Positions 1 through 55,068 of a stretch of DNA of 55,068 bases are shown piece after piece. Made by a program: the position numbers and the translations under genes. The stretch comes from an uncultured Pseudomonadota bacterium (GTDB taxonomy: Bacteria > Myxococcota_A > UBA796 > SXON01). The notes below the pieces were generated by a model that saw only the letters and a program-made list of their open reading frames with translations, did not search any database and was not told the origin of the DNA. Numbering within the stretch: the stretch's first letter is position 1; every line of letters starts with the position of its first letter. The stretch spans positions 1 to 55,068 of the forward strand of contig CAIXRH010000025.1 of NCBI GenBank assembly GCA_903921785.1, given 5' to 3'.

Positions 1-569
1 CCGCCCTGGGCCACGAGGCTGCGGCGCCACACCGCGTCGAGCCAGGCGAAGTCGCGGCCGGTGGTGTCCCGAACCTCGGGCGTGAACATGGGGAGGTGGT
101 CCGCCTCGTCCCACGCCGCGAAGAACCCGTAGAGGAAGAAGCCGTCGGCGTACCGGAAGAACACGGTGACGTCGTCGGTCTCCACGGAGCTGAGGTTCGT
201 GTCGTGCGCGGCGGAGGAGTGGAACTTCGCGGGCGAGAACTTCTCGAGGATCGGCAGGAACGGCCGCAGCACCTTCTGGGTGAGGACGGCCGGGTAGAGG
301 CTTCGGTAGAGGTGCAGGCCCACGCCGAAGCGGTTCTCGACGAGGAACCGGTGGAGGAACGTGGTGCCCGTGCGCGGGTTGCCGACGATCACGATGGGGC
401 GCTGCACCTTCGTGCGGGCGAGCCGGGGGAAGAACAGGTTGTCCAGCAGCATGAGCCACCAGACGTTGAGCCGGAGCCCCGCGTAGAGGAAGGCCACGAA
501 GAACGGGATCACCCGCACGTGGAAGACCTGCGAGAGCACGCGGTACACGATGGCGAGGCGGCCGAGCAT
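1..569 (-). CDS. Sulfotransferase-family protein (partial, 3' end outside the window)
   Basis: The reading frame starts at an ATG at 569-567 and runs off the left edge, leaving about 189 N-terminal residues. A hydrophobic stretch with VIPFFVAFLYAGLRLNVWW lies near the N-terminus, so the protein may be membrane associated. Near residue 55 the segment PIVIVGNPRTGTTFLHRFL resembles the 5'-phosphosulfate-binding loop of PAPS-dependent sulfotransferases. That family moves sulfate from PAPS to a hydroxyl or amine acceptor. The 3'-phosphate-binding motif would lie beyond the edge, so the substrate cannot be judged. The gene is divergent from rlmI with about 56 bp between the two starts, so they share a short promoter region. 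Confidence 0.75.
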   Translation of the reverse strand, partial: MLGRLAIVYRVLSQVFHVRVIPFFVAFLYAGLRLNVWWLMLLDNLFFPRLARTKVQRPIVIVGNPRTGTTFLHRFLVENRFGVGLHLYRSLYPAVLTQKVLRPFLPILEKFSPAKFHSSAAHDTNLSSVETDDVTVFFRYADGFFLYGFFAAWDEADHLPMFTPEVRDTTGRDFAWLDAVWRRSLVAQG

Positions 570-625
570 GGGGGGCGGCTAATCCGTCGTCGCCGTGGCC
601 GCCGCGCGCGAGATAGCCCCGCGCC

Positions 626-1774
626 ATGGTCCGCGTCACTGCCCGCTCCCGCCCCGGCCACCCCTGGGTCTTCTCCAACGAGGTGCTCACCCCGCCCATC
701 GCAAACCTGGTGCCCGGCGGCGCCGTGGAGCTGGTGGACCAGAAGGGGAAGGTGCTCGCGCGAGGCTACGGAAACCCCAACTCGCTCATCGCCCTGCGGC
801 TCTACTGCTCGCCCGCCGAGCTCCCGGACGATCCGGCGCTCTACGTGCGCCGCCTCCGCGAGGCGCTGGAGCTCCGCGAGCGCGTGATCCCCGGCCGCCG
901 CAGCTACCGCCTCTGCGCCGGCGAAGCCGACTTCCTCCCCGGCGTGATCATCGACCGCTACGAAGACGTGCTCTCGGTGCAGATCACCACCCGCGGCATG
1001 GAGGACCGCAAGCCGCTGCTGCGCGCGGCGATCGAGGCCGTGATCGCGCCGAAGGGCGTGGTCTTCCGCGGCGACGTTCCGCTGCGCGCCATGGAGGGCC
1101 TGCCCCTGGAGAAGGGCGTCTGGTGGGGCGAGGTGCCCGGGCGCGTGCCGTTCGAAGAGAACGGCGTCCGCTTCGGCGCCGACCTCGTGGAGGGCCAGAA
1201 GACCGGCTTCTTCTTCGATCAGGCGGAGAACCGCGCCTGGCTCGCCTCCCGCGTCGCGGGCGCCCGCGTACTCGACGTGTACGCCCACCTCGGCGGCTGG
1301 GCCCTGGTCTCGATGAAGCACGGCGCCGCCTACGCGGCCACCATCGAGTCGAGCGCCGCGGCCAACGAGTTGATCCGCGCCAACGCCGCCGACAATGGCG
1401 TGAGCGTGGACGTGCTCCAGGGCGACGCCGAGGCGGAGATGAACAAGCTCCCCCCCGGCAGCTTCGACGTGGTGTGCATCGATCCCCCCGCCTTCGCCAA
1501 GAACCGCAAGTCCGCGGGCGTGGCGCTCGGCGCCTACAAGCGGGTGAACCAGGCGGCGGCGCGGCTGGTGAAGCCGGGCGGGCTCCTGGTCACGTCGAGC
1601 TGCTCCCACCACGTGCTCCCGGAGCGCTTCCAGGAGGCGGTGGTGCACGGGTCGCGCTCCGCGGGGCGTCGCCTTCAGCTCGTGCGCCGCGGATTGCAGG
1701 CGCCGGACCACCCGATCCTCCCCAACGTCCCCGAGACCGAGTACCTCAAGCACCTCGTCTTCGTGGTGCGCTGA
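626..1774 (+). CDS. rlmI: Class I rRNA large-subunit methyltransferase, RlmI/RlmK-like
   Basis: 382 residues, close to the roughly 395 usual for the 23S rRNA m5C1962 methyltransferase RlmI. An N-terminal PUA-like RNA-binding region begins at GHPWVFSNEV. A linker carries CAGEADFLPGVIIDRYEDVL. The Rossmann methyltransferase domain follows, with SAM-binding VLDVYAHLGGWAL, motif IV DPPAFAK and motif VI SSCSHHV, which holds a Cys expected in m5C enzymes. It uses SAM to methylate a cytosine of 23S rRNA in the cytoplasm. The TGA stop overlaps the ATG of the nitrilase gene by one base (TGATG), so the two are probably translationally coupled. The exact target base is inferred from family membership. 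Confidence 0.9.
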   Translation: MVRVTARSRPGHPWVFSNEVLTPPIANLVPGGAVELVDQKGKVLARGYGNPNSLIALRLYCSPAELPDDPALYVRRLREALELRERVIPGRRSYRLCAGEADFLPGVIIDRYEDVLSVQITTRGMEDRKPLLRAAIEAVIAPKGVVFRGDVPLRAMEGLPLEKGVWWGEVPGRVPFEENGVRFGADLVEGQKTGFFFDQAENRAWLASRVAGARVLDVYAHLGGWALVSMKHGAAYAATIESSAAANELIRANAADNGVSVDVLQGDAEAEMNKLPPGSFDVVCIDPPAFAKNRKSAGVALGAYKRVNQAAARLVKPGGLLVTSSCSHHVLPERFQEAVVHGSRSAGRRLQLVRRGLQAPDHPILPNVPETEYLKHLVFVVR

Positions 1775-2577
1775 TGGCGTTGGTCGCGGCGGTGCAGCTC
1801 CGCTCGGGGCCCGACGTGGCCGAGAACCTCGCGCGGGTCGAGGCGCTGGTCGCCCGGGCGGCCAGCTACGGCGCCGCCTTCGTCGCGACGCCCGAGAACA
1901 CCACGCTGCTCACGTCGCCGGAGAAGAAGGTGGCGGCGGCGGAGCCCGTGGACGGGCCGACGCACGGGGCGCTGGCCGAGATGGCGCGGCGGCACCGGGT
2001 GTGGCTCCTCGCGGGGAGCGTGGCGGAGGCGCACCCCACCGATCCCACCCGTTGTTTCAACACGTCCCTCCTGTTCGACGACGCGGGCACCCTCGTCGCC
2101 CGCTACCGCAAGCTCCACCTCTTCGACGTGGACCTCGCCGACGGCACCCGCTTCCAGGAGAGCGCCCACATCGCCCCGGGGGAGGAGGTCGTGGTCGTGG
2201 ACACGCCGATCGGCCGGCTGGGGCTCACGGTCTGCTACGACGTCCGCTTCCCCGAGCTGTACCGCAAGCTCATGGACGCGGGCGCGGAGGTGATCACCGT
2301 CCCGAGCGCGTTCACGCTCACCACGGGACGCGCCCACTGGCACGTCCTTTTGCGGGCGCGGGCGATCGAAGCCCAGGCGTTCGTGATCGCGCCGGCGCAG
2401 GAGGGACCGCACGGCGGCGGCCGCGCCAGCTACGGCCACAGCCTCATCGTGGACCCGTGGGGCACCGTCCTCGCCGACTGCGCCGACGGCGAGGGCCTCG
2501 CGCTGGCCGAGGTGGACCTCTCGCGGGTCGCCGAAGCGCGGCGGGCCATCCCCGTGGCGCGGCATCGGCGGGTGTAG
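1774..2577 (+). CDS. Carbon-nitrogen hydrolase (nitrilase superfamily, Nit1/NitFhit branch)
   Basis: 267 residues. The Glu-Lys-Cys catalytic triad is visible: E41 in ATPENTT, K113 in YRKLHLFDV and C154 in VCYDVRFPELY. The RFPELY and YRKLHLFD forms are typical of the Nit1/Nit2 branch that hydrolyses deaminated glutathione or omega-amides of dicarboxylic acids; this precise substrate is inferred. It is a cytoplasmic enzyme, co-transcribed and one base overlapping with rlmI. The last codons, ending HRRV and the stop, lie inside the first copy of a dispersed repeat (2548-2690). A matching tail, IPVAWHRRV plus stop, reappears at about 5175-5204, so the C-terminus may have been rewritten by repeat recombination. 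Confidence 0.88.
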   Translation: MALVAAVQLRSGPDVAENLARVEALVARAASYGAAFVATPENTTLLTSPEKKVAAAEPVDGPTHGALAEMARRHRVWLLAGSVAEAHPTDPTRCFNTSLLFDDAGTLVARYRKLHLFDVDLADGTRFQESAHIAPGEEVVVVDTPIGRLGLTVCYDVRFPELYRKLMDAGAEVITVPSAFTLTTGRAHWHVLLRARAIEAQAFVIAPAQEGPHGGGRASYGHSLIVDPWGTVLADCADGEGLALAEVDLSRVAEARRAIPVARHRRV

Positions 2578-2690
2578 CCGGAGGATCCCGAGGCGGAGGT
2601 CAAAGGGGTGGAGCCGGGTACACCGGCGTTCCACGCGGGAGGCGTCGGCGGTCGAGCGGCCGCCGGGGCGAGAATGGGGAGGCGGGGCGG
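2548..2690 (+). repeat. Dispersed intergenic repeat, copy C1
   Basis: About 143 bp, nearly identical to copy C2 (5175-5317). It covers the last codons and stop of the nitrilase gene. The core contains GCCGG-GTACA-CCGGC (GTGCA in other copies), an inverted repeat, followed by CGGCGG and CCGCCG arms that could also pair. It ends in GGGCGAGAATGGGGAGGCGG. No integrase core site or transposase accompanies it. Confidence 0.8.
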
Positions 2691-2812
2691 GGGCGTGGTA
2701 CCGGCGTTGTACCTCCGGTGGCGCTGGGCGGCTCACCCGGTCGGGGGCGGCGGCGGGGAACCAGCCGCGTCGGGGCGGAGAACCGTGGCTACACTGGGAG
2801 CGAGAGGTTCTC

Positions 2813-3169
2813 ATGCTGCTCCTGCTCGCGTGTGTCCTCACCCCGGACTCCACGGACCCGGTCGTCGCGACGGTGGCGTGCGACACGCTCAGCTGCGGAA
2901 CGGACGAGGTCTGCATCGTCGAGGAGTACGAGCCGGCGTGCGAGAACCTCTACGACACGGGGGTGTCCTGCCCCGAAGGCACCACGCTCACGATGTGTGG
3001 CGGCGCGGGCATCGCGTGCTGCTGCGAGCCGCCGCCGCCGGCGTCCTACAGCTGCGCCACCTGCACCGGCGAGCCGTCCTGTGACTGTGTGACCTGTCCG
3101 GCAGACAAGGCGTGCGAGGCGACCGGCACCACCGGGACGTTCCGGTGCGCGGAGATGCCGAAGCCGTAG
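2813..3169 (+). CDS. Small Cys-rich lipoprotein
   Basis: 118 residues, with an exceptionally short lipoprotein signal, MLLLLAC, giving a lipidated Cys at position 7. No alternative in-frame start lies in the preceding 30 nt. The mature chain holds at least 15 cysteines, several in CC or CxC pairs (CCCEPPPP, CATCTGEPSCDC, CVTCPADKAC), which suggests a disulfide-knotted extracytoplasmic domain. A purine-rich GAGAGG precedes the ATG by about 6 nt. I do not recognise the family; C-x2-C spacing in CPADKAC resembles follistatin-like or Kazal-like Cys modules of Myxococcota surface proteins, but this is only a resemblance. It is the first gene after repeat copy C1. Confidence 0.65.
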   Translation: MLLLLACVLTPDSTDPVVATVACDTLSCGTDEVCIVEEYEPACENLYDTGVSCPEGTTLTMCGGAGIACCCEPPPPASYSCATCTGEPSCDCVTCPADKACEATGTTGTFRCAEMPKP

Positions 3170-3244
3170 GGGGCATCGCCCCGCGCTTGAACCGGTCGTG
3201 CCCGTTCCCGGGAGCGGCGACCGGCGAAAGGTGATCGTCCAACC

Positions 3245-3483
3245 GGGACCCTACTGGTCGGGTAGACCGGGGAGGTTTCCCTCCCCGGCCCCCCTCGGAT
3301 CCGGACGTGCAGTTTTCCCGCATCCGGCTCTTCGGATCACGTATTCGCTGTCGCGGGCGCCTTCATCACCTGGGCGTGCGGGAATGGATAGCGGGCCAGG
3401 ACACGCCTGAACCGGTGCCACCATAAGCGAGCCCGTTGGGAGCGGCGGTTGAGCCATCGCTGCCAGAGTGTGCCGTCCCGGTC
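3245..3483 (-). pseudogene. 5'-truncated group II intron: reverse transcriptase C-terminus, domain V and domain VI
   Basis: On the minus strand an open frame ending at the TGA at 3339-3337 encodes about 47 residues, including TLWQRWLNRRSQRARLWWHR and [16 protein letters not shown]. This matches the C-terminal end of group II intron reverse transcriptase/maturases. A 33-nt element at 3330-3298 follows directly. It starts GAGCCGGATG, has a GGAAAA loop and ends CGTCCGGATC, as expected for domain V with its AGC triad. A 9-bp stem with GAAA loop at 3288-3267 fits domain VI, followed by CTACCCGACC near the 3' splice site. The rest of the maturase and intron domains I-III are missing, so it cannot be mobile by itself. 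Loss of the 5' part is the pattern left by incomplete reverse transcription. Confidence 0.82.
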
Positions 3484-3626
3484 GTTTCGCCCAGCTCCCG
3501 TCCCAGGCATTCACCCCATCGCGCTTGAGAGGACGCAGGATGCACCACGAGACCGCACCCGTGAAGTGGTAGCCGAGGCGGGACAAATGCCGTGCAAAAG
3601 CAGTGGGATACGACATTCAGCGCGGC

Positions 3627-4118
3627 CTACTTCGTGGCGCAGGATCCCCCGTGGTAGACGTCGCACGCGGGTTTGTTCTCGTCGTTGACTACCGTGTACG
3701 GGATTCGCACGCGGGTCGTTGTTCCGCCCACGGTGATGCCGAGGTCGAGCGAGAAGCCGGCCAGCTCGTCGCGCCCGAGCGGCCGACCGCAGCCATGCCC
3801 ATCGCAGTACTTCGCTGGGAAGACGTACACGGTGGCCGTGGCGCCCGGGACGATTGTCGTCGGCTGGTAGGGGCCGCCGAGCTTGCTGATTCGCTCGGTC
3901 CCTGGAACGGCGGCATTCGTCGATCCGTCGTTCAGGACGAAGACCACAGTGTTCCAGTCGACCGTTGCTACCTCCGTGCCGGTTGCGGTGAACCCGACGA
4001 TGATTTCGTCGTTCGCCTTCTTCGTGGTGATCGTGACGCCGGGCGGCTGTTCCACCGGGCCGGGGACCGCGTACCAGTGGGATCTGGCAATGGCTAGCGT
4101 CGCAAGAATCAGAAGCAT
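3627..4118 (-). CDS. Secreted hypothetical protein
   Basis: 163 residues. The N-terminus MLLILATLAIARSHWY looks like a short signal peptide without a basic n-region. The mature part is rich in Thr, Val and Gly (VTITTKKANDEIIVGF, VRIPYTVVNDENKPAC), which suggests a beta-sandwich fold. Four Cys in two groups (YCDGHGCGR near residue 108, and two in the last 15 residues ending CATK) could form disulfides. No family was recognised. It converges on the intron remnant about 140 bp away. Its base composition is somewhat less extreme than that of its neighbours, in keeping with an accessory region. Confidence 0.6.
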   Translation of the reverse strand: MLLILATLAIARSHWYAVPGPVEQPPGVTITTKKANDEIIVGFTATGTEVATVDWNTVVFVLNDGSTNAAVPGTERISKLGGPYQPTTIVPGATATVYVFPAKYCDGHGCGRPLGRDELAGFSLDLGITVGGTTTRVRIPYTVVNDENKPACDVYHGGSCATK

Positions 4119-4212
4119 CGTTCGGCCTCCAAGCCGAGCCTATCACACCTGACCGTGCCCGCCGCCTGGGGTCCCCGAGCGTGGCGGCGGGCGCGGTTTT
4201 CCCCTCGACTGA

Positions 4213-4700
4213 CCAACCCCCGGCGAGTCGACGCTCGGCACCACTCCGGAGCCGACGGCCGGTGCGGGGTGGGTTGGTCCTCCCTTCGTCCTCCTGGAGT
4301 CCACCGAGGCTGATCACAACTACCTCTTCATCGTGTGGAGCCCGACCGGCCCCACCAACCCCTGGCGGACCCACCGGCTCCGCGGGGAGGCGCAGCGGGT
4401 CGCCGCGCCGATGGCGACCAAGAACGCCGGCCAGGAGTTCTACGTCTGCGAGGCGACCGGTCGCTACGCCACCGTCCAGGTCACGCACACCGACCTGCGG
4501 CACGAGCAGCGTCAGGTCGCGGACCTCGCCCGGCTCACCGCTGCCGAGGCCGCCCACGGCTCGCGCCTCACCCAGACGGCGGCAAGTGCGCCGAGTGCGA
4601 CATCCCCTTCCGATCGGTTCGCTGCGTCCATGGATGCAGCTTCGCCCGCCCCTCCGTCAACTTCCACCCTCCTCCGTTGACTCCAGGACATCCCCGATGA
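4213..4700 (+). pseudogene. Frameshifted, probably 5'-truncated gene remnant
   Basis: From 4213 to about 4570 one frame has almost every third codon position G or C, as in the real genes here. It encodes LLESTEADHNYLFIVWSPTG and VCEATGRYATVQVTHTDL, but no ATG opens it and a TGA stands just upstream at 4210. Near 4570 coding character moves to another frame, which reads GGKCAECDIPFRSVRCVHGC and ends at 4700. The Cys spacing suggests a small zinc-binding element. The final TGA overlaps the ATG of the next small ORF as ATGA, a normal operon arrangement. I read this as one gene broken by a frameshift; the function is unknown. Confidence 0.45.
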
Positions 4701-5053
4701 GCCCTCCTGTCCTCGCCACCCTCCAAGAGCGAATCCTCGACGGGTGCAAGGCCGCCGGGCTCGCCGCCGGCAAGATGCCCACCGACCACGAGCTCGCAGA
4801 CGTCGCTGCGGAGGAAAGGAAGCACGAACGAGCCCCTGCGGAGTACACCCCGGGATCGTACCCCCCGCAGCGGGGGCCACCGCAAGGCCTCGACCCCACG
4901 GATGGGGGAGGTTTTCGGCTCCTGCGGGGGGGGCACGTGCGCGCCGAGACGGACCTCCGCACGCCAGCCCCGCGCGCGGTCTCCCGCTACGCCACCCGGC
5001 CCGCGTCCAGCGTGTCGAAGCCGGGGGCGCTCGCGCGCGCAGCAGGCCGGTGA
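4697..5053 (+). CDS. Small hypothetical protein, possibly truncated
   Basis: 118-residue frame starting at an ATG that overlaps the preceding broken gene by 4 nt (ATGA). The first 45 or so codons look coding: TLQERILDGCKAAGLAAGK followed by a charged helix around ELADVAAEERKHER. After about 4840 the sequence becomes Pro/Gly/Arg rich and codon use is less convincing, so the true gene may have been cut and fused to noncoding DNA. No family was recognised. It lies just before repeat copy C2, where other gene tails are also found. Confidence 0.35.
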   Translation: MSPPVLATLQERILDGCKAAGLAAGKMPTDHELADVAAEERKHERAPAEYTPGSYPPQRGPPQGLDPTDGGGFRLLRGGHVRAETDLRTPAPRAVSRYATRPASSVSKPGALARAAGR

Positions 5054-5433
5054 CGATCCGCGTCGACGCGGGTGCGCCCACCACGATTGTCCGCAGCGTC
5101 ATCCGCTTCTCGCGGCACGGGGCCTCGTCGCAAGCCGCATTCCCCGCGAACACCCCGGTCTGGAGGACGAGGCGATCCCGGTGGCATGGCACCGGCGGGT
5201 GTAGCCGGCGGATCCCGTGGCGAAGGTCGAAGGGCTGGAGCCGGGTGCACCGGCGTTCCACGCGGGAGGCGTCGGCGGTCGAGCGGCCGCCGGGGCGAGA
5301 ATGGGGAGGCGGGGCGGCGCCGTCGGATACTCCAGCTTCCCCGACCGCTGCGCGCGAGGGGGACTGCGGCGCGGCCGCGGCGAGGCGCCCTACCGCCCCG
5401 CCGCGTTCACGCCCCAGTCGTAGGAACGGCCGA
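5054..5433. other. Gene-free stretch with repeat copy C2 and two gene-tail remnants
   Basis: Apart from repeat copy C2, this stretch holds two fossil gene ends. On the plus strand at about 5175-5204 it reads IPVAWHRRV and a stop, matching the nitrilase C-terminus (IPVARHRRV). On the minus strand at about 5422-5390 it reads DWGVNAAGR and a stop, matching the end of the DUF547 protein (DWGVNAVGR) encoded 6.8 kb away. No intact gene was seen. Confidence 0.55.
5175..5317 (+). repeat. Dispersed intergenic repeat, copy C2
   Basis: Same orientation as C1 and differing from it at only about a dozen of 143 positions. The core reads GGAGCCGGGTGCACCGGCG. It is flanked on the left by a nitrilase-like tail and on the right by a DUF547-like tail. 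Confidence 0.8.
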
Positions 5434-7149
5434 TCAAAGCAGCTGAGCCTGCTGGGTCTGGCTGGTGTTGTTCGCGGTGTTGGTCGTGCCCGTTCCGCCG
5501 CGGCGCATCAACATCACCGGCGGGGGGTTGATCACGCCGTCGCCGTCGGTGTCCTTGGTCAGCTCGAACCCGATGGGCTCCCCGCCGATCAGGATGTCGC
5601 CCTTGGCGCTGAGGGTGTCCTTGTCCGCCCCCGCCAGGCGCAGGTTTCCCGCGTCGTCGCGGGTGAACTGGCCGTGGAACTTGCCCTTCGACAACGTCTT
5701 CTGCTTGCCCTTCTTGTCGGCGGCCCCGAGCAGGCTGACCTTGCCGGTGTAGCCCACGTCGGTGGGGTCGTACGCCACCGTCACCCCGTTGGCGAACAGG
5801 ACGCCCACCTCCTCGTCGAAGCTCACCTTGAGGGTCTCGGTGGCGACGTAGTCCCCGTCGCCCGGGCCCGGGCGGAGCGAGACCTCGATCACCACTTCCC
5901 GGGGGATGGAGACGGAGGTGGCCGTGTACGCGGTGGCAGCCAGCGAAAAGACGCCCTCCGGCTCCTCGATCAGCTCGATGCACGTGCCCTCGACACACAC
6001 GGGCGCGCTCAGATCGTCGAGGGAGAGCTCGGAGGAGCCGTCGATGTAGAGGCGGTCGCCGTTGATGGCGATGTCCAACGTGGGGACGGTGTCGGTCTTG
6101 GCGAGGTAGTCCTGAACTTCCGTCTCCCACGCGCTGAAGAGCAGGTCCGGCCCGTTGAGCGCCTGCCACTCGAAGGCCGTGGCGGGGAGCGTGAGCGTCT
6201 TGCCACCCTCGATCTCCACCTGGGCGCTCACGGGCAGCGTGCTCCCGAACGTCCAGCCCTCGGAGATCACGGTCACGGAGCAGTCCGGACCCTTGAAGCC
6301 GGGCAGGTTCCGGCAGCCACCCAGGGTCACGCTCGTGAGCGGGTCGTCGTCCGAGGCGAGCATCGTCTCCCCCTGCCAATCGTCGATGAAGTGGGGGGTG
6401 CCCGAGAGCTTGACCTTGGAGGTACCGGTCTTCTTGCCCGCCACGTCGTACTCGTGCACCGTCACCTCGACGAGCCCCTCCGGCACGAGGGTGAGGTCGG
6501 CCTCCCAGACTTCGCCGATGGCGTCCCAGTACACCTCGGCCGAGCTGGAGCTGCCGTCGCCCGTGGTGGTGCACCCCGTCACCTTGTCGCAGGTGGTGAC
6601 CTTGGGATCGGCGATGCTCACCTTGGCGTAGGCCACCGCGTAGGTGTCCGCGCCAGCAAGGTCGAAGGTCAGCTCGTAGCCGCCCGCGAGGGTGGGGAAG
6701 ACCTGTGCGGCGAGCACCTCGAGGTCGAGGCCGGAGGTCGAGGTGTCGCAAGCGCCCTTCGTCGAGCACGCCGTGGACGAGGCGCTGCCGCTGCCGTTGC
6801 CGTCCAGCGCGATGGCGAAGGTCTGGAGCTCGGCGTTCTTCGTGTCATAAAGGGTCACGGTCGCGGTCGCGGTGCGGCTCGGCGGGGCCTTCAGCTCGGC
6901 GCCGCCGTGGAGCCACGCGTCCGCCTCGACGAACGCGACCTCCTCCGTGCCGCCGTCGGACTGCACGCGGGCATCCATCGGATGCTCGTAGTTGGTGTCC
7001 GTGCCGCCGCTGATGCTGATGACCTTGTAGCTGGTGGTCCCGGTGTCCCCGACGACCTCCCGAATCCGGATGTTCTTGACCTTCGGGGTGTTGGCGGCCT
7101 CGACGTCGGGCATCGAGAAGGCGAGGACGAGGAGGGGAGAGAAGAACAT
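5434..7149 (-). CDS. Large secreted protein of unknown function
   Basis: 571 residues from the ATG at 7149-7147, which has GGAG about 6 nt upstream; longer frames would run into repeat copy C3. The start MFFSPLLVLAFSMPDVEA looks like a signal peptide with a weak n-region. The body is beta-rich with several Cys pairs (CSTKGACDTS, CDKVTGC, CVEGTCIEL), many Asp/Gly/Thr, and no recognised catalytic motif. Near residue 540 KDTDGDGVINPPP resembles a thrombospondin type 3 or dockerin-like calcium loop. The C-terminus is a Thr/Asn/Gln tail ending in QQAQLL. Extracytoplasmic location is well supported; function is unknown. It is the only gene between repeat copies C2 and C3. Confidence 0.7.
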   Translation of the reverse strand: MFFSPLLVLAFSMPDVEAANTPKVKNIRIREVVGDTGTTSYKVISISGGTDTNYEHPMDARVQSDGGTEEVAFVEADAWLHGGAELKAPPSRTATATVTLYDTKNAELQTFAIALDGNGSGSASSTACSTKGACDTSTSGLDLEVLAAQVFPTLAGGYELTFDLAGADTYAVAYAKVSIADPKVTTCDKVTGCTTTGDGSSSSAEVYWDAIGEVWEADLTLVPEGLVEVTVHEYDVAGKKTGTSKVKLSGTPHFIDDWQGETMLASDDDPLTSVTLGGCRNLPGFKGPDCSVTVISEGWTFGSTLPVSAQVEIEGGKTLTLPATAFEWQALNGPDLLFSAWETEVQDYLAKTDTVPTLDIAINGDRLYIDGSSELSLDDLSAPVCVEGTCIELIEEPEGVFSLAATAYTATSVSIPREVVIEVSLRPGPGDGDYVATETLKVSFDEEVGVLFANGVTVAYDPTDVGYTGKVSLLGAADKKGKQKTLSKGKFHGQFTRDDAGNLRLAGADKDTLSAKGDILIGGEPIGFELTKDTDGDGVINPPPVMLMRRGGTGTTNTANNTSQTQQAQLL

Positions 7150-7481
7150 TCGGGCTCCAAAGGGTACACACCCTGGATAGCCGAAGCCCCCGCGGTCGAT
7201 ACCCCCACTCAACCCCCAGGGGCGCCGTTCGGGTTGCCACCCTCGAGCTACCGGCGCGGCACCGGCGGGTGTCGCCGGCGGCTCCCGAGACGACCGTCGA
7301 GGGGCTGGAGCCGGGTGCACCGGCGTTCCGCGCGGGAAACGTCGGCGGTCGAGGAGCCGCCGGGGGGAGAATGGCGAGGGGGGCGGCGCCGCCCGATCGA
7401 TGTGCTGCGCCGACGGCCCCGCGCGAGGGGGACCGCAGCCGCCGCGTTGACGGAGGGGGGGCGCGGAGTGAGGATGCGAGG
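7150..7481. other. Spacer with repeat copy C3 and decayed gene tails
   Basis: Divergent spacer between the large secreted protein and the CotH-like gene. It contains repeat copy C3. To its left the sequence can be read ARHRRV with the stop mutated to TCG. To its right, minus-strand VNAAA echoes the VNAAGR tail. These look like older, decayed versions of the arrangement at copy C2. Confidence 0.45.
7247..7386 (+). repeat. Dispersed intergenic repeat, copy C3
   Basis: Same orientation as C1 and C2 but more diverged. The core GGAGCCGGGTGCACCGGCG is intact; AAACGTCGGCGGTCGAGGAG replaces the C1 middle, and the G-rich end reads GAGAATGGCGAGGGGGGCGG. Confidence 0.75.
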
Positions 7482-9836
7482 ATGCACCGCTTCCTCCGTG
7501 CCCCGACCCGAGCGCTCGGCCTCCTCCTCGCGCTGGGGTGCGGCGGCACGCCGAGCGGGTCGGCCACCCCCGAGGACTCCGCGGGGACGACCGACTCGCG
7601 ACCGGGTGACTCCCCCGAGCGCATCGGCGACGGGCCCGTCCCGACGCCCGGGTCCGCGGTATTCGCGGACGAGGAGGTCCACCCGCTTGCGCTCACGTTG
7701 GACGACGCGGCGTGGGCGAGCCTGCTCGCCGCGCCCGACACCTACGTAGAAGCAACGTTCTCCGACGGCGCCACCGAGCTCCGCGTCGGGGTGCGGCTCA
7801 AGGGGTACTCGTCGTGGCAGCCCCTCACCGGGAAGCCGAACCTGCGCGTGAGCTTCGACCACGTCGTGAGCGGGCAACGGTACGACGGGCTCGAAGCGGT
7901 CGACCTGATCAATGAAGCGGAAGACCCCGCGGCGATGTCCGAAGCGTTGGCCTACCACATCTTCCGCTCGGCGGGCCTGCCGGCGAGCCGAACCGGGTTC
8001 GCGTCGCTCACGATGAACGGCGAGGCGTACGGGCTGTACACGCTCGTCGAGAAGAAGGACGACGTGCTCGTCGAGCGAACCTGGCCAGACGACCACCGGG
8101 GGAGCCTGTACGAGTCTTCTTCGGAGCATTGGCCCTGCGACTTCGACGACCCGGGTACGCCGCGCTGTGACTGTTGGGAGCAGGACGAGGTCGGCGCCGA
8201 TGACACCCGGGCCGACCTGGAGGCGCTGTGCACCGTCGCGACGGACACCCCCGACGCGGACTGGTATGACACGATCCAGACCGCGGTCGATTGGGAGGAC
8301 GTGAGCCGGCACATGGCGATGGAGATCGTGCTCGACGCCCACGACCACTACGCCGGCTACATGGGCAATGTCTACCTGTATCATCGGCCGGTGGACGGCG
8401 GTTGGTCGATGCTCCCGGCGTCGATGAACTCGGCGTTCGGGTCCGCGCGCTACGTGCCGGGGAGCTGTGGGACCTCCGGGCGCGTGCCGGCCGACTTCGC
8501 GGGCGGGCTCCTCGCGCGGCGGTGCTGGGCGGACGCCGCGTGTGCCGAAGATCTCGGCGTCGCGATGGCCTGGGCGGTGGACGCGCTCGTGGCTTCGGAT
8601 GCGCTGGAGCGGGTGGACGCGTGGGAGGCGCTCCTCGCTCCGTACGCGGAGACGGACACCCGTCGCGGGTATGCGCCGGAGGACTTCCACACCCACGTCG
8701 CGTGTGTCCGGGAGTGGCTGGCGGCCCGGCCGCAGTCGCTCGCGCCGTACCTGCCGGTCGAGTGCCTCGGTTCGGGCGGCGATCTCGACGTGACGGGCCT
8801 CGGCGACCTGTCGACCAACGGCTCGTGTGACCGGAATCGTCCGGACGCGGTCGCGTACGCCGTGACCACGATCGAGGGCGCCCGCGTCTCGGTCGTCGGC
8901 ACGGACGGGATCGAAGCGGGAGACGAGGTCCTGCTGCTTCACGCGCAGGGGGACACCGCGGGGGAGCACGCCTTCGCCCGGGTCGTCGCGGTCGAGGCCG
9001 ACGTGCTGGTGCTCGACGCCGCCCCGGGGATGGACGCCACGTTCGTGGCGCGCGTGCCCACCTATGGGACTGTCACCGTACGCGCGGGCGGGACGCTCAC
9101 CGCCGGCGCGTGGGACGGCGCAAGCGGTGGGGTGCTCGCGTTCCGCGCGGAGTCCGTGAACGTCGAGCTCGGTGGGGCCATCACGATGGACGGCCGCGGC
9201 TACGTCGGCGGCGCGACCGGCGCCAGCTACAACGTGGATGGGTTCCAGGGTGAGAGCGTCACGGGGCTCGGGACCGGAGGCGCGTCGAGCATCGACGGGT
9301 ACAACGAGGCCAACGGGGCGTGGGGCGCCAACGGCGGGGGCGGTGGCTGCAATGTCGGCGGCGGCGGCGGCGAACACTGGGGTGGTGCCACCGCGGGCGT
9401 CTCGTGGAGCGGCGTCGCGACGCCGCCAGCAGCCGGCGCGGTGTATGGGGCTGCGGACCGCCTCACCTATGGGTCGGGCGGCGGAGGCGTCGTGAACCTC
9501 GGCGCGGGGGCGGGCCCCGGCGGCGCCGGGGGCGGGGCGGTGTACATCCTCGCGCAGACGATCTCGGTGGAAGGCACGCTCTCCGCGGACGGCGCGGACA
9601 CTACGGCCTGGGCCGCGGGGACGTATACCTACGGCGCCGGGGGCGGCGCGGGCGGCACCGTCTGGCTCGACGCGGCGGAGCTCACGCTCACGCCGGGCGC
9701 GGTGACGGCGGCCGGCGGCACGGGGTACACGGCCGTCACCCGGCCGGGCGGCAACGGCGGCGTTGGCCGCGTGCAGTTGGCGTGTGAGACACTCAATGGT
9801 GTGGTGTGTGCAGACGGAGTGGCGACGGCGCCGTAG
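7482..9836 (+). CDS. CotH-kinase-like lipoprotein with Gly-rich C-terminal domain
   Basis: 784 residues. The start MHRFLRAPTRALGLLLALGC is a standard lipoprotein signal with Arg in its n-region. A Ser/Thr/Pro-rich linker precedes a CotH-like region (about 65-340): RLKGYSSWQPLTGKPNLRVS, then YGLYTLVEKKDD, then LDAHDHYAGYMGNVYLYH. CotH proteins are atypical kinases. The segment that aligns with the usual PWDLD/PWDYD metal-binding motif reads LPASMNSAFG (about 311-320), so the Asp is missing. Residues 560-784 are a Gly-rich beta-repeat region with GGGGGCNVGGGGGEHWGG, probably a beta-helix or adhesive stalk. Extra Cys (CDCWEQDE, CGTSGR) suggest disulfides. It sits alone between repeat copies C3 and C4. 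Confidence 0.75.
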   Translation: MHRFLRAPTRALGLLLALGCGGTPSGSATPEDSAGTTDSRPGDSPERIGDGPVPTPGSAVFADEEVHPLALTLDDAAWASLLAAPDTYVEATFSDGATELRVGVRLKGYSSWQPLTGKPNLRVSFDHVVSGQRYDGLEAVDLINEAEDPAAMSEALAYHIFRSAGLPASRTGFASLTMNGEAYGLYTLVEKKDDVLVERTWPDDHRGSLYESSSEHWPCDFDDPGTPRCDCWEQDEVGADDTRADLEALCTVATDTPDADWYDTIQTAVDWEDVSRHMAMEIVLDAHDHYAGYMGNVYLYHRPVDGGWSMLPASMNSAFGSARYVPGSCGTSGRVPADFAGGLLARRCWADAACAEDLGVAMAWAVDALVASDALERVDAWEALLAPYAETDTRRGYAPEDFHTHVACVREWLAARPQSLAPYLPVECLGSGGDLDVTGLGDLSTNGSCDRNRPDAVAYAVTTIEGARVSVVGTDGIEAGDEVLLLHAQGDTAGEHAFARVVAVEADVLVLDAAPGMDATFVARVPTYGTVTVRAGGTLTAGAWDGASGGVLAFRAESVNVELGGAITMDGRGYVGGATGASYNVDGFQGESVTGLGTGGASSIDGYNEANGAWGANGGGGGCNVGGGGGEHWGGATAGVSWSGVATPPAAGAVYGAADRLTYGSGGGGVVNLGAGAGPGGAGGGAVYILAQTISVEGTLSADGADTTAWAAGTYTYGAGGGAGGTVWLDAAELTLTPGAVTAAGGTGYTAVTRPGGNGGVGRVQLACETLNGVVCADGVATAP

Positions 9837-9905
9837 GTCGCTGCCTCTCTGCCTGGTCGGCGGGGGCCATGGACGCCACGAGGGCGGGCATGGCCGAACG
9901 GCCGG

Positions 9906-10006
9906 GAGCCGAAGGTCAAAGGGGTGGAGCCGGGTGCACCGGCGTTCCGCGCGGGACGCGTCGGCGGTCGAGGAGCGGCCGGGGCGAGAATGGGGTGGCG
10001 GGGCGG
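9906..10006 (+). repeat. Dispersed intergenic repeat, copy C4
   Basis: A shorter copy lacking the nitrilase-tail part. It keeps GAAGGTCAAAGGGGTGGAGC, the CCGGGTGCACCGG hairpin and GGGCGAGAATGGGGTGGCGG. Confidence 0.75.
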
Positions 10007-10026
10007 CGCCGCATCTCAGAGAATCC

Positions 10027-10110
10027 CTACTCCCCCGCGGTGTACCGCTCCACGACGCTCCGCGCGACCTCCTCGGCCGCAGCATCGGTCGAACGGCCCA
10101 TAGGGGACGC
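10027..10110 (-). pseudogene. Possible C-terminal gene remnant next to copy C4
   Basis: On the minus strand the frame reads MGRSTDAAAEEVARSVVERY followed by a few residues and a stop at 10027. This looks like a natural amphipathic C-terminal helix rather than antisense noise, with good third-position GC. No upstream part is recognisable because the FG-GAP gene occupies the opposite strand. It parallels the DUF547-like tail beside copy C2. Evidence is limited to codon character and context. Confidence 0.25.
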
Positions 10111-10147
10111 GGAAATGAGCGCGCCTCGGTCGTCATGTCGCGATACG

Positions 10148-12073
10148 ATGGGCAATCTGCCGGCCACTCCGAGTCGTCTGATGCTCCTCCTCCTCGCCGG
10201 ATGCACCGAGTACGGCCTGGACTTCTGGGACCCTCCCGAAGCCCCCCGCTCGGAACCACCCGATCCCCACGGCACGGCCTCGTGGGTGATTCCCGACGAG
10301 GAGGAGGCGTGCGACCTTCGGGCGGAGCCGGTGGCGGCCCGCCCGGAGGCCACCTGTGATGCGGTGGGCTTCGAGTCGTTCGAGGCGGTCCGGGAGCGGA
10401 CGTTTGTCAACGCTCCGGCCGATCCAGGCGGCTACATGGGGATGCCGATCGCCATCCCCGTGGATGGCCGTAGCGTGATCGCGAGCAACACGTTCGTCGA
10501 CCTGGACAGCGAGGGTCACCCGGATGTCTTCGCCTTGGATGGCGCCTCGCTGGAGCTGGTGGGTACCCTTGGATGCGACCTCGCGGCCGCGTTTCACGTC
10601 GCCGCCGCACGACCGATTGGCGTGAACGGGCCGCCAGGAGACACGACGTTCTTCCTTGCCCCGAGCGATGAGCATCATGCGGGCGTCTACCGCGGGGCGC
10701 TGGGCGATGAGGTGGACCGCGAGGTGTTCCTCGTGGCCGAGCCCTTCTCGTCGTGGTGGAGCTACTACCCAGCCGTGCGCGACATCGACCTTGATGGGGC
10801 GCCCGATGTGGCGGCAGGGGACCTCGCCGTGAGCGGAGGGGGCTCCTGGGTCATCGACCCCGAGAGCACGCTGGACTCGGAGGGCCCGGCGATGTGGGAT
10901 CGCACGGGACAAGGCGACCTTTCGATGGGGATCGGCGACGGGGAGTACGACCTCGCGACGGGCGCCCTCACCCCCTGGGCGTGGTCGGACCGGGACATCT
11001 ACGGCTCCAGCGTCGCGGTGTTTGGCGAGAGCGCGGGGCCCGGGCTCCTCGTCGTGGATCGGGACGAGTTTCTGCTCGTCGACGGCGCCGGCACCACCGA
11101 CTGGACCCCCGCGCACCCCGCGGGCCGCTGGATCACCAACGGAATTCCCGCGGTCGGTGACCTCGACGGCGACCGACTCGCCGACGCGGCGATCCAAGTG
11201 GGGGAGGGTGTGTGGTTCGTGCACGCCGCCGGGCCCGAGAAGGGGACCATATTCCGACAGTATCGCCTCGGGAACTACGGAGACGTCACCGTCAGCTTCC
11301 CGGTGCTCGCCGACCTCGACGCCGACGGCACCTACGAGGCGGTGGTGTGGTCGGAGTACGGGCTCTTCATCCTCTCCGCCACTTCGGTCGCCCCGGTGTA
11401 CTCCGACACTTCGATCGGCACGAAGGCCTTCAACAGCTCCCCCCTCGTCGCGGACATCGACGGCGACGGAAGCGCGGAGATCGTGGTCATCGGCGACGAG
11501 GTGACCGACCGGGACGAGTTCCACTACGGGTACATCGCCCGCAATGACACGGTGTTCGTGTACGGCGCCGCGCACGGGGAGTGGGCGCGCACTCGACCGG
11601 TGTGGAACCAGGGGGCGTACGACATCACCACGGTGCGGGACGATGGCGCGATTGTACGTTTTCCACGCCCGTCCTGGCAGCAGTACAACGCCTGGCGCGC
11701 CCAACCTGCGCACGACGGAGTCCATCCAGACCTCGCTCCGCGCGTAACCGGCGCGTGCGCGGACGTGTGCGGGCCGGGGGGCGCGGTCACGCTCACGGCG
11801 GTGGTGGACAACCTCGGCGCGGCGGAGGCGCCAGCCGGCGCGGAGGTGGTCCTCTCCACCTGGGGCCAGGGCGAGACGTGGATCCACGAGGTCGTCCGCA
11901 CCACGCTCCCCGACGCGGTGCCCGTCGGCGGCTCCTCCGCGGAGTTCGCCTTCACCGTGCCCTGGGAGTCTTGGAAGGACGCGCGCGTGATTGACGTGTG
12001 GGGCACCCACTCCGACGAGTGTGACTACGTCAACGACCGCATCGACGTGGCCGAGGACCCCTGCGCCGAGTGA
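10148..12073 (+). CDS. FG-GAP/VCBS-repeat lipoprotein with C-terminal CARDB-like domain
   Basis: 641 residues from the ATG at 10148 (MGNLPATPSRLMLLLLAGC, lipidated Cys at 19). A second ATG at 10181 would leave the very short MLLLLAGC. I prefer 10148 because it supplies an Arg before the hydrophobic core. FG-GAP calcium loops appear at RDIDLDGAPDVA (about 211), GDLDGDRLADAA (336), ADLDADGTYEAV (387) and ADIDGDGSAEIV (434), consistent with an integrin-alpha-like beta-propeller. The last hundred residues (VTLTAVVDNLGAAEAPAGAE, Cys-paired) match the CARDB type of immunoglobulin-like adhesive domain. It is probably a surface adhesin or binding protein. It lies between repeat copies C4 and C5. Confidence 0.8.
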   Translation: MGNLPATPSRLMLLLLAGCTEYGLDFWDPPEAPRSEPPDPHGTASWVIPDEEEACDLRAEPVAARPEATCDAVGFESFEAVRERTFVNAPADPGGYMGMPIAIPVDGRSVIASNTFVDLDSEGHPDVFALDGASLELVGTLGCDLAAAFHVAAARPIGVNGPPGDTTFFLAPSDEHHAGVYRGALGDEVDREVFLVAEPFSSWWSYYPAVRDIDLDGAPDVAAGDLAVSGGGSWVIDPESTLDSEGPAMWDRTGQGDLSMGIGDGEYDLATGALTPWAWSDRDIYGSSVAVFGESAGPGLLVVDRDEFLLVDGAGTTDWTPAHPAGRWITNGIPAVGDLDGDRLADAAIQVGEGVWFVHAAGPEKGTIFRQYRLGNYGDVTVSFPVLADLDADGTYEAVVWSEYGLFILSATSVAPVYSDTSIGTKAFNSSPLVADIDGDGSAEIVVIGDEVTDRDEFHYGYIARNDTVFVYGAAHGEWARTRPVWNQGAYDITTVRDDGAIVRFPRPSWQQYNAWRAQPAHDGVHPDLAPRVTGACADVCGPGGAVTLTAVVDNLGAAEAPAGAEVVLSTWGQGETWIHEVVRTTLPDAVPVGGSSAEFAFTVPWESWKDARVIDVWGTHSDECDYVNDRIDVAEDPCAE

Positions 12074-12076
12074 TGA

Positions 12077-12169
12077 CGCCCCCCATTCTCGCCCCCGCGG
12101 CTCCTCGACCGCCGCCGCCGGCCGGGCGGCAGGCCGGTGCACCCGCTCCAGCCCTTTGTCGCCTTCGTC
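12077..12169 (-). repeat. Dispersed intergenic repeat, copy C5 (inverted)
   Basis: The most diverged copy, on the opposite strand to C1-C4. Read on the minus strand it has GACAAAGGGCTGGAGCGGGT, GCACCGGCCTG, GGCGGTCGAGGAGCCGCGGG and GGCGAGAATGGGGGGC. It fills almost the whole gap between the converging FG-GAP and DUF547 genes. Confidence 0.65.
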
Positions 12170-12193
12170 TCCCCCGACGAACGCGCCCCCCCC

Positions 12194-12922
12194 CTACCGC
12201 CCCACCGCGTTCACGCCCCAGTCGTAGGGCGCCCAGCTCACCGTGTACCCGCCCTTCCGCAGCGCCTCCGCGCGCTCCGGCGCGTACCGGCCGACGAAGT
12301 TGGCCGCGGCCTCCTGCGCGCCGTCGAGGCCGGGCACGTCGAACGCGGCCTTGCCGAACTTCGGCGCGAAGTCCGCGCTGTACCAGTCGAAGAGGTTGCT
12401 CGCGGAGAGCACGCCGCCCCGGAGCGGCATCGTCGCGGCCCAGCGGCGGGCGGCTTCGTCGAGCTGCGCGTCCAGCGTGGCGCCCACGAAGACCTTCGGC
12501 GCGAGCGGCGGGCAGCCCTTCGAGGCGCAGTTGAGCGCCGCGTGCACCCGCGGGTCGCCCTGCGCGCGGAGCTTGCCCTCCAGCTCGTTGAGCGTGAGCG
12601 AGGCGCCGCCGACCGTGAAGTGGCGGGTGTCCCAGACCTTCCCGCCGTCGAGGTCGCGGATGCTGGACAGCGGCCAGGCGCCCGCCACGAGGTCGAGGGT
12701 GAGGCCGTTGTAGGCGTCGATCCACAGGGCGGTGCGGTCGGCGGGGGCCATGGACGCCACGGGGGCGGCAGCCACCTCGACGAGCCACGCGTCGAGCTCG
12801 GCGGGTTGAGCCTTCAGGGCGGCGTAGTCGATGCGGCCGTCGCGGAGGTGGGCGTCGAGCACGTGCTGGAGCGGCGCGTACGTGGGGTCGAGGGCGAGGG
12901 CGGCGGGGACGAAGAGGAGCAT
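12194..12922 (-). CDS. DUF547-family exported protein
   Basis: 242 residues from the ATG at 12922-12920. The N-terminus MLLFVPAALALDPTYAPL reads as a short signal peptide cleaved after ALA. DUF547 hallmarks are present: LWIDAYNGLTLDLV, LNELEGKLR, HAALNCASKGCPPL and SNLFDWYSADFAPKFG. The family is widespread and its biochemistry is not established; the conserved Asn/Cys/Pro region suggests a thiol-containing active or binding site. The C-terminus DWGVNAVGR and stop is duplicated as a remnant near 5422-5390. The gene lies just downstream of the molybdopterin oxidoreductase on the same strand, with 14 bp between them, so they are likely one transcript. Confidence 0.8.
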   Translation of the reverse strand: MLLFVPAALALDPTYAPLQHVLDAHLRDGRIDYAALKAQPAELDAWLVEVAAAPVASMAPADRTALWIDAYNGLTLDLVAGAWPLSSIRDLDGGKVWDTRHFTVGGASLTLNELEGKLRAQGDPRVHAALNCASKGCPPLAPKVFVGATLDAQLDEAARRWAATMPLRGGVLSASNLFDWYSADFAPKFGKAAFDVPGLDGAQEAAANFVGRYAPERAEALRKGGYTVSWAPYDWGVNAVGR

Positions 12923-12936
12923 GAGAGGACCGTTGA

Positions 12937-14877
12937 TCAGGTTGTCGCGACATGTACGTTTTCGGTCGCGACACTTACGACGTCCGGCAATTCGAGACGG
13001 ACCCCCTCCTCGTAGAGTGCGCCTCCTTCGCCGATGTCCGTGACGCGGGCGCGCGTGATCGCGTTCGCACACTGCCCGCGCGCGAAGCCTCCGCCCTTGG
13101 GCATCACCACCACGTCGGGGCGCAGGCCGGCGTCGTGCTTCAGCCGCACGGTGAGGGCGCCGATGGCGGAGCGTACGGTCGCGAGGGCGCCGTCGGGCGC
13201 GGGGGCCACGCTCGGGTGCACCCGCAGCGGCGCGGGCCCCTCCATCGGCTCCACCCACTGCGAGGACTGGGAGAAGTCGGTGGAGATCGAGAAGAGCGAG
13301 AGGGGGAAGGCGGGGTCGGCCGCCGACAACGCGGGCGCCTCGGTGAGCAGGCGCACGCGCCCGTCGGGGGTGGCGACCTTCCCGTCCCCGTAGAGCACCT
13401 CGGGGGTGAGCGGGCTGCGCACCGCGCCGGCCTCCAGCGCCTCCAGCGGCACCTTCGGGGTGAGGAAGCGGCGTTTCCACATGCGGACGTCCTCGTCCAG
13501 CGGCACGCCGAGCCGGCGCGCGAGGGCGAAGGCGATCTGCACGTCCGTCCATGCGCCGTCGGGCGGCACCACCGGCGACACGTTGCCGAGCCAGTGGTTG
13601 CCGTAGGCGCCGACCATGTCGTCGTCCTCCAGCATCGTCGCCACCGGGAGCACGAGGTGGGCGCAGTCGGTGGTGTCCGTGGGGAGGATGTCGGCGACCA
13701 CGACCAGCTCGCGGGATCGGAGCGCCCGGATCGTGGTCTCGGACTCGGGCAACATCACCACGGGGTTCCCGGCGGTGATCCACACCGCGCGGATCGGCGG
13801 GTCGTTCGCCGCGAGCACGTCGGCGCCGAAGGTGGGCTCGCAGATCGTCCGGGGCGGCGGCGCGTCGACCCAGGGGGTCGCGAAGGCCCGACGCCGCTTG
13901 AAGTAGAAGCTCGACCCCCCGCCCTTCCGGAAGAGGTTCCCGGTGACGGCGGCCAGCGCGTCCAGCGCGCGGACGATCGCGCCGCCGTTGGTCCGCCGCA
14001 TCATCCCCCAGCCGACGAGGATGGTGGTGGGGCCGTCCGCGAGGCGGTCCGCGAGGTCCTCCGCCACGGACACGGGAACGTCGGCCTCGGCGCAGCGATC
14101 GGCGACGGAGCGGGCGCGCACGAGGCGGAGCCAGCCGTCGAGGTCGGCGCAGCGGGACGCGGCCTCGGGGGCGAGGCGGCCCGAGTCGGCGAGCAGGCGG
14201 CCGACGGCCAGGGCGAGGGCGAGGTCGCCGCCGGGGCGGGGCTGGTGCCAGGCGTCCGCCATGGCGGTGGTGCGGTTCGGCACCGGGTCGATCGCCACCA
14301 GCCGCGCGCCGCGCGCCCGCGCCTCCTTGAGCACCGGCACCGTGTGGGGGCTCGACGTGTGGACGTTCTTGCCCCAGATGAGGATGTGCTTCGCGTCCCG
14401 CAGCGTGAAGAGGTCGCTCGAGTCCTGGTCGCCGAAGTCGAGGAGCTGCGCTTCGTCGCCCGCGCCGGAGCAGATGTCGCCGCGCTTGGTGGTGACGGGG
14501 CCGAAGTTCGCGAAGGTGTGGTCGACCAGCGCCTTGAGCATCCCCAGCGAGCCGCCGCTCCGGTAGTGGAAGATCGCCGCCGGCCCCGACTCCGCCTTGA
14601 TGCGCAGGAGCTTCTCGGCCACGAGGTCCAGCGCGTCCTCCCACGACAGCGGCGTGAACGCGCGCTCGAGGGTGGGGCGCCACAGCGGCGTGCGCAGGCG
14701 CTCGGGGGCGTACTGCGTCTGCAGGTACTTGCCGGTGCGCCAGCAGAGGAACCCGCGGGTGACGGGGTGCTCGGGATCGCCCTGAAGCCGGGTAATCCTC
14801 CCCTCTTCGACGGTGGCGAGCAGCCCGCAGGCGTCGGGGCAGTCCCGGGTGCAGGTCGTCCGGTGGGTCGTGGACAT
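12937..14877 (-). CDS. Molybdopterin (bis-MGD) oxidoreductase with N-terminal 4Fe-4S site
   Basis: 646 residues. The N-terminus has the [4Fe-4S] pattern C9-x3-C13-x3-C17 and C45 (CTRDCPDACG, FLCWRTGKY). A likely molybdenum ligand is C136 in RGDICSGAG. Further family segments are LIWGKNVHTSSPHTV, LVAIDPVPNRT and PVATMLEDDDMVGAYGNHW. The C-terminus holds the MGD-binding barrel (PDVVVMPKGGGFARGQCAN). There is no twin-arginine signal, so the enzyme is probably cytoplasmic. No electron-transfer or membrane-anchor subunit gene is adjacent, which is unusual for respiratory members. It fits the family of soluble anaerobic dehydrogenases (formate-dehydrogenase-like, thiosulfate-reductase-like); the substrate cannot be told. 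The DUF547 gene follows closely. Confidence 0.85.
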   Translation of the reverse strand: MSTTHRTTCTRDCPDACGLLATVEEGRITRLQGDPEHPVTRGFLCWRTGKYLQTQYAPERLRTPLWRPTLERAFTPLSWEDALDLVAEKLLRIKAESGPAAIFHYRSGGSLGMLKALVDHTFANFGPVTTKRGDICSGAGDEAQLLDFGDQDSSDLFTLRDAKHILIWGKNVHTSSPHTVPVLKEARARGARLVAIDPVPNRTTAMADAWHQPRPGGDLALALAVGRLLADSGRLAPEAASRCADLDGWLRLVRARSVADRCAEADVPVSVAEDLADRLADGPTTILVGWGMMRRTNGGAIVRALDALAAVTGNLFRKGGGSSFYFKRRRAFATPWVDAPPPRTICEPTFGADVLAANDPPIRAVWITAGNPVVMLPESETTIRALRSRELVVVADILPTDTTDCAHLVLPVATMLEDDDMVGAYGNHWLGNVSPVVPPDGAWTDVQIAFALARRLGVPLDEDVRMWKRRFLTPKVPLEALEAGAVRSPLTPEVLYGDGKVATPDGRVRLLTEAPALSAADPAFPLSLFSISTDFSQSSQWVEPMEGPAPLRVHPSVAPAPDGALATVRSAIGALTVRLKHDAGLRPDVVVMPKGGGFARGQCANAITRARVTDIGEGGALYEEGVRLELPDVVSVATENVHVATT

Positions 14878-14960
14878 GCGGTGGACTTAGCCGGGATCGC
14901 AGCTGCCCGCGCGCCTCGGCCCGATCATCTGGTATCCTGCCCGGTTGAGGACCCACCCCG

Positions 14961-16298
14961 ATGTCGCTGCTCCTGTTCCTGGCCGCCTGTGGCAACGACG
15001 TCTCGGTGAAGCACTACAACGAGCCGCCCACCGTCTCCATCCTCTCGCCGCCCAACGGCACCACGGTGAAAGAGGGCGAGCCGATTGAGTTCCTCGCCAC
15101 GGCGGACGACGACCAGACCCCGAGCAACGAGCTCTTCGTGCAGTGGTCGAGCGACATCGACGGGCTGCTCACGAACGAGGACCTGTGTTCGGCCAGCGGC
15201 AAGTGCACCTACACCACCGGCCAGCTCACCCCGGGCAACCACACCATCACGCTGACGGTGGCGGACGGTCAGTCGGAGGACGCCGAGTCGTCCATCCAGA
15301 TCACGGTGCAGGAGGTGGCGAAGGCCCCGACCATCCAGATCGTGCATCCAGCGAGCGGCGAGAGCACGAACGAGGAGGAAGACTTCACCTTCGTGGCCAA
15401 GGTGGCCGACGAGCAGGACGCCCCGGACACCCTCCACGTGAGCTTCGCCTACGACGGGGACGCCGGCCTCACCGAGTTCTGCGCCCCGGCGCCGGACGCC
15501 GTCGGCGTCGCCGCCTGCGAGGCCTCGCTGCCCGGCGGCACCCTCCACCTCCTGTTCACGGTGGTGGACAACAGCGGCGAGTCCGCCACGGAGGAGGCGT
15601 ACTTCGTCGTCACCCCGCGCACCGAGATCGACGACGACGGCGACGGCTTCACCGAGGTCATCGGCGACTGCGACGACGACAACAACCTCGCCTACCCGGG
15701 CGGCACCGAGATCGAGGACGGCGCGGACAACGACTGCGACGGCAAGGTGGACGAGGGCACGCCGGCCTTCGACGACGACGGCGACGGCTACTCCGAGCAC
15801 GACGGCGACTGCGACGACACCACCATCGCCGTGAGCCCCGTCGCGACCGAGTCCTGCAATGGCATCGACGACGATTGTGATCTGAACGTCGACGGCACCG
15901 AAGACGCCACCGGCTGCACCGACTACTACTACGATTACGACGGCGACGGGTACGGCAGCTCAAGCCTCCCGCCCAAGTGTTATTGCCAGGAGACCGGGTA
16001 TTACCGCTCCGGCTACGACAACGACTGTTACGATTACAACTCCGGCGCCAGCCCGGCGGCGTCCACGTACACCACCTCCCAGCGTGGCGACGGCAAGTAC
16101 GACTGGAACTGCGACGGCACCGAGACCAAGTACTACACCTCCGTCGGCACCTGCTCCGGCGCGGTGTGGATCTGCTCCTGGTCCTCGGGCTGGGATGGCA
16201 CGGTTCCCGCCTGCGGCGCTGCGCACGACTGGATCGACGGTTGCGACGGGTTCACGTGTTCGACGAGCACGGTGTCGCAGACGCAGCCCTGCATCTAG
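14961..16298 (+). CDS. MopE-like lipoprotein with Ig-like domains
   Basis: 445 residues. The signal is MSLLLFLAAC, lipidated Cys at 10. An in-frame TGA at 14946-14948 rules out any longer start. Two Ig/PKD-like beta-sandwich domains follow (about 20-115, PPTVSILSPPNGTTVKEG; and 120-215, APTIQIVHPASGESTNEE). Residues 220-310 carry MopE-type metal motifs: DDDGDGFTEVIGDCDD, DGADNDCDGKVDEG, DDDGDGYSEHDGDCDD and CNGIDDDCD. The last 135 residues are Tyr- and Cys-rich (YYYDYDGDGYGSS) and probably disulfide bonded. MopE-type motifs bind calcium in surface proteins of this group. It is expected at the outer surface; partner and function are unknown. Confidence 0.8.
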   Translation: MSLLLFLAACGNDVSVKHYNEPPTVSILSPPNGTTVKEGEPIEFLATADDDQTPSNELFVQWSSDIDGLLTNEDLCSASGKCTYTTGQLTPGNHTITLTVADGQSEDAESSIQITVQEVAKAPTIQIVHPASGESTNEEEDFTFVAKVADEQDAPDTLHVSFAYDGDAGLTEFCAPAPDAVGVAACEASLPGGTLHLLFTVVDNSGESATEEAYFVVTPRTEIDDDGDGFTEVIGDCDDDNNLAYPGGTEIEDGADNDCDGKVDEGTPAFDDDGDGYSEHDGDCDDTTIAVSPVATESCNGIDDDCDLNVDGTEDATGCTDYYYDYDGDGYGSSSLPPKCYCQETGYYRSGYDNDCYDYNSGASPAASTYTTSQRGDGKYDWNCDGTETKYYTSVGTCSGAVWICSWSSGWDGTVPACGAAHDWIDGCDGFTCSTSTVSQTQPCI

Positions 16299-16305
16299 GC
16301 GTTCG

Positions 16306-16327
16306 CCGCGCGGGACGCGGCGCGCGG
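16306..16327 (+). terminator. Possible transcription terminator hairpin
   Basis: CCGCGCG (16306-16312) pairs with CGCGCGG (16321-16327) over an 8-nt loop, 7 nt after the MopE-like lipoprotein stop. There is no run of T directly after it, so Rho-independent function is uncertain. Confidence 0.35.
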
Positions 16328-16684
16328 GGTGCGGGGTTCTGCTGGGTTCTTGCGGGGTGGGCGTGTCCTCGAGCGGTGAGGATGCGGGTCGGCTCGGGGT
16401 CCTGCCGCCCCTGGAGGCGGCCGGTCGCTGCGCTCCGGCCACCCCCAGGGACGTCACCCGCCCGGTCACCTCGCCCAGCACCGCCCGGCGCCACGACCCC
16501 GTCGCCGAACCCCGCGGAAACCCGCAAGCGCTGGCTGCATGCGGCTCTCTTGCGGGAGTGGGGGGACGGGCGGTGGCTGGGCCTGCGCCGGGCACGTCCC
16601 ACGGCGGGACGACGCCGGCAGCGGCCGGACGCTCCGCGCCGGCCACGCCCTGGCGGCGGCGCGACGACTCAATACAGAACCGCT

Positions 16685-16770
16685 TGAATGTGGTAAGTAC
16701 TCCCCTTCTCCCTTCGGGAGAAGGTGGCGCGCAGCGCCGGATGAGGGGACTCAGATCGCCCCACATTCAG
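16685..16770. repeat. REP-like palindromic element
   Basis: TGAATGTGG and CCACATTCA form outer inverted repeats near the two ends. Inside, CCTTCTCCC-TTCG-GGAGAAGG (16704-16724) is a stem with a UUCG-type tetraloop, directly followed by GGCGC-GCA-GCGCC (16726-16738) and CGGATGAGGGGA. The unit CTTCTCCC...GGCGCGCAGCGCCGGATGAGGG is a common extragenic repeat style in high-GC proteobacteria. Confidence 0.65.
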
Positions 16771-17107
16771 CTGCCCGGCTCAACGACAGGCTGGGCGCTC
16801 CGCGCCGGCCGCGGCCGGTGGGTGGGCGATCGTGTCAAGGTCGTGGAGCGGACAGTTTGAGAACTACCAACCTTCTACCTGTAGGGGAAGGTGACGTGGA
16901 GCGGTCGATGGGACCAACGCAGGCGCGTGGTGCATCACGCCCAGGTCAAGGCGGACGGAGCCGGAGCGCGCGGCCGCCGGGGAACAGCGGCGCGTATCGC
17001 CCCGACACCCCATCCCGCCCGGAGGACACGCACGCTGGCGAAGCGGCTCGCCTACTTCCAGCCGAGAGGCCAAGAGGAAGCTGGTGGTTTTGGGGGACCG
17101 TGGACCC

Positions 17108-17135
17108 TTGACACCTGGGTGAGACGCCGTAAACT
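17108..17135 (+). promoter_or_regulatory. Sigma-70-like promoter of the HD-GYP gene
   Basis: TTGACA at 17108-17113 is a perfect -35 box. After a 16-bp spacer TAAACT at 17130-17135 matches four of six -10 bases. AGGA at 17137-17140 and the ATG at 17155 follow, implying a leader of about a dozen nucleotides. Confidence 0.65.
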
Positions 17136-17154
17136 CAGGAAACATGTGGGTCCG

Positions 17155-18744
17155 ATGGCAACCGTCCGTGTCAACCCCGCCGCAGCCGCGATGATGGGCA
17201 AACGCACCGCTCGTCTCGGCCGGCGAGTGCGCTGCTTGGAAGGGGTCGGCTGGATGGATGCTGCGGTCCCCATGCTCGCGTTGCAGGCGGGCAGCAGGCG
17301 CATCGTCAGCGCAAACCGTGCGATGTCTGCGATGACCGGGCACTCGAGGTCCACGCTCGTGGGGTTGTCCCTCGAAGCGCTTCTGCCGAGCTCGGAGCAC
17401 CCACACGTCGACGTCGCCCTCCGAGAGGCGGTCAGGAATGCAGGGCTGGCGCGGTCACGGAACATGGTCTTCCACGCGGGAGGCGGGGCCCGCCTCACCG
17501 AGATTGCCTGGTCCGAATCAACCCCGGTTCGCGGGGAGAGCGTCATCGTTGCGGCGTTTCGCGAGGTGAGCCGTGAACGGGCCATCGAGCACCAGCTCCT
17601 GGCGCAGAACTGGGCGTTGCGGGCCTATGCACGCGCGGTAGAGTGCCTGACGCTCACGGGCGACCCGCGGCTGCTCATGGAGCGCATCTGCCAGGCCATC
17701 GTCACCGAGCCGGCCTACGTCCTGGCCTGGATCGGCGTGGCGGAGGACTCGCCAGGGCTGCCGGTTGGTGTCGCGGCAAGCGCCGGCCCCGCCGTCAGCT
17801 ACCTGGACGGGCTGGACGTGAGCTGGGCAGCGGACCGGCCGGAGGGGCGCGGTCCCACCGGCTGCTGTATTCGCTCGGGGGAGCGGGTCGTGATGCGCGA
17901 CTCTGAGGCCGAGGACCACTTCGCTCCTTGGCGCGAACGTGCGCAACGTTCTGGCATCCGCTCCAGCGCCTCCATCCCGTTCCGCGCGGGGTCCGGCGCA
18001 AGCTGCGCCCTCATGGTCTACGCCAGCCTCCCCGATGCGTTCGAGGTCGATGCGCTCGGCGTCTTCGAGGCGCTCGCGGGGCAGCTTGGGCACGGGCTCC
18101 ACGCGCTGGAGCAGGCCGCGATCCTCCGGGTGGAACACGCAGAGGTGGAGTCGGCAAAGGGCCGGCTCACCGAAGCGCTCACGGCGACCATCGGCGCCCT
18201 GAGCTCCACGCTGGAGGCCAGGGACCCGTACACGGCCGGCCACCAACTCCGCGTCGCCAGGCTGGCCGTCGCGATCGGGGAAGAGCTTGGTTGGTCTACC
18301 GAGCGGATCGCGGGGCTGCGCCTGGCCGCGATGGTCCACGACATCGGGAAGATCGCGGTACCCAGTGAAATCCTCACCAAGCCCACTCGCCTCACGCCGA
18401 TGGAGCGGGGGCTGATCAACGAACACCCCGAAACCGGGTACCAGATCCTGCGTGGGGTGCCGTTCGAGCGACCCGTCGCCGAGATCGTGCGTCAGCACCA
18501 CGAGAAGGTCGATGGCTCGGGGTACCCCCGGGGGCTGCGAATGGAGGCGCTTCTGCCCGAGTCCAGGGTGCTGGCGGTCGCCGACATCGTGGAGGCCATG
18601 TCGTCGTTCCGCCCCTACCGACCGGCGATGGGGGTCGACCTCGCGCTCGCCGAGGTGGAGCGGGAGGCGGGGCGGACGCTCGACCCGCTCGCCGTCGCCG
18701 CGTGCCTGACCCTGTTTCGGGAGCGCGGCTTTCAGCTCGCATAG
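17155..18744 (+). CDS. PAS-GAF-HD-GYP protein, predicted cyclic-di-GMP phosphodiesterase
   Basis: 529 residues from the ATG at 17155, chosen because a good promoter and an AGGA site end just before it. A PAS-like domain (about 30-140: IVSANRAMSAMTGHSRSTLV) is followed by a GAF-like domain (about 165-310: LAWIGVAEDSPGLPVGVAAS). The HD-GYP domain (about 340-515) keeps the diagnostic residues: DPYTAGHQLRVARL, MVHDIGK at about 393-399, HHEKVDGSGYPRGL near 447 and VLAVADIVEAM. HD-GYP enzymes hydrolyse cyclic di-GMP. There is no receiver domain or transmembrane segment, so input is probably a cytosolic ligand or redox signal. It stands alone and converges with the htrA pair. Confidence 0.9.
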   Translation: MATVRVNPAAAAMMGKRTARLGRRVRCLEGVGWMDAAVPMLALQAGSRRIVSANRAMSAMTGHSRSTLVGLSLEALLPSSEHPHVDVALREAVRNAGLARSRNMVFHAGGGARLTEIAWSESTPVRGESVIVAAFREVSRERAIEHQLLAQNWALRAYARAVECLTLTGDPRLLMERICQAIVTEPAYVLAWIGVAEDSPGLPVGVAASAGPAVSYLDGLDVSWAADRPEGRGPTGCCIRSGERVVMRDSEAEDHFAPWRERAQRSGIRSSASIPFRAGSGASCALMVYASLPDAFEVDALGVFEALAGQLGHGLHALEQAAILRVEHAEVESAKGRLTEALTATIGALSSTLEARDPYTAGHQLRVARLAVAIGEELGWSTERIAGLRLAAMVHDIGKIAVPSEILTKPTRLTPMERGLINEHPETGYQILRGVPFERPVAEIVRQHHEKVDGSGYPRGLRMEALLPESRVLAVADIVEAMSSFRPYRPAMGVDLALAEVEREAGRTLDPLAVAACLTLFRERGFQLA

Positions 18745-18856
18745 AAGCGTGGGGGTCGCCGCCCGCCCCGCCAGGCTCGCCGCGTATCGCTCCCCTGGGA
18801 ACGACCTCGCCGGGGGGCAAGGCCGGTCCGCGACCTCCAGCCCTTCGACACCTCCG

Positions 18857-19750
18857 CTACGCCGCTCGCCCCCGCGGGAGGCTCACCTCCAACGACACCC
18901 GGCGGCCGTCGCGGAGCACGCAGAGTCCGGCAGACTCCGGGGCGCCCTCCACGAGCGCGCGGTGGAGATCGACGACCGAGGAGATCGGCAGGTTCGCCGC
19001 GTCGAGAAGGAGGTCCCCCGCCTTGAGGCCGGCCCGCTGCGCGGGCGTTCCCCCGCGCACCTCGGCGATGCGGACGGCACGTTCGCGGCCCGTCCGCGCG
19101 GCTTCCCTAGGCCCGAGCGCCACACCCTGGGCCACGATGCCGAGGCGTCGCCGCCGCACGACCCCGTGGCGGAGCAGCTCGCCCACCACCCAACCCGCGG
19201 TGGTGCCGGGCACCGCGAAGCCGATGCCGTCCGCCCAGGGCACCCGGGCGGTGTTCACCCCGACCACGGCTCCCTCCGCGTCGAGCAGCGGACCGCCAGA
19301 GTTACCCGGGTTGATCGCGGCGTCGTGCTGAATGAGGCCCTCCATTCGCACCCGGGCGGCGCGGAGGGTGCGGTCGACCGCGCTCACCACCCCCAGCGAC
19401 ACCGAACGTTCGAAGCGCAGCGGATTGCCGATGGCCACGACCAGCGCCCCCACCCGCACCCGCGCCGTGGCGAGCGCGAGCGGCGCCTCGTCGAGGTCGG
19501 CGATGCGGAGAAGCGCCAGGTCCGTGGCCGGGTCCCGGCCCACGAGGGTCGCGGGGAGACCCCGACCGCCGGTCTCCCGGACGATCGGGGCGCCGCTGCC
19601 GCGGACGACGTGGGCGTTGGTGAGGACCCGGCCCTCGCCGAGGAAGATCCCCGCCCCGGCCCCGCCGCCGTGCTCCACCGCCACCACGCCGCGGCCCGCC
19701 CGCTCCACCAGCGTCTCCACCTCCCGCGACAGAAGCGCGAGGAGGTTCAC
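18857..19750 (-). CDS. HtrA/DegP-like trypsin-PDZ protein, leaderless (second of pair)
   Basis: 297 residues from a GTG at 19750-19748 that overlaps the TGA of the upstream htrA-like gene (GTGA), so translation is likely coupled. The protease triad is complete: H47 in VLTNAHVV, D77 in PATDLALLRI, S151 in NPGNSGGPLL. A PDZ domain (about 195-290) includes GGTPAQRAGLKAGDLLLDA. No signal peptide or transmembrane segment is visible, unlike classical periplasmic DegP/DegS. A cytoplasmic quality-control role is inferred. It is a diverged paralogue of the upstream gene with the same domain order and nearly identical spacing of H, D and S. Confidence 0.87.
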   Translation of the reverse strand: MNLLALLSREVETLVERAGRGVVAVEHGGGAGAGIFLGEGRVLTNAHVVRGSGAPIVRETGGRGLPATLVGRDPATDLALLRIADLDEAPLALATARVRVGALVVAIGNPLRFERSVSLGVVSAVDRTLRAARVRMEGLIQHDAAINPGNSGGPLLDAEGAVVGVNTARVPWADGIGFAVPGTTAGWVVGELLRHGVVRRRRLGIVAQGVALGPREAARTGRERAVRIAEVRGGTPAQRAGLKAGDLLLDAANLPISSVVDLHRALVEGAPESAGLCVLRDGRRVSLEVSLPRGRAA

Positions 19751-20652
19751 CGCCCGCACCCGTGCGGGTGCCCCGCGACGCGCCCGCCCACCGTCACCGA
19801 CACGTCGGTGACGACCCCGCCGCGGAGCAGCCGCACCGCCACCGGCGCGTCCACCGTGGACTCGTCCAGGCGGGCGTGAAGCTCCCGCGGGTCGGCCACC
19901 GCCTGTCCCGCGAACCCGAGGACCACGTCGCCGACCTGCAAGCCGGCGGTGGTGGCGGGGCTCTCCGCGGCGACGGAGACGAGCAGCAGCGCCCGCTCCT
20001 GCCCCGCGGTCCCGGCCTGCTTCTCGTCCAGCCGCACCGGCTGAACGGCCACGCCGAGCCACCCGCGCCGGACGCCGCCGTGGGCGAGGAGGCTGGCGAC
20101 GACCCGCTCCACCGTCTCCACCGGCACCGTGCTCCCGCCGCGCGCCAGCGCCGACGTGTTCATGCCAACCACCGCGCCCTCCACGTCCACCAGCGGTCCG
20201 CCCGACGCGCCCGGGGGCAGCGCGCCGTCCACCTCGATCCACCGGTCGATACGGCCGCCGCTCGCCGTGCGCCACGGCCCGTTGGCCGCGGCCACCATGC
20301 CGAGCCCGGCGCGTACGCCGCTCCCGGCGCGGCTGAGCACCACCACCAGCTCCCCCACCCGCCGCTTCTCCGAGGTGCGCGGCGCCTCGCTGAGCGCGGC
20401 GTCCACCTTCAGGAGCGCCACGTCGGTGCCGTGGTCCACCCCGACGACCTTCGCGGGGAGCGTGCGCCCGTCGGCCAGCGTCACCGTCACCCCCTCTTCG
20501 TGGTGGAGGGTGTGCGCCGCCGTCACCACGTGCCCGTCCGCCGACCACACGATCCCGCTGGACGGGCGCCGCCGCCCTTCCACCCGCACCACCGCGGGCG
20601 CCGCCCGCTCCACCGCCGTCGCCAGGCTCTCCGAGATTTCTTTCGCGTTCAT
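19747..20652 (-). CDS. HtrA/DegP-like trypsin-PDZ protein, leaderless (first of pair)
   Basis: 301 residues from the ATG at 20652-20650, preceded by a GGAG-like sequence; an ATG 51 nt further upstream has a poorer context. The triad is H47 (VVTAAHTLHH), D77 (HGTDVALLKV) and S150 (LPPGASGGPLVD). The usual GNSGG is GASGG, which keeps Ser but changes the oxyanion-loop Asn. The PDZ-like C-terminus includes ESPATTAGLQVGDVVLGFAG. No export signal is seen. It lies 90 bp downstream of the LuxR-type gene and overlaps the second protease by 4 bp, so the three genes are probably one regulatory unit. Confidence 0.85.
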   Translation of the reverse strand: MNAKEISESLATAVERAAPAVVRVEGRRRPSSGIVWSADGHVVTAAHTLHHEEGVTVTLADGRTLPAKVVGVDHGTDVALLKVDAALSEAPRTSEKRRVGELVVVLSRAGSGVRAGLGMVAAANGPWRTASGGRIDRWIEVDGALPPGASGGPLVDVEGAVVGMNTSALARGGSTVPVETVERVVASLLAHGGVRRGWLGVAVQPVRLDEKQAGTAGQERALLLVSVAAESPATTAGLQVGDVVLGFAGQAVADPRELHARLDESTVDAPVAVRLLRGGVVTDVSVTVGGRVAGHPHGCGR

Positions 20653-20713
20653 TCCGTTCTCCTTGGTGCGGAGAAGATGCACCCGGCGAAGCGGCTCGAC
20701 CATCGCCCGTATC

Positions 20714-20742
20714 GGCAGGACCGGCCTGCCCGATCGGGGAGG
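20714..20742. promoter_or_regulatory. Palindromic element between luxR-type gene and htrA pair
   Basis: GGCAGG-ACCGG-CCTGCC (20714-20730) overlaps CCTGCCCGATCGGGGAGG (20725-20742), which is palindromic but for one pair. The second element resembles the perfect palindrome upstream of the regulator gene (21340-21357) and ends right at the regulator's stop codon, about 73 bp before the first htrA start. It could be an operator; a hairpin acting on the transcript is an alternative. Confidence 0.5.
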
Positions 20743-21303
20743 TCAGAGCATCAGGAGCCCCGCCCGCGCCGCCAGCACGACGGCTTCGGTGCGCGTGGTG
20801 GCGCCGAGCTTGTCCAGGATCGCCACCACGTGGAACTTCGCGGTGTGGTCACTCACCTTCAGCCGGCTGGCGATCTCCTTGTTGGAGAGCCCCTCCGCCA
20901 GCAGTTCCAGCACCTCCCGCTCGCGGTTGGTGAGCCCCTCGGTGCCCGGCCGCGCCGGCTTCGGCCGCAGAAGCGCGGGGACGAACGACGGGTCGAGCAC
21001 CACCAGCCCCGCCGCCGCGGCCCTCAACGCGGCCGCCACGATCGCGACGTCGCCGCCCCGGCGCACCGCGCCCCGAGCGCCGGCCGCGAGCGCGACTTCG
21101 GCGCCTTCTTCGTCGAGCACGAGCGCCACGGCGGGCGGCGCGCCCGCCGGCAGGTCCGAGGCCGCCTGATCCCACAAGACCACGTTGGCGGCGACGAGCG
21201 GCGTGGCCTCCAGCCCTTCTCGCCCGAGCGCCGCTTCGAGCCCGGCGCGGGCGTAGGGGTCCGCCGAGAGCACGGCGACGAGGGGTTCGGGGGGCGCGCT
21301 CAA
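20743..21303 (-). CDS. LuxR/GerE-type transcriptional regulator with degenerate receiver-like N-terminus
   Basis: 186 residues. The C-terminal helix-turn-helix is clear: [40 protein letters not shown], then [14 protein letters not shown], matching the LuxR/FixJ/NarL class. The N-terminal 110 residues follow a receiver-like alternation ([26 protein letters not shown]) but the usual late Lys is not evident (GAVRRGGD), so phosphorylation is doubtful. It probably binds the palindrome in its own upstream region and the similar one before the htrA genes; that is inference. It is divergent from serS. Confidence 0.82.
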
Positions 21304-21339
21304 GGTCCGCGGAAGCTACGCACGCCACGCGCCGCGGCA

Positions 21340-21357
21340 CCTGCCTGATCGGGCAGG
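21340..21357. promoter_or_regulatory. 18-bp perfect palindrome upstream of the LuxR-type gene
   Basis: CCTGCCTGATCGGGCAGG pairs 6-bp arms CCTGCC/GGCAGG around TGATCG. It lies 37 bp upstream of the regulator's ATG and about 80 bp upstream of serS. A near copy occurs at 20725-20742 before the htrA genes, which favours an operator over chance. Confidence 0.55.
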
Positions 21358-21438
21358 CGCGCCCGCGGGGTGCGGCGTGCACGCGGCACGCGCCGCCGCC
21401 GCGGGACGGCGCTTGCGTCGCCGGTTAGCGCGCGGCCC

Positions 21439-22737
21439 ATGATCGACCCCAACCTCGTCGCCAACGATCCCGATGCCGTCCGTGCCAGCCTCCGCCGGCG
21501 CGCCGCCTCCGAGGCCACCCTGGCGAGCGTCGAGCGGCTCGTCGCCACGATCGCTCGCCGCCGCGCGGCACAGACCGAGCGGGATCAGAGCCTCGCGGTC
21601 CGCAACCAGCTCTCGCCTCAGATCGGCGGGCTGATGAAGCAGGGCAAGGCCGCCGAGGCGGAGGAGCTCAAGGCGAAGGTGCGCACCGCGGCGGACCGCG
21701 CGGCGGAGCTCGAGACCGAGGTCACGGTGCTCCAGGCCGAAGAAGCTCGGCTCCTCCTGTACCTGCCCAACCAGGTGCACCCCGAGACGCCCGACGGCGC
21801 CGACGAACACGGCAACGTCGTGGTCCGCACCTGGGCCGCCGAGTGCCGGCAGATGAGCGGCCGCACCCACGACGACCTCGCCGTAGCCCTCGGCATGTAC
21901 GATCCGGACCGCGCGGCCAAGCTCTCGGGGAGCCGCTTCTACGTCCTCAGCGGCGCCCTCGCGAAGATGGAGCGCGCGCTGGTGAGCCTCTTCTGCGACA
22001 TGGCCGAGCGCGCCGGGTACCGCGAGGTGCTCGTGCCCTACATGGTCACCGCGGAGTCGATGGCCGGCACTGGCCAACTCCCGAAGTTCGAAGAGGACCT
22101 CTTCAAGCTCACCGTGGAGCTCGCCGGCCAGCCCGCGTATCTTGTGCCCACCGCCGAGGTGCCGGTCACCAACCTCCACCGCGACGAGATCCTCGACGAT
22201 TCGGCGCTTCCCATCCGCTACTTCGCCTTCACCCCCTGCTTCCGCAGCGAGGCGGGCTCCGCCGGCCGGGACACCCGCGGCCTCATCCGCCAGCACCAGT
22301 TCCACAAGGTGGAGCTGGTGTGGATCGTGCGCCCCGAAGAAGGCGCCGCCGCCCTCGAGACCCTCACCGGCCACGCACAGTCGGTGCTTGAGGCGCTCGG
22401 CCTCCCCTACCAGACCGTCGCCCGGTGCGCGGGCGACGTCGGCAACGGCGGCGCCAAGGGCTACGACCTCGAGGTGTGGCTGCCGGGGCAGTCGGCGTAC
22501 CGCGAGATCAGCTCGTGTACGTGGTTCACCGACTACCAGACCCGCCGGCTGAAGATGCGCTTCAAGCGCGAGGGCGACAAGAAGACCACCCTCTGCCACA
22601 CGCTCAACGGCTCCGGCCTCGCGGTCGGCCGCACCCTGGTGGCGATCCTCGAGAACTACCAGCAGCCGGATGGCAGCGTGGTGGTCCCCGAGGTGCTCCG
22701 CCCGTACATGGGCGGGCTGGAGCGGATCGCGCGGTAG
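21439..22737 (+). CDS. serS: Seryl-tRNA synthetase
   Basis: 432 residues, the normal size. It charges tRNA-Ser using ATP and serine in the cytoplasm. The N-terminal antiparallel coiled-coil tRNA-binding arm covers about residues 25-110 (RRRAAQTERDQSLAVRNQLS, EELKAKVRTAADRAAELETE). Class II motifs are present: motif 2 in PCFRSEAGSAGRDTRGLIRQ, a TAEVPVTN serine-binding segment, and motif 3 in LNGSGLAVGRTLVAILEN. The ATG at 21439 matches the family's usual beginning. The stop is separated by a single base from the stop of the converging gcdH gene. Confidence 0.96.
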   Translation: MIDPNLVANDPDAVRASLRRRAASEATLASVERLVATIARRRAAQTERDQSLAVRNQLSPQIGGLMKQGKAAEAEELKAKVRTAADRAAELETEVTVLQAEEARLLLYLPNQVHPETPDGADEHGNVVVRTWAAECRQMSGRTHDDLAVALGMYDPDRAAKLSGSRFYVLSGALAKMERALVSLFCDMAERAGYREVLVPYMVTAESMAGTGQLPKFEEDLFKLTVELAGQPAYLVPTAEVPVTNLHRDEILDDSALPIRYFAFTPCFRSEAGSAGRDTRGLIRQHQFHKVELVWIVRPEEGAAALETLTGHAQSVLEALGLPYQTVARCAGDVGNGGAKGYDLEVWLPGQSAYREISSCTWFTDYQTRRLKMRFKREGDKKTTLCHTLNGSGLAVGRTLVAILENYQQPDGSVVVPEVLRPYMGGLERIAR

Positions 22738-22738
22738 G

Positions 22739-23905
22739 CTACTCGAACGCCTGGATCCCAGTAATCCACCGCCCCAGGATGAGGTTGTGGATGTCGTGGG
22801 TGCCCTCGTAGGTCTTCACGGACTCGAGGTTCGCCATGTGGCGCATCACCGGGTACTCGTCGAGGATGCCGTTGGCGCCGTGAATGTCACGGGCCACGCG
22901 GGCGATCTCCAGGGCGATGTCCACGTTGTTCATCTTGGCGAGCGAGATGTGCTCGGGGATGATCGTGCCGTCGTCCTTCATGCGGCCGCACTGCAACGCG
23001 AGGAGCTGGCCCTTGGTGATCTCGCGGAGCATCCAGGCGAGCTTGTTCTGCACGAGCTGGAAGCTCGCGATCGGCTTGCCGAACTGGATGCGGGAGAGGC
23101 TGTAGTCCTTGGCCGAGTGGAAGCAGGCCATGGCCGCGCCGAGCGCGCCCCACGCGATGCCGTAGCGCGCGTTGTTGAGGCAGGAGAACGGCCCCTTCAG
23201 GCCCTTCACGTGCGGCAGGATGCGATCCTTGGGGATGCGACAGTCCTGGAAGACCAGCTCGCTGGTGACGCTGGCGCGGAGCGAGTGTTTGCCGTGCATC
23301 TCGGGAGCGGAGAACCCGGGGTCGCTCTTCTCCACGATAAAGCCACGGATCTCGCCATCGAGCTTCGCCCAGACGATCGCGAGGTCGGCCACCGTGCCGT
23401 TGGTGATCCACATCTTGGCGCCGTTGAGGACGTAGCTGTCGCCATCGTCGACGGCCTTGGTGATCATCCCGCCGGGGTTGCTGCCGAAGTCGGGCTCGGT
23501 GAGGCCGAAGCAGCCGATGAGGTCGCCCTTGGCCATGCCGGGCAGGTACTTCTGCTTCTGCGCTTCCGAGCCGTGCTTCCAGATCGGGAACATGCAGAGC
23601 GAGCCCTGCACGGAGCAGAAGCTGCGGATGCCGCTGTCGCCCCGCTCGAGCTCCTGGCACACGAGGCCGTAGGCCACGTTGCTCATGCCGGCGCACTCGT
23701 AGCCGTGGAGGTTCACGCCGAGGAGCCCCATCTCGCCCATCTGCTTGACCAGGTGGCGCGGGAACGTACTGTTGCGGCAGTGTTCTTCGATGATGGGGAT
23801 GACGTTGTCGTCCACCCAGGAGCGCACGAGGTCCCGGACCGCCTTCTCCTCTTCGGAGAGCAGCGTGTCCATGTTGTAGAAGTCCAGCCCGTCGAACTTG
23901 GCCAT
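22739..23905 (-). CDS. gcdH: Acyl-CoA dehydrogenase, glutaryl-CoA dehydrogenase type
   Basis: 388 residues, the size of glutaryl-CoA dehydrogenase. FAD and substrate segments are present: GCFGLTEPDFGSNPGGM, MWITNGTVADLAIVWAK, ARYGIAWGALGAAMACF and SRIQFGKPIASFQLVQNKLA. The catalytic base is E367 in VKTYEGTHDIHNLILGR. GcdH oxidises and decarboxylates glutaryl-CoA to crotonyl-CoA, passing electrons to electron-transfer flavoprotein. The class III aminotransferase gene lies 2 bp upstream on the same strand, which fits a lysine or 5-aminovalerate degradation pathway that ends at glutaryl-CoA. Substrate is inferred from similarity to the GcdH branch. Confidence 0.88.
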   Translation of the reverse strand: MAKFDGLDFYNMDTLLSEEEKAVRDLVRSWVDDNVIPIIEEHCRNSTFPRHLVKQMGEMGLLGVNLHGYECAGMSNVAYGLVCQELERGDSGIRSFCSVQGSLCMFPIWKHGSEAQKQKYLPGMAKGDLIGCFGLTEPDFGSNPGGMITKAVDDGDSYVLNGAKMWITNGTVADLAIVWAKLDGEIRGFIVEKSDPGFSAPEMHGKHSLRASVTSELVFQDCRIPKDRILPHVKGLKGPFSCLNNARYGIAWGALGAAMACFHSAKDYSLSRIQFGKPIASFQLVQNKLAWMLREITKGQLLALQCGRMKDDGTIIPEHISLAKMNNVDIALEIARVARDIHGANGILDEYPVMRHMANLESVKTYEGTHDIHNLILGRWITGIQAFE

Positions 23906-23907
23906 GG

Positions 23908-25224
23908 CTACACCTGGGTGAGAGCGTGAAGGGAGGTGGCGAACAGGTCGACCGCCGTAGCGGCTTCCTCTTCGGTGAGCGTGAGCGAGGGACAGAAACG
24001 TACCGTGTTCTGGCCCGCGCCGAGGATCACCATACCGGAACGGAAGAAACAGTCCATGACCACGGCGTTGCGCAGGTCGTTCGCCCGCTCCTTGGTGGTG
24101 CGATCGGCGACGAGCTCCACGCCGATCATCAGCCCCTTGCCGCGGATGTCGCCCACGTTGGGGTGATTGCCGACGCGCTCGCGGAGCATGCCCATCATCT
24201 GCTCGCCGACGACCCGCGCGTTCTCCACGAGGGACTCTTCGAGCAGGTCGAGCGTGGCGTGGGCAGCGGCGCAGGCCACCGGGTTGCCGCCGAAGGTGCT
24301 GGCGTGCGCCCCGGGCTTCCAGCGCATCACCTCCTCGCTGGCGATCGTCGCCGACAGCGGCATGCCGCTGGCGATGCCCTTGGCGAGGCTGATCACGTCG
24401 GGCTTCACGCCGAAGTGGTCGTAGGCGAACATCTTGCCGGTGCGCCCCATGCCGGCCTGCACCTCGTCGAAGACGAGGAGGATGCCGTGCTCATCCGCCA
24501 GCTTACGCAGCTCGGGGAGGAAGTCGGCCGGGGGCACGATGTAGCCGCCTTCGCCCTGGATCGGCTCCACGAAGATCGCGGCCACCTCGTTGGGCGGACA
24601 GATCGTGCGGAACAGCTCCTTGAGATGGTCGATCGCCATCTTGGTGGCGCCCGGGCCGTGGCGGTACGGGTCGGGGTACACGGTGTGGGTGACCGGAAGG
24701 AACGGGCCGAAGCCCTCCCGCTGGCGGGCCTTGCTCGCGGTGAGCGAGAGGGCGCCCATCGTGCGGCCGTGGAACGCATCCAGGAACGCGATGAAGTGTT
24801 TCCGGCCGGTGCACCAGCGGGCGAGCTTGAGCGCCGCTTCGTTGGCCTCGGTGCCGCTGTTGCCGAAGTACACCCGACACGCGTCGCCGCGCACCGGCTG
24901 CATCTTCACCAGGCGATCCGCGAGGCGGCCCTGCACCGGGTAGAAGAAGTCGGTGCCGCTCATGTGGATGAGCTTCCCGGCCTGCTCCGTGATCGCGGCC
25001 ACCACCCGAGGATGGCAGTGGCCCGTGCTGGTCACGGCGATGCCGGCCGACATGTCGAGGAACTCGTTGCCATCCGGATCGGTGATCCACACGCCCAGGG
25101 CGCGCTCGGCCACCAGCGGATGATCGCGGGTGTAGCTGGGGGAGACGGCGGCATTGCTCCGCTCGATGAGCGTCCGGGCGAGAGGGCCCGGCAGCTCGGT
25201 GCGCAGGACGGGACGGCGCGACAC
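23908..25224 (-). CDS. Class III pyridoxal-phosphate aminotransferase (4-aminobutyrate/5-aminovalerate type)
   Basis: 438 residues from a GTG at 25224-25222 with GGAG 5 nt upstream; an ATG at 25308 would add 28 Pro/Gly-rich residues not usual for the family. Fold-type I features are clear: YFGNSGTEANEAALKLAR, AFHGRTMGALSLTASK, VEPIQGEGGYIVPP, DEVQAGMGRTGKMFA, and the PLP Lys K282 in SLAKGIASG. It likely moves the terminal amino group of an omega-amino acid such as 4-aminobutyrate or 5-aminovalerate to 2-oxoglutarate. The adjacent gcdH, only 2 bp downstream, favours the five-carbon substrate. An ornithine or acetylornithine role cannot be excluded. Confidence 0.85.
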   Translation of the reverse strand: MSRRPVLRTELPGPLARTLIERSNAAVSPSYTRDHPLVAERALGVWITDPDGNEFLDMSAGIAVTSTGHCHPRVVAAITEQAGKLIHMSGTDFFYPVQGRLADRLVKMQPVRGDACRVYFGNSGTEANEAALKLARWCTGRKHFIAFLDAFHGRTMGALSLTASKARQREGFGPFLPVTHTVYPDPYRHGPGATKMAIDHLKELFRTICPPNEVAAIFVEPIQGEGGYIVPPADFLPELRKLADEHGILLVFDEVQAGMGRTGKMFAYDHFGVKPDVISLAKGIASGMPLSATIASEEVMRWKPGAHASTFGGNPVACAAAHATLDLLEESLVENARVVGEQMMGMLRERVGNHPNVGDIRGKGLMIGVELVADRTTKERANDLRNAVVMDCFFRSGMVILGAGQNTVRFCPSLTLTEEEAATAVDLFATSLHALTQV

Positions 25225-25359
25225 GGACACTCCGGAGGGGCGGGCGACTATCTGTCCGGAGGGGTCGGCGCCACCTCCCGAGGGGGGCGCGTGTCGGCGC
25301 GCGGTCACCGGGCCGCGGGTCCGCTCACCGGCCGCGTTTGCCCTTGCTGCGTCAAGGGC

Positions 25360-25380
25360 TGATCTATCAATCCAAGATCA
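25360..25380. promoter_or_regulatory. Inverted repeat in the AT-rich island, possible operator
   Basis: TGATCT (25360-25365) and AGATCA (25375-25380) are perfect arms around 9 bp. They sit about 136 bp upstream of the aminotransferase start in an AT-rich pocket, consistent with a regulated promoter. No regulator gene is adjacent. Confidence 0.4.
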
Positions 25381-25554
25381 CAATATCCATTTGGTGGATT
25401 TCGGGCACCGCCCGACGCGGCGTCGCTTGGAGACGAACGCACGAGCCCACGGGGGCGATCTCGATGGGGGCGCCACCCACCCTCACCGCCCCCCGGACCC
25501 GGCCCAGGCGCAACGATCGGGCGGTGTTCTGTGGGTCCACCCTGGATAAACCAA

Positions 25555-25586
25555 GGGCGCGGTGTCGAGTGTCGACGACCGCGCCC
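25555..25586 (-). terminator. Intrinsic terminator downstream of the tiny membrane-protein gene
   Basis: Read leftwards, GGGCGCGGT and GTCGA arms pair with TCGAC and ACCGCGCCC with one bulge over a 3-nt loop. TTGGTTTAT follows. It lies about 40 bp beyond the stop of the 48-residue gene. Confidence 0.6.
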
Positions 25587-25626
25587 GGGGGGTGCTGCGG
25601 GCGACAGCCCGCGGCGTCCGCGCCGA

Positions 25627-25773
25627 TCAGGGGGTGATGGCGGGGGCCGCGTCGGCGGCGCTCGCGAGGAAGGCCCCGATCATCATCCAGCCGACGGCGA
25701 GGACGAGGAACGTGTTGAGGAGCGGCGAAGTGCCGAGCTTTTCTTCGTGCTTGACGTGGAGCGAGCGGGCCAT
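25627..25773 (-). CDS. Tiny single-pass membrane protein
   Basis: 48 residues. A charged N-terminus (MARSLHVKHEEKLG) precedes one transmembrane helix, PLLNTFLVLAVGWMMIGAFL, and a short Ala/Pro tail. GAGG stands 6 nt before the ATG and a strong terminator follows, so it looks like a real short gene. It lies downstream of the giant synthase on the same strand with about 270 bp between them. No family was recognised; it could be a small respiratory or transport-associated subunit, but nothing shows this. Confidence 0.55.
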   Translation of the reverse strand: MARSLHVKHEEKLGTSPLLNTFLVLAVGWMMIGAFLASAADAAPAITP

Positions 25774-25810
25774 GGGAACCTCAGGGGAGCGCAGCGGGGA
25801 GCAGCAGGTG

Positions 25811-25838
25811 CGGCTGGCATGAAGCAAGCCGCATGCCA
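25811..25838. terminator. Hairpin downstream of the synthase gene
   Basis: GCTGGCATG (25811-25819) and CATGCCAGC (25830-25838) are perfect 9-bp arms with a 10-nt loop, about 210 bp past the synthase stop in its direction of transcription. No T-run follows, so it may be a processing or attenuation element. Confidence 0.35.
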
Positions 25839-26047
25839 GCCCCATCCGGGGCGGTCCCGGGGGCGATGACGGTTCACGGCGGGCTCCGCCCGCCGGCGCC
25901 TGAGGCGGTGGAGCGACGCGCCGACGTTGGTCTGGCGCCCCCTCGTCCTTGCCTTCGCCTACTCCAACCACCAGCGCGACAGCTCGACCTCGACCCGAAG
26001 CGCCGGCCGGAGCCCTGGTCCCGGCGCCGTCCCGCCTCCCCGGCCGC

Positions 26048-29000
26048 CTACGCCGCGAAGACCGCCGTTGCCACGACCCGGCCCTGGAACCGGCCCACGC
26101 GCACCCGCAGCGGCGCCCCGCCGAGCGCCCGGTGCGCCTCCGCGACCTCCCCGGACAGGCGAACCGTGGCTCGGCCCTCCACGAGCTCCACCACGTCGAT
26201 CTCCCGCGGCGAGAGCGCCATCCCGGCGCCGAGCGCCTTGAGCACGGCCTCCTTCACGCTCCAAACGGCCGTGCGCTCCTCGTCGGTGCGGGCCCACGCC
26301 TGCTCCCCCGGCGTAAACCACTCGGCCACGAAAGAGTCCGAACGAGGCTCCACCTTCTCCATGTCCACGCCCGCGCGGGCCCCGCGCACCGCCAGCGCGA
26401 GGGCCTCGCCGTCCACGTGGGTGATGCTCACCTCGAGGTCGTGCACGTCCGTCACCACGGGACGCCCGCTCGGGGCGCGCTCCACCCGGAACGGCCCGTG
26501 GACCAGCGCCGCGACCGCACGGTTCGCGGCGACCTGCCCGGCCAGCCGGTCGGCCTGCCGCTTCGCCGTTCCCCGGGAGGTCAGCATCGCCCGCTCCTTG
26601 TCGGGGAGCTCCGCCGCGGCGTCCGCCGCGACGGCGATCGAGGCGCTCGGCCAGCCGCCCTCGGGCACCGGCAAACGGTCACCAGGGTCCAACGGTCCCT
26701 TCTCCACCATCCGGAAGCCCCGCACGCGCATCACCCGGCCCTCAGAGCCGTCCACGTCGATGTCGTAGACGCCCGCCCGCACGTGCACCACGACCTGCAG
26801 CGACTCGCCCTCGACGGCGGAGCGCTCGAGCTCCACCGCGTCGATGCTGGCCGGGAGCGCCATCACGCCCTCGATCGCCATCCGGTGCAGCCCGGCCGCC
26901 TGGAAAGCGGCTTCCAACACCAGCGGATCCGTCAGCAGCCCCTCCGCGATCGGCCCATGTTCGACCACGGCCTCGGCGAGCAGCCCCTGCACCGCGACGG
27001 CCTCGGCGCCGCGGAGCACCTGGAACCGCGCTCCGTGGAAGTAGCGGCGGTAGATGTCCTTCTGCGAAACTCGCTCTTCGGGGAAGAAGGCGCTGGGGAG
27101 CAGCGGCAGGAGCGGCATCTCGGCGAGCTGCACGCGCGCCTCGAAGTGCGAGGTCACCTGCTCGCGGCCGTTCTTGAGCTTCCGGGTGCTCCGGAGCACA
27201 CACTTCCAGGCGCCGTCTTCGTCGGGATCGGCGGTGATCTCGATGCGGGTCGGCTCGTCGCGGTGGAGCTTCAGGGGCGCGGAGAACGTCACGTCCTCCA
27301 GGCCGGCGTAGCGGCCCCGCGGGTTGGCCGCGAGCGCCGTGGCGACCATCATCTCCATCCCCATCACCCCCGGGAGAACCGGGACGTTGTCGATGGCGTG
27401 GTCCGCCATCCAGGGGTCGGAGTGCAGGTCCATCGTGCGGCGACCGATCGCACGGTCGCCGACGAGCTCCACGGAGTCCAGGAGCGGGTGCAGCGCGGGC
27501 GACTGGAAGTCTCCGAGCTTGCCCGCCACCACCAGCTCGCCGGTGACGCCGGCGGCGATGAGGTCGCAGAGCACGCGGGCGCCGGCCCGGGGCGGGAGGA
27601 GCTCCACGCCGCGGCTGGTGAGGAGCTGCTCCATGCCGCCGCGTACGGCCATGCCCACGTCCGCCCAGGCGGTCCAGGCGATGTGCAACGAGCGGGCCCG
27701 GGTGAGGCACACCTGCGCCATCGCCTCGTTGGCCGCGCTGTAGTCGACCTGGCCGGCGTTGCCGAAGCGCCCGGCGATGCTGCCCATGCTCACGAAGAAC
27801 GTGGAGGGGTCGAGCGAGGTGGCGAGGGCCAGCCCGCCTTCCGCCTTGCCGTCGAAGACGCGACGGAACGCCGCCACGTCCTTGTCGGGGAGCAGCCGGG
27901 ACTCTTCCACGCCGGCGCCGTGCACCACCAGGTCGAGCCGCGCGTGCTTCTGCCGGAGGTCGGCGATCATCGCCTTCACCGCGGCGGGGTCGGCGAGGTC
28001 GAGGCTCCGCAGCTCCACCGTGGCGCCGAGCTTCCGCATCGCCTCCACGTTGGCCCGGGCCTCCTCCGCCACCCGCATCGGCTTGAGCTTGTCCTCGATC
28101 ATCTTCGGGGTGACCCGCTTCTCCGTCTTGCCGAGCTCCTCCTTGATGCGAGCGCGGGTGACCTCTTCGTCCAGCGGCACGGCTCCGGGCAGCGTACGAG
28201 CGACGAGCACCAGCGTGCACGGCCCCCGACGGGCGATCTCGAACGCAACCTGCGCGGTGATGCCGCGCGTCCCGCCGGTGAGAACGGCGATCGGGTGCGC
28301 CGGCCAGTGGCCCTGCGTGGGCACGGCCTCCACCGCGAGCGCGACGACCTCGCGCTCGCCTGGCCCGACCCACACCTCGTTGGCGCGGTCGCCCTCGCCG
28401 AGCTCGTCGACCAGGGCGCGCGCGGCGTCCTGGGCGCCCCAGCCCGCGCGCACCGTCACCACGCGGGCGCGGCACGTCGGCCATTCGCGGCCGAGCGCCT
28501 TGCAAAGGCCGGCGCGGGCGCCGTTGTCGCGGACGACGGTGAGGTCGGTCGCCGGGGTGAGCGCCGAGACCCACTGTCGGGGGCGATGACCGTCGAGGTG
28601 GCGCGCCTGCTCGAAGAGCTCGAGCAGGGGAATCCCGCAGTCGATCACCACGTCCGGATCGCCCTCGGAGCGGGCGCCGGCGGCGACGATCTCCGAGCGG
28701 AGCTCGTTCGCGAGCTCGCCACTGCCGAGCACCCACACCACCTGCCCGCGCAGCGTGCCCACGGGCAGCTTGACCTGGCTCACCCGCACCGGGCGGCGAA
28801 CCCGGAAGTTCTCGGGGAGCTGGTCGAGGTCGTGGGGCTCCGGCGGCGACACCAGATCGGTGCCGGGCACGAGCGTGATGCTCGGGGTGAGGGACGCAAG
28901 CGCGACCGAGGCGGAGGCCGGCGCGCCCACGACGGACGCCGGCGCGGGCGGGGCCACCTTCGCCGCTTCGGGCGCCGGCGGCGCGAGCAGCAGGGTCGGG

Positions 29001-32000
29001 GCTTCCGCGTCGAGCAGCAGGGTCGGGGCCTCCGCCGCGGCGGCCTGCGCCGCCACCCGCTCCGCCATCCACCCGGCGAGCTTCTCCACCGTGGGGTAGT
29101 CCGCGAGCTTGAAGCTATCGTCCCGCTGCAGACCGTACGCGTCGCGAACCTCGGAGAAGATCTCCGCCTGCTTCACAGTGTCGATGCCGAGGTCGGCTTC
29201 CAGCTCATACGCCGGGTCGATCTCCCCCGGCTCGTAGCCGGTGCGGGCGGCGACCACGTCGATCAGCTTCGTGAGCACCGCCGCACGGTCCGGCACCCCG
29301 CCGACGGACGCCGGCTTCGGCGCGGGCGTCGGCGTCGGCGTGGGAGTCGGCGCAGCCGCCGGCGCAGCTGCCGGAGCGGGTGCGGCCGGCACGACCGCCA
29401 CCGCCTTCGCCACGACCGACGGCGCCGGAGCGCCCCCGCCACCCGAAGGACCACCGGACGGCCCGCTCGGCGGCGTCCCGCCCTGCTCGGCCACCTTGTC
29501 CGCCATCCACCCGGCGAGCTTCTCCACCGTGGGGTAGTCCGCCAGCTTGAAGCTGTCGTCGCGTTGTAGACCGTACGCGTCGCGCACCTCGGCGAAGATC
29601 TCCGCTTGCTTCACGGTGTCGATGCCGAGGTCCGCCTCCAGCTCGTAGCTCGGGTCGATCTCGCTCTCATCGTAGCCGGTCTTCGCCGCCACCACGCTCA
29701 CCAGCCGCTTGAGCACCGCGGCCCGGTCGGGCACCCCGGCCCCGCCGGTCGCGACGGCCGCAGCCGTCGTGGCCGAGCCCGCCGCTGGCGCCACCGTCAC
29801 ATCGCCGCCGGTCGCGGCATCCCCGCCGCCCACGCCGCCCCCCTGCTCCGCCACCTTGCCCGCCATCCACCCGGCGAGCTTCTCCACCGTGGGGTAGTCC
29901 GCCAGCTTGAAGCTGTCGTCCCGCTGCAGACCGTACGCGTCGCGCACCTCGGCGAAGATCTCCGCCTGCTTCACGGTGTCGATGCCGAGGTCGGCCTCAA
30001 GCTCGTAGCTGGGGTCGATCTCGTCGCGCCCGTAGCCGGTCTTGGCGGCCACCACGCCGATGAGCTTGTCGAGCACGTCCGCCTTGCTGACGCCTGCGGC
30101 ACGCGCGACCGGGGCCGCGACGGGGGCCACGACCGGCGCCGGAGCGGCCGCCACCGGCTTCGCCGTGGGGTCCACGACGAACCGGAGCTGACGATGCTCC
30201 ACGATCACCCGGCCGGCGCCGCCCGCCACCTTCTGCGCCCAGGCCGCGGCCATCCGCGGATCGGACACCCGCGCGTCGCCATTGGCGATCTTCTTCCACG
30301 CCGCCAACGCCAGCTGGCTGCCGAACCCCGCCGCCAGTCGCAGCGCGAACTTCACGTCGTAGTGGCCGCCGGTGCTCAAGGTGAGCGGCCCGAGGTCGGG
30401 GTCCGGCTCCTTGAGGTTGGGGATCGGCGGCACCAGCTGGTACTGGAGCGCCTTCACGGCCACCGTGTCCTCCACGCCGGCGCCCATCGGGTGGCCGGTG
30501 TAGCCCTTGGTGTTCGCGATGATCATGCGGCTCGCAGCCGCGCCGAACGCGTGAGGCAAGCTGGCCATCTCGGCCGCCGCGGAGCCGCCACGGGCCGGGG
30601 TGTACGTCTCGTGGCTGAGGAAGACACACTGTTCGGCGAACTGCGCGTGGGTCACGCCCGCGGCAGCGACCGCCTTGTCCGCGAAGGTCTTCACCTCCCG
30701 ACGGATGTGCTCCGCGTCCAGGCGGGTGCCGTGGAACGCGCTGTTCGCGATGTGCGTGCCGAGGAGCTCGGCGATCGGCACCATGCCGCGCGCTTCCACG
30801 TCGCCCTTGCGCTCGAGAATGAGCCCCACCGCGCCCATGCCGAGGATCATCCCATGCCGGCGACGATCAAAGGGCAACGCCGCGTTCTCGACCTCGGCCG
30901 TGGTGGTGGCGGCGCCCGCGGCCATGAACCCGGCGCCGATCCACTCCAGCATGTTCTCGTTGGTCACGTCGTCGGCACCGACCACGATCACGCGCTCACA
31001 ACGCCCACACCGCAGCCAGTCCTCGGCCACGGCGAGGGCCTGGGTGGTGCTGGCGCACGCGGCGTTCACCGCGGCGTTCGGGCCGCGCGCGCCGAGGAAC
31101 TGCGCGAGCTGGCTGTGCCCCATGGTGAGGATCTGGAACAAGAACCGACGATCGAAGTGACCTTCGCCGTCGCCGCCGTTGAGCCCCATCTTCTGGATGA
31201 ACTGGTCGTACCCGGCGAACGCGCTGCCGAAGACGATGCCGGTCGTGTCCCGGAGGGACTCGGGGAGCGCCCAGCCGGTGGCCACGGCCTTGCCGGTGGT
31301 GGTCTGACGCCACGTCCGCACCAGGGGGATGCCCGCGTCCTTCAACGCCTCCAACGCCGCGGCGAACGCCAACTGCGTCGAGATGTCGAGGCTTCGCACC
31401 AGGGACGCGTCCACGCCGTAGTCGGCCACGAGGTCGAAGTGGGTCTTCTGGCCGGCGAGGCGGATGACCTGCTCCCGCGTCTTCACCGGGAGGAAGCCGC
31501 CTTCGCCCGTCTTCGGGTCCTTGGTGAGCCGGACCAGGTTCTTCGCGATGAACTTGTCCTGGTTGTCCTCGCTCACCTTGCCGATGCGGTTCTCGCCCTT
31601 GAGCATCCGCTGGATGCCGTCGGGCTCAAAGACCTCGGCACCGCCAGGAAGCCCGAGCGAAGCCCCTGAACACACGATCACGTCGGTGCGGAGGCCTGCG
31701 CTGGCCGGGGCCATCGGCGCCGGGATCGGACGCGAGGGCGCGGCGGAAACCATGGAGGGGGTCGCCGCGGGCGCGGAGACCGGGGCGAGCCCCGCCAACG
31801 CCGGACCCTGCGCGGCTTGGAACGCGGTCCACGCGGCGCCGAGGAAGCCCTGGAGCGCGGGGAGCATGGCCGTGGCGAAGGTGGCGCCATCGAGGCCCCG
31901 GAGGTCCTGCCCGGCGATCTGAGCCAGGAACTTCGCGGCGGAGTCGGCGGGGAGGGTGGGGGCGCCGACGTGCACGACCGGGGCAGGATGCGCGGCGGCC

Positions 32001-35000
32001 GGCGCGGACGGCGCATGGGGGACGTGCACCTCCCCGTCCACGGTGCCGCGGCGGGCGGGCATCGTGGAGGGGCGGGTGGACCCCGCTTGTTGCGCCGCGT
32101 AGTCCACCAACTGGCGGAGCGTACGGTGCTGGCCCATCCGGAAATGAGGGTCGGGCTCCAGCTTCAGCGAATCGCGGACCTGACTGATGATGTCCGCGGT
32201 CTTCACCGTGTCGATGCCGAGGTCGGCCTCGATGTCGAAGTCGAGCTGCAGCTCCTCGATGGCGAAGCCGGTGCGCCGGGCGACGATCTCCAGGATCGTC
32301 CGCGCGATCTCCGGCGTGCCGACGCGCTCCGCTTCGGCGGCCACGGCCGGGGCGGTGTTGCGGCCCGCCAGGAGCGGCGTGGTGCTGCGACGGGGGAGGA
32401 GCGGCGCGAAGATGTCGGTCGTCTTCTCGGGGACGCCCGCGATCGGGAACCCAAGCACATACAGCTCAGCCAGCGCGTCGATGAAGCTCGGCACGCCGCC
32501 GCGCTTCGGCTGGTTCGTGTAGAGCGCACGGTGGGGGCGATGCTTGAGGATCTGAACCACGAAGCCCGACAAAGCGCGCTTGGGTCCACACTCCACGAAG
32601 ATCCGCGCCCCGTCGGAGTACATGCGCTCGACCTGCGCGATCCACTCCACGGGTGCCGCCACCTGCAACGCCAGGTTCTCGATGATCTGCTCGCGGGCGC
32701 CTTCCCCCGTCGGGTAGTACCGACTGTCGACGTTGGTGGTGATCGGCCGCAGCGGCTCACGGATGTCGAGCGTCTCGAGCACCCGCTTGAGCGGCGCGCT
32801 GGCCGGAGCCACGATCCGGCTGTGGAACGCGTGGCTCACCGGCAGCGGGTAGACGGTGATCCCACGGGACTTGAAGAGCTCCGAGGCCGCCTCCACCGCG
32901 TCGGACTCGCCGGCGATGACCGTCTGCGTCGGGCAGTTCTTGTTCGCCGGAACCACGTAGCCAGGAACCTCGGCGAGGACCTCCATGACCACGTCGGTGC
33001 TCGCGGCAATACCGGCCATCTTGCCCACATCGTCGAGCTTCACCGCCGCCATCTCGCGACCGCGCGCGCTCACGGCGACCAGCGCGTCCCGGAAGCTGAG
33101 GATGCCGGCCGCGACCAGCGCGCCGTACTCCCCGAGGCTGTGCCCGGCGACCATGTCCGGACGCACCCCGTACGCGGAGAAGAGGCGGAGGATCGCCACG
33201 TCTACCGTGAGGGTCGCCGGCTGAGAGATCGCCGTGTCCCGGAGGCGATCGAACTGCTCCTCCTCCGACATGTCCGGGTCACGACGGATGAGCGACGTCA
33301 GCGAGCGCCCGAGCAGCGGGGTCATCACCTCGTCCGCCTCGGCGAACGTCGCCGCCACGATCGGGAATTGCTCGGCCAGATCGAGGCCCATCCCGACGTA
33401 CTGGCTGCCCTGTCCGGTGAAGAGGAACGCGAGCTTGCCGTCGCACGGCACATCCTCCAGCGCGATGCCGCGCTGGCGCACGAGGTCGTAGCCCTTGCCC
33501 TTCTTCACCGCGGAGACGACCTTCTCCACCTGCGAAGCCAACTCTTCCTGATCGACGGCGCACGCCGCGACCCGGAGCGGGGCGTCCGGCTCAAACGGCG
33601 CGGTCTCGCCACGCTCCACCAGCGCGGCGCAGCGCTCCACCATCTCCTCGGGGGTATCCGCCGACAACGCCCACATCCCCTTCGGCACCGACACACTGGT
33701 GCTGGGACGGGCCGGCGCGGCGACCGGCGAGGGATTGGGGGCGCCATACGAGGCCGCGCTCCGAGCCACCGCCCCAGGCGCAACGACCGTCACCTCGTTC
33801 TTCGACCCGCCCCCCACCGAGGTGGTGATCGGAGGCCAGGCCGAGACCGCCACCGTGGTGCTCGACGCCTTCGCCATCCCCGGGCGGAAGCCTTCGAGCA
33901 CCATGTGGAAGTTGGTGCCGCCGAAGCCGAACGCGCTCACGCCGGCGAACCGCGGGCCGCCGTGCTCCCACGCCTCGGGCGCGGTCTGCACCTGCAGGGG
34001 CACCACGCCCAGGTCGATGTCCGGCCGCGGGTTCTTGTAGTTGATGCTCGGCGGGAGCACGCCGTGGAACAGCGCGAGGCTCGTCTTGAGCGCGCTGGCC
34101 GCGCCGGCCGCGCTCTTGAGGTGGCCGATGTTGGACTTGATCGAGCCGATCCGGGCGGCCCGCGTGCGCCTCCCCGGGCCGATGAGCTCGGTGAGCGCCT
34201 CCACCTCCACCTTGTCGCCCACCACGGTGCTGGTGCCGTGGCACTCGAAGAGGTCCACGTCCGCGGGGTCCACGCCGGCGTTCTCGTAGGCTCGGCGCAA
34301 CGCTCGCTTCTGACCTTCGGGGTTGGGCGCGGTGATGCCCTTGCCCTTGCCGTCGGAGCTGCCGCCGAAGCCCCGGATCACCGAGTAGACCTTGTCGCCG
34401 TCGCGCAGCGCGTCCGAAAGCCGCTTGAGCACGAGGATGCCCACGCCCTCGCCCATGACAAAACCGTTGGCCTTCGCGTCGAAGGGGCGGCTGCCATCCG
34501 GAGAGAGCGCCCCGATCTTGGAGAACTTGGCGTAGGTCGGCACGCCCATGCTGCGATCGGCGCCGCCGGTCACCGCCATGTCGAAGTCGCCGTCCTGCAG
34601 GCCCTTCACCGCCGCCTGGATCGCCGCCATCGAGCCGGCGCAGGCCGCGTCGGTCGTGAAGTTGGGGCCGCCGAGGTTCAGCGCGTTGGTGATGCGCCCG
34701 GCCACCACGTTGGCCAGCTCGCCCGGCATCGAGTCTTCGGTGATCGGCGGGATGTTCCGCTTGAGCTCGGTCTCGTAGGCGTCGAGGATCGCGGCCCGGG
34801 ACTCCGTGGGCAGGGCGGCGAAGCCCTTGACCTCGGAGAGCGCCTTGCGCATCGCCGGGAACATCACCCGGAGGGTGTACTCGTCGGTGATCTCCCCACC
34901 CATCGAGTTGCCCAGGATGGTGGCCACACGGCTGCGATCGAAGTCCTTCGCCTCACCGTAGCCGGCGTCCTCCAACGCGTCGGCCGCGGCCTCCAGCGCC

Positions 35001-40800: not shown

Positions 40801-41628
40801 GTGACTCCCGAAGCCCGCAAGGTCGAAGCCCTCCTCCACATGGGGCGCGCCGAAGAAGCCGCTTCCCTCGCGGAGTCGCTACCGGAGCGCGAGGCGCCAA
40901 CGCCCGAGTTCCTCCGCCTCCGCGGCCGCGCCCTGCGCGCCACCGGCCGGTTGTTCGACGCCGAAGGTTCGTTCCGCGACGCGCTCGCCCTCTCCCCCGG
41001 GGACGCCGGCCTCCTCGCCGACCTCGCCACCACCCTCCTCGGCCAGAAGCGCCACCGCGAGGCCCTCGCCTTCGCCCGCGAGGCGGTGAGCGCGAAGCCC
41101 GACGTGGCCGCCTACCGCGCGCTCCTCGGCGTGCTCGCCGAGTCCCTGGGGATGGACGAAGAGGCCGCCCGCGAGCTGGACGCCGCCCGGTCCCTCGCCC
41201 CCGGCGAGGCCGATCTCCACGTCACGTACGGGTTCCACGTGCTCCGCCAGGGGCGCCCCGAGGTGGCCGAAGCCGCCTTCCGGGACGCGCTGAAGAGTGA
41301 GCCCAACTGCGCCGAAGCGTTCCACGGGCTCGCCCGAGCGCTGGCCCAGCGCGGCCAGAAGCCCGAAGCGCGCCTCGCCTGGAAGGACGCGCTCTCCCTC
41401 GATCCCACGCTCACCGACCTGCGGCTGCAGCGGCAGCTCGACCCCGCCGCGGAAGGCGACGTGGTGGACAAGCTCGCCGCCATGCCCTCCTGGCTCAGCG
41501 TCGGGCTCGCCGTGCTCGGGATGGCGGGAGGTCTCGTCACCCCGCTCATCGCGCTCCCCCTCTTCGCGGCCGCCCTCGTGGGCCCCGCGGCCCGCCTCTG
41601 GGCCGAACGAAGGGGCGAACCTACGTGA
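40801..41628 (+). CDS. TPR protein with C-terminal membrane segment
   Basis: 275 residues from a GTG at 40801. At least five TPR-like helix pairs are visible (EALLHMGRAEEAASLAESLP, RATGRLFDAEGSFRDALALS, LLGQKRHREALAFAREAVSA, RQGRPEVAEAAFRDALKSEP, AQRGQKPEARLAWKDALSLD). A hydrophobic region follows (WLSVGLAVLGMAGGLVTPLI, LPLFAAALVGPAARLW), giving one or two C-terminal transmembrane helices. Its gene ends 13 bp before the AAA+ gene, whose own N-terminus starts with the same REALALSPD-type repeat, so the two products likely act together, with this one as a membrane-tethered scaffold. Confidence 0.75.
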   Translation: MTPEARKVEALLHMGRAEEAASLAESLPEREAPTPEFLRLRGRALRATGRLFDAEGSFRDALALSPGDAGLLADLATTLLGQKRHREALAFAREAVSAKPDVAAYRALLGVLAESLGMDEEAARELDAARSLAPGEADLHVTYGFHVLRQGRPEVAEAAFRDALKSEPNCAEAFHGLARALAQRGQKPEARLAWKDALSLDPTLTDLRLQRQLDPAAEGDVVDKLAAMPSWLSVGLAVLGMAGGLVTPLIALPLFAAALVGPAARLWAERRGEPT

Positions 41629-41641
41629 ATCAGGAGAGGTC

Positions 41642-43045
41642 ATGTCCACCGCGCTGACGGCCCTGCGGGAGGCCCTCGCCCTCTCGCCCGACAACGTTCC
41701 CCTGCGCGTGCACCTCGCCCGGCAGCTCCTCGAGGGGGGCCGCGCGGAAGAGGCGATCCTGGAAGCGCGCGCGGCCGTCACCCGCGACGGCGACCGGATT
41801 GACGCCCGCGAGGTCCTCGGCGCCTGCGCCGGCGCGCTCGGGGACGACGCAGGGCTGGTTGAAGCCTGGCATCCCATCCGCGCCCACCTCGACGCCGACT
41901 CGTTGCGTACGCTCGCCCTCGCCGCCGCCCGCAGCGGCCGCCTCGTCGAAGCTCGCGAGGCCTACGCGGCCCTCCACTCGGCGGACCCCGGCCTGCACGA
42001 CCTCGAGTTGGACCGGGCCATGCGCGGTCAGCCCGCCGCCGCGCCCGCCGCCCCTACGGCCCCCACGGCGCCCGCCCGCCCGACGATGGCGCCTCCAGCC
42101 GCGCCTTCGGCCTCGTCCCCGGCCGCGAACCGGCCGCCTCGCCCACCCGACGCGACCAACGAGCCCGTCGGCGCCCGCGCCAGCCGCCCCACCATCAACT
42201 TCTCGGATGTCGGCGGGTTGGACGCGCTCAAGGAGCGCCTGCGCATGGACATCGTGTACCCGCTCCAGCGGCCCGACCTGTTCAAGGCGTACGGCAAGCG
42301 GATCGGCGGCGGCGTGCTGCTGTACGGGCCCCCGGGCTGCGGGAAGACCCACCTCGCCCGCGCAGCGGCCGGCGAGTGCGGCGCGACGTTCTACGTCGTC
42401 GAAATCCAGGCGGTGCTCGACATGTGGCTCGGCGAGTCCGAGAAGCGCCTGCACGCCATCTTCGAAGAAGCCCGGGCCAACTCCCCGAGCATCGTCTTCT
42501 TCGACGAGATCGAGGCCATTGGCGGCGCCCGCCACCAGCTCAAGCACGGCCCCGGCCGCCGCCTGGTGAACCAGCTCCTCGCCGAGCTCGACGGCGCCGG
42601 CGCCAGCAACGACTCCGTCCTCGTCATCGGCGCCACCAACGCCCCCTGGGACGTCGACCCGGCGCTGCGCCGCCCCGGCCGCTTCGACCGCGTGGTCTTC
42701 GTCCCTCCGCCCGACGCTGGAGCCAGGGAGAACGTGCTGAAGTTGGCGCTGCGCGAGCGGCCCACGGAAGGGCTGGACCTTGGCAATATTGCCCGTCGTT
42801 GCCTCCGCTTCTCCGGCGCGGACCTCAACCACCTCGTGGAAGTCGCGAGCGAGCGGGCCCTCACCGAAGCGCTGCGCTCCGGGAAGATGCGGCCGATCAA
42901 CCAGAGTGATCTGCTCGCCTCGCTCGACCGGGTGAAGCCCACCACCACCGAGTGGATGGAGACCGCCCGCCGCTACGTGAGCTATGCGAACCAGGCGGGT
43001 CTCTACGACGACGTGGCGGCGTACTTCAAGAGCCTCGAGGCCTAG
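41642..43045 (+). CDS. TPR-AAA+ ATPase (CDC48/FtsH-like module)
   Basis: 467 residues. The ATG at 41642 is preceded by AGGAG. Residues 1-125 form TPR-like helices (LREALALSPDNVPLRVHLAR). A Pro/Ala-rich linker (about 128-180) leads to one AAA+ domain: INFSDVGGLDALKERLRMDI, Walker A GPPGCGKT (about 229-236), Walker B IVFFDEIEA (about 284-292), sensor ATNAPWDVDPALRRPGRFDR with arginine finger, and FSGADLNHLVEVASERAL helical lid. A C-terminal helical piece (WMETARRYVSYANQAG) ends the chain. Such classic-clade AAA proteins unfold or remodel protein complexes. No protease domain is present, so it probably remodels substrates recruited by its TPR part and the neighbouring TPR protein. Confidence 0.87.
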   Translation: MSTALTALREALALSPDNVPLRVHLARQLLEGGRAEEAILEARAAVTRDGDRIDAREVLGACAGALGDDAGLVEAWHPIRAHLDADSLRTLALAAARSGRLVEAREAYAALHSADPGLHDLELDRAMRGQPAAAPAAPTAPTAPARPTMAPPAAPSASSPAANRPPRPPDATNEPVGARASRPTINFSDVGGLDALKERLRMDIVYPLQRPDLFKAYGKRIGGGVLLYGPPGCGKTHLARAAAGECGATFYVVEIQAVLDMWLGESEKRLHAIFEEARANSPSIVFFDEIEAIGGARHQLKHGPGRRLVNQLLAELDGAGASNDSVLVIGATNAPWDVDPALRRPGRFDRVVFVPPPDAGARENVLKLALRERPTEGLDLGNIARRCLRFSGADLNHLVEVASERALTEALRSGKMRPINQSDLLASLDRVKPTTTEWMETARRYVSYANQAGLYDDVAAYFKSLEA

Positions 43046-43317
43046 GCGCCTCCGGGGAGCTCGGGCCAGGGGTGGACGATCCAGCCGATACGAGCTTGAT
43101 CATTTTGTAGCACATCCTTGCCCCCTTCGGGCGCTCACCGCCGGGTGCTCCCGCACCCCCGAGGCCCCGCCCCTTTGCGCTCCTTCCGCTGGGCGGGAGC
43201 GTCCGGCGGCCAGGACTCCCTCCGCCGACGTTCGTCGTGGCTCGTGAGGCCCGGAGTGGGCCAGGCGTGGGAGGGCCGGGAGGTGAACCCAATCCGCATC
43301 AACCGCCGATCGGCAGC
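43046..43317. other. Intergenic region without a recognised gene
   Basis: About 270 bp between converging genes. A short AT-rich pocket (TTGATCATTTTGTAG near 43096) and small GC hairpins occur, but no feature could be firmly assigned. Confidence 0.4.
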
Positions 43318-44259
43318 TCAGCCCGGAGCGGGCGCGACCACCCGGGCCCCGACCTCGGCGCCCCGGATGTTCTTGACGATCGCCCAGGGCCATTCCCGGC
43401 CGAGCGTCACCCCCAGCTCCGCGAGGACCGCCTTCACCGCCACGGCGAGCGCGTCGGTGTTCCCGGTGTGGACCTTCACCGCGATGCCCTGCCGCGCCCC
43501 CGGCCGTGCGACGCAAAACAGCCCTTCGGCGCCGATCTTCACGGTTAGCGGCTCCGAGGCCTGCTGCACGACCGCGAGGTCGAGGCGGTCGGTGCCGCTC
43601 ATCAGCCACGGCTCGCGGTGCATCGCCCAGCCGACGCGGCCGAGCGTGCCCTCGTCGTCGGCCATCGCCGCCGCGAGGGTGGACCACGCGCGCGCCTGCG
43701 CCGAGAGCGGCGCGTGAAACGTGGGGATCGAGCAGCCGTCCACGCCGGTGCCGTGGCGGACGCCGGCCACCTCGTCAATCAGCGCGTGGTTCCCGGCTTG
43801 GAGCGGGTGCGCGAGCGCGCGGTAGTCGGGGTCCCAGCCCCGGGCGTGGCTCGCCGCCAGCATGAAGGTGTGTTTTCCCGAACAGTTGCTGTGGAGGTTG
43901 TTCGGGGTGACGACCGTTCGGGCGGTGGGCTCGTGCATCGGGAGGTGGGCACCGCACTGGAGCCCCTCCGCCGCGAGGCCAAAGCGGGCCAGCAAGCTCG
44001 CCACCAGCTCGGTGTGCCCCGCCTCGCCGTTGTGACTGGCCGCGCCCAGGCTCAGCGCGCGATCGTCGAGCCCGGCCACCACCTCTGCGGTGAGCTGCCG
44101 GAGCGAATTGTAGAGCTGGAACGGCTTGGACGCGCTGCGCCAGAAGCTCGCCACGTCGGCACCGCGGGACCAGCGCACCTTCCCGCCCTCCACGAGCACG
44201 GCGCTGAACGGGTGCACGGTCTCCACGAGGCCGTTGCGGGTGAAGTGGACCTCGCTCAT
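43318..44259 (-). CDS. Asparaginase (PF06089 type II family)
   Basis: 313 residues from the ATG at 44259-44257, overlapping the glpD stop by 4 nt (ATGA). Family markers are seen: FWRSASKPFQLYNSL, LGAASHNGEAGHTELV, LQCGAHLPMHEP, NNLHSNCSGKHTFMLAASH, GVDGCSIPTFHAPL and LMSGTDRLDLAVVQ. This family, found in Rhizobium and many other bacteria, hydrolyses asparagine to aspartate and ammonia and is unrelated to the E. coli enzymes. The SxKPFQ and SGKH segments carry the likely nucleophile region. No signal peptide is seen, so it acts in the cytoplasm. Its coupling with glpD has no obvious metabolic logic. Confidence 0.83.
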   Translation of the reverse strand: MSEVHFTRNGLVETVHPFSAVLVEGGKVRWSRGADVASFWRSASKPFQLYNSLRQLTAEVVAGLDDRALSLGAASHNGEAGHTELVASLLARFGLAAEGLQCGAHLPMHEPTARTVVTPNNLHSNCSGKHTFMLAASHARGWDPDYRALAHPLQAGNHALIDEVAGVRHGTGVDGCSIPTFHAPLSAQARAWSTLAAAMADDEGTLGRVGWAMHREPWLMSGTDRLDLAVVQQASEPLTVKIGAEGLFCVARPGARQGIAVKVHTGNTDALAVAVKAVLAELGVTLGREWPWAIVKNIRGAEVGARVVAPAPG

Positions 44260-45881
44260 GCCGACACGCCCTCCGTCCGCCACCGGCGGCTCCGCTCGAG
44301 CTCCGCCGCGAAGGCGGCGATCTCCTCGTCGCGCCGCGCATCCGTCCACCCGAGCTTCGCCTGCATCCGCGCCGCGACAACCGGCGCCGCCGACAAGCCC
44401 TGGTCCGCCGCGCGGAAGTAGAGCTGCGTACGCCGCACCAGCACGTCCCGGACCGTCTGTGCGAGCTCCCGGTCCACCGCGAAGTCCACCTGGGCGAGAC
44501 GCTCCGGCCGACCGGGAGAGATCGGTGCGTCCAAAGAGGGGTTTGCCTTGATGAGCCGCGCAACGTCGACCGCGCGGGTGCCGTAGGTGTGCACGAAGAG
44601 CTCCACGCTGTCCTCGTCGAGCTCCGGCGCGACGCTCTTCACCAGCGCCTCCACCCGCGCCGGATCGTCATCCTCGGGCCACCCGACCGCGCCGGGCAGC
44701 GGCTGCCGGGCCGTGTACGCCTCCCGGAGCGGCGCCGCGATCGCGCCGGTGAGGCGGAGCATCGCGACCGCGCGGTCCACCACCTCCGCCGACATCTTCC
44801 GGTAGGTGGTGAGCTTTCCGCCGGCGATGGTGATCAGCCCGTCTGCGTCCACCACGATCTCGTGCTCCCGACTCACGTTGGAGGCACTGCCCTCGCTGGA
44901 GATGAGCGGCCGGAGCCCGGCCCAGGTCGCGAGGATGTCGTCCGCGGTCAGGCGCGCGCCCGGGAAGTATCGAGCCATGCACGCCAGCAGGTAGGTGACG
45001 TCCGCGGCGTCGCAGGCGACGTCGGCGGGGTCGCCCGTGTAGTCGGTGTCGGTGGTGCCGATGTAGCTGCGGTCGCCCCAGGGAAGCGCGAAGAGCACGC
45101 GCTTGTCGTCTGGGTGGGAGCACACCACCGCGTGCCGCAACGGCAGGCGTTCGCGAGGGACGACCACGTGAACCCCCTTGGTGGGGCGAAGGAGCGGCGC
45201 CTTCGCGTTCCCGGGATCGCGCACCGCGTCGGTCCAGGGACCGGTCGCGTTGATCACCACCCGCGCCTCCAGGTCGACCATCTCCCCATCGAAGGCGCGC
45301 TTCGCCCGGACGCCGGTGATGCGGCCGGAGGGATGGCGGAGGAAGTCCACCACCTTCGTCCAGGTCAGGAGCGTGGCGCCGTGCGCCTGGGCGTCGAGCG
45401 CAGTCTCCAGGGTGAGGCGGGCGTCGTCGGTGGCGCAGTCGTAGTACAGCGGCGCGCCGCGGAGCCCATCCCGACACAAGGACGGTTCTTCCTCCGCAAC
45501 GTCGCGAGCGGAGAGCTTCTTGTGGATCTTGGGCGAACGGAACAACGAGAGCCCGTCGTAGAGCCACATCCCGAGGTTCAGCGCGAAGGGTCCGAGCTTC
45601 GCGCCCTGGTACACCGGAAACAAGAACCCGAGCGGCGTGACGAGGTGCGGGGCGATCTCCATGAGCACCCGTCGCTCCGACACCGACTCGAAGACCAGGG
45701 AGAACTCCCCTTGTTCGAGGTACCGGAGCCCGCCGTGCACCAGCTTGGAGCTCCGCGAGGAGGTGCCGAAGGCGAGGTCCTGCTGCTCCACGAGCACCAC
45801 CCGTAGGCCGCGCATCGCCGCGTCCCGCGCCACGCCCGCGCCCACGATCCCGCCGCCGATGACCAGGAGGTCGGTTTCCAT
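44256..45881 (-). CDS. glpD: Aerobic glycerol-3-phosphate dehydrogenase
   Basis: 541 residues, the usual size of GlpD. The FAD-binding start ETDLLVIGGGIVGAGVARDA is typical, followed by SSRSSKLVHGGLRYLEQGEF, a strong GlpD signature. Also seen are INATGPWTDAVRD, PTKGVHVVVPRERLP, SYIGTTDTDYTGDP and ITIAGGKLTTYRKMSAEVVD. The enzyme oxidises glycerol 3-phosphate to dihydroxyacetone phosphate at the inner face of the cytoplasmic membrane and reduces quinone. The C-terminal helical domain (from about residue 400) is present. The downstream asparaginase gene overlaps by 4 bp. No glycerol kinase or facilitator gene is nearby. Confidence 0.93.
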   Translation of the reverse strand: METDLLVIGGGIVGAGVARDAAMRGLRVVLVEQQDLAFGTSSRSSKLVHGGLRYLEQGEFSLVFESVSERRVLMEIAPHLVTPLGFLFPVYQGAKLGPFALNLGMWLYDGLSLFRSPKIHKKLSARDVAEEEPSLCRDGLRGAPLYYDCATDDARLTLETALDAQAHGATLLTWTKVVDFLRHPSGRITGVRAKRAFDGEMVDLEARVVINATGPWTDAVRDPGNAKAPLLRPTKGVHVVVPRERLPLRHAVVCSHPDDKRVLFALPWGDRSYIGTTDTDYTGDPADVACDAADVTYLLACMARYFPGARLTADDILATWAGLRPLISSEGSASNVSREHEIVVDADGLITIAGGKLTTYRKMSAEVVDRAVAMLRLTGAIAAPLREAYTARQPLPGAVGWPEDDDPARVEALVKSVAPELDEDSVELFVHTYGTRAVDVARLIKANPSLDAPISPGRPERLAQVDFAVDRELAQTVRDVLVRRTQLYFRAADQGLSAAPVVAARMQAKLGWTDARRDEEIAAFAAELERSRRWRTEGVSA

Positions 45882-45947
45882 GGTCCTGCGCTATCCGGCG
45901 CCGCCCCGGAGCGGCAGCCGTCGTCCGCCCGAGGCCGCCAAAAGCGA

Positions 45948-45979
45948 CGACGGCCGGCTCCGCGAAGAACCGGCCGTCG
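45948..45979 (-). terminator. Intrinsic terminator of the yceI operon
   Basis: Read leftwards, CGACGGCCGG (45979-45970) and CCGGCCGTCG (45957-45948) form a perfect 10-bp stem with a 12-nt loop, followed by TCGCTTTT. It starts 18 bp after the stop of the last gene of the operon. Confidence 0.7.
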
Positions 45980-45996
45980 GGCTCAGGGCTTCGCGC

Positions 45997-46440
45997 TCAA
46001 CGCCGCCGGCGCCGCCAGGCAAACATCCCCACGCCGAGGCCGAAGCCCAGCGCGGTGGTGCCCGTTCCCGACGCGGCGAAGCAGCCACGCTCGATCGCGG
46101 GCGGGGCGTTCACGCTGCAGAAGTCGGTCCCACCCGGGTTCGGGTTGGTGCCGGCGACCAGCTCGTCTACGTCGTTCACGCCGTCGCCGTCCACGTCGTA
46201 GGTGGCGCCGGCCAGTTGAACGGCATCCAACGCGGTGGTCAGCGACGCCGAGTCGGACACCACGAAGCCTTCGGCCTCGAGCGATCCGACGAACGCCTGG
46301 TTTGCCGTGCCCGCTCCGCCGGACGGCGTGTCGTGGCAGAGCATGCAGGACGGACGGCAGCTCATCGCCACGTCCGTTTCTACTTGGCCGGGAAAGCTCG
46401 AGAGCGCGTGGGCCGTCCCGAGAATGAGGAGGATTCCCAT
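45997..46440 (-). CDS. Monohaem c-type protein with calcium loop and MYXO-CTERM-like tail
   Basis: 147 residues from the ATG at 46440-46438. Signal peptide MGILLILGTAHA. One haem-binding motif, CMLCH at 32-36 (CRPSCMLCHDTPSGGAGTA), follows directly. A thrombospondin type 3-like calcium loop, DVDGDGVNDVDELVAGTNPN, occupies about 85-105. A Cys-containing linker precedes a glycine-rich hydrophobic segment and five arginines (GFGLGVGMFAWRRRRR), as in MYXO-CTERM anchors. It is likely a small surface-exposed or periplasmic electron carrier. The gene begins 7 bp after the haem-bearing porin and ends at a strong terminator, so it is last in the yceI operon. Confidence 0.75.
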   Translation of the reverse strand: MGILLILGTAHALSSFPGQVETDVAMSCRPSCMLCHDTPSGGAGTANQAFVGSLEAEGFVVSDSASLTTALDAVQLAGATYDVDGDGVNDVDELVAGTNPNPGGTDFCSVNAPPAIERGCFAASGTGTTALGFGLGVGMFAWRRRRR

Positions 46441-46447
46441 GGCGACC

Positions 46448-47611
46448 TCAGAGGAACATGTGGAGCTGAACGAGCCCCATCGGCGAGGGGGCAACCCCGG
46501 GGGTACAGTAGAGGGTGCCGTACATGCCATCGACGCGCACGTCGAGGTGCGGGGCGAAGAACCAGAGGGCGGTGGCCCCCCCACGAACCGTGGTGTCCTT
46601 GGTGTCGGAGTGGTCGTCGTCGCACCACTCGCCGGTCGCCTTGAGGTGCAGTCCCTGCACCGGCTCGGTGTCCACCTGCAGGTACCCGACGCTGCCGACC
46701 ACGCTGTTCGCCTGGTCCACCGAAGAGAGCGTCGCTTCGGCTTCGGCGAGCACGCGCACCTTCTCGACCGGCGCGTACCGGGCGAAGACACCGTGCGCCT
46801 GCCGGAGGCGCTCCGCCTGCACGTCCACGTCGAGGGCGGCATGGGTGACCAGGGACGACACCCCGAGCTCCAGCTTGTTCATCGGCGCGTAGGCGAAGAT
46901 CGCGGAGTAGCCCCGCTCGCGGTAATCATCGGGTCCCAACTGGTAGTTCCCGGCGATGCCCATGAGCTCGGCACGGATCTTCTTCTTGCCGTACACCACG
47001 TCGAGCCCGAGCTGCTGGTCGTCGTTGGTGGTGGTGCGAGTGGCGGTGCGGGCGAAGAGGATGTGCTCCTCACTGCGGATGCCGAACGGAAGCGCGAGGC
47101 GCCCCGCGCGCACCATCGTGCCCTTCGCCACGTCGTAGCCGAGCCAGTACTCACGCGACACGACGTTTCCGCCCGTGCCGGTGTTGCTGGTGATCCAGGC
47201 GTTGTCCGCGCCTTCCGTGACGTAGCCGACGCTGCCGTAGGCGTGGAAGCCACCGAGCTTGAGGTGGCCACGGAGGTCGGCCTGCATCAGGATGTCCCGG
47301 AAGTTGCTGGGCTCCGGGATCACCATGTTCCGCACGTCGCCTTGCAGCTGGAGCTGCTTCGGCAGCGGCACACCGAACGCGAAGTCCTTCACGGACCCCA
47401 CGTCGTATTCGGCGGCGCGCTTGCCGTAGACGCTACGCATGAAGATCTCGGCCTGTGCACGGCCGTACTCGGTCAGCGCGCTCCCACCCGAAGGGTCGGT
47501 GTGGCAGACGTCGCAGGCGGTGTACCCGTGCCCGATCATGAACGGGTAAGCGGACGCGGGGCCCACGAAGAGCCCCAACGCCATCATCCAGATTCCGAGG
47601 AGGTGTTTCAC
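46448..47611 (-). CDS. Outer-membrane beta-barrel protein with N-terminal haem motif
   Basis: 387 residues from a GTG at 47611-47609 that overlaps the yceI stop as GTGA. Signal peptide VKHLLGIWMMALGLFVGPAS and A. The haem site CDVCH is at 33-37 within GYTACDVCHTDPSGGSALTE and YGRAQAEIF, the pattern of a widespread family of uncharacterised outer-membrane proteins with C-x2-CH-x-(N/D)PSGG-x4-YGR. From residue 80 on, amphipathic strands alternate (HLKLGGFHAYGSVGYVTEG, MVRAGRLALPFGIRSEEH, KVRVLAEAEATLSSVDQ) and the chain ends MGLVQLHMFL with a terminal aromatic, as porins do. It may let a haem pass electrons through or into the outer membrane. Confidence 0.8.
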   Translation of the reverse strand: MKHLLGIWMMALGLFVGPASAYPFMIGHGYTACDVCHTDPSGGSALTEYGRAQAEIFMRSVYGKRAAEYDVGSVKDFAFGVPLPKQLQLQGDVRNMVIPEPSNFRDILMQADLRGHLKLGGFHAYGSVGYVTEGADNAWITSNTGTGGNVVSREYWLGYDVAKGTMVRAGRLALPFGIRSEEHILFARTATRTTTNDDQQLGLDVVYGKKKIRAELMGIAGNYQLGPDDYRERGYSAIFAYAPMNKLELGVSSLVTHAALDVDVQAERLRQAHGVFARYAPVEKVRVLAEAEATLSSVDQANSVVGSVGYLQVDTEPVQGLHLKATGEWCDDDHSDTKDTTVRGGATALWFFAPHLDVRVDGMYGTLYCTPGVAPSPMGLVQLHMFL

Positions 47612-48183
47612 GGCTCTTCCGTCACAAAGATGGTGGCCTTGGCGCTCTGGTTGTGGTCCACACCCACGCCCATGTACGTGACCGCGGCGATGCCGAGCTT
47701 GTCGGTGTCGTAGCTGAACTCGCCCTTGATCTTGAAGCCGGGCTTGGTGCGCTGCACCGTGTACTTCACCGACACGGGCATGGTCTTTCCGTGCCCCGTG
47801 AACGTGCCAGCGGCGGTGCCCGTCTCCGACTTGCCAACCTCGGTGGGCCAGTGGACGTCGGCCTTGGCGAAGCTGAGCACCATGTCGGGGTACGTGGCGC
47901 AATCAACGTACTTCGCGGAGCACATGTGCTCGTCGCGCTCGTCGATGCCGGTCTTCACCGTGGCCAGCGGGACGGCGATCTTCACCGTGGTCCCGTCGTC
48001 GGTGACGACCGCCTGGGTGCCGACAGCGTCGATGTCCAACGCGCCGGTGGTGCCACTCGCGAGGAAGTGGATGTCGGCAGGCTTGGGCTGCTTCGCGTCG
48101 AGGTGGAGCGTCCCAGCGAACGCGGCGGTGGAGAGGAGGGAGAGGGCCGCGACGAGCACGGGGCGGAGGACAGAAGAGCGCAT
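47608..48183 (-). CDS. YceI-family periplasmic protein
   Basis: 191 residues from the ATG at 48183-48181. A perfect AGGAGA lies 6 nt upstream of it; the ATG two codons earlier is too close to that site. Signal peptide MRSSVLRPVLVAALSLLSTA and AFA. The YceI fold markers are present: DIHFLASGTTGALDIDA, VKTGIDERDEHMCS, YPDMVLSFAKADV and GTFTGHGKTMPVSVKYTV. YceI proteins are periplasmic lipocalin-like barrels that bind polyisoprenoids or quinone-like lipids. Two Cys (CSAKYVDC) may form a disulfide. It is first in an operon with two haem-motif proteins and its GTGA overlap suggests translational coupling with the next gene. Confidence 0.88.
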   Translation of the reverse strand: MRSSVLRPVLVAALSLLSTAAFAGTLHLDAKQPKPADIHFLASGTTGALDIDAVGTQAVVTDDGTTVKIAVPLATVKTGIDERDEHMCSAKYVDCATYPDMVLSFAKADVHWPTEVGKSETGTAAGTFTGHGKTMPVSVKYTVQRTKPGFKIKGEFSYDTDKLGIAAVTYMGVGVDHNQSAKATIFVTEEP

Positions 48184-48328
48184 GGTCATTCTCCTAAGAC
48201 GCCTGGACCGAGGTTTCCCCTCCAGCCAGTTGTCACGTTGCGTACACCGGGGAAGGTACCCTGTTGATGCGAGGTTTTTTCGGGTTCCGACAATTGACGG
48301 GTGTCGGATGACGGATGCGGGTGGCCGC

Positions 48329-55068: not shown

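What the first reader, a model, noticed from the sequence alone, without database searches (positions are those of the whole stretch)
29177..32209. All four acyl-carrier domains have Thr where the phosphopantetheine Ser is expected
Seen: ACP1 reads LGIDTVKTADI and ACP2-4 read LGIDTVKQAEI; aligned with LGIDSIKRVEI of PUFA synthases, Thr (1289, 2033, 2153, 2299) replaces Ser. Known: Sfp- and AcpS-type enzymes normally modify Ser. Inference: either the fused PPTase has evolved to modify Thr, or these carriers work differently. Four out of four domains with Thr argues against random decay.
Basis: partly seen in the sequence, partly recalled or inferred. Interest (0 to 1): 0.82.

Follow-up and report, generated by a model that had tools for sequence, protein, structure and literature searches.

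The report
Threonine-armed carriers in lipid synthases
A giant bacterial lipid-making enzyme, and a whole family of relatives, carries threonine at the exact spot where the cofactor arm is normally hung on serine, which suggests an overlooked way of arming such enzymes, though the modification has not yet been shown chemically.

Summary
In detail: all four carrier domains of the 3352-aa synthase (window 26048-36106, minus strand; KS-AT-ACP-KS2-ACP-ACP-ACP-KR-DH-PPTase) have Thr at the phosphopantetheine position. It is neither decay nor private to this genome. In 47 related loci found with seed peptides that exclude that residue, 129 of 133 scored carrier copies have Thr and 4 have Ser; nothing else occurs. 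The preceding Asp is invariant, and Thr is the first residue of helix II in the predicted fold. Thr-type synthases form one branch of a KS tree, apart from ordinary Ser-type PUFA synthases that often share their genomes; members occur in Myxococcota, a Woeseiaceae genome and Nonomuraea. KS, AT and KR active sites are intact, and a complete Sfp-type PPTase is fused or encoded nearby. E. coli ACP S36T is reported as unmodifiable, and ten paper searches found no natural Thr carrier. Best reading: Thr is the phosphopantetheine site and a linked PPTase arms it. The modification itself is not shown. Against strict dependence on the fused PPTase: one relative (L049) has lost it, and a second Thr synthase in this genome has none.

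The parts
26048..36106 (-). Synthase gene, 3352 aa: KS-AT-ACP-KS2-ACP-ACP-ACP-KR-DH-PPTase
   Evidence: ORF; Pfam; architecture shared with relatives
33884..35269 (-). KS1 (aa 280-741)
   Evidence: C489, H623, H662 conserved in 58, 58 and 59 of 59 rows
32582..33427 (-). Acyltransferase (aa 894-1175), GHSLGE
   Evidence: S990 and H1092 39 of 39
32087..32308 (-). ACP1 with LGIDTVKTADI
32207..32209 (-). Thr1300 codon ACG, expected phosphopantetheine site
30227..31639 (-). Second KS domain (KS2), Cys-His-His kept
   Evidence: C1684 54 of 54, H1832 52 of 52, H1872 49 of 49
29840..30085 (-). ACP2 with LGIDTVKQAEI
29975..29977 (-). Thr2044 codon ACC
29480..29728 (-). ACP3 with LGIDTVKQAEI
   Evidence: predicted fold
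29615..29617 (-). Thr2164 codon ACC; first residue of helix II in the model
29045..29290 (-). ACP4 with LGIDTVKQAEI
29177..29179 (-). Thr2310 codon ACT
27659..28285 (-). Ketoreductase (aa 2608-2816)
   Evidence: S2776, Y2789, N2793 40 of 40
26732..27514 (-). Dehydratase-like hot-dog region (aa 2865-3125)
   Evidence: PKS_DH_N at aa 2873-2971; H2903 40 of 40, E3065 and Q3069 38 of 38
26051..26689 (-). Fused Sfp-type PPTase (aa 3140-3352)
   Evidence: ACPS (over cut-off) and 4PPT_N (below cut-off); G3246, D3248, E3250, K3285, E3286, K3290 53 of 53; model pLDDT 91.2, top PDB match Sfp 4mrt

Best explanation
This is a large iterative lipid/polyketide synthase of the PUFA-synthase kind, in a lineage whose carrier domains use Thr instead of Ser as the attachment residue for 4'-phosphopantetheine. 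A PPTase that travels with the synthase, here fused to its C-terminus, transfers the arm from CoA to the Thr hydroxyl; the armed carriers then take malonyl units from the AT and pass chains through KS1, KS2, KR and DH. Shown by sequence: Thr at the canonical site, its conservation, the invariant Asp before it, intact catalytic sites, and genetic linkage to a PPTase. Inferred: that Thr is modified, that the linked PPTase does it, and that the Ser-to-Thr change may keep these carriers apart from the housekeeping PPTase and the Ser carriers of the same cell.
For: Thr in 129 of 133 and Ser in 4 of 133 scored ACP copies of the loci, no third residue. Thr codons are mixed (ACC 62, ACG 62, ACT 3, ACA 1, ACN 1), so the amino acid is what is kept. 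Among 215 non-redundant ACPs (183 Thr, 32 Ser; partly fetched with Thr-specific patterns) Asp at -1 is invariant and no Ser column is conserved in the Thr set. The AF2 model of ACP3 (pLDDT 90.8) starts helix II at residue 43, the Thr; sequence alignments put it on the Ser of solved ACPs, and Foldseek matches ACPs. Ser replaces Thr only at ACP1, in L049, L050, L052 and L053, whose downstream ACPs keep Thr: the two residues swap at one site. KS1, KS2, AT and KR active residues are conserved, so substrates on a thiol arm are expected. Of the 37 loci that hold the synthase's 3' end, 33 have the PPTase in the synthase ORF and 3 (L074-L076) in a nearby ORF. Of 20 genomes with the Thr motif given to, 19 have exactly two PPTases, one of them in the Thr-synthase ORF. 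In L076 and L095 the cluster is acyl-CoA dehydrogenase, Thr synthase, acetyl-CoA carboxylase, PPTase. Thr synthases fall on one side of a branch in the KS1 tree (40 rows against 8 Ser rows, SH-aLRT 89).
Against: No chemistry is shown. E. coli AcpP S36T is stated to be unmodifiable and non-functional (PMC3340395, passages), so ordinary PPTases need not accept Thr. L049 lost most of the fused PPTase yet keeps Thr in ACP2 and ACP3. The second Thr synthase of this genome (L085, contig C352, 5' end missing) shows no fused PPTase, and only two PPTases were found in the genome, so it would need one in trans. The PPTase tree needs six label changes; two rows (L109, L117) were wrongly labelled, and L063, L076, L077 and L095 are not placed firmly with the rest.
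Confidence: 0.74

Rival explanations
1. Thr is the attachment site, but the cell's general free-standing PPTase arms it, and the fused domain is redundant or serves other carriers.
For: L049 lacks an intact fused PPTase and keeps Thr carriers; the second Thr synthase L085 has none; the own genome has a free-standing PPTase on C138.
Against: The linked PPTase keeps every catalytic residue in 53 of 53 rows and is fused or nearby in 36 of the 37 loci that hold the 3' end. In one search the only two genomes with a single PPTase (G023, G027) lack the Thr motif. E. coli S36T is not modified by that cell's own enzymes (PMC3340395).
Confidence: 0.13
2. The Thr domains are unmodified structural or docking domains; chains ride on a separate Ser carrier or on CoA.
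For: A natural Thr carrier has no precedent in the searches made; S36T makes E. coli ACP non-functional.
Against: Only Thr or Ser occurs at the site in 133 copies; the Asp before it is invariant; no PP-binding match other than these four lies on this contig; a dead site would not be held to hydroxyl residues nor appear as Ser at ACP1 of some relatives.
Confidence: 0.08
3. Thr bears a different modification, or the arm sits on a non-canonical residue.
For: Only that the residue is unusual.
Against: The linked enzyme is a PPTase with the Sfp fold and motifs; no conserved alternative Ser.
Confidence: 0.03

Closest known systems
Secondary lipid synthases of Type R (Shulse and Allen 2011, PMC3098273; sections 7 and 8 read)
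   Same: One PfaA-like protein with KS-MAT-CLF-tandem ACPs-KR and a PPTase alongside; in Koribacter an acetyl-CoA carboxylase gene lies between synthase and PPTase, as in L076 and L095. The P1b' PPTase motif hShxH they give for Types M-T is met by VSITH here.
   Different: Here an extra ACP before KS2, a DH and a fused PPTase; KS2 keeps Cys-His-His. The paper's text holds neither 'threonine' nor 'serine'. No Type R reference sequence was tested here.
PUFA synthase PfaA (NCBIfam TIGR02813)
   Same: Best NCBIfam match; KS-AT-ACP-KR-DH logic; related ACPs with LGIDSIK
   Different: 865.8 bits against a cut-off of 1010.1; Thr not Ser; KS2 inserted; PPTase fused
Enediyne PKS (CalE8, SgcE; PMC3107222, passages read)
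   Same: Single-chain iterative synthase with its own PPTase domain (fused position recalled)
   Different: One ACP with HMSSI and Ser971; no second KS and no tandem ACPs (recalled)
RerA/RerB of Rhodococcus erythropolis (PMC11563203, passages read)
   Same: Iterative PfaA-like synthase with tandem ACPs and a PPTase next to it; inactivating KS or PPTase abolished the colour
   Different: KS-AT-ACP-ACP-KR-DH, PPTase on a separate protein; no 'serine' or 'threonine' in its text
Fungal FAS alpha subunit PPT domain
   Same: PPTase fused to the megasynthase it activates (recalled); sequence and fold matches
   Different: AcpS-like half-size domain; Ser carrier (recalled)

Membership tests
Acyl carrier domain (Pfam PF00550) | Family score over curated cut-off | tested here: met
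   95.1 bits, four stretches; each of the four over cut-off
Acyl carrier domain (Pfam PF00550) | Ser at start of helix II as attachment residue | tested here: not met
   Thr in all four; helix II starts at Thr
Acyl carrier domain (Pfam PF00550) | Carries 4'-phosphopantetheine | not testable with these tools
   Needs mass spectrometry
PPTase superfamily (PF01648), Sfp type | Score, fold and catalytic motifs | tested here: met
   54.3 bits against 25; D3248, E3250, K3285, E3286, K3290 53 of 53; Foldseek top hit Sfp 4mrt, E 2.7e-10
PfaA PUFA synthase (TIGR02813) | Curated NCBIfam cut-off | tested here: not met
   865.8 of 1010.1 bits
PfaA PUFA synthase (TIGR02813) | KS-AT followed directly by tandem ACPs | tested here: not met
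   One ACP, then KS2, then three ACPs
Type R secondary lipid synthase | KS-MAT-CLF-ACP(3-6)-KR plus PPTase | tested here: inconclusive
   Same order with additions; KS2 has Cys-His-His; no reference Type R sequence was reached
Enediyne PKS (PKSE) | KS-AT-ACP-KR-DH-PPTase with one ACP (recalled) | tested here: not met
   Two KS and four ACPs

The most novel reading that the evidence does not exclude
A whole lineage of bacterial lipid synthases, found here in three phyla, has moved the phosphopantetheine arm from Ser to Thr and carries its own Thr-accepting PPTase, giving a carrier system chemically separate from the cell's Ser carriers.
Probability: 0.6. Interest if true: 0.86.

Novelty: new variant of a known kind. 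Interest (0 to 1): 0.73.

Why it matters
Attachment of phosphopantetheine to Ser is treated as universal, and S36T is used as a non-functional control in E. coli. A natural, lineage-wide Thr carrier would break that rule, give annotation tools a missing motif, and could supply PPTase-carrier pairs that work beside the normal ones for labelling and synthase engineering. It is directly testable with one expressed 90-residue domain and one PPTase domain.

Tried and rejected
Random decay or a sequencing error: rejected, because Thr is kept in 129 of 133 copies with several codons. Another Ser at the helix II start: rejected. A product from the neighbourhood: of ten window neighbours compared with the loci, only distant acyl-CoA dehydrogenases (26-30% identity) turned up, in L059, L074, L075, L076, L095 and in L079 (a non-synthase locus of this genome); the aminotransferase and one small ORF matched only L093, which is the window itself. 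The product stays unknown. Papers: ten searches gave no natural Thr carrier; only open-licence PMC full texts were searched, so subscription papers are not covered. Whether the Type R synthases of Roseiflexus, Koribacter or Solibacter have Thr could not be tested: no such sequence was reached.

Biases to know: L121-L153 were fetched with a pattern that demands a Thr codon, so they are no evidence for the Thr:Ser ratio. (193 Thr, 4 Ser, 6 gaps of 203 rows, L001-L077) holds duplicates of the same genomes and the window's own copies. mixes all sources. In one search a loose regular expression printed L or ? for some ACPs: L040's ACP1 is Thr and L052's is Ser. In one search L109 and L117 were labelled 'other' although they look like synthase pieces. 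The conservation rows include synthases of other types where the models reached them. L076 and most other loci are metagenome-assembled, so their taxonomy may be wrong.
Full report
WHAT IS THERE. The minus-strand ORF 26048-36106 encodes 3352 residues. Pfam gives KS, AT, PP-binding (four stretches), KR, PKS_DH_N, ACPS and a weak 4PPT_N below its cut-off. With domain models built from this protein, whole relatives such as L031, L032, L034, L036 and L039 read KS1-AT-ACP-KS2-ACP-ACP-ACP-KR-DH-PPTase, the order seen here. The four Thr residues are at 1300, 2044, 2164 and 2310, with codons ACG, ACC, ACC, ACT.

HOW GENERAL IT IS. One search scanned one genome for each of 84,980 species with six seed peptides, none of which includes the Thr, and gave 47 loci. 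In them 129 of 133 scored carrier copies have Thr, 4 have Ser, and one more copy is cut before the motif. Every Thr is followed by Val; the Ser copies by Ile (3) or Val (1). The four Ser copies are the ACP1 of L049, L050, L052 and L053; the later ACPs of the same proteins have Thr. A DNA pattern for DLG, then Ile, Val or Met, then DT, Ile, Val or Met, KQ hits 68 of 282 Myxococcota genomes and 1 of 398 genomes drawn from the phylum of L076, that one being the genome of L076 itself; the reversed control pattern hit none in the rows shown. The pattern demands Gln at +3, so these are lower bounds. With the site opened to Ser, Thr and codon look-alikes, 53 of 58 genomes of the order have a match; in the rows listed (the list is cut), read by eye, the Thr codons are followed by Val and the Ser codons by Ile, so two carrier classes live side by side.

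IN THIS GENOME. Pfam PP-binding matches 15 places. Four are the window's (Thr); two lie on C352 and are Thr, with a third Thr copy there found by my own model; seven are Ser; the last two, C50:2512 (MDSV) and C275 (AESL), are Ser too. The two C236 domains are the ordinary LGIDSIKRVEI kind. Two PPTases were found: the fused one and a free-standing one in a 242-residue frame on C138.

STRUCTURE. An AF2 model of ACP3 from 51 sequences has pLDDT 90.8 and helix II at residues 43-57; residue 43 is the Thr (numbering). Foldseek finds acyl carrier proteins at the top. Sequence alignment sets the Thr on the Ser of PigH, CurA and other solved carriers. The fused PPTase model (pLDDT 91.2, 33 sequences) is closest to Sfp in complex with CoA and a carrier (4mrt).

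IS THE MACHINE ALIVE? In the aligned rows KS1 keeps C489 (58 of 59), H623 (58 of 59) and H662 (59 of 59); KS2 keeps C1684 (54 of 54), H1832 (52 of 52) and H1872 (49 of 49); the PPTase keeps D3248, E3250, K3285, E3286 and K3290 (53 of 53). In the loci AT S990 and H1092 are 39 of 39; KR S2776, Y2789 and N2793 are 40 of 40; the DH region keeps H2903 (40 of 40), with Glu at 3065 (38 of 38) where an Asp is expected from recalled motifs. So the enzyme has the sites that need an acylated thiol arm, and its carriers offer only Thr for it.

LINKED PPTASE. Of the 47 loci, 33 show the PPTase in the synthase ORF or its 3' piece, and L074, L075 and L076 have one in a nearby ORF. Of the other 11, ten are cut by the end of the held DNA before that point, and L049 ends at the start of the PPTase. 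The Nonomuraea locus L095 has a PPTase about 5.5 kb downstream of its synthase. L076 (Woeseiaceae) and L095 (Nonomuraea gerenzanensis) share acyl-CoA dehydrogenase, synthase, acetyl-CoA carboxylase and PPTase in that order; Shulse and Allen report a carboxylase gene between synthase and PPTase in Koribacter Type R. One search was given 24 genomes that I chose among those with handles: of 20 with the Thr motif, 19 have exactly two PPTases, one in the synthase ORF, and G047 (two Thr-motif matches) has three, none on the contig of its synthase; the four without the motif have one (G023, G027), two (G016) and three (G024). A tree of 56 PPTase domains puts the C138 type in its own branch of eight (99) and most linked ones on another (88), with L063, L076, L077 and L095 unsure.

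ORIGIN. In a KS1 tree of 52 rows, 40 Thr rows are one side of a branch (SH-aLRT 89) and 8 Ser rows the other; 4 rows carry no label, three of them on long branches. The simplest reading is one Ser-to-Thr switch at the base, with later Ser at ACP1 in L049/L050 and, separately, L052 (L053 is too short for this tree).

MECHANISM. I hold that the linked PPTase moves phosphopantetheine from CoA to Thr. Shown: position, conservation, linkage, intact sites. Inferred: the reaction. The Ser at some ACP1 sites speaks for a site in use, since a dead site would not stay restricted to hydroxyl residues. Why Thr is open; keeping the housekeeping PPTase or a carrier hydrolase away from these domains is a guess.

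PRINT. PMC3340395 (passages) states that E. coli ACP(S36T) cannot be modified by 4'-PP and fails to complement; PMC13343975 and PMC9456370 (passages) use S36T as a loss-of-function form. PMC3098273 (sections 7 and 8) describes synthase types up to T without the words serine or threonine. PMC13291983 (passages) notes the conserved Ser in a PUFA-like synthase. Ten searches gave no natural Thr carrier; the library lacks most subscription papers.

VERDICT. A real, conserved trait of a synthase lineage, unreported as far as these searches reach: a new variant of a known kind. Chemistry is the missing step.

Noticed in passing
L085 (own genome, contig C352:8000-17414): A second Thr-type synthase in the same genome: three ACPs with LGIDTVKQAEL, then KR and DH, 5' end missing at the contig edge, no fused PPTase.
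   Followed up: partly
window 30227-31639: KS2, at the place called CLF in published Type R synthases, keeps Cys, His and His in all aligned rows, so the protein may have two working condensing domains.
   Followed up: partly
L049:4025-13258: Synthase whose fused PPTase is cut off at its start, with Ser at ACP1 and Thr at ACP2 and ACP3: a natural test of dependence on the fused PPTase.
   Followed up: partly
L076:3173-19941 and L095:8384-24101: A shared cluster of acyl-CoA dehydrogenase, Thr-type synthase, 1.8-kilo-residue acetyl-CoA carboxylase and PPTase in a gammaproteobacterial genome and an actinomycete.
   Followed up: partly
L031, L040, L052, L065, L072: Records titled Klebsiella pneumoniae MAG encode these Myxococcota-like synthases; the titles look like mislabelled assemblies.
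   Followed up: no
window 26732-27514: The DH-like region has Asn where the HxxxG motif has Gly and a conserved Glu where Asp is usual (motifs recalled), so its chemistry may differ.
   Followed up: no
window 22739-25308: A class III aminotransferase (acetylornithine type) and an acyl-CoA dehydrogenase lie downstream on the same strand, but the aminotransferase was not found near the synthase in any related locus.
   Followed up: partly
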